This document shows, in pieces, positions 1 through 34,431 of a stretch of DNA of 34,431 nucleotides. The translations under genes were made by a program, and so were the position numbers. Numbering within the stretch: the first letter of the stretch is position 1; the number at the start of each line of letters is the position of its first letter. Under the pieces are notes generated by a model. The model was not told where the DNA came from and did no database searches. It worked only from the letters and a program-made list of their open reading frames with translations. The DNA is from Desulfobacterales bacterium (GTDB lineage: Bacteria; Desulfobacterota; Desulfovibrionia; Desulfovibrionales; Desulfothermaceae). The DNA lies in the NCBI GenBank assembly GCA_027064715.1, contig JAMOPG010000198.1, positions 1 through 34,431 of the forward strand, in the 5' to 3' direction.

Positions 1-1152
1 GATAAGGACTTTAATGTCTTATATTTAAATGAGCTAGGTAAAAAGCTTGTTGGATCAGATGGTGAAGGTAAAAAGTGTTACGACCTTTTTAAGACTTCTG
101 ATTGTCAAACAGACAGATGTGCCTGTGCAAGGGCCATGAAGAGTTTACAACTAGAGGTTTCTCAGACAGATGCACATCCAGGCTCAATGGATTTAGAAAT
201 AGAATATTATGGTCTTCCAATTGTTAATAGACGAGGAGATGTGGTTGGTGCCGCTGAATTGATAATTGATCAAACCCAGACAAAGAACATGTTAAATAAA
301 ATGCAAAAAGTAGCAAGAGACACGGCTGAAATAGCTGAGCGTGTGTCAACTGCAACTGAAGAATTATCTGCCCAGGTGGAACAGGTATCCAGAGGGGCTG
401 AAGAACAAAAGTCCAGGATGTATGAGACAGCAACTGCAATGGAACAGATGAATGCCACAGTTTTAGAGGTTGCAAAAAATGCAGCCAATGCTGCTGAAAG
501 CGCTGATAATTCTAAAAAAGAGGCAGAAAATGGGGCTGAAGTGGTAAAGAATGCAGTAATTGCCATAAAGAAAGTGAATGAAGTAGCTCAAGGCCTAAAA
601 GAGAATTTAAACACTTTAAGTGAAAATGCTGATTCCATTGGTCAGGTTATGGATGTAATTTTGGATATAACAGACCAGACCAACCTCCTTGCCTTAAATG
701 CAGCAATAGAGGCTGCAAGGGCAGGAGAGGCAGGTAGAGGTTTTGCTGTAGTAGCAGATGAGGTGAGAAAACTTGCAGAAAAGACCATGGAAGCTGCCAC
801 TCAAGTAGGAGAGGTAATTAAAACAATACAGGATGGTGTAAAGCAAAGTATAGAGAGCATGGATGCAGCATCAGAGGCAGTGGAAAAAGCTACCAGTTTA
901 GCAGAACAGTCAGGAGAGGCCTTGGAGAAGATTGTTGAATTATCCAATGATACCAGTAATCAAATCCAGAACATCGCAACTGCAGCAGAAGAACAATCAG
1001 CAACATCTGAAGAGATCAAACAGAGGATAGACGATGTAAATAGAATAACAGAAGAGACCGCAGATGCAATGGTCCAGGCATCTCAGGCAGTTCAAGAACT
1101 TGCTAGCATGACAGCTGAATTAAATGGACTCATTAAAGAGTTAGAAGGATAA
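1..1152 (+). CDS. Methyl-accepting chemotaxis protein, C-terminal part (5' end outside window)
   Basis: The reading frame is open from base 1, so the gene begins upstream; 383 residues are visible. The first ~95 residues are the end of a PAS-like sensor domain with four cysteines (visible residues 26, 35, 40, 42), followed by a linker and a long helical receptor signalling domain. The hairpin tip is unmistakable around [19 protein letters not shown] and continues into [18 protein letters not shown], the contact site for CheA/CheW. Alanine/glutamate-rich heptads on both sides are the methylation helices. No membrane segment lies in the visible part, so it cannot be told whether the receptor is membrane-bound or cytoplasmic. 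The ligand is unknown; the cysteine cluster could mean redox, metal or cofactor sensing, which is inference. No CheR-binding pentapeptide is present: the protein ends in LIKELEG. A terminator follows immediately. Confidence 0.93.
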
Positions 1153-1164
1153 AAAATGTGCTCA

Positions 1165-1198
1165 AAAGATGGTCAGGCCAGTTGGTCTGACCATCTTT
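1165..1198 (+). terminator. Rho-independent terminator after the chemoreceptor gene
   Basis: A perfect 12-bp inverted repeat (AAAGATGGTCAG / CTGACCATCTTT) encloses a 10-nt loop, 13 bases after the chemoreceptor stop codon. The 3' arm ends in a T-run (TTTATTGTT). The minus strand also shows a T-rich tract after its arm, so the hairpin may also stop transcripts from the convergent oligosaccharyltransferase gene. Confidence 0.85.
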
Positions 1199-1305
1199 AT
1201 TGTTAAAGTGACTCAACATACCTATATTAATGGCCTTTTCGTGGGGAATTTATTTTACTTTTGACAGAACTATTAGAGGCTCAGGAGATGTTATTTACGC
1301 AACTT

Positions 1306-3408
1306 TTAATTTACCTTATAAACCCTGGTCCAAGGAGCGTGATCTATAACTAATGTAAAGTGGGGAGCAAACTCCTTCGGTGGTTTTAGTAGCATCTGAA
1401 CCATATTGGAATGATAAATTATAGAATCTGCTAAGAACAATTCGTTGGAGAGTTCATTTAAGATTGCATATATGTCAGTTCCATGGGAATATGTCATTTC
1501 TCTGGTCCTACCATGTTTGTCAATAATTAAAATACCATCTAATTTGATGTTCTTGTTATTTATTGTCATCTCTCCGGATCCCAAATTGATCTCTATTTTT
1601 CCACTAACACTTTGGATCTTTCCTGGGAAGGCCTCACCAAGGCTTATATCCCATGTACCAAAATAACAAATCCAATATGCAAGTTTTAGATTTTCCCAGG
1701 ATAAAACTAGATATTGTGAAGGGATGTTTTTTATTGGTAATATTTTTTGTTTTAAAGAATCTATAAATTTTTTGGCGTTTTCTCTTCCCATCTTATCTAA
1801 CTGGGCAACAGGATCAGCAAGATATATTTGCCAATATTTTGGCAAATCCTTCTTTTCATATTTTTCTTTATTGGTTATATATTCTATTAGTTGTGATTTT
1901 GTTATATATTTTATGAGATTAGCAGCTTGTATAGGGGATGATGAAGTATGAACAACAGCAAGTGGATATAAAAATGGACCGTCATGTACACCTCCATCTC
2001 CAAATGATGGCCTTTTTGCAAAATATTGTGCAGCATATCCATAATCCCACCATTGCCATAGCCTTGCGTCTCGTGTAGTGATCTTTTCCAACTCCTTAAA
2101 TGTAGCTGCATAGATTTTAGGTAGAATTGGTGCAGGTTTAAATTTTTTTGCAATATTGATGGTGGGAATCAGGATTAATATTGTGATTACAATTTGAAAG
2201 ATCCACTGACCACTCTTTGGTAAGAGTTTTTTAAAGAAAAGACCTAAACCAAAACCTATACCCATACCAATGGCCATACCTCCATACATGGAAAACCTAT
2301 TTCCAAGCTTAACAGAACTAATTCCCAGCAAAATAAAAATAATAAATACTAAAGATGAAGGCTTTTTTATAAAAAGATATATAAGTCCAATGATTCCAAT
2401 AAGAAAAGTTGGTATATTATAGGCCATTCTAATTATTGCCCTATGGAAATCTAGATTTTGGGCTTCTTTTATGCTTTGTAATACACTTGGAAGGATTATT
2501 GTATGCTCTGTGTCAGGGAGATAAGGGATTATTTTGGCATATTTTAAAGTCTTAATAACTGATTTATAGAATAATAAGTAGAGTTCACTATGGAATATGA
2601 CTACTATTAAACTTAAAAACATACAGGAATATATAAAGGAATTTGATACTTTTTTTGAAGTTAAAAAATATCCAAGCAAAAATAGTACAATAATAATTCC
2701 AATGATAAAATCAAATGTTAGGATAAAAATAAAGAAAAAGCCAAGTAAGGGGTATGAAAATTCCATTTTGTTTTTTTGTTTTATAAAAAAGGCAACTATA
2801 AAACCAACTGCCAGTGTAAAAAGTGCAACTGGTTTGGCAGTGCCATAAAACCACATGTAAATTGCACCAATGATCCCTGTTATTATGGGAAGGAGAAAAG
2901 GAAAAGGTTTAGATTTTTGTGGTTGTTTTTCTAAAGAATCAATAAAGATAGATAGTCCAGTGCAAAAGGCCACAAGTAACCCAAGAGCTCCAAAATCTGT
3001 ATCTAAGAATCCTAGTCTAGTTCGTGATAGGTATCCTATACAACATGAACCTAAAATAGCAGCTGGCATTATACCAGGTAACAGATCATAATATCTTGCC
3101 AAAAAGATTAAGGGAATCACTAAAATAGAACAAGCAACTGCTTGACTAAAAAAACCTATCTTCCAGGAGGGGATGTTTGTAATATTTGAAATTGCCCTAA
3201 CCATAAGGCCAAGGGGCTCACTTGGATTCCTACCTGTACCCATGGCATTTGCAAGGAAATAATAGGCATCATGGGTTGCCATTATCTTTTCACCATTTAT
3301 CTCATATGCAGGATTATTCCACTTGGGAAGTTCAATAAGCCTTACTCCAATAGGAATACACAGACATATAATTAACAATATGAGAGTTATTATTTTTTTT
3401 CTATCCAT
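1306..3408 (-). CDS. STT3/PglB-type oligosaccharyltransferase
   Basis: A 700-residue integral membrane protein of the STT3/PglB family, the single-subunit enzyme that transfers a lipid-linked glycan to asparagine in N-x-S/T sequons on the periplasmic face. The N-terminal two thirds is made of many hydrophobic helices. The C-terminal soluble domain carries the family-defining WWDYG sequence (W453-G457). The acidic metal/sequon residues are visible as D47 in a THDAYYF loop and as a DTD motif (D136, D138). I chose the ATG at 3408 over a start nine codons upstream because a GGAGG ribosome site sits about 8 bases before it; the extra upstream residues would cover that site. The gene stands alone, convergent to the chemoreceptor and divergent from the mla operon, with no glycan-assembly (pgl-like) genes nearby. 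Length agrees with PglB (about 710). Glycan and target proteins are unknown. Confidence 0.92.
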   Translation of the reverse strand: MDRKKIITLILLIICLCIPIGVRLIELPKWNNPAYEINGEKIMATHDAYYFLANAMGTGRNPSEPLGLMVRAISNITNIPSWKIGFFSQAVACSILVIPLIFLARYYDLLPGIMPAAILGSCCIGYLSRTRLGFLDTDFGALGLLVAFCTGLSIFIDSLEKQPQKSKPFPFLLPIITGIIGAIYMWFYGTAKPVALFTLAVGFIVAFFIKQKNKMEFSYPLLGFFFIFILTFDFIIGIIIVLFLLGYFLTSKKVSNSFIYSCMFLSLIVVIFHSELYLLFYKSVIKTLKYAKIIPYLPDTEHTIILPSVLQSIKEAQNLDFHRAIIRMAYNIPTFLIGIIGLIYLFIKKPSSLVFIIFILLGISSVKLGNRFSMYGGMAIGMGIGFGLGLFFKKLLPKSGQWIFQIVITILILIPTINIAKKFKPAPILPKIYAATFKELEKITTRDARLWQWWDYGYAAQYFAKRPSFGDGGVHDGPFLYPLAVVHTSSSPIQAANLIKYITKSQLIEYITNKEKYEKKDLPKYWQIYLADPVAQLDKMGRENAKKFIDSLKQKILPIKNIPSQYLVLSWENLKLAYWICYFGTWDISLGEAFPGKIQSVSGKIEINLGSGEMTINNKNIKLDGILIIDKHGRTREMTYSHGTDIYAILNELSNELFLADSIIYHSNMVQMLLKPPKEFAPHFTLVIDHAPWTRVYKVN

Positions 3409-3566
3409 CTTTCCTACCTCCATTTGAAAGTTCATCTAACTTTTCATCAGAGAGCAAGAATCCATTTTAACTGATTAGATTTTATTTGAAAAAATTAACT
3501 TGGAACTTAAGATAAAGTCAACAAATATATTTTATTGAACAAATTTCGTATTTTTCTATCCAGATA

Positions 3567-3595
3567 TTGACCATTAGGGAAAAAATAAATAGTAT
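3567..3595 (+). promoter_or_regulatory. Putative sigma-70 promoter of the mla operon
   Basis: TTGACC at 3567 and TAGTAT at 3590 are separated by exactly 17 bases, giving a predicted start about 40 bases before the mlaE ATG. The stretch lies in the 235-base divergent gap between the oligosaccharyltransferase gene and mlaE. This is a consensus match by eye only. Confidence 0.5.
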
Positions 3596-3643
3596 CTCTT
3601 TTACCTTTTTGTGTGTTGTTAAACAACAATCAAGGAAAATCAA

Positions 3644-4450
3644 ATGAAAAATAGCTCCTCAAGATCTTTAGAGTTTCTATCTTTGCCTGGAAGAATTGTA
3701 TTGGAATTTATAAGGGAGTTAGGGCATATTTTTATTTTTTTTATAAAGGGTGTAATATTTTCTTTGATGCCTCCTTATGATATCTATAAGATCTTACAAC
3801 AAATCTATTTTATAGGGTTTAAGTCCATTTTTGTAATTTCATTGGTTGGCCTGTTTACAGGTATGGTCCTTGGACTTCAGGGATATTATACACTGATAAA
3901 ATTCGAAGCTGAAGGGGCATTAGGAGTAGTTGTTGCACTGTCTATTATTAGAGAACTTGGTCCAGTTTTGGGTGCACTAATGATTATAGGCAGGGCAGGT
4001 TCAGCAATGGCTGCAGAATTGGGTATAATGAGGATTACTGAACAGATCGATGCACTAGAGACAATGAATATAAATTCTGTAAAATTTTTGTTCTCTCCAA
4101 GACTCATTGCCTCCATTATTTGTTTTCCATTTTTAACAGCCATTTATGATGTGATTGGTATCATAGGGGGATATCTCACAGGGGTGGTACTTCTTGGAAT
4201 AAATTCTGGGACATATTTTTCAAAAATGGAAACAGTGGTAACAATGGAGGATATAAGGGTTGGTTTTTATAAGGCCCTGGTATTTGGAATATTGATGGTG
4301 ACTATTTGCTGTTATCAGGGCTATTTTGTACATAAAAGAAGAGAAGGTTTTGGTGCTAGGGGAGTGAGTTTTGCTACTACAAGTGCAGTGGTTATATCTT
4401 CTGTGTTAGTTTTGGTGGGAGATTATGTACTTACATCATTTTTACTCTAG
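3644..4450 (+). CDS. mlaE: Phospholipid ABC transporter permease MlaE
   Basis: A 268-residue inner-membrane permease of the MlaE/YrbE family. It is the membrane subunit of the Mla complex, which moves phospholipids between inner and outer membranes and keeps the outer leaflet asymmetric. The conserved core is visible around residues 80-150: a GMVLGLQGY segment, then SIIRELGPVLGAL and IGRAGSAMAAELG, then a glutamate-rich EQIDALETM coupling region that contacts the ATPase. Five or so hydrophobic helices span the rest. It is first in the set mlaE-F-D-C-A; the next start lies 21 bases downstream. The ATG is preceded by an AAGGAAAA ribosome site. Length is near the usual 260. Confidence 0.95.
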   Translation: MKNSSSRSLEFLSLPGRIVLEFIRELGHIFIFFIKGVIFSLMPPYDIYKILQQIYFIGFKSIFVISLVGLFTGMVLGLQGYYTLIKFEAEGALGVVVALSIIRELGPVLGALMIIGRAGSAMAAELGIMRITEQIDALETMNINSVKFLFSPRLIASIICFPFLTAIYDVIGIIGGYLTGVVLLGINSGTYFSKMETVVTMEDIRVGFYKALVFGILMVTICCYQGYFVHKRREGFGARGVSFATTSAVVISSVLVLVGDYVLTSFLL

Positions 4451-4471
4451 GATTTGTTGGGTAGTAAAAAT

Positions 4472-5680
4472 ATGAAAGAACCAATAATAGAATTTAGAGA
4501 TGTCCACAAGAGCTATGGGGATAAAACTGTCTTAAATGGAGTTAATCTTAGGCTATATGAGGGTGAAGTAACCACAATTATTGGCAAAAGTGGTGTTGGC
4601 AAAAGTGTGTCTTTAAAGCTCATGATAGGTTTAGACACACCAGATAAAGGGGATATCCTTTTTAAAGGGCAGTCTATTCTGAAAATGCCTAAAAAGAGAT
4701 GGAAAGAGGTAAAAAAAGAGATAAATTTTATGTTTCAAAATAATGCCCTGTTTGATTCACTCACAATATTTGAAAATATCGCCCTTCCTTTAAAAGAGAC
4801 TACCAGGCTTAGCAGCAAAAAGATAAAAGAGAAAGTTTTAAATATGATGGAGGCGTTAGATATTTTAGGGCATGAAAACAAATACCCTTCTCAATTATCT
4901 GGAGGCATGCAAAAGAGGGTGGCTTTAGCCAGGGCCCTGGTCACTGATCCAAAAATGGTACTGTTTGATGAGCCCACTGCAGGATTAGATCCTGTAAGAA
5001 GAAAGAGTGTATTGGAGATGATAATCTCAAAACAAAAGGAATTTGGTTTTACTGCAGTATTGGTAAGCCATGATGTACCCGATGTGTTTTATATATCTAA
5101 TAGGGTGGCTATACTAGAGAGTGGAGATTTTATCTTTCAAGGCAGTCCAAGGGAATTAGAATTCAATGAACATCCAGTGGTCTATGAGTTTATAAATAGT
5201 CTTGAGTTCTTAAAAAATGATGTTGCTGGTATGATGACAAGAAGAGATTTTGAAAAATTTTTTAAATCTATATTAGAAAAGGATGATCAAAGAGATTTGT
5301 ATTTGGTTGTGTATGAAATAGCCAGATACAATGAGTTGATAGAAAAGGTAGGGCACATAACACCATTTTATATTTTGCAGGATTTGGTTTCTCTGTGTAA
5401 ATCTATTTGCAAGGACAATATCTTGGGAATTGGAAAATATGGACCTGATAAAGTAGTTTCCATTGTAGATACTAGTAGATTTAATTTTAAGGATAAATTA
5501 AATGCAATTCAAAAAAGTATTAAAAATAAAGATCTTAAATATTCTGTTACTTCAGCTAGATGTGTAGAATTTTCCATATTCATTGGTTTTACTGAGGTAA
5601 AGAAGGATAAGACAATTATAGAATTGGTTGACAATGCCTTAAAAAATAAAATATTACTGGCTAGTTTAACATGTAATTAA
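4472..5680 (+). CDS. mlaF: Phospholipid ABC transporter ATPase MlaF with a C-terminal GGDEF-like extension
   Basis: Residues 1-245 are a complete ABC ATPase of the MlaF type: Walker A GKSGVGKS, Q-loop MFQNNALFDSLT, signature LSGGMQKRVALARAL, Walker B MVLFDEPTAGLDP and switch histidine in VSHDV. It would power phospholipid movement with MlaE and MlaD. MlaF is normally about 270 residues; this one has 402. The extra ~140 residues look like a degenerate nucleotide-cyclase (GGDEF) fold: an initial strand LYLVVYEIARYNEL, a VGH segment, YGPDK (323-327) where active cyclases have GGDEF, then a FSIFIGFTEV strand and a VDNALKNK helix matching the SiG and AD-AL-aK landmarks. Catalytic residues are absent. 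No MlaB STAS gene occurs in the operon. I prefer the ATG at 4472 to a TTG at 4454. The ATPase call is firm; the domain match is by eye. Confidence 0.92.
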   Translation: MKEPIIEFRDVHKSYGDKTVLNGVNLRLYEGEVTTIIGKSGVGKSVSLKLMIGLDTPDKGDILFKGQSILKMPKKRWKEVKKEINFMFQNNALFDSLTIFENIALPLKETTRLSSKKIKEKVLNMMEALDILGHENKYPSQLSGGMQKRVALARALVTDPKMVLFDEPTAGLDPVRRKSVLEMIISKQKEFGFTAVLVSHDVPDVFYISNRVAILESGDFIFQGSPRELEFNEHPVVYEFINSLEFLKNDVAGMMTRRDFEKFFKSILEKDDQRDLYLVVYEIARYNELIEKVGHITPFYILQDLVSLCKSICKDNILGIGKYGPDKVVSIVDTSRFNFKDKLNAIQKSIKNKDLKYSVTSARCVEFSIFIGFTEVKKDKTIIELVDNALKNKILLASLTCN

Positions 5681-5696
5681 AAAAGAGGATGGGGAT

Positions 5697-6155
5697 ATGT
5701 CAGACAAAAAATATTATATTGAATTAACTGTGGGAATCTTTGTTTTTATATCTCTTTTATGTGTAGGTTATTTGACTATAAAACTTGGCAAGATGGAGCT
5801 TGTTGGTAATAAATATTATACTATCAAAGCGAGATTTAGTAATATAACAGGGCTTAAAACAGGCAATGAAGTGAGGATATCGGGGGTAGAAGTGGGACGA
5901 GTAAAAAAGATAGAATTAAATACTCAAGACTATTCAGCAATTGTTTATATGGATATAAGGAAAGATGTAAAATTGAGCGATGATTCCATAGCATCTATTA
6001 AAACCAATGGCCTTATTGGGGATAAATATATTGCTATATCTCCAGGTGGTTCAGGTCTATATTTAAAAGAAGGAGATATGATAGTAGATACTGAGCCTCC
6101 ATTGGACTTTGAGAATTTGGTCAATAAATATGTCTTTGGAAGTGTAAAAAAATAA
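5697..6155 (+). CDS. mlaD: MCE-domain lipid-binding protein MlaD
   Basis: A 152-residue protein with one N-terminal membrane helix (about residues 8-28) and one MCE domain in the periplasm. MlaD forms a hexameric ring on MlaE through which phospholipids pass. The MCE signature reads KARFSNITGLKTGNEVRISG and continues VEVGRVKKIEL, with a later SIKTNGLIGDKYIAISPG segment, as in E. coli MlaD. The C-terminal tail is short. The start follows a GAGGATGGGG purine-rich site, 16 bases after mlaF. Its position between the ATPase and the MlaC gene matches standard mla order. Confidence 0.94.
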   Translation: MSDKKYYIELTVGIFVFISLLCVGYLTIKLGKMELVGNKYYTIKARFSNITGLKTGNEVRISGVEVGRVKKIELNTQDYSAIVYMDIRKDVKLSDDSIASIKTNGLIGDKYIAISPGGSGLYLKEGDMIVDTEPPLDFENLVNKYVFGSVKK

Positions 6156-6168
6156 GGAAGATAGAGCC

Positions 6169-6816
6169 ATGAAAAAAATGATCTTTACTTTGGTTGTTTT
6201 TATTAACTTATGTGTGATAACTAGTTCCTATTCAATGGGACCAAAAGAGCATCTTAGGTTATATATTGATAAAGCAATCTCAGTGTTCAATGAATATGAT
6301 ATAGAAAAAAACTCTACAGAATATAATAGGGCATTTGAGTGCAGACTGGTTAATTTGGCAGATGAGATCTTTGCATTTAATATCATGTCTAGGATGGTGC
6401 TTGGATATAACTGGAATAAATTCTCAAAAAAACAGCAACATGAATTTGTATGTCTTTTTGTTGGATTGCTTGCTGACCATTATTTTGATAAAATCTTAGA
6501 ACATATAAATGATGTAAAAAATTACAATAAAGAAAATATAGAAATTTTAGAAGAAAAATTTTTTACTCCTACAAAAGCAGAGGTGGATACCAAAATTAAA
6601 TATCAAGATAAAGTCACACCTGTAAATTATAGATTTTTGTATTATCAAAATAAGTGGCAGATCTATGATGTAATAATAGAAGGTGTAAGCCTTATTAAGA
6701 ATTATAGAAGTCAATTTAAAGAATTGTTTATGAAGCAAACTCCAGAAGAAATATTAAAGGATTTAAGGGAAAAGGTAAAAGATATAAGTTGTTTAAAAAA
6801 TTGTAATATAAATTAA
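6169..6816 (+). CDS. mlaC: Periplasmic phospholipid shuttle MlaC
   Basis: A 215-residue exported protein. The N-terminus (lysines, then a hydrophobic stretch to about residue 22) is a signal peptide. The remainder fits the MlaC/Ttg2D family, which ferries phospholipids across the periplasm between MlaA and MlaFED. Visible family traits are the early FNIMSRMVLGYNWNKFSKKQ segment, the long helices, and the late tract VNYRFLYYQNKWQIYDVIIE followed by GVSLIKNYRSQF, the best conserved part of MlaC. Identity is low elsewhere, but neighbours and length (MlaC about 210) agree. It follows mlaD by 13 bases. Confidence 0.9.
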   Translation: MKKMIFTLVVFINLCVITSSYSMGPKEHLRLYIDKAISVFNEYDIEKNSTEYNRAFECRLVNLADEIFAFNIMSRMVLGYNWNKFSKKQQHEFVCLFVGLLADHYFDKILEHINDVKNYNKENIEILEEKFFTPTKAEVDTKIKYQDKVTPVNYRFLYYQNKWQIYDVIIEGVSLIKNYRSQFKELFMKQTPEEILKDLREKVKDISCLKNCNIN

Positions 6817-6837
6817 AACTCAAGATGTTATAATATT

Positions 6838-7575
6838 ATGAATAAGATAACAACAATTTTAATTATAAGCCTTACAATTTTTATGTTTGTATCACCTTTG
6901 TATTGTCAAGAAAATGATTTAGACAAATTAATGGTAGAGCTTGAAGAAGACTACTCAAAAGACACAAAAAAGATAAATGATCCTTTGGAACCTATAAATA
7001 GGGCCTTTTTTAAGATAAATGACATCTTGATGGTTTATGTATTAAATCCTGTTACAAAAGTTTATTCTCAAGTATTACCTGACAATTTTAGACAAGGGAT
7101 ATCAAGGGGATTTAATAATATAAAATATCCAATACGAGGTGTAAATAGATTTCTTCAGTTAAATTTTTCATTGTTTTTCAAAGAAACAGCAAGGTTTATT
7201 ATAAACACTTCATTGGGCTTTTTCGGATTTATAGATGCAGCATCAGGTATTTCATATTTAAAACCACCACCTACAACAGATACAGGTATTACTCTGGGAA
7301 AATATGGTGTTGGACATGGATGTTATCTAGTGTTACCAGTTTTAGGTCCATCATCCTTAAGGGATGGAATTGGATTTATTGGAGATCATTTTTTAAATCC
7401 CGTAACATATGTAGAGCCTAATTATGCATCTTTTTTATTAAAGGGTGAAGATAAGTTAAATAAATTGTCATTTCATATGAAAGATTATGAGGACTTAAAG
7501 GCATCAGCAATGGATCCATATATTTCCTTTAGAAATGCATACTTGCAAAACAGAGAATACTATTTATCAAAATAG
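6838..7575 (+). CDS. mlaA: Outer-membrane phospholipid-retrieval protein MlaA (VacJ)
   Basis: A 245-residue MlaA/VacJ homologue. The family forms a ring-shaped channel in the outer membrane that takes mislocalised phospholipids from the outer leaflet and hands them to MlaC. Diagnostic stretches are NDPLEPINRAFFKIND, then TDTGITLGKYGVGHG and LVLPVLGPSSLRDGIG. The N-terminus is a signal peptide ending near SPLYC. A cysteine is present, but the residues before it (P-L-Y) do not make a good lipobox, so lipoprotein processing is uncertain, unlike in E. coli. It is the last gene of the mla set, 21 bases after mlaC; uvrA follows after 58 bases with no visible terminator, so read-through is possible. 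Confidence 0.94.
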   Translation: MNKITTILIISLTIFMFVSPLYCQENDLDKLMVELEEDYSKDTKKINDPLEPINRAFFKINDILMVYVLNPVTKVYSQVLPDNFRQGISRGFNNIKYPIRGVNRFLQLNFSLFFKETARFIINTSLGFFGFIDAASGISYLKPPPTTDTGITLGKYGVGHGCYLVLPVLGPSSLRDGIGFIGDHFLNPVTYVEPNYASFLLKGEDKLNKLSFHMKDYEDLKASAMDPYISFRNAYLQNREYYLSK

Positions 7576-7633
7576 TTTCACAATATCCAGAAAGTAAAAA
7601 AGTCTCTTCCTCGATTTTTAAAAAAATTACAGT

Positions 7634-10378
7634 ATGAGTCGTTTTATTAAAATCAAGAATGCCTCTCATCACAATCTAAAATCAATAGATATTGAGATTC
7701 CAAAGGAAAATTTAGTTGTAATCTGCGGTCCCAGTGGCTCTGGAAAATCTACACTTGCGTTTGACATCATATATGCTGAAGGACAGAGGAGATATGTTGA
7801 GTCATTGTCTGCATATGCAAGACAGTTTTTGCCACAAATGGAAAAGCCTCAAGTGGAAAAGATAGAGGGTATTTGTCCAGCTATAGCAATAGAGCAGAGA
7901 AATGTTTTGAAAAATCCAAGGTCCACTGTGGGAACTGTCACAGAAGTATATGATTATTTACGGGTTTTTTTTGCCAGATTAGGAGAAATATTTTGTCCAG
8001 ATTGTAATCTTAAGGTAAGGTCCCAAAGTGTAGATGAGATAATAGAAGATATATACAAATTAGCTCCAAACACTAGATTTTTACTACTTGCCCCAATAGT
8101 TGAACACAAAAAAGGACAATTTACTGATCTCTTTAAAAAGTTGTTATCTCAAGGATTTGTCAGGGCTTTGGTTGATGGAGAAGTTTATATGTTAGATGAT
8201 CCTCCAAATTTAGATAAAAATAAAAAACACAATATATATGTTATAGTTGATAGACTAGTTTTAAAGCAAGATATTAGAAAAAGACTCTCAGATTCTTTGG
8301 AACTGGCCTTAAGATTGGGAAATGGTCATGTCTTAATCAGGACCTTAGATGGAGAAGATCTATTTTTTTCCACTGAAGCAGTTTGTCCTAAATGTAAAAA
8401 AAATTTTCCTAAATTAACTCCTCAGCTCTTTTCATTTAATAGTCCTCAAGGTGCATGTCCTGTATGTTATGGTATTGGATTCATTGAAACTTTTGATATT
8501 GATTTAATGGTTCCTAATAAAGGATTGTCCATTGAACAAGGGGCGATTTTGCCTTTTGGAAAAAAAAAGATACTTAAGAAATTTTTGCCATATATACAAA
8601 AAATTTTGGATAAACATGGTTATGATATTTCAACACCATTTAAAGATTTTTCAAAAGAGTTGATTAATGATCTTTTTTGGGGAGATACTACATTAGGGTG
8701 GAAGGGAATAATAAATATATTAGAGGAAAGTAGTAGTTATATAAATGGACATTACTATAATTATGAATTTTCCAGGTATAAGCAAAAAAAGGTGTGCCCG
8801 CACTGTAAGGGTAGTCGGTTAAAAAAAGAGGCGTTATCAGTGAAAATTTATGGAATAACAATATTTGATATATGCACCTGGTCTATTAGAAAGGTCTTAG
8901 AATGGTTAAACAGTGTTAGTTTCAAAGGCGTAAAAAAGGAAGTTGCAGAACCGTTAATTAGAGAAATGAAATCCAGACTGGAGTTTATGTGCAAAGTTGG
9001 GCTTGATTATTTGTCTTTAAGTAGAGAGATGTCAACATTATCTGGAGGAGAAGCACAGAGGATCAGGCTTGCTAGTCAACTTGGTTCTGGGCTAGAGGGG
9101 ATATGTTATGTGCTGGATGAGCCAAGTATTGGTCTTCATCCAAGAGATAACAGGCGGCTTTTGGATTCTTTAAAAGAGCTTAAACAAAGAGGCAACACTG
9201 TTTTGGTGGTTGAACACGATGAGGAGACCATCAGGTCAGCTGATTTTGTAATAGAGCTTGGACCTGGCTCAGGAATGCTTGGCGGTGAAGTTGTGTATAA
9301 GGGCGATGTAGATGGGTTATTAAAAGCAGATACATTAACTGGTAAATATTTGAGGGGAGAATTAAAGATAGATGTTGTTAAAAAAAGAAAGCGTGCAAAG
9401 GATTTTTTGGTTTTAAAAGGAATTAAGACCAATAATCTAAAAAATATAGATATAAAGATACCTTTAGGTGTTATGGTTTGTGTTACCGGGGTTTCAGGAT
9501 CTGGAAAAAGCTCTTTGGTCACAGAGACCGTATATAAACACCTTGCATTGCTCAAGGGTCAAAGAGTTGAAAATCCAGGGATTATTGATGGCATCTATGG
9601 ACATGAGAATATAGAACACGTTATTTTTATTGACCAATCTCCAATTGGCAGGACACCTAGATCCAACCCAGCCACGTATACAAAGATCTTTGATTTGATC
9701 AGGGAGATCTTTGCTTCAACAAAGGAGGCGAGAGCCAGGGGATATAAGCCAGGAAGATTTAGTTTCAATGTAAGGGGTGGCAGGTGTGAAAGATGTGAAG
9801 GAGAGGGTTATATAAAGATTCAGATGCACTTTTTACCAGATGTATATGTTAAATGTGACGTGTGCAAAGGGAAAAGATATAATAAAGAGACCTTGGACAT
9901 ATATTATAAGGGATTAAATATTGCAGATGTCTTGGATCTTACTGTAAGAGAGGCAAAAAAGGTGTTTGAAAATCATCAGGCATTGGTTAAAAAACTAGAG
10001 GTATTAGAGGCTGTTGGCCTTGAATACATTAAGCTTGGACAACCAGCCACAACCCTGTCAGGTGGTGAGGCCCAAAGGCTTAAGATAAGTAGAGAATTGA
10101 GTAAGAGGAGTTTGCCAGGGAATTTGTATATCTTGGATGAACCAACTACAGGGCTACATATGCATGAGGTGGGAAAATTAATACATGTATTAAAAAACCT
10201 TGTGGAAAAAGGTGCAACTGTGATAGTGATTGAACATAATTCCTATGTAATTAATTCAGCTGATTATGTGTTTGATTTAGGACCTGGTGGGGGTGAATTT
10301 GGGGGTGAGGTAATAGCTCAGGGAACACCTGAAGAGATAAAGGGCAATCCAAAATCCATTACAGGCAGATATATTTAA
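7634..10378 (+). CDS. uvrA: Excinuclease ABC subunit A
   Basis: A 914-residue UvrA, the damage-recognition ATPase of nucleotide excision repair; it works as a dimer with UvrB in the cytoplasm. Both ABC modules are complete: Walker A motifs GPSGSGKST (near the N-terminus) and GVSGSGKSS (about residue 620), and signatures LSGGEAQRIRLA and LSGGEAQRLKIS. Zinc-binding cysteine pairs are present: CPKC...CPVC in the first half, and CERC...CDVC in the second half with the usual FNVRGGRCERCEGEG lead. Length is slightly below the typical 940. The ribosome site before the ATG is weak. It sits in the same direction behind mlaA, perhaps co-transcribed, but has no functional link to lipid transport. Confidence 0.97.
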   Translation: MSRFIKIKNASHHNLKSIDIEIPKENLVVICGPSGSGKSTLAFDIIYAEGQRRYVESLSAYARQFLPQMEKPQVEKIEGICPAIAIEQRNVLKNPRSTVGTVTEVYDYLRVFFARLGEIFCPDCNLKVRSQSVDEIIEDIYKLAPNTRFLLLAPIVEHKKGQFTDLFKKLLSQGFVRALVDGEVYMLDDPPNLDKNKKHNIYVIVDRLVLKQDIRKRLSDSLELALRLGNGHVLIRTLDGEDLFFSTEAVCPKCKKNFPKLTPQLFSFNSPQGACPVCYGIGFIETFDIDLMVPNKGLSIEQGAILPFGKKKILKKFLPYIQKILDKHGYDISTPFKDFSKELINDLFWGDTTLGWKGIINILEESSSYINGHYYNYEFSRYKQKKVCPHCKGSRLKKEALSVKIYGITIFDICTWSIRKVLEWLNSVSFKGVKKEVAEPLIREMKSRLEFMCKVGLDYLSLSREMSTLSGGEAQRIRLASQLGSGLEGICYVLDEPSIGLHPRDNRRLLDSLKELKQRGNTVLVVEHDEETIRSADFVIELGPGSGMLGGEVVYKGDVDGLLKADTLTGKYLRGELKIDVVKKRKRAKDFLVLKGIKTNNLKNIDIKIPLGVMVCVTGVSGSGKSSLVTETVYKHLALLKGQRVENPGIIDGIYGHENIEHVIFIDQSPIGRTPRSNPATYTKIFDLIREIFASTKEARARGYKPGRFSFNVRGGRCERCEGEGYIKIQMHFLPDVYVKCDVCKGKRYNKETLDIYYKGLNIADVLDLTVREAKKVFENHQALVKKLEVLEAVGLEYIKLGQPATTLSGGEAQRLKISRELSKRSLPGNLYILDEPTTGLHMHEVGKLIHVLKNLVEKGATVIVIEHNSYVINSADYVFDLGPGGGEFGGEVIAQGTPEEIKGNPKSITGRYI

Positions 10379-10402
10379 TTTTAGAGAATGAGGAGAATTG
10401 CC

Positions 10403-10918
10403 ATGAAAATGAAATTTATTGTTGTTATAGTATTATCTTGTTTTCTATAGAGCAATTTAACTACTGCTGGATGGCTCAAGGTCCCTTTTGGAGTTGTTGA
10501 ATCTTATACTGGCAAGCCTTATGTGAATAAAAAGATAATAAAGAAAAGGCAGCGTATATATGTAGGTGATGAGATTTCAACAGATTTAAATGCAACAGTA
10601 AAGATCAAAACAAAAAAAGGAGATATATTTTTTGTAGGTCCCAATACAAAGATAATTATTGAGGACACAGAAGATATAAATGTGAAGGAAGGTACTATAC
10701 GTTCCATTATCCATAAATTAGGCCCTAAAGAGGTGTTTAATGTTGTTAGTGGAGGAGGAGTTGCTGGTGTTAAGGGTACAGAATTTATAGTATATGCGAA
10801 TGAGAATGCCTCAGCACTTTTTACAAAAAAAGGTAATGTGACACTTTCTAATTTTGGAGGTAAGGTAATTACAAATAAAGGAGAGATGAGTGAGAGTGCG
10901 TTTAATGTAAGATTTTGA
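10403..10918 (+). pseudogene. FecR-domain exported protein, interrupted by an in-frame amber codon
   Basis: From the ATG at 10403 (AGGAG site 7-8 bases upstream) the frame reads a signal peptide, MKMKFIVVIVLSCFL, then a TAG at 10448-10450, then continues without further stops to 10918 (171 codons). The remainder is a FecR-type beta domain: a YVGDEISTDLNATVKIKTKK stretch, a GPNTKIII strand, and VVSGGGVAGVKGTEFIVYAN, the most conserved FecR element. Such proteins without the regulatory partner FecI are often periplasmic or surface-linked. The first usable start after the stop is GTG at 10523, which would yield a 131-residue protein without a signal peptide. Nearby genes use TAG as an ordinary stop, so this is probably an inactivating mutation or a base error. 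It starts 25 bases after uvrA. Confidence 0.75.
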
Positions 10919-11129
10919 TTATAGTTATCCCTATAACTTTATATAATGTCTATCATGTTGTTTTTCTTAAAAAAAAATCTTTTATCTATAATTTTTTTTA
11001 TAAAACTTCCCTCTTTCTCGCTCTTAATCTTACTTTTATCTGTTTTGGAATTCCAGGGGCATAACGTCTCAATTATATCGAATTCTGCGGGATACTATAA
11101 TTAGATTGTGCATTTTTTATTTTTGGGGT

Positions 11130-11158
11130 TGTACATTTTGGTTTAATTGGATAAAATC
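11130..11158 (+). promoter_or_regulatory. Putative promoter of the HDOD/kinase/DUF350 operon
   Basis: TTGTAC (11130) and TAAAAT (11153, five of six to consensus) are 17 bases apart, about 50 bases before the TTG start of the HDOD gene. TTGTACATTTT at 11130 is a near-repeat of TTGTGCATTTT at 11107, 23 bases apart, so a regulator site is possible. Apart from these, the 289-base gap 10919-11207 shows no gene. Confidence 0.45.
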
Positions 11159-11207
11159 AATTATTCCAACTTAATTTTATGAATATCAATAGTTATGGAG
11201 GACAAAA

Positions 11208-12410
11208 TTGGGGTGGTGTCCTGTTAGCAGATTAAAACCAGGGGCTGTGCTACAAGAAGATGTTAGGGCTCCTAATGGGAGGCTTCTTCTTAAGAAAGGT
11301 AGGGTATTAGATAAAAAGCGTATAATGGTGTTAAAGAGTTGGGGTGTGACAAAGGTTTGTATAGATGAGTTATGTGGGAATAAGGAAAATAAATCAACAG
11401 AATTAAACAAAGAGCTGATTTCTAGCCTTTTTCCATCGTCTGCGCTACAAGATAGCCTTACCCAAAGGATAGTATTTTTGTGTTTTAAATGGCTAAATAA
11501 CGCTGGAAAACAAACTATTTCCCAATTTATAAATCATAAAAAATATCAAAAGATCTCAATTCCCAAGAAATTAAAGATTTCTCCAGAAAAGATAGTTGCA
11601 TCTCAAAAAAAGCTCTGTTCCTTTTCAGCTATTTATAAAAAAATGATGGAGGTGTTAAATGATCCCAACAGTTCTGCCCAAAATATTGGAGAGGTAATAA
11701 GCAAGGATACCTCCCTTTCTGCAAAACTTTTGCGTTTTGTCAATAGTCCCCACTTTGGTCTTGTGCAAAAAATTGATACAGTGAGTAGGGCTATAGCGCT
11801 TTTGGGTTTGGATCAGATTAAGTTGCTGGTTAAAGGAATTATTATAATAGATAATTTTAAAAATCTTCCGTCAGATGTGATCAATATGAGGCAGTTTTGG
11901 CGTCATTCAGTTGGAGTGGCCTTGATGTCATCAATAATAGCAAACACTAAAGTGGGATTATCCAGAGAATTCTTTTTTGTTGCAGGACTTCTCCATGATA
12001 TTGGCAAACTTGTTATGCTCATGGCAATGCCAAGGGTTTATTTTAATATTATGCTTTATGGAAAAGAAAATAATTTACCTTTATATGAGGTAGAGAAAGA
12101 GATATTGGATTTTACTCATGGCGATGTAGGTGTTATTCTTGCAAAAAAGTGGTATTTCTCAAATTCTTTGTGTGAACCCATTAAATTTCATCATGAACCG
12201 CTAGCTGGTACGTTTCCAGAGGATATAGCTATTGTATATCTTGCAGATATCCTGACACAGCTGCTTTTGCATGGATTTGGTGGTAACATCTATCTGCCCC
12301 TTATAAATAAAGAGGTTTTAACTAAATCAGAAATTGATATTGATTCACTTGATTTGGTGATAGGGACTTTTCTCAAACAAATAAACACAATAGAAACGGC
12401 TTTTTTATAA
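11208..12410 (+). CDS. HDOD-domain signalling protein
   Basis: A 400-residue cytoplasmic protein. The start is TTG: a GGAGG ribosome site lies six bases upstream and no better codon exists. Residues ~1-60 resemble the N-terminal region seen before some HD-GYP proteins (SRLKPGAVLQEDVRAPNGRL, LLKKGRVLDKKRI). Residues ~125-330 form an HDOD domain: a helical VISKDTSLSAKLLRFVNSP segment, SRAIALLGLDQIKLL, then LLHDIGKLVMLM and FTHGDVGVILAKKW. HDOD proteins resemble HD phosphohydrolases but usually lack full metal sites and act in signal relay; here the HD pair is kept, but no GYP motif is seen. It heads a run of six same-strand genes; the kinase gene follows after 22 bases, suggesting partnership in one pathway. 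Activity on a nucleotide is not shown. Confidence 0.88.
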   Translation: MGWCPVSRLKPGAVLQEDVRAPNGRLLLKKGRVLDKKRIMVLKSWGVTKVCIDELCGNKENKSTELNKELISSLFPSSALQDSLTQRIVFLCFKWLNNAGKQTISQFINHKKYQKISIPKKLKISPEKIVASQKKLCSFSAIYKKMMEVLNDPNSSAQNIGEVISKDTSLSAKLLRFVNSPHFGLVQKIDTVSRAIALLGLDQIKLLVKGIIIIDNFKNLPSDVINMRQFWRHSVGVALMSSIIANTKVGLSREFFFVAGLLHDIGKLVMLMAMPRVYFNIMLYGKENNLPLYEVEKEILDFTHGDVGVILAKKWYFSNSLCEPIKFHHEPLAGTFPEDIAIVYLADILTQLLLHGFGGNIYLPLINKEVLTKSEIDIDSLDLVIGTFLKQINTIETAFL

Positions 12411-12432
12411 TCACTATTTTGTGGAGTATCAG

Positions 12433-14949
12433 ATGAGAGAAAGTCAAAGAGTGGTTTCTTATAAAGATAAACAAAGTGTGTTGAATTTGTTAAGAGAGGC
12501 AGTGGAACTGATTAAGTTTGATACGCGTATTCAAGATATTAAAGACTATGATATAGTTTTAAAGGAAACTGCTGATAAAATTTTTACAATACATGATTTT
12601 ATTGGGGTGAGTTTTTATATTGTAGATGATATAGATAACTCCTTTCAACAAATATTATCTATTCCAGAAACATATAGTAATTATTTTGAAGAAGAATATT
12701 TAGATCTAGTGGAAACTGGAGCTTTTGCATTGGCATTAAATAATAATTCGTTTAAAATTTTGGCAAGTAAACAGGGAAATGGATTTATTGTATTGCATCC
12801 TATTGCCACACCAAGAAGAATACATGGAATGTTTATAGGACTTACATATGATAATGAATATAAATTCCCAGAGCATGCGCAATATCTCTTATCATTAGTA
12901 TTATTTGCATGTGCAAATCTTCTAGATAGTTTTAAATTATATAATTACTTGAAAAATTTAAATGAAAAATTGCAAAATAATTTACAAAAGTTAAAATTTG
13001 CAAACATACGATTAACTCAAGAGATAATGATTAGAAAGGAAAAGGAAATAGAATTAAGAAAAAGTGAGGAAAAATATAGATCCATTATAGAAAATCTCGA
13101 AGATGCATATGTAGAATTAGATTTAGAGGGTAGAATCCAATTTTGTAATAAGAGTTTATCAAAAATGTCAGGATATGCAATAGAGGAGCTTATTGGAAGA
13201 CATTTTAGTGATTTTACTGACATCAAATACAAAAAAAATATCTTAAGAGATGTTAAAGAGTTATTTGATAAGAAGATAATTGGGAAATATCGTAATTGGA
13301 AATTTTATAAAAAAGATGGGCAAGAGCTTTGGGTGGAAAGCCTTGTTTCTCTAAAAAAAGACAGAGATGGAAAAATTGTTGGTTTTAGAACTATACTCAG
13401 AGACAAAACAAAAAAGATAGAATATGAAAGAAGATTAAAAGAGAGTGAAAAAAAATATAGGGCAATATTTGAAAGCACAGGTGTGCCCACTCTTATAGTT
13501 GATTTTAAAGGTAATATCCAAATGGCCAATAATGAAGTTGAAAATCTCTTTGGATATACAAAAAGAGAAATTGAAGGAAAGCTTTCTATAAATAATTTTT
13601 TATACAATGTTGATTGGGACTATATTGGTAAAAATTGTATTAGGAATTTGTCAAATAAATATCCTCAAAAAATAAAATGCAAAGGAATAGATAAAAATAA
13701 AGAAGTAAAAGAGCTCATAATTACTGTAGAAAGATTGGCTAATACTCATCAATGTATAGTTTCTATATTGGATTTAACAGAGCAGGAAAGGCTTGAATCT
13801 CAACTTAGGCAAGCTAGAAAATTTGAGGCCTTAGGTATACTGGCAGGTGGTATAGCTCATGAATTTAATAATATTCTTCAGGCACTGAGAACACAATTTG
13901 AAATCATGGAGCATATGAAAGATAAGTTTCAATTGGGAACAAACTATTTTAAGAGAATAGATAAATTACTGAGTAGGGCAGAAGTAGTAGTAAATAGGTT
14001 GCTTACATTTAGTAGAAAAAAAGATATTAAGATGGAGCCAGTGGATCTTAATGAAGTAATTAAATCCTCTAAAGAACTTCTTAGAGGTGGAATAACAAAG
14101 AGAATAAGTATAGACACTTGTTTAAGCAAAGTTCCAATCATGGTAAAGGGAGATTTTGTACAATTAGAGGAGGTAATAGTAAATCTGGTGAATAATTCAG
14201 TGGATGCAATTGGAGATAAACAGGATGGAGAGATAGAGATTGGGGTTAAGGTTGTAGAAAATAATGATATCTTAAAAAATCAAAATATCAAAGGGGAAGA
14301 GGTTGCGTGTATGTGGGTTAAAGATAATGGATGTGGGATAAGCCAAAAGGATCTGGATAGGATATTTACTCCATTTTACACTACAAAGGAAATTGGAAAA
14401 GGCACTGGTCTTGGACTTGCGATAGTCTATGGGATTGTGAAGTCACACAATGGATATATAACATGTGAAAGTGAAGTTGGGAAAGGCACTATTTTTCAGA
14501 TTTACCTACCAATATTGTCTGAAGAAATTTATTCGCAAGAGGGTGTTGAGAAGTCCACAAAAAAAGAGATAGAGAAAATCAAGGCAAAGGTTTTAGTGGT
14601 AGATGATGAGGAAATGATAAGGGAAATTGTAAAAGATGCCCTTGAGATGAAGGGGATAGAAGTAATTTTGGCTGAAAGAGGTGAAGAGGCCATATCTATT
14701 TTAAAGGAAAGGGGGGAATTTGATCTCATACTCATGGATGTGGATATGCCCGGGATGGGTGGAGTTAGTTGTGCAAAAGAGATTTTAAAAGAGTTTCCAA
14801 AGCAGAAGATTGTGTTGTGCTCTGGATATGGAAAAGAAACAGTAGATGCTTCTATCAAGGATGTAGGTATAGTTGATTTTATTCAAAAGCCATTTACACT
14901 TGATAAACTTTTTGATATCATAATTAACTGTCTTAAAAAAGGAAACTAA
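12433..14949 (+). CDS. Hybrid PAS-sensor histidine kinase with receiver domain
   Basis: An 838-residue soluble hybrid kinase with no membrane helix. In order: an N-terminal GAF-like region (~1-170); a coiled coil; two PAS domains (about 210-335 and 335-455, both opening with SEEKYR/SEKKYR type sequences); a HisKA domain with phospho-acceptor H476 in GGIAHEFNNIL; an ATPase domain with N-box NLVNNSVDAIGD, DNGCGIS, FTPFYTTK and GTGLGLAIVYG; and a C-terminal receiver with DDEE, phospho-acceptor D769 in MDVDMPG, and the KPF lysine. I chose the ATG at 12433, seven bases after a GGAG site, over a GTG at 12421. The phosphorelay output is unknown since no DNA-binding regulator is nearby. It lies between the HDOD gene and a DUF4178 gene (5-base gap), so it likely controls or shares function with that operon. 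Confidence 0.93.
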   Translation: MRESQRVVSYKDKQSVLNLLREAVELIKFDTRIQDIKDYDIVLKETADKIFTIHDFIGVSFYIVDDIDNSFQQILSIPETYSNYFEEEYLDLVETGAFALALNNNSFKILASKQGNGFIVLHPIATPRRIHGMFIGLTYDNEYKFPEHAQYLLSLVLFACANLLDSFKLYNYLKNLNEKLQNNLQKLKFANIRLTQEIMIRKEKEIELRKSEEKYRSIIENLEDAYVELDLEGRIQFCNKSLSKMSGYAIEELIGRHFSDFTDIKYKKNILRDVKELFDKKIIGKYRNWKFYKKDGQELWVESLVSLKKDRDGKIVGFRTILRDKTKKIEYERRLKESEKKYRAIFESTGVPTLIVDFKGNIQMANNEVENLFGYTKREIEGKLSINNFLYNVDWDYIGKNCIRNLSNKYPQKIKCKGIDKNKEVKELIITVERLANTHQCIVSILDLTEQERLESQLRQARKFEALGILAGGIAHEFNNILQALRTQFEIMEHMKDKFQLGTNYFKRIDKLLSRAEVVVNRLLTFSRKKDIKMEPVDLNEVIKSSKELLRGGITKRISIDTCLSKVPIMVKGDFVQLEEVIVNLVNNSVDAIGDKQDGEIEIGVKVVENNDILKNQNIKGEEVACMWVKDNGCGISQKDLDRIFTPFYTTKEIGKGTGLGLAIVYGIVKSHNGYITCESEVGKGTIFQIYLPILSEEIYSQEGVEKSTKKEIEKIKAKVLVVDDEEMIREIVKDALEMKGIEVILAERGEEAISILKERGEFDLILMDVDMPGMGGVSCAKEILKEFPKQKIVLCSGYGKETVDASIKDVGIVDFIQKPFTLDKLFDIIINCLKKGN

Positions 14950-14954
14950 TTTAT

Positions 14955-15473
14955 ATGGGCATTTTTGATTTTTTTAAAAAAAAGAAAGAAAAACCAGATA
15001 TACAGTTGGTGGGTCATTCATTGGAAAATCTAAAAATAGGGGATGTAATAGAATTAGATGGTGAGGTATGGGAAGTCAAATCAAGGGGTTATTATGATTA
15101 TGGTGATGATAGAGAATGGGATTTTAAGATTTGTTCTCCAACTCGAGAGGGATTTTTGAATAAGGATGAAGATGGACTCTATTTTTTTGTAAAGGATGAT
15201 CTCAAAAAACTCTCTTTAGATCTCATTAGTTATTTAAAGTCCCATGATGATTTGCCAAGTGATATAATTTTTGATAACAAAAAATACAAGCTGGTTTTTT
15301 CTTCTGCTGCATATTATGTGAAGGAGGGTCATAGATCTCCTGTGATAATATGGGATTTTGAAAGTGAGGATGGGAAGTTGCTTGAGATTTTGCAATGGGG
15401 GGATGAAGATTTTGAGATCTATAGTGGAAGAAGATTGGAAGAGTGGGAAATAGAAAATGTCTTTTCAAGATAA
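14955..15473 (+). CDS. DUF4178 domain protein
   Basis: A 172-residue soluble protein opening MGIFDFFKKKKEK, an amphipathic/basic leader that may touch the membrane. The body fits DUF4178: LKIGDVIELDGEVWEVKSRG early, EWDFKI, then IIWDFESEDGKLLEIL and QWGDEDFEIYSG near the end. The function of the family is not established; I recall it being encoded beside DUF350 membrane proteins and spermidine-synthase-like enzymes, exactly as here. It starts five bases after the kinase gene, and its 3' end overlaps the next gene by 17 bases, indicating translational coupling. No catalytic motif is evident. Confidence 0.75.
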   Translation: MGIFDFFKKKKEKPDIQLVGHSLENLKIGDVIELDGEVWEVKSRGYYDYGDDREWDFKICSPTREGFLNKDEDGLYFFVKDDLKKLSLDLISYLKSHDDLPSDIIFDNKKYKLVFSSAAYYVKEGHRSPVIIWDFESEDGKLLEILQWGDEDFEIYSGRRLEEWEIENVFSR

Positions 15474-15816
15474 AAATAAGAGTCAGGGAATATCACTTCT
15501 TGGCGTTATAATAGGCATTATTGTTGTATTTATTATAATAAATATTTTGTATTCAATGTTTAGAGTGGTATTCCCCACATATGGGACAGATATTTATAGA
15601 TATGGTTATTATGGTTATTCTCATTATCAACGATATCCAGATTATCCCTCTCAATATAAGACTCCCCCTACAGAAAAACCTCGTGCAAGCTCAAAATTTC
15701 AAGAAAGGTTCTCTTCTAAGACACACTCATCCTCCTTTGCGTCCCGTTTTGAATCAAAGTTTGGAAGGAGCAGGGTATCAACTTTTAGATCTTCAGGATT
15801 TTTTGGAGGGAAGTAA
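15457..15816 (+). CDS. Small membrane protein with Tyr- and Ser/Arg-rich tail, unknown function
   Basis: A 119-residue protein I do not recognise. After a 10-residue polar start there is one strong membrane helix (about residues 12-36, ISLLGVIIGIIVVFIIINIL). Next is a tyrosine/proline-rich stretch (residues ~44-70), then a basic Ser/Phe/Arg repeat-like tail (SSKFQERFSSK, SSSFASRFESKFGRSR, STFRSSGFFGGK). The low-complexity, aromatic/glycine end suggests a disordered tail on one side of the membrane; its orientation is unknown. The gene overlaps the DUF4178 gene by 17 bases and ends three bases before the DUF350 gene, so it is probably real despite its composition, and probably works with the DUF350 protein. 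Confidence 0.7.
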   Translation: MSFQDKNKSQGISLLGVIIGIIVVFIIINILYSMFRVVFPTYGTDIYRYGYYGYSHYQRYPDYPSQYKTPPTEKPRASSKFQERFSSKTHSSSFASRFESKFGRSRVSTFRSSGFFGGK

Positions 15817-15819
15817 GCG

Positions 15820-16659
15820 ATGGCTCAATTTTTAAATATAATATCCACTGCCATATGGGTTGTCACCTGGCTTATAATCGGAAAATTTGTATTTGATAGA
15901 TTGTATTATAAAAAGGTCTCATTACAGATGGAACTTTTTTCTAAAAACAATGCGGCCATGGGTTTTTCTTTTTCAGGATTTTTGGCTGGAATGTCTGTGG
16001 CATTGGTGACCTCTATAGATCCTTTATATCCCCCCTACATAAATGGTACTACTGGAACTATTCTATTGGTTGTAATTTTGTTATTCACTAGATTATTTGA
16101 TTTGATTTTTATGAGAAAAATAGATCTACCTACACAGATAATTGAAAAACAGAATGTAGCAGCAGGAATAACTGAATGCAGTTTTTTTCTATCTATGGGA
16201 ATTATTGTATCAGGAAGTTTTGTTGGTGGAGAGATAACCTCATGGTCCTCAATGTATCTAGAATCAATAATATATAGTATTATTGGACTAATTTTATTTT
16301 TCATAAGTTCTAAGATCATGTCTTTTATTTTAAAAGTTGATTTAGAAGAGGAACTGCTGGAAGATAATAGGGCAGTTGCCACTTCTTTTTCTGGACTCTT
16401 TTTAGGTGTCTCCATTGTTATTCATGAAGTCATATCAGGTCCAATTGCTGGAACTATCTTGGAAGATATAGGAATTACTCTGTTAGAGTGGCTTATCTCC
16501 ATAGTTGTGATGATAATCCTTTTTTATATCTTTGATTTGATTCTTTTTAGAAAATTTTCTTTTAGGGCAGAACTCAAAGAACCGAATCTTGGTGCAGGAA
16601 TAGTTATTGGATGTCTATTTATGGCATCATCTTTAATATCTTTTATTTTAACGAGTTAG
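15820..16659 (+). CDS. DUF350 (UPF0719) membrane protein, duplicated domain
   Basis: A 279-residue inner-membrane protein with about eight hydrophobic helices arranged as two DUF350 units, roughly residues 10-130 and 145-279. Each unit repeats the same marks: an FDRLYYKKV or FDLILFRKF stretch after a helix, then a (N)xAAGI/NLGAGI segment followed by a helix with small residues (QNVAAGITECSFFLSMGIIV; LKEPNLGAGIVIGCLFMASS), and a NNAAMGFSFSGFLAGMSVAL / NRAVATSFSGLFLGVSIVI pair. E. coli YjfL is a single-unit relative. Transport or channel activity is not demonstrated for the family. It follows the small membrane gene by three bases and precedes the spermidine-synthase-like gene by 46 bases. Confidence 0.85.
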   Translation: MAQFLNIISTAIWVVTWLIIGKFVFDRLYYKKVSLQMELFSKNNAAMGFSFSGFLAGMSVALVTSIDPLYPPYINGTTGTILLVVILLFTRLFDLIFMRKIDLPTQIIEKQNVAAGITECSFFLSMGIIVSGSFVGGEITSWSSMYLESIIYSIIGLILFFISSKIMSFILKVDLEEELLEDNRAVATSFSGLFLGVSIVIHEVISGPIAGTILEDIGITLLEWLISIVVMIILFYIFDLILFRKFSFRAELKEPNLGAGIVIGCLFMASSLISFILTS

Positions 16660-16705
16660 TCTCATGTCTCACTAAAGTAAATAATCAATCTTTAAAAACA
16701 AAAAA

Positions 16706-18238
16706 GTGCTTTCTCCAAAAATATCAATAAAACTATCTATCTTTTTTACAGGTTTTGCAGGTATTGTTGCTGAATACCTGCTTTCTACTCTTGCGTCCTA
16801 TCTCTTAGGGGACTCCATCTTTCAATGGACAATGACCATCTCCATTATGCTCCTTGCAATGGGAGTTGGTGCCAGGTTTAGTAAATACATAAAAGATCCC
16901 ATGCTTTTTAATGCCCTTATATATACAGAAATATCAATTAGCCTACTGGTTAGTTTTTCTGTGTATATTGCATATCTTCAAGCCCCTTATGAATCGAGAA
17001 TGACATATACAATATATTCACTCTGTTTTTTGATTGGATTTTTGATAGGATTGGAAATTCCTCTGGCTGTTCGGATTAATGAGTTATTTGAAGAGCTTAA
17101 GGAAAATATTTCAACTATATTGGAAAAAGACTATTTAGGTGCACTTCCTGGCGGAATTTTGTATGGATATTTCTTTCTACCAAAACTTGGATTATTGTAC
17201 ACTCCTGTTTTGGTGGGATCATTAAATCTTATGGTTGCAGGTCTTCTTCTTTTTTCTTTTCCTAAAAGGGTCAAAAAACATATGATTTTTTTGTATCTTG
17301 GAACAATATGTTGTATAGCTTTTTTTACATTTTTTGCAAAACCAATATATCTATATTTAGAACAAAGGTTTTACAGAGATCCTATAGTTGAAATAAAACA
17401 GACAAAATATCAAAAAATCGTTATAACGAAATGGAGAAATGATTATTTGTTATATTTAGATGGACATCTGCAACTCAATACAGTTGATGAAAAAAGGTAT
17501 CATGAAACAATAGTGCATATACCCATGTCTTTAGTTAATGCCCAAAATATATTGGTTATTGGTGGTGGAGATGGGTGTGTAGTAAGGGAACTTTTAAAAT
17601 ATCCCTATGTAAAGAATATATTTTTGGTTGATCTAGATAAGGAATTCGTCAATTTTTCCATGCAGAATAAGATAATGAGAAAGATTAACCAAAATAGCCT
17701 CTTAAATAAAAAAGTAAAGCTTTTTTTTCAAGATGGTTTTAATTTTGTGAAAGATTTTAAAAAAAATATAAAATCAGATATAGATCTCGTAATAGTTGAT
17801 CTCCCTGATCCAAGAAATATACGAAGTTCTAGATTATATTCTTTAGAGTTTTATAAAATTATTTATAGAGTCTTATCTGAAAATGGCGTTATAATAACTC
17901 AGGCAACCACTCCTTTTTTTGCAAAAAAAGCATTTTGTTGCATTTTAAATACAATAAAATCTGCACATTTTTATGCATATCCCCTAATAATAAATGTTCC
18001 ATCCTTTGGGGAATGGGGATTTGTAATTGGTTTAAAATCATTTTTATCTAAATCTAGTGTTCAAAAGAGTGTGTATAGAAATCTAAATGAAAACTATACA
18101 AAATTTCTAACAAAAGGCCTTGCAGCTTCTTTTTTTGAAACACCAAAAGATCTTGTTTGCAATGGTGTGAAGATAAATACATTAGTTAATCCTGTTATAC
18201 TCAAATATTACGATGATTCATTTTGGGACCTACTTTAA
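16706..18238 (+). CDS. Membrane-anchored spermidine-synthase-like aminopropyltransferase
   Basis: A 510-residue protein with an N-terminal membrane part (about seven helices, residues ~8-215) and a C-terminal cytoplasmic spermidine-synthase fold. The latter shows YLDGHLQLNTVDEKRYHE (substrate loop), NILVIGGGDGCVVREL (nucleotide/decarboxy-SAM site), VDLDKEF (acidic ribose binder) and DLVIVDLPDPRN, which carries the aspartate of the catalytic D-x-x-D-P element. The predicted reaction is transfer of an aminopropyl group from decarboxylated S-adenosylmethionine to a polyamine; the true acceptor is unknown and no SAM decarboxylase gene is adjacent. The GTG at 16706 is the first start in frame but has no good ribosome site, so the N-terminus is less certain. 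It is last in the operon; a strong terminator follows. Confidence 0.88.
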   Translation: MLSPKISIKLSIFFTGFAGIVAEYLLSTLASYLLGDSIFQWTMTISIMLLAMGVGARFSKYIKDPMLFNALIYTEISISLLVSFSVYIAYLQAPYESRMTYTIYSLCFLIGFLIGLEIPLAVRINELFEELKENISTILEKDYLGALPGGILYGYFFLPKLGLLYTPVLVGSLNLMVAGLLLFSFPKRVKKHMIFLYLGTICCIAFFTFFAKPIYLYLEQRFYRDPIVEIKQTKYQKIVITKWRNDYLLYLDGHLQLNTVDEKRYHETIVHIPMSLVNAQNILVIGGGDGCVVRELLKYPYVKNIFLVDLDKEFVNFSMQNKIMRKINQNSLLNKKVKLFFQDGFNFVKDFKKNIKSDIDLVIVDLPDPRNIRSSRLYSLEFYKIIYRVLSENGVIITQATTPFFAKKAFCCILNTIKSAHFYAYPLIINVPSFGEWGFVIGLKSFLSKSSVQKSVYRNLNENYTKFLTKGLAASFFETPKDLVCNGVKINTLVNPVILKYYDDSFWDLL

Positions 18239-18248
18239 AGAGTAATAA

Positions 18249-18276
18249 AATTTAGGGGGCTTTTGCCCCCTAAATT
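18249..18276. terminator. Bidirectional terminator between the aminopropyltransferase and ppaC genes
   Basis: A perfect 12-bp inverted repeat, AATTTAGGGGGC / GCCCCCTAAATT, with a TTTT loop lies between two convergent stop codons. T-rich tracts follow on both strands (TTTTATTACT on the minus side, less pronounced on plus), as expected for a shared terminator. Confidence 0.9.
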
Positions 18277-18280
18277 CTAC

Positions 18281-19207
18281 TTATAGATTTGCAAAGGCCT
18301 TCTCCAAGTTTGGAACAACCTGTTTTTTTCTGGACATTACTCCATCAAGCCATACCCTATCACCTTCAGGTGCCTTGCCAAAGGCCTTTTCCACAACAGA
18401 AGGATCTTCTGAAGCAATGAGCATTTGAGAACCTTCCTTCATAATGTCAGTTAAGAGCAAAAATACACTGTGATATGAGCCTTCTTCTCTTACTTTTTTG
18501 ATTTCTTCTGCCAGTTGTTCCTTGACAGGATCTAAGATGGAGAGATCAACAACTTCTAACTGTCCGATCCCTACCTTTTTACCGCTCATATTAAAATCTT
18601 TGTAGTCTCTGTATACCAAATCTCTAATTGGAGTTCCTTCAACTGCGGATTTTACCTTGAACATCTCAAGACCCAGTGCCTGTACATCATCCACACCAGC
18701 TATTTTTGCAAGTGCCTCAGCCGCCTCTTTGTCCTTATCTGTGCATGTTGCAGATTTGAAGATTACAGTATCACTCAAGATTGCACAGAGCATAATTCCA
18801 GCAATATTTTTGGGAATCTCTACACCGAAAAAGTCATACATGTTTTTTAATACTGTACACGTACAACCAACAGGCCAGGTCCATACCTCTACAGGATTAG
18901 GAGTGGTTACATCCCCTACCTTATGGTGGTCAACAATACCTAGAATTTCTGCCTTGTCTAGATTGTCCAGGGATTGGGAGATGTCAGAATGGTCAACCAA
19001 AATTACCTTCTTGCCTGTGCCATCTGTCATAATTTCAGGGGCACTTATTCCAAATTTTTCCAAAACAAACTTGGTTTCATTGTTAGGTTCTCCTTGAACC
19101 ACAGGAACACACTCTAGACCCAATTTGCTTTTTAAATCAGCAAGTGCAATTGCTGCACAAACAGAATCAGTGTCAGGATTCTTGTGACCTACTACATAAA
19201 CTGCCAT
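18281..19207 (-). CDS. ppaC: Manganese-dependent inorganic pyrophosphatase (family II)
   Basis: A 308-residue cytoplasmic DHH-family enzyme that hydrolyses pyrophosphate to phosphate, pulling biosynthetic reactions forward. Metal-site motifs are in the expected order: GHKNPDTDS (residues ~7-15), ILVDHSD, and GIVDHHKVGD (the DHH motif). The C-terminal DHHA2 domain ends with SRKKQVVPNLEKAF, whose SRKKQ is the substrate-binding signature. No CBS or DRTGG insert is present, so this is the compact form. An AAGGAGGG ribosome site lies six bases before the ATG. It is a single-gene unit with its own promoter region, divergent from the DksA-like gene. Confidence 0.96.
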   Translation of the reverse strand: MAVYVVGHKNPDTDSVCAAIALADLKSKLGLECVPVVQGEPNNETKFVLEKFGISAPEIMTDGTGKKVILVDHSDISQSLDNLDKAEILGIVDHHKVGDVTTPNPVEVWTWPVGCTCTVLKNMYDFFGVEIPKNIAGIMLCAILSDTVIFKSATCTDKDKEAAEALAKIAGVDDVQALGLEMFKVKSAVEGTPIRDLVYRDYKDFNMSGKKVGIGQLEVVDLSILDPVKEQLAEEIKKVREEGSYHSVFLLLTDIMKEGSQMLIASEDPSVVEKAFGKAPEGDRVWLDGVMSRKKQVVPNLEKAFANL

Positions 19208-19267
19208 AATTCCCTCCTTTTGAAGTGAATGTTAAGTTATTGCCAATCCTACCTTTCCTGGTTGTGA

Positions 19268-19296
19268 AAATTAGCACAAACATTTCCTCTTGCCAA
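19268..19296 (-). promoter_or_regulatory. Tentative ppaC promoter
   Basis: Read on the minus strand, TTGGCA (19296-19291) and TAATTT (19273-19268) are 17 bases apart and 61 bases before the ppaC start. The -35 is good and the -10 poor. It is the best candidate in the 213-base divergent gap. Confidence 0.3.
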
Positions 19297-19420
19297 GAGA
19301 GTAAATTAGGGTTTAGAAAGATTTTTTTAAATATAGTTATAAATTATGTTATGAAAATCATGTTGATTTTGTTTTGATTTTTGTTTAAGGAAATCCAGAA
19401 AAAAATAATAGGAGTAAGCC

Positions 19421-19789
19421 GTGTTAAGTCAAGAAGATTTGAAATATTTTAGAAATCAGCTTGAAAAAATGTTAGAAGAGATAGAAAAAAAAGGAAGAGA
19501 AACCATGGAGGAGATGGTTGATTCCTCCTCATCTTATCCTGATCCTGCAGATAGGGCATCTGTAGAGTCTGAACAATTTTTTGCCTTAAGGCTTAGGGAT
19601 AGAGAAAGAAAACTTAGGAAAAAGATTTTAGAGGCCTTAGAGCGCATTGACAATGGCACCTTTGGTATTTGTGAAGAATGTGGAGGAGAGATAGGAATAG
19701 AAAGATTGAAGGCTCGACCAGTGACAACCCTTTGTATTGAATGTAAAAACAGACAGGAAGAAGAAGAGAAGTTATATAAAGGACGTTAA
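19421..19789 (+). CDS. DksA/TraR family zinc-finger transcription regulator
   Basis: A 122-residue protein of the DksA/TraR family, which binds the RNA polymerase secondary channel and, with ppGpp, tunes stress and growth genes. It has a long N-terminal coiled-coil hairpin (residues ~1-80) with DPADRASVESEQFFALRLRD at its tip, where DksA has its acidic tip residues. A C4 zinc finger follows: CEECGGEI and, 17 residues on, CIEC. The start is GTG at 19421, with an AGGAG site six bases upstream. Length is shorter than E. coli DksA (151), common in deltaproteobacteria. The NFACT gene follows after 11 bases, suggesting co-transcription. Confidence 0.9.
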   Translation: MLSQEDLKYFRNQLEKMLEEIEKKGRETMEEMVDSSSSYPDPADRASVESEQFFALRLRDRERKLRKKILEALERIDNGTFGICEECGGEIGIERLKARPVTTLCIECKNRQEEEEKLYKGR

Positions 19790-19800
19790 CTTAATAATTT

Positions 19801-21249
19801 ATGGATGCCAGTTTTTTTAGATATGTATTAAAAGAAATAAAAGGGGTTTTAGTAGGATCTAGGGTAGAAAAGATATACAATCCTCTAGATTTAGTTTGGT
19901 CTTTTAAGATTTCAAAAAAGACTAATCTAATATTCAAATATGGAGCCAAAGACAATTTTGTTTTTTTATCAAAAAATAGGCCCCAAAATCCATTAAGACC
20001 TGGCTCACAAGTTGGTTGGTGGAGAAAAAGGGTCTTAAACAGATGGATTGAAGATATTTTAGTAGATTGGCCAAAGAGATTATTTGTAATAAAATTAAGT
20101 CATAGAGACACAGATAGTGATGATTTTATTATTTTTGATTTAAAAAATGGTCTCACATTAACAAAACAGCCGCCTCCTATACCAGATTCTATTTCGTGGC
20201 CTCCTATAAATGAAATCATTCAAGATAAACAGATTTATAAAAGATATCCTCATATCACATCTCCTTTTAGGTATAATCTTTTGGAACTTGATATAGATTT
20301 TCAAAAAAAGTTTTATAAAGATTTTATAGAAGAAAATATTAAAGAGTTTTATGTGTATGAGATTGATGAAAACGTAGAACTTTCCCTTTGGAAGAGATCT
20401 AACATAAAAGGATATAAAGAAAATATATTTAAGAGTGCCAATGATGCAGCAGAATATTATGGATGGAGTATCTTAAATAAGTTAAAAGATAAAGAAATAA
20501 ATTTATCAAAAAGGTTGAAAAGGGCTGAAAAGAGATTAGAGAAGGAAAGACAAAAATTAGAAAAATGGCTAAAATTGGGAAAGATGGCTATTTTAATACA
20601 ACAAAATCTTCATCAGTTTGATATCAATAAACATTATGATAAAATTTCAGTAACAGATGAAAATGGTTCTTTAATAGATATTGAGTTAGATGCCTCATTA
20701 AGCCTCATTGAAAATATGAATAAGATGTTTAAAATGGCCAAAAAGGCCAAAAGGGGGCTTGATTATTTAGAGACCAAGGATTTAGAGAAAGTTAATATCG
20801 AAGATTATAAAAAAAGAAAAAATAGATCTTTGCAAAAGATACCACTACCATCAAGGATTTCAGGACTTAAAGTTAAAGTTTATAAAAGTAGTGATGGATA
20901 CTTTATTGTTAGTGGTAAAAATCAGGAGGCAAATCACAAGCTTTTGAGTTTTGGCGCCACATCCCATGATTTGTGGCTGCATGCTTCAGGTGGGCCAGGA
21001 GCACACGTGATTATTGTAAGGGACAATCCAAAAAAAGAGATACCTCAAAGGACGTTAGAAGAGGCAGCTGTAATTGCTGGTAGGTTTAGCTATCAAAGAG
21101 ATAGTGATTACTTAGAGGTGATATATTCAGAAGTGCGGTATATAAAAAAGATAAAGGGTAAGCCTTTGGGGGAGGTAGAAGTTACAAAGGTTCTTGGGTC
21201 ATTGTTGGTAAAAAATGACTCGTCAATTGAAAAACTGAGAATTTACTAA
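19801..21249 (+). CDS. NFACT-family protein (RqcH / fibronectin-binding A-like)
   Basis: A 482-residue NFACT-family protein. Domains: an NFACT-N part (MDASFFRYVLKEIKG... to about residue 200); a long lysine/glutamate coiled coil (~230-345); and an NFACT-R domain (~350-460) with SFGATSHDLWLHASGGPGAH, the DLWLHA element being the family hallmark. In Bacillus the homologue RqcH senses split 50S ribosomes carrying peptidyl-tRNA and adds alanine tails. This protein is about 90 residues shorter than RqcH, and the Asp-Arg pair RqcH uses in its first domain appears replaced by a DWPKRL stretch (89-94) at the aligned place, so equivalent tailing activity is not assured. It sits between the DksA-like gene and moaA (3-base gap). 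Confidence 0.85.
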   Translation: MDASFFRYVLKEIKGVLVGSRVEKIYNPLDLVWSFKISKKTNLIFKYGAKDNFVFLSKNRPQNPLRPGSQVGWWRKRVLNRWIEDILVDWPKRLFVIKLSHRDTDSDDFIIFDLKNGLTLTKQPPPIPDSISWPPINEIIQDKQIYKRYPHITSPFRYNLLELDIDFQKKFYKDFIEENIKEFYVYEIDENVELSLWKRSNIKGYKENIFKSANDAAEYYGWSILNKLKDKEINLSKRLKRAEKRLEKERQKLEKWLKLGKMAILIQQNLHQFDINKHYDKISVTDENGSLIDIELDASLSLIENMNKMFKMAKKAKRGLDYLETKDLEKVNIEDYKKRKNRSLQKIPLPSRISGLKVKVYKSSDGYFIVSGKNQEANHKLLSFGATSHDLWLHASGGPGAHVIIVRDNPKKEIPQRTLEEAAVIAGRFSYQRDSDYLEVIYSEVRYIKKIKGKPLGEVEVTKVLGSLLVKNDSSIEKLRIY

Positions 21250-21252
21250 CTA

Positions 21253-22245
21253 ATGATAAAAATTAAAGATAATTTTGGCAGGTATGTAAATTATTTGAGG
21301 ATCAGTATTACAGATCGTTGTAATTTTAGGTGTATATATTGTGGGCAGGGACGGGATTTTAAGTTTTTGCCCTGTAGCGAAATATTGACCTATGAGGAGA
21401 TATTAAGACTGATTTCCATTGGCCAAAGATTGGGTGTAGAAAAGGTTCGTTTAACAGGAGGTGAACCATTTATTAGAAAAGGATTTTTAGATTTTTTAGG
21501 TAAGGTGATGGATAAATTCCCTGATATTGATTTGAGAATTACCACAAATGGAAGTCTTTTAAAGAAACATGATATTGTTAAGTTAAAACAAATCGGTATA
21601 AAGGCGATAAATGTATCATTAGATAGTTTTGATGAAAAAAAATTTAGATATATCACAAAAAATGGAAATCTTTATTCTGTATTAGATACTATTTATTCTC
21701 TTATTCAAGAAGATATCAGGACAAAGATTAATGTGGTTGTTTTAAAGGATATTAATGATGATGAGGTAATAAGATTTGCTAATTTTGCAGTTAATAATCC
21801 TGTAGATGTAAGATTTATTGAATTTATGGATCTAACCAGGGACAATAAATGGAATCAAAAGTTTTTTGTAAGTGCAAAAGATATACTTTCCCAGATATAT
21901 AAAGAATTTGAACTTATACCTGAAATTTTAGAAAAAAAGACAAAGGGACCTGCTAGAAGGTATAAAATCAAAGGAGGCAAAGGAAGAATAGGAATCATAT
22001 CTCCTTTGTCTGATCATTGTTGTAATAGGTGTAATAGATTTAGAATTACTGCAGATGGCTCTCTTAAAACTTGCCTTTTTGCAAAAAAAAGTTATCTTTT
22101 AAAGGGGCTTTTAAGAAATAAAAAGATAAGTGATGACATTATAGTAAAAGTTATGCTTAAGGCAGGAGAAAGAAAGCCCATTGGCAGAGAATTATATTTA
22201 AAGGATAAATGTGAATACTTGGGCATGTATAAGGTAGGTGGCTAG
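21253..22245 (+). CDS. moaA: GTP 3',8-cyclase MoaA (molybdenum cofactor synthesis)
   Basis: A 330-residue radical-SAM enzyme that starts molybdopterin synthesis by converting GTP to 3',8-cyclo-GTP. The N-terminal [4Fe-4S] motif is ITDRCNFRCIYC (CxxxCxxC), followed by LTGGEPF. The second cluster is ligated by CNRCNRFRITADGSLKTC near the C-terminus, and the protein ends in Gly-Gly, the flexible tail required for catalysis. Length matches the family (about 325). It starts three bases after the NFACT gene. Its TAG stop is directly followed by the TTA that is the minus-strand stop of the GDT1-like gene. No other moa genes are in the window. Confidence 0.96.
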   Translation: MIKIKDNFGRYVNYLRISITDRCNFRCIYCGQGRDFKFLPCSEILTYEEILRLISIGQRLGVEKVRLTGGEPFIRKGFLDFLGKVMDKFPDIDLRITTNGSLLKKHDIVKLKQIGIKAINVSLDSFDEKKFRYITKNGNLYSVLDTIYSLIQEDIRTKINVVVLKDINDDEVIRFANFAVNNPVDVRFIEFMDLTRDNKWNQKFFVSAKDILSQIYKEFELIPEILEKKTKGPARRYKIKGGKGRIGIISPLSDHCCNRCNRFRITADGSLKTCLFAKKSYLLKGLLRNKKISDDIIVKVMLKAGERKPIGRELYLKDKCEYLGMYKVGG

Positions 22246-22518
22246 TTATAGTTTGTCGAAAAATATAAGAAGACCCATTAGAATAAATAAAAGGGCTGAA
22301 AATTTTTTGATTGTTTGTTGAGAGACAAACTGTGTCACAACATCTGCAAGGAGAACTCCAATAAGTGTCACACTGACAAGTGCAAGGGATGCAGCGAAAA
22401 ACACTGTCCAGATCTTTTGTGATTTTGCAGCAAAGAGCAGAGCACTAAGTTGTGTCTTGTCTCCCAGTTCTGCAAAAAAGACAGCTACAAATGTAGTAAA
22501 AAATAGTTTCCAGTCCAT
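22246..22518 (-). CDS. Half-size GDT1/UPF0016 (TMEM165-like) cation transporter
   Basis: A 90-residue membrane protein with three helices and the UPF0016 signature ELGDKTQ at residues 17-23 (E-x-G-D-K-T). Full-size GDT1 proteins contain two such units and export manganese or calcium; a one-unit protein would need to dimerise or pair with another half. No second half gene lies next to it here. It is convergent with moaA with no spacer between the stop codons, and divergent from phoH. The ATG at 22518 is the only start considered; the ribosome site is weak. Confidence 0.85.
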   Translation of the reverse strand: MDWKLFFTTFVAVFFAELGDKTQLSALLFAAKSQKIWTVFFAASLALVSVTLIGVLLADVVTQFVSQQTIKKFSALLFILMGLLIFFDKL

Positions 22519-22537
22519 AATAGTTGCTACTTTTTTC

Positions 22538-22566
22538 TTGATATTTTTATATCGAAAAAAAGTAAT
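22538..22566 (+). promoter_or_regulatory. Tentative promoter of the phoH-ybeY-arg run
   Basis: TTGATA (22538) and AGTAAT (22561) are 17 bases apart, about 30 bases before the phoH start and just upstream of an AGGAGG site. Both boxes are four to five of six to consensus; recognised by eye only. Confidence 0.35.
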
Positions 22567-22595
22567 TGTAAATATTATTTTGAGGAGGTGCGTAA

Positions 22596-23573
22596 TTGGT
22601 GATAGATAGAGAGTTAGAATTCAATGACACATCACTTGCCCAAGTTTTATTTGGTCCACAGGAAAAGTTTTTAAAATTTTTGGAAAAGAGATTGGGAATA
22701 GAGATATCCAGTAGAGGTACAAAACTTTTTATTTCTGCGAGCGAGCAAAGCAAAGTGGATATTGCTTGTAATTTGTTAGTTCAATTTTATGATATCTTGA
22801 GAAAAGGCTTTACAGTGCATCCAGATGACTATGATTTTGCAGTTGAATATCTGGAAAATTATCCCACTGGAGATCTCAGTGAATTATTTAAAGACAAATT
22901 TTATGCTGTTTCACCAAAAAAGACTATATCACCCAGGTCACTAGCTCAAAGGGAATATCTACAAGCAATAAAAAATAATGAAGTGGTATTTGCAATAGGT
23001 CCTGCAGGTACAGGCAAGACATATCTCGCAGTGGCCATGGCAGTATCCTTTTTGTTGCAAAAAAAAGTAAAGAGACTTATATTAACTAGACCAGCCCTTG
23101 AGGCTGGAGAAAAATTGGGCTTTTTGCCAGGTGATATTTTAGAAAAGGTGAATCCTTATCTTAGACCATTATACGATGCCCTACATGATCTTTTGGATTT
23201 TAAAAAGGTGCAAGAGTTTATGGATAGTGGGGTTATTGAGGTGGCTCCTTTGGCATTTATGCGTGGAAGGACATTAAATAGATCAATTATTATATTAGAT
23301 GAAGCGCAAAATACTACTTCAGAACAGATGAAGATGTTTTTGACTAGACTTGGATATGGATCAAGGGCAATAATTACAGGAGATGTAACGCAAATAGATT
23401 TACCCAGCAAGACATCTTCTGGATTAGTTGAAGCACAAAAGGTATTGAAAGATGTAGAAGGAATCAAATTTATATACTTTACAAAAAAAGATGTTATAAG
23501 ACATAAACTTGTAGGCGCTATAATTGATGCATATGAAAGATACGAAAATAAAGATTCTGAAGGAAACAAATAA
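22596..23573 (+). CDS. phoH: PhoH-like ATPase (YbeZ type)
   Basis: A 325-residue PhoH/YbeZ protein: an N-terminal KH-like region (~1-110), then a P-loop ATPase domain with Walker A AIGPAGTGKTYLA (~129-141), LTRPALEAGEKLGFLPGD, Walker B IIILDEAQNTT, and the sensor stretch RAIITGDVTQIDLP. YbeZ acts with the endoribonuclease YbeY in ribosome and RNA maintenance, and ybeY directly follows and overlaps it. The start is TTG at 22596, seven bases after AGGAGG, or GTG at 22599; the choice changes one residue only. Confidence 0.95.
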   Translation: MVIDRELEFNDTSLAQVLFGPQEKFLKFLEKRLGIEISSRGTKLFISASEQSKVDIACNLLVQFYDILRKGFTVHPDDYDFAVEYLENYPTGDLSELFKDKFYAVSPKKTISPRSLAQREYLQAIKNNEVVFAIGPAGTGKTYLAVAMAVSFLLQKKVKRLILTRPALEAGEKLGFLPGDILEKVNPYLRPLYDALHDLLDFKKVQEFMDSGVIEVAPLAFMRGRTLNRSIIILDEAQNTTSEQMKMFLTRLGYGSRAIITGDVTQIDLPSKTSSGLVEAQKVLKDVEGIKFIYFTKKDVIRHKLVGAIIDAYERYENKDSEGNK

Positions 23574-23955
23574 TTTTTTTTTATTTGATCTTAGGGAATT
23601 AGAAAGATGTATTAAATTAATCGTGGATTATTTTGGACTAGATAAAGGTGTTGAGATTAAGCTTACAAATGACAGAGAAATTGAAAGATTAAATAGTGAG
23701 TTTTTGAATATTCAAGCTCCAACAAATGTGTTGAGCTTTCCAGCAGAAGAAGAGGATTTTTTAGGAAGTATTTGTGTGTCTGTCGATACAATAATGAGAG
23801 AGGCATTTTTATATGATCAAGATATTAAAGAATATTTTTTGCGGATGTTAATACATGGCATGTTGCATTTGATGGGGTATGAACATGGGGATGAGATGTT
23901 TGAATATACAGATATATTACTTGAGCATTTGAAAGAAAATCATTGTATTGTTTAA
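23533..23955 (+). CDS. ybeY: Endoribonuclease YbeY (16S rRNA maturation)
   Basis: A 140-residue metal-dependent RNase of the UPF0054 family. The zinc site is clear: HGMLHLMGYEHGDE, the HGxLHLxGYDH motif with aspartate replaced by glutamate. Upstream is the family segment TNVLSFPAEEE. YbeY is used in 16S rRNA 3' end processing and 70S quality control. In-frame starts exist at 23524, 23527 and 23533, all inside the end of phoH (overlap 41-50 bases), pointing to translational coupling; ATG 23533 gives the normal length. No clear ribosome site marks any of them. Confidence 0.93.
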   Translation: MKDTKIKILKETNNFFLFDLRELERCIKLIVDYFGLDKGVEIKLTNDREIERLNSEFLNIQAPTNVLSFPAEEEDFLGSICVSVDTIMREAFLYDQDIKEYFLRMLIHGMLHLMGYEHGDEMFEYTDILLEHLKENHCIV

Positions 23956-23974
23956 TAGATACGGGAGATTTAAG

Positions 23975-24871
23975 ATGAAACATTTTCTTACTATCAGGGA
24001 TTTTCCAAAACAGGATATTGAAAAATTTTTAGATAGGGCTTTAGAGATAAAAAGAGAAAGGAAGATATTAGATGTGCTTAAAAATAGATGTGCAGTACTT
24101 ATTTTTGAAAAGCCTTCAACAAGGACTAGGGTTTCATTTGAAGTTGCAGTAAGAGAGTTAGGAGGATATTCCATATTTATGACTCCAAAGGATAGCCAGC
24201 TTGGAAGAGATGAACCTTTAAAAGATACTGCAAGGGTGATATCAAGGTATGCACACCTGATGATAGTACGCACTTTTGGTCAGAATAAATTGGAAGAGCT
24301 GGCAGAATATTCAACAATACCTGTAGTTAATGCACTTAGTAATGAGTTTCATCCATGTCAGGTGATGAGTGATTTGCTCACAATTTATGAAAGGACCCCT
24401 GATTTTTCCAGATTAAAGATCGCATGGGTAGGTGATGGCAATAACATGGCAAATTCATGGATAAATGCAGCAACTTTACTTCCTTTTAAGTTGACTATCT
24501 CTTGTCCTAAAGGATATGAGCCAAAGAAAGAGTTGATTGAGGAGGCAAGATCTCTGGGTGCCAATATATATTTTACTTATGATCCAAAAGAGGCTGTAGA
24601 AGGTGCAGATTATGTAAATACTGATGTTTGGGCATCTATGGGGCTTGAGACAGATTTGTCAAAGAGAAAAGAGATCTTTAGGGATTATCAAGTAAACGAG
24701 AAATTGCTTTCTTTGGCAAAAGAAGATGTGCGTGTTATGCATTGCCTTCCAGCCCATAGGGGAGAAGAAATAACAGATGACGTAATAGAGAGTGAATATT
24801 CTATTGTCTGGGATCAGGCAGAAAATAGGCTGCATATGCAAAAGGCAATTTTAGAATGGTTGTTCAGTTAA
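23975..24871 (+). CDS. argF: Ornithine carbamoyltransferase
   Basis: A 298-residue cytoplasmic enzyme making citrulline from ornithine and carbamoyl phosphate. Carbamoyl phosphate contacts EKPSTRTRVSFE (STRTR), DEPLKDTARV and HPCQ are present, and the ornithine loop MHCLPAHRGEE carries the HCLPxHRG signature, distinguishing it from aspartate transcarbamylase. I start at ATG 23975, seven bases behind GGGAG, rather than nine codons earlier, where the reading frame overlaps ybeY. It opens an argF-argG-argH set that completes arginine synthesis from ornithine. Confidence 0.97.
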   Translation: MKHFLTIRDFPKQDIEKFLDRALEIKRERKILDVLKNRCAVLIFEKPSTRTRVSFEVAVRELGGYSIFMTPKDSQLGRDEPLKDTARVISRYAHLMIVRTFGQNKLEELAEYSTIPVVNALSNEFHPCQVMSDLLTIYERTPDFSRLKIAWVGDGNNMANSWINAATLLPFKLTISCPKGYEPKKELIEEARSLGANIYFTYDPKEAVEGADYVNTDVWASMGLETDLSKRKEIFRDYQVNEKLLSLAKEDVRVMHCLPAHRGEEITDDVIESEYSIVWDQAENRLHMQKAILEWLFS

Positions 24872-24895
24872 TATTATAAATTTATTGGGGGAAAT

Positions 24896-26092
24896 ATGAG
24901 TAATATAAAAAGGGTTGTACTTGCATATTCTGGGGGTCTTGATACCTCTGTTATTTTAAAATGGATAAAAAATACATATAATTGTGAGGTAATAACCTTT
25001 ACAGCAGATTTGGGGCAGGGAGAAGAGTTAGATGGTCTTGAACAAAAGGCCATAGCAACAGGGGCCACAAAGGCATATATTTTAGACTTAAAAGAAGAGT
25101 TTGCAAAGGATTACGTGTTTCCTGCTTTTAGGGCAGGTGCAATTTATGAAGGAAGATATCTACTTGGGACATCTCTTGCTAGACCATTAATTGCCAAAAA
25201 GATGGTGGAGATTGCAAGAGAGGTTGGTGCTGATGCAGTTGCCCATGGAGCAACAGGTAAAGGGAATGATCAGGTGAGATTTGAACTATCTGTGATGGCC
25301 CTTGCTCCAGAGTTAAAGACAATAGCCCCTTGGAGGGAATGGAATTTAAGGTCAAGGACAGACCTTATTAATTATGCAAAGGAAAATGGTATCCATGTCC
25401 CTGTGACAAAAAAAAGGCCTTATAGCTGTGATAGAAATTTATTACATATAAGTTTTGAAGGTGGTGAATTGGAAGATCCCTGGGCTGAGCCTTCAGAGCA
25501 TACATATGTGCTCACAACGCCACCAGAAAAGGCCCCTGATGAACCAGAAATTATTACATTGGATTTTGAAAAAGGGGATCCTGTTGCAATAAATGGAAAA
25601 AGATATAGTCCTGCAGAGCTTATCTTAAAATTGAATGAAATAGGTGGACGACATGGCATAGGCAGGATTGACATTGTTGAAAACAGGTTTGTGGGGATGA
25701 AGTCTAGAGGGGTTTATGAGACACCTGGTGGAACAATAATCCATGTTGCTCACAGGGATCTAGAAGGGATATGCCTTGATAGAGAGGTAATGCACCTAAG
25801 AGACTCTTTGATTCCCAGATATTCTGAGATGATATATTATGGATTTTGGTTTTCACCAGAAAGAGAGAGTCTGCAGAAATATTTTGATGCAACTCAAGAA
25901 AGAGTTACAGGAAGTGTAAGGCTTAAATTATACAAAGGTGGCGTTTATCCAATTGGAAGAAAATCTCCTTATTCTCTTTACAATTCTGAGCTGGTCACCT
26001 TTGAGGCAGATGAGGTTTATAATCAACAAGATGCAACAGGATTTATAAGATTGCAGGGCTTAAGGCTCATTGCTGGAAATAAGAGATTGTAG
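24896..26092 (+). CDS. argG: Argininosuccinate synthase
   Basis: A 398-residue enzyme joining citrulline and aspartate with ATP. The N-terminal PP-loop is [15 protein letters not shown] (residues ~9-23). The remaining family marks are present: [32 protein letters not shown] and TPGGT. It is the short bacterial form (about 400). It begins 24 bases after argF with a GGGGG-type ribosome site before the ATG, and ends 12 bases before argH. Confidence 0.98.
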
Positions 26093-26104
26093 TGGAGCAT
26101 TTAT

Positions 26105-27493
26105 ATGTGGAAAGGTAGATTTAAGGAAAATTTAGATGAGCTTGTGCTGGATTATACAGCATCAATAGATATTGATAAATATTTTGCTGAGCAAGATGTA
26201 AAAGGATCAATAGCTCATGCAAAAATGCTTACAAAACAGGGGATATTGACAGCAGAAGAGGGGGAAAAAATAGTAGCTGGTTTAGAAAAAATATTAAAGG
26301 AAATTAAAGAGGGGTCTTTTCCTTGGAGAAAGGATTTGGAAGATGTTCATCTAAATGTGGAGATGAGACTAACTGAGTTAGTGGGTGATGTGGGCAAAAA
26401 ATTGCATACAGCAAGAAGTAGAAATGATCAGGTTGCATTAGATTTCAGGATGTTTGTTTTGGATAGGATTAAGATATGGCAAAATGGGCTTATTAATTTA
26501 ATTAATACATTAAAATCAAGGGCCTCTGAACACATAGAGGTTATTATGCCTGGCTATACTCATCTACAACCAGCTCAGCCAGTATCTTTAGCTCAATATC
26601 TACTTGCTTATGCATTTATGTTTAAACGTGATTTTGAGAGAATCGAAGATATAAAAAAAAGGGTAGCTGTATCTCCATTAGGGGCCGCTGCACTGGCAGG
26701 TACCACCCATTTTATTGATCCTGATTTTGTTAAACAAGAGATAGGCTTTTTAGATGTTTTTTCAAATAGTATGGATGCAGTATCTGATAGGGATTTTGTC
26801 TTAGAGGCCCTTTTTTGTGGTTCTGTTATTATGGTGCACTTAAGCAGATTGTGTGAAGAGATAATAATCTTTTCCAATCCATGTTTTGGGTTTATTTTAC
26901 TACCAGATGAATTTGCCACAGGTTCATCTATTATGCCACAGAAAAAGAATCCTGATGTTGCAGAACTCATGAGAGGAAGATCTTCAAAGACAATTGGGAA
27001 CCTAGTTTCTCTTTTAACCCTTATAAAATCTTTACCTCTGGCTTATAATAGGGATCTACAAGAAGACAAGCCTCCATTTATAGATAGTGATAAGATAGTT
27101 TCCTCTTCTTTAGTAATTATGTCTCGAATGATGGAAAAAATAGAATTTGATGCAAAAAATATGAGAAAGGCATTAAATAAAGGTTTTTTAAATGCCACAG
27201 AGTTGGCAGATTATCTTGTAACTAAAGGGATACCTTTTAGAGAGTCTCATTATATAACAGGCAAGATTGTTGCATATGCTGAGGAAAATGGAAAAGGGTT
27301 GGAAGAGCTTACAATAGATGAGTTTAGGAGATTTTCAGATAAGATAGATGAAGATGTCTATTCTGTACTTGATTATAAAAATGCAGTGAAAAGGAGAAAT
27401 ATAGAAGGGGGAACAGGCTTTGATTCTATTAAGGTACAGATTAAAAAGATAGATGCTTGGATTGAAGACAAAAAAAATGGCGGAAGCGTATAG
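26105..27493 (+). CDS. argH: Argininosuccinate lyase
   Basis: A 462-residue member of the fumarase/aspartase superfamily; it splits argininosuccinate to arginine and fumarate as a homotetramer. Visible regions: [28 protein letters not shown]-type segment ([12 protein letters not shown]), and the signature loop [12 protein letters not shown] with the catalytic serine. The length is as expected. The last codons (for GSV and the TAG stop, ending 27493) lie inside the 3' end of the convergent selenocysteine tRNA gene, so the stop codon is formed by tRNA T-arm sequence. The residues there (NGGSV) look like a ragged tail and probably do no structural work. Confidence 0.97.
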
Positions 27494-27571
27494 GAGTCGA
27501 ACCTACCGGCGACCTCTCGGCCGCCCACTGGATTTGAAGTCCAGGCGCCACACCGGTGGCGTAACGCTTCC
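27478..27571 (-). tRNA. selC: tRNA-Sec (anticodon TCA)
   Basis: Read on the minus strand the gene begins GGAAGCGT and ends ACGCTTCCG followed by an encoded CCA (27480-27478). It has the selenocysteine hallmarks: an 8-bp acceptor stem with G discriminator, a D-arm CCACCGGTGTGG, an anticodon stem-loop CTGGACTTCAAATCCAG with anticodon TCA, a long variable arm GGGCGGCCGAGAGGTCGCC, and a T-arm GTAGGTTCGACTCCTAT. It implies the genome uses selenocysteine at UGA (e.g. formate dehydrogenase or hydrogenase), although no selenoprotein was recognised here. The 3' end overlaps argH by 16 bases. Confidence 0.97.
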
Positions 27572-27581
27572 GCTGAAAATG

Positions 27582-27610
27582 ATTATTAATTATTTTTTTT
27601 AAAATGTAAA
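27582..27610 (-). promoter_or_regulatory. Promoter of the selenocysteine tRNA gene
   Basis: On the minus strand TTTACA (27610-27605) and AATAAT (27587-27582) are separated by 17 bases, and the tRNA 5' end lies 10 bases after the -10. Both boxes are five of six to consensus. The site lies in the 100-base divergent gap with ftsH. Confidence 0.6.
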
Positions 27611-27671
27611 TACCCAAATTTTTATGATAAATTTCAAAGAAAAAAACAAAAATTTTTAGGAGGATTGGGCC

Positions 27672-29585
27672 TTGAATAATTTTGCCAAAAATTTAGTTGT
27701 ATGGACAATAATCTGTTTAGTTTTGATTGCTCTGTTTAATATGTTTAATCAACCCATGGGGCATCAAGCCACGGTTCCTTATTCTGAGTTTTTGAAATTA
27801 GTTGATAGTGGGGATGTGATAGCAGTGAAAATAGATGGAGAGAAAATAGAGGGAAGGCTTTTAGATAATAGGTTTTTTGTGACTTATGCCCCTGAAAATG
27901 ATCCAAATCTTGTTCCTCTGTTAATTAAAAAAGGGGTCTCTGTGGAAGTAGAGCCTAAACAAGAGTCTCCATGGTATATTACTATATTGGCGTCGTGGTT
28001 TCCAATGCTTCTTCTCATAGGTGTATGGATATTTTTCATGCGACAGATGCAAGGAGGGGCAGGGGGCAAGGCATTTTCTTTTGGGAGATCCAGGGCTAAG
28101 TTAATGTCAGAAGAAGATAATAAGGTCACTTTTGATGATGTTGCTGGAGTGGATGAGGCAAAAGAGGAGCTGCAAGAGGTTGTGGAATTTTTGAAAAATC
28201 CCAAAAAATTTACCAGATTAGGTGGTCGAATCCCCAAAGGGGTTTTGTTGGTTGGTCCTCCAGGAACAGGTAAGACACTCCTTGCAAGGGCAGTTGCAGG
28301 AGAGGCTGGGGTTCCATTTTTTTCTATATCAGGATCTGACTTTGTGGAGATGTTTGTGGGAGTTGGTGCTGCAAGGGTGAGGGACCTTTTTATGCAAGGG
28401 AAAAAGCATGCCCCTTGTCTTATATTTATTGATGAGATTGATGCTGTTGGGAGACAAAGAGGCGCAGGTCTAGGTGGTGGTCATGATGAGAGGGAACAGA
28501 CCTTGAATCAGCTTTTAGTGGAAATGGATGGATTTGAGAGCAACGAAGGAGTAATCTTGATAGCGGCAACAAATAGGCCTGATGTCCTTGATCCTGCCCT
28601 GCTTAGACCTGGTAGGTTTGATAGACAAATAGTGGTTCCTAATCCTGATTTAAAAGGAAGATTAGAAATATTAAAGATATACGCAAAAAAGGTGAAGATG
28701 TCTAAAGATGTGGATCTTGAGGTTTTGGCCAGGGGGACCCCTGGGTTTTCTGGTGCTGATTTAGAAAATATGGTCAATGAGGCAGCATTAATTGCTGCTA
28801 AAAAGAACAAGAATGAAATAGATATGACTGACTTAGAAGAGGCAAAGGACAAGGTGTTAATGGGTAAAGAGAGAAAGAGCGTGATTTTGAGCGAAGAGGA
28901 AAAAAGGCTCACTGCATATCATGAGGCTGGTCATGCAGTGGTAGCAAAGATACTTCCTAAGGCTGATCCTGTACATAAGGTATCTATTATTCCAAGAGGG
29001 CAGGCATTAGGTGTAACAATGCAACTTCCTTTGGATGATCGCCACAATTATACAAAAGAATATTTGGAAGACACCCTTGCAGTGTTGATGGGTGGGCGTG
29101 TAGCTGAGCAGATGTTTTTAAATGTTATGACAACTGGTGCAGCTAATGATTTAGATAGGGCATTTAAGATGGCAAGGAGAATGGTATGTGAATGGGGCAT
29201 GAGTGAGGCCTTTGGATCCATTGCTTTGAGTGAAAATGGTCAGGAAGTCTTTTTAGGTAGGGATCTTGTTCAATACAAACATTATAGTGAAGAAACTGCC
29301 AGACTGATAGACAGAGAGATAATGAAAATATTAAAAAAGGCCTATGATAGAGCAAAAGAAATTCTTGAAACTCATGAACAAAAGATTCACATAATTGTTA
29401 AATATCTCTTAGAAAGAGAGACCTTAACTGGAAAGGATTTGGATCTCATTATGGAAGGTAAAGAACTTCCGCCTGCTAATAAACAAGAGGTTCCCAATAC
29501 ACAAGTTAATCAGGTGGAGAATTCTGTAAAAGATGAGTCAAGCGATGATTTTGAATTAGCTGAAGATGAAGATAAGGGACAATAG
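27672..29585 (+). CDS. ftsH: ATP-dependent zinc metalloprotease FtsH
   Basis: A 637-residue membrane protease that degrades damaged or short-lived membrane and cytosolic proteins as a hexamer. Two N-terminal membrane helices (about 7-26 and 102-122) flank a periplasmic domain. The AAA+ module has Walker [14 protein letters not shown], Walker [15 protein letters not shown], and a second region of homology [21 protein letters not shown]; the peptidase has HEAGHAVV (zinc). The tail is acidic. The start is TTG at 27672, eight bases after AGGAGG; no ATG fits. Immediately followed by folP (2-base gap). Confidence 0.98.
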
Positions 29586-29587
29586 AT

Positions 29588-30436
29588 ATGGGACAGAGTT
29601 ATGAATGGAAGATCTTAAATGGAGAAGTAATTAAGATGCCTCCGTATATTGTGGTTGGTATATTAAATGTCACACCTGATTCTTTTTTTGATGGAGGGAA
29701 ATATCTAGACAAAGAAAAGGCTATTTCAGGCGTAAAAGAGATGGTTGAACATGGAGCGGATATAATAGATATTGGTGGGGAATCAACCAGGCCATTTTCA
29801 AAGAGAATATGTGCTGAAGAAGAGATGAGAAGGGTAATGCCAGTTCTACAGTGGACAGTTGAAAACTTTAAAGACATAGTGGTGTCAGTGGATACATACA
29901 AGGCAGTAGTTGCAGAGGAGGCCTTGAAAAAAGGGGCCAAGATAATTAATGATGTGTCTGCTTGTAGATTTGATCCAGATCTGTTAGATATTATTTGTGA
30001 ATATAAACCTGGTTATGTGCTCATGCACTCTAAAGGTAGACCTGAAGATATGCAAAAGGACCCACGATATGAAGATGTTGTGTCAGAACTTATGAATTTT
30101 TTTGAACAAAATTTGAAAAAATTAACTACCTCAGGTCTTCCAGAACAAAACATTGTTATTGATCCAGGGATTGGTTTTGGTAAGACATTGGAACACAATC
30201 TTGTTATTTTACAAAACATTGAGAAATTTTTTGAATTGGGAAGACCAGTATATATGGGACTTTCCAATAAGTCTATATGGGAAAAATTGCTTGGACTTCC
30301 TAAAGAAGATAGGGAAACAGCCACACAGGTGGCAACAGCACTACTGGCAAATAGGGGTGTTTATATACACAGGGTCCATGATGTTAAAAAGACTAAAGAT
30401 ACTTTGAAGATTGTGGAAGCGTTTAAAAGCGTTTAA
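29588..30436 (+). CDS. folP: Dihydropteroate synthase
   Basis: A 282-residue folate enzyme condensing hydroxymethyl-dihydropterin diphosphate with p-aminobenzoate; target of sulfonamides. Pterin-site motifs: GILNVTPDSFFDGGKY (residues ~22-37), DIGGESTRPFSK (59 on), and DPGIGFGKT, plus a C-terminal HRVHDVKKT. The extra ~17 N-terminal residues are modestly longer than usual. It starts two bases after the ftsH stop, strongly suggesting coupling, and precedes glmM, an order shared with Desulfovibrio. Confidence 0.97.
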   Translation: MGQSYEWKILNGEVIKMPPYIVVGILNVTPDSFFDGGKYLDKEKAISGVKEMVEHGADIIDIGGESTRPFSKRICAEEEMRRVMPVLQWTVENFKDIVVSVDTYKAVVAEEALKKGAKIINDVSACRFDPDLLDIICEYKPGYVLMHSKGRPEDMQKDPRYEDVVSELMNFFEQNLKKLTTSGLPEQNIVIDPGIGFGKTLEHNLVILQNIEKFFELGRPVYMGLSNKSIWEKLLGLPKEDRETATQVATALLANRGVYIHRVHDVKKTKDTLKIVEAFKSV

Positions 30437-30475
30437 ATCTGCAGTAAAATAGTTAATTGTGGGGGTAGATGTATT

Positions 30476-31858
30476 ATGAGAGTAGGCAAGAATCTTTTTG
30501 GGACAGATGGAATCAGGGGTCTTGTAAATGAATTTCCCATGGAGCCTGAGATAGCAATAAGGCTAGGACTTGCAGTAGGTGAATACTTTCGCAAGGATAA
30601 AAAAAGACACAAGGTTGTTATAGGAAAGGATACAAGGAGATCTGGATATATCTTTGAAACTGCATTGACCTCTGGTCTATGTGCATCTGGAATGGATGTA
30701 TATCTGGTGGGTCCACTTCCTACACCTGCAATCTCATTTCTCACCAAAAATATGAGGGCAGATCTGGGAATAGTAATTTCTGCTTCTCATAATCCCTATT
30801 ATGACAATGGGATAAAATTTTTTGATTCCACTGGATTTAAACTGAGCAATGAGGCTGAAGAACATATTTCCAGTATGGTTTTAGACCCAACAATTAATTG
30901 GAATTATCCCAAAAGTCATGAGGTTGGGAGGGCTTTTAAAATAGAAGATAGTCCAGGGAGATATATTGTATCTTTAAAAAATAGCTTTCCTCCAGATTAT
31001 AAACTAGATGGGATAAAAATAGTGTTAGATTGTGCCAATGGTGCAGCATATAAGGTTGCGCCGTTGGTTTTTGAAGAATTAGGCGCAGATGTTATAAAGA
31101 TTGGGGTGAGCCCCAATGGATTGAATATCAATGAGGAATGTGGTGCACTTTATCCTGAAAAAGTCAGAGATTTGGTGTTAAAAAATGGCGCAGATATAGG
31201 AATTGCCCTTGATGGTGATGGGGATAGGGTGATTTTGGTTGATGAAAAGGGAAGGATAGTGGATGGGGATCAGATAATGGCCTTTTGTGCTGAAGATATG
31301 ATGGAAAATGGTGAGCTTCCAGGTGGTGTGCTAGTAGCAACAGTTATGAGTAATATGGCGTTGGAGATTTTTATGCAAGAAAAAGGAGGAAAGCTCATCA
31401 GAACTCCTGTTGGGGATAGATATGTTGTTGAAAAAATGAGAGATATAGGGGCAAGCTTTGGTGGAGAACAGTCTGGGCATCTTATTTTTTTTAAATATTC
31501 CACAACTGGTGATGGGATATTGGCTGCTCTGCAGGCATTAAAGATAATGATAAAAAAGGGTAAAAGGCTTTCTGAACTTGCTGGAAAATTGGAGTTATTT
31601 CCTCAAAAGTTGATAAATGTACCTATAACCCAAAAAATACCTTTTGAGCAGATTAGTGAGATACAAAAATTAAAAAATAAGATAGTAGAACGTCTTAAAA
31701 ATAGAGGAAGGGTCCTTCTTAGATATTCTGGCACAGAACCCAAGGCCAGAATTATGGTGGAAGGAGAAGATTTGGATTTAGTGGAAAAATTTGCAGAAGA
31801 ATTGGCAAATACTGTGCGGTCTTTGCTTGGAAATAAGGATGAGGAAAATTTTAAATAG
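30476..31858 (+). CDS. glmM: Phosphoglucosamine mutase
   Basis: A 460-residue phosphohexomutase interconverting glucosamine 6- and 1-phosphate for UDP-GlcNAc, hence peptidoglycan and lipid A. The N-terminal [10 protein letters not shown] marks GlmM; the phosphoserine loop is [16 protein letters not shown]; the metal loop is LDGDGDRVI; the sugar loop [10 protein letters not shown]; and the phosphate-binding end [15 protein letters not shown]. Length is as usual (about 450). A GGGGG ribosome site lies eight to twelve bases before the ATG. It lies 39 bases after folP. Confidence 0.97.
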
Positions 31859-31898
31859 ATTTTAATAATTATTTATAGTTTTTATAAGGAGAGAGATT

Positions 31899-32771
31899 AT
31901 GAAGATAAATAAAGTAGTTATCCCAGTGGCAGGGTGGGGCACCAGATCACTTCCTGCAACAAAAAACCTACCAAAAGAGATGTTACCAATATTTAAAAAG
32001 CCTTGTATCCAGTACATTGTGGAAGAATCCATGGCATCTGATGTCAAAAATGTGATATTTATTACTAATAAAAATAAAAATATAATAGAAGATCACTTTG
32101 ACTATAATCTGTCATTAGAATGGGTGTTAGAGAGAAGTGGGAAAAAAGAGCTTTTAGAAGAGGTGAGAAAGGTTGCTGAGCTTGCAAATATTATAAGTAT
32201 TAGACAAAAGCGTCAAATGGGATTGGGGCATGCAGTGCTCTGTGCAAAGGATGTAATTATGGATGAGGCCTTTGCTGTAATAGTTGGAGATGATCTTTTG
32301 TTTAGTGCCACCCCTGGGATTAAGCAGCTAATAGAAGTTGCAGAAACAGAAAACATGGCAGTAATAGGGGTAATGCCAGTTAAGAAGGAGCTTGTTAATA
32401 GGTATGGAATAATTAATGGTGAAAAGATTGGATCTTATTTGTATAGGGTAAGGGATCTGCAAGAGAAGCCTAAGGTAGAAGAAGCTGCGTCGAATCTGGC
32501 AATAGTTGGGAGATATGTATTGACATCAGATATATTTCGCCACTTGGAAGATATGTATGATCCTACAATGAAAGAGGAACTGGAATTGACCGAAGCCTTG
32601 AAGAGATTGGCATATGATAATAAGTTACTTGCTGTGAGATTACAGGGGATGAGGTTTGATGTGGGAAACTGGGTAGATTATTTGGTTGCCAATATATATT
32701 TTGCTCTGCACGATGAAGAACTCAGGGATGATGTAATAAATAGACTTAGGGAGCTCATTCCGTGTCCATAA
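31899..32771 (+). CDS. galU: UTP-glucose-1-phosphate uridylyltransferase
   Basis: A 290-residue nucleotidyltransferase making UDP-glucose for glycans and lipopolysaccharide. The N-terminus VVIPVAGWGTRSLPATKNLPKEM is the GalU form of the nucleotide loop (GxGTRxLPATK), followed by KPCIQYIVEE and RQMGLGHAVLCAK (uridine site). An AAGGAGAG ribosome site is five or six bases from the ATG. Its end overlaps the next gene by 10 bases. Lies with glmM, so sugar-nucleotide supply is grouped here. Confidence 0.97.
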   Translation: MKINKVVIPVAGWGTRSLPATKNLPKEMLPIFKKPCIQYIVEESMASDVKNVIFITNKNKNIIEDHFDYNLSLEWVLERSGKKELLEEVRKVAELANIISIRQKRQMGLGHAVLCAKDVIMDEAFAVIVGDDLLFSATPGIKQLIEVAETENMAVIGVMPVKKELVNRYGIINGEKIGSYLYRVRDLQEKPKVEEAASNLAIVGRYVLTSDIFRHLEDMYDPTMKEELELTEALKRLAYDNKLLAVRLQGMRFDVGNWVDYLVANIYFALHDEELRDDVINRLRELIPCP

Positions 32772-33415
32772 AAAGAGTTTTTTTGTTGCTTGTTTTATTA
32801 TTTTTTTCAACAAAGGCAAGTTCACTAAAGATTTTGGCATCGGAGATTGATACAAATATAAAAAAAGCATATAATGGACTGAAGAGTTTCTCTGTAAACA
32901 TAGTCATAAATATAGTAGATGATCAGTATAAATATTTTTTGGCTCAAGACAAAAACAATGTTTACATTGAATGGAAAGGTGTAAATAATTCTACATCCAT
33001 AAAAGAAGAAGATATCCCGGTAATTCCACTAAATATTAAAATGTATACAACTCCATATGATTTTTGGAGAAGTTTAGGTATTGATATAAACAAGATATCA
33101 TATGATTATGTAAACCATGTTCCATGTTTGGTTATAGGAGGAGATAAAAACAGAATTTTTATAGATATTGAACATTTTTCAATTAGAAAAATAGAGATAA
33201 ACAATGTCAGTTATCTATTTGATGATTTTATGTATATTGGAAATTACTATCTTCCTCATAAAATAGAAATTGTGTGTTCAGATTCACTCATAAAAGGCGA
33301 TATTGAATGGAGTGGTATAAATCAATCAATAGAAAAGATACATGAAATAAGAGGCTCTAATTTTCCAGAGACCCTTATTTATTGTTTTCCTCGCTTTTCA
33401 GAATTTTTTAGATAA
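32762..33415 (+). CDS. Periplasmic LolA-like protein of unknown role
   Basis: A 217-residue exported protein starting with GTG at 32762 inside the end of galU. Residues 1-26 form a signal peptide (SIKRVFLLLVLLFFSTKASS). The rest alternates short beta-strand segments (VNIVINIVDDQYKYFL, VYIEWKG, CLVIGGDKNRIFIDIEHF, YYLPHKIEIV) like the open barrel of LolA or related outer-membrane-lipoprotein carriers, but no diagnostic motif is seen, so I leave the function open. The 10-base overlap with galU suggests coupling. It is the last plus-strand gene before a convergent MarR gene. Confidence 0.6.
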   Translation: MSIKRVFLLLVLLFFSTKASSLKILASEIDTNIKKAYNGLKSFSVNIVINIVDDQYKYFLAQDKNNVYIEWKGVNNSTSIKEEDIPVIPLNIKMYTTPYDFWRSLGIDINKISYDYVNHVPCLVIGGDKNRIFIDIEHFSIRKIEINNVSYLFDDFMYIGNYYLPHKIEIVCSDSLIKGDIEWSGINQSIEKIHEIRGSNFPETLIYCFPRFSEFFR

Positions 33416-33468
33416 AAAGTTGCTATACCTTCCTATTGCAGAGGGGGATAATCTATGATCTTTTTTTA

Positions 33469-33513
33469 TTTTTGCAAAAAAGGTTTACAATATTAACATT
33501 TTTTGCAAAAAAT
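33469..33513. repeat. Two copies of a T5GCA6 palindrome between convergent genes
   Basis: TTTTTGCAAAAAA occurs at 33469-33481 and again at 33500-33512, 31 bases apart. The second copy is part of a 16-base perfect palindrome (33498-33513) that touches the marR stop codon. The AT-only arms make a weak hairpin, so a terminator role is doubtful; curved A-tract DNA or a protein site is equally possible. Confidence 0.5.
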
Positions 33514-33980
33514 TATTTAAATGTGTTTTTTACTACTTCCATACTCTCAATGAGCTTATTGAGGTAATCAAAGAGATTTGAGCGTTCTTGAGGTTTTATG
33601 TGTTCAATCAATTTTTTATGTATGTCTAATCTAAATTGTTCTATCTCTTCTATTTTTTTCTTTCCTTTAGGGGTTAAAGAGAGAAGTTTAACCCTATTGT
33701 CCTTTGGATCTTCTATTTTTTCAACCAAACCTTTTGCCATAAGGCCTTTTATAATTTTTGTTATTCTACTTTTGGCAACCTCCATTTTTTCTGATAGATG
33801 TTTAACAGTTAGGTACCGTTCCCCTTTGAATAGCAAGAGACATTTAATTTCAGCGTATGGTATTTCAAACCTTTTCTTCGTATACGTCCTGCTATCATTA
33901 CAACACGAGACAATTACATCTATTATTTCCCTAAGTCTTTTGGCTTGATATTCTATTATCTTTTCATCTTGATTGTTCAT
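33513..33980 (-). CDS. MarR family transcriptional regulator
   Basis: A 155-residue winged-helix repressor-type regulator of the MarR family, a dimer that binds palindromic DNA. Helices and wing: AEIKCLLLFKGERYLTVKHL, SEKMEVAKSRITKIIKGLMAKGLVEK as recognition helix, then EDPKDNRVKLLSLTPKGKKK, the wing with the DxR motif. I start at ATG 33980 (MNNQDE); the longer frame upstream reads a hydrophobic non-MarR stretch and would cover a palindromic operator. No ribosome site precedes this ATG, and the predicted transcription start falls on it. Ligand and targets are unknown; self-regulation is likely from the palindrome at 34011-34031. Confidence 0.88.
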   Translation of the reverse strand: MNNQDEKIIEYQAKRLREIIDVIVSCCNDSRTYTKKRFEIPYAEIKCLLLFKGERYLTVKHLSEKMEVAKSRITKIIKGLMAKGLVEKIEDPKDNRVKLLSLTPKGKKKIEEIEQFRLDIHKKLIEHIKPQERSNLFDYLNKLIESMEVVKNTFK

Positions 33981-33987
33981 ACAGGCA

Positions 33988-34016
33988 ATAATTAATGATC
34001 TTCCAAAAGATGTCAA
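33988..34016 (-). promoter_or_regulatory. marR promoter (leaderless geometry)
   Basis: On the minus strand a perfect TTGACA (34016-34011) is 17 bases from AATTAT (33993-33988), which lies seven bases before the marR ATG at 33980. A start 7 bases after the -10 would put the first base of the mRNA at or next to the ATG, and there is no ribosome site. Confidence 0.5.
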
Positions 34017-34031
34017 GAAAAAATCTTGACA
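34011..34031. promoter_or_regulatory. Palindromic operator over the marR -35 box
   Basis: TGTCAAGA - AAAAA - TCTTGACA is a perfect inverted repeat with 8-bp arms and a 5-bp centre. Its left arm contains the minus-strand TTGACA of the marR promoter, so a protein bound here would block transcription. Size and symmetry suit a MarR dimer. Confidence 0.6.
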
Positions 34032-34311
34032 ATAAAAATATTTTAAAAAGATTAATAGGTAAAATGATTCCATCAATATTTGTCTGAAGGGTAAGATATT
34101 AAATTTTTAAAATTAGGTTGGTTATGATTCAGCAAATCTCGGTGAGTTTGAGGAGTTAGGATTTATGGGGTAATACAAGGAAAATGATATTTATTTTTCG
34201 CAAAGTATGGGAAAAAAGACGATATTGAAGGTTTAGGAAAAAATTGTATTAATGTTCAAATAATTTGTTGTAATTATTATACAAATAGGTTATTTTAGGA
34301 GGAAAATTAAA
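34032..34311. other. Intergenic stretch without recognised gene
   Basis: From marR's upstream side (33981) to about 34311 no credible coding frame is seen on either strand. The left part holds the operator and promoter described. A weak TTCAAA (34255) - 17 - TATACA (34278) pair precedes the transposase-like gene and may be its promoter. The left end of a mobile element should lie here, but its terminal repeat cannot be defined without the other end. Confidence 0.5.
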
Positions 34312-34327
34312 ATGGAAAGATTATTTT

Positions 34328-34431
34328 ATGCATGTAAAGAAACATTTAAGTTTTACGGCATTAAGGAAAAAATTGTCTAATCGGTTGTTAGAGATGGAGG
34401 ACAATCGGGATCAAGGTAAGGTTAACCACAG
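34328..34431 (+). CDS. Transposase-like protein, N-terminal fragment (runs off window)
   Basis: From ATG 34328 to the window end the frame is open for 34 codons: MHVKKHLSFTALRKKLSN, then RLLEMEDNRDQGKVNH. The pattern of a basic helix followed by an E/D-rich 'DNRDxGKxxH' turn looks like the start of DDE-type transposases in which the sequence continues into a conserved LxD/C segment; I recall close relatives, but cannot name the IS family. A strong AGGAGG (34297) is ideally placed for another ATG at 34312, which is in a different frame and ends after 22 codons (TAA at 34378). Deleting one base after that ATG would fuse it in frame (KDYFMHVKK...), so the gene may be frameshifted at its very start or initiate internally. 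Confidence 0.55.
   Translation, partial: MHVKKHLSFTALRKKLSNRLLEMEDNRDQGKVNH

What the first reader, a model, noticed from the sequence alone, without database searches (positions are those of the whole stretch)
11208..18238. Six-gene operon coupling two signalling proteins to DUF4178, a small tailed membrane protein, double DUF350 and a membrane aminopropyltransferase
The genes are tightly packed (gaps 22, 5, overlap 17, 3 and 46 bases), share one likely promoter and end at a strong terminator. DUF4178, DUF350 and SpeE-like genes are, as I recall, found together in other bacteria but without assigned function. Adding an HDOD protein and a hybrid histidine kinase at the front suggests that this module is signal-controlled. 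A working idea is that the enzyme makes a polyamine-type product at the membrane, the DUF350 protein moves or senses it, and the kinase reports envelope or redox state. No SAM decarboxylase is adjacent, so the aminopropyl donor must come from elsewhere or the chemistry differs.
Basis: partly seen in the sequence, partly recalled or inferred. Interest (0 to 1): 0.65.

Follow-up and report, generated by a model that had tools for sequence, protein, structure and literature searches.

The report
Split membrane-stress cassette with polyamine enzyme
Four of these six genes are a divergent copy of an already described bacterial membrane-stress gene set built around a membrane-bound polyamine-making enzyme; its usual partner PspA sits elsewhere in the genome, and the two signalling genes in front look like a separate, loosely attached pair.

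Summary
The last four (DUF4178, a 119-aa tailed protein, 8TM DUF350, 7TM-SpeE) are a divergent version of a published cassette: the CesT/Tir-PspA-linked '7TM spermidine synthase' operon (PMC11237479). The missing CesT/Tir-PspA pair is present in the same genome on another contig and belongs to the cassette type of PspA. CesT/Tir and DUF4178 co-occur in 5 of 5 (order) and 12 of 12 (phylum) strongly CesT-positive genomes, and the parts are split between loci in several other genomes too. The 119-aa protein is a shortened form of the cassette lipoprotein: its globular domain is gone, its basic Ser/Gly tail is kept. The HDOD plus hybrid-kinase pair is not a fixed part. A same-genus relative has the cassette without it and the pair elsewhere, the pair recurs alone in many relatives, and the kinase has no membrane segment. 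Another same-genus genome keeps the pair in front of the cassette, with one extra gene between, so the link is real but loose. A SpeD gene exists elsewhere in the genome. The likely function is membrane-surface aminopropylation feeding a PspA-type envelope-stress response; the acceptor is unknown.

The parts
11208..12410 (+). HDOD-domain protein (400 aa, TTG start); signalling gene in front, not a fixed part of the cassette
   Evidence: orthologues in G008 lie away from the cassette
12421..14949 (+). Cytosolic hybrid histidine kinase PAS-PAS-HisKA-HATPase-REC (842 aa from GTG; ATG at 12433)
   Evidence: no hydrophobic segment; standalone HDOD+kinase pairs elsewhere
14893..14921 (+). Candidate internal promoter TTTACA-17-TATCAT with TG, 33 bases before DUF4178 (weak evidence)
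   Evidence: the class as a whole is not above chance
14955..15473 (+). DUF4178 protein, 172 aa, beta-rich, no hydrophobic segment; cassette component
15457..15816 (+). 119-aa single-TM tailed protein; shortened homologue of the cassette lipoprotein (Ctha_1186-like), tail only
15820..16659 (+). Double DUF350 (YjfL family), 8 TM helices
16706..18238 (+). 7TM-type membrane aminopropyltransferase (PRK03612), catalytic motifs kept
18248..18275 (.). 12-pair hairpin between convergent genes; T-run on the minus-strand side only

Best explanation
Genes 3-6 (DUF4178, tailed protein, DUF350, 7TM-SpeE) are the membrane half of the known PspA-CesT/Tir polyamine-type envelope-stress cassette, in a divergent form that is split in this genus: the CesT/Tir-PspA half is at another locus and acts in trans. 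Shown by sequence: a membrane-anchored aminopropyltransferase homologue with intact donor and catalytic motifs; an 8TM partner; a basic tailed membrane protein related to the tail of the cassette lipoprotein; SpeD in the genome to make the donor dcSAM; a cassette-type PspA and its CesT/Tir partner in the genome. Inferred: SpeE at the inner membrane aminopropylates a polyamine or another amine; DUF350 passes on or senses the product; the tail protein contacts the product or the outer face; and PspA/CesT-Tir with DUF4178 act on the inner leaflet to stabilise the membrane. The HDOD-hybrid kinase pair is a separate, widespread two-gene module that stands upstream in part of the genus; it may be co-transcribed here but is not needed for the cassette. 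Confidence by layer: cassette identity 0.9, dyad in trans 0.8, signalling pair optional 0.8, the chemical mechanism 0.3.
For: The published operon has CesT/Tir, PspA, DUF4178, Ctha_1186 lipoprotein, 8TM DUF350 and 7TM-SpmSyn. Own genome: PF22550 CesT_Tir_1 (4e-31) next to PspA (6e-46) at C120:6991-8088. That PspA falls with cassette PspAs, 100/100, apart from solo PspAs of the same order. Co-occurrence: all 5 CesT genomes among 199 of the order and all 12 strong CesT genomes among 395 of the phylum have DUF4178. The split is seen also in G047, G234, G572, G235 and G424. A lipoprotein profile built without the genus finds the small proteins at 9e-5 and 1.6e-4 with 0 of 4000 shuffles, and in genome G008 picks only that gene (E 0.003). 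SpeE motifs DGxxQ, GGGDG and DxPDP are kept and align to solved synthases. SpeD in the genome; SpeD inside or next to the cassette in Bacteroidia. Autonomy of the pair.
Against: G008 (95% complete) has the four genes but no PspA or CesT/Tir was found, so either it was lost or lies in a gap, or the membrane half works without it. G047 keeps HDOD-kinase in front of the cassette despite an inserted gene, which argues for some selected linkage. No structural relative was found for DUF4178 or DUF350, so their roles are guesses. Co-occurrence counts ignore shared ancestry (two to three independent lineages in the order). Nothing shows the acceptor or any enzymatic activity.
Confidence: 0.65

Rival explanations
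1. One reading: one six-gene signal-controlled operon in which the HDOD protein and hybrid kinase specifically control the polyamine membrane module.
For: Tight packing with a 5-base kinase-DUF4178 gap; the pair precedes the cassette also in G047.
Against: G008 has the cassette with a PIN gene upstream and two HDOD-kinase pairs on other contigs; at least 11 adjacent HDOD-kinase pairs in 8 genomes outside the genus that lack DUF4178; none of the cassettes surveyed outside the genus has the pair as same-strand neighbours; no TM segment in the kinase.
Confidence: 0.15
2. The membrane half works without PspA in this genus, as a stand-alone aminopropylating or export device; the CesT/Tir-PspA pair in the genome is not functionally tied to it.
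For: G008 has the four genes and no detected PspA or CesT; the genus proteins are divergent and the lipoprotein domain is lost.
Against: The dyad is kept in both G000 and G047, CesT at 82% identity, while relatives without the cassette lack it; strict co-occurrence at order and phylum level.
Confidence: 0.15
3. Ordinary spermidine synthesis: the gene is a second spermidine synthase whose neighbours are incidental.
For: Catalytic motifs intact; SpeD in the genome.
Against: The genome already has a canonical 277-aa SpeE, next to a decarboxylase-like ORF identified by eye only (C245); the four-gene neighbourhood is conserved across phyla.
Confidence: 0.05

Closest known systems
CesT/Tir-PspA operon group 2 with 7TM-spermine/spermidine synthase (Ravi et al. 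2024, PMC11237479; e.g. AAN56744-AAN56747)
   Same: DUF4178, 8TM DUF350, 7TM-SpeE and a counterpart of the lipoprotein, in the same order as in several relatives; CesT/Tir and PspA present in the genome
   Different: CesT/Tir-PspA at another locus; lipoprotein reduced to a TM anchor plus tail; no RHH regulator seen; HDOD and hybrid kinase genes in front
YjfL/DUF350-PspA-glutathionylspermidine-synthase-like operons (group 3 of the same paper)
   Same: DUF350, PspA and polyamine chemistry
   Different: No ATP-grasp ligase, DUF2491 or DUF1190 here; DUF350 is the 8TM form
HDOD + hybrid histidine kinase gene pairs of Desulfovibrionales
   Same: Genes 1-2 are such a pair
   Different: Here directly upstream of the cassette
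Soluble spermidine synthases of known structure (e.g. 2e5w, 1iy9, 7xif)
   Same: Catalytic domain, residues about 227-480
   Different: N-terminal hydrophobic 7TM-type domain of about 215 residues

Membership tests
CesT/Tir-PspA group-2 cassette | 7TM-fused spermine/spermidine synthase | tested here: met
   NF002956 1.7e-153 over its cut-off; hydrophobic N-terminal half
CesT/Tir-PspA group-2 cassette | 8TM DUF350 | tested here: met
CesT/Tir-PspA group-2 cassette | DUF4178 | tested here: met
   5.1e-17
CesT/Tir-PspA group-2 cassette | Ctha_1186-type lipoprotein | tested here: not met
   Only the tail is present; no lipobox or globular domain, and no full-length copy found in the genome. That the lipoprotein of the surveyed loci is the Ctha_1186 family is inferred from position, as no such model was available
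CesT/Tir-PspA group-2 cassette | CesT/Tir-PspA dyad in the same operon | tested here: not met
   Dyad present in the genome but at C120:6991-8088
CesT/Tir-PspA group-2 cassette | CesT/Tir-PspA dyad in the same genome, cassette-type PspA | tested here: met
Aminopropyltransferase (SpeE) | Donor and catalytic motifs (DGxxQ, YHE, GGGDG, D-x-D, DxPDP) | tested here: met
   Alignment to solved synthases and invariance in the membrane family
Aminopropyltransferase (SpeE) | Use of dcSAM and identity of the acceptor | not testable with these tools
   needs an enzyme assay
Single six-gene operon | One transcript from a promoter before HDOD | tested here: inconclusive
   Promoter scan at chance level; no expression data
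Single six-gene operon | Six genes together in relatives | tested here: not met
   G047 yes but with an inserted gene; G008 no; no cassette surveyed outside the genus

The most novel reading that the evidence does not exclude
The tailed protein is the protein acceptor of the membrane aminopropyltransferase. Its basic Ser/Gly tail, which ends in a nearly invariant C-terminal lysine (11 of 12 aligned lipoproteins and all 3 short forms), would be aminopropylated, somewhat as eIF5A lysine is modified to deoxyhypusine, and the short form in this genus would be the acceptor stripped to its essential tail. Against it, the lipoprotein forms should lie outside the cytosolic membrane face while the catalytic domain is probably inside.
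Probability: 0.06. Interest if true: 0.8.

Novelty: new variant of a known kind. Interest (0 to 1): 0.4.

Why it matters
The cassette is known but has no experimentally assigned function in the papers found. Two things here make it more testable. First, the parts co-occur even when scattered over two or three loci, which argues that they work together in trans and are not just neighbours. Second, the lipoprotein has been reduced in this genus to a membrane anchor plus its C-terminal tail, which points to the tail as the part that matters. The case also corrects a tempting over-reading: tight packing in one genome does not make the kinase pair part of the module.

Tried and rejected
Fold comparison of DUF4178 (model pLDDT 84, pTM 0.77): only lipocalin/FABP- and NanoLuc-like barrels with E >= 0.0045 and TM about 0.22-0.25, not a match. 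Fold comparison of DUF350 (pLDDT 87, pTM 0.87): nothing (E >= 0.1). No PDB relative of either by profile. Sigma-54 sites before HDOD, DUF4178 or the G008 cassette: none good; a 10-of-12 site near the dyad faces the other way. Assembly chimera rejected because G047, a separate genome, has the same HDOD-kinase-cassette order. Foreign origin by base composition: GC of the six genes 0.30-0.35 against 0.34 for the window, no signal. Papers on DUF4178 and YjfL returned only PMC11237479; most other DUF350 hits look like word-start matches such as DUF3504 (not read).

Full report
Observation. All six ORFs are present on the plus strand at the stated places with the stated gaps; the 22-base gap assumes the ATG at 12433, while the GTG start at 12421 gives 10. 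Pfam and NCBIfam give HDOD; a hybrid kinase with two PAS domains and a receiver; DUF4178; no family for the 119-aa protein; double DUF350; and the membrane spermidine-synthase-like family PRK03612. Promoter-like sites are at chance level, and candidates also lie just before gene 2 and just before DUF4178. The end hairpin is real but its T-run belongs to the converging pyrophosphatase gene. One transcription unit is therefore plausible, not shown.

What the last four genes are. The literature search found one paper with DUF4178 and spermidine synthase: Ravi et al. 2024 describe an operon of CesT/Tir, PspA, DUF4178, a Ctha_1186 lipoprotein, an 8TM DUF350 (YjfL family) and a synthase fused to a 7TM domain. 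Counterparts of four of those parts are here, in an order also seen in relatives. PspA and CesT/Tir are not in the window but are in the same genome, side by side, at C120:6991-8088. In a tree of 22 PspAs the own protein falls with cassette PspAs and away from the solo PspAs of other Desulfovibrionales (100/100, though on a long branch). The organism is a MAG of Desulfohalobiaceae, judged by its nearest named relative.

Co-occurrence. In 199 genomes of the order, DUF4178 is in 6, CesT_Tir_1 in 5, all inside the 6 (hypergeometric p 2e-9 ignoring ancestry); the full-length membrane SpeE scores over its cut-off in five of the same six, and in fragments in the frameshifted G047. In 395 genomes of the phylum all 12 strong CesT hits also have DUF4178 (p 7e-19 with the same caveat, and with 'strong' chosen after seeing that the 11 weak hits, E above 1e-10, lack DUF4178). 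Scattering is not unique to the window: in G234, G572, G235, G424 and the same-genus G047 the dyad is also apart, and in G235 and G424 the DUF4178 gene and the lipoprotein-DUF350 genes are at further loci. In G402 and G092 the set is adjacent but in two opposed sub-operons, CesT-PspA-DUF4178 and lipoprotein-DUF350-SpeE. So the module has two halves that can separate while staying in one genome.

The small tailed protein. A profile of 17 cassette lipoproteins, none from this genus, finds the small proteins of G008 (9e-5) and of the window (1.6e-4) through their C-terminal part, and none of 4000 shuffles of the window protein. A 12-sequence profile searched in whole genomes picks in G008 only this gene (0.003) and finds no full-length lipoprotein in G000, G008 or G047 (the window copy itself was below that threshold). 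The tails share YYG and SFxxRxxxxxGRSR/T-type stretches and end in GGK or similar. The N-terminal half, a lipobox and a globular domain elsewhere, is replaced by one hydrophobic segment.

The enzyme. Motifs that bind decarboxylated SAM and catalyse transfer are kept and align with solved synthases. SpeD is encoded at C25:2592-2912 next to a branched-chain polyamine synthase, and a canonical SpeE at C245. In Bacteroidia SpeD is inside or directly after the cassette, which supports use of the aminopropyl donor. The acceptor is unknown.

The signalling genes. In same-genus G047 the order is HDOD, kinase, a gene that by eye encodes a B12-binding radical-SAM protein, then the cassette. In G008 the cassette follows a PIN-domain gene, and two HDOD-kinase pairs (about 50% identical) lie on other contigs. 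Reading together, at least 11 adjacent same-strand HDOD-kinase pairs occur in 8 genomes outside the genus (G001, G010, G015, G020, G025, G035, G040, G056), none of which has DUF4178; three were checked in the DNA. No cassette outside the genus has the pair as same-strand neighbours. The kinase has no TM segment. The pair is best read as an independent module attached in part of the genus; whether it was gained by G000/G047 or lost by G008 is not resolved.

Verdict. New variant of a known kind: a divergent, split cassette with a stripped lipoprotein and an optional signalling pair upstream. Function at the level of an envelope-stress, membrane-surface aminopropylation system is inferred from the family context and from the published proposal, not shown.

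Noticed in passing
window 10403-10918 +: FecR-domain gene upstream of HDOD has an in-frame TAG within its signal-peptide region (MKMKFIVVIVLSCFL*), so it is probably a pseudogene or a sequencing error.
   Followed up: no
window 27478-27571 -: tRNA-Sec gene.
   Followed up: no
window 3644-7575 +: Genes that read by eye like an Mla-type lipid transport set (MlaE, MlaF, MlaD, MlaC, MlaA/VacJ) lie upstream, on the same strand before uvrA; not tested with profiles.
   Followed up: no
L029 (G000:C25) 1568-2936: SpeD next to a branched-chain polyamine synthase (BpsA_C, 8e-86), an enzyme I recall mainly from thermophiles.
   Followed up: partly
L027 (G000:C120) 4360-6581: Gene that by eye encodes a hybrid-cluster protein, divergent from the CesT/Tir-PspA pair, with a 10-of-12 sigma-54-like site upstream.
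   Followed up: no
L016-L020: Flavobacteriales carry a second 7TM-SpeE gene a few kb from the cassette, followed by two conserved genes of about 355 and 500 aa.
   Followed up: no
L013 3913-4485 +: A rhomboid-like membrane protein (by eye, GASG motif) lies between DUF350 and 7TM-SpeE in a Bacteroidia cassette.
   Followed up: no
L023 7750-9250 +: In G047 a gene that looks like a B12-binding radical-SAM protein sits between the kinase and DUF4178; this MAG has many frameshifts.
   Followed up: partly
L148, L150, L160: Some Desulfobacterota have tandem DUF4178 domains near SpeD and, in L150, the membrane SpeE, without CesT/Tir: another variant of the set.
   Followed up: no
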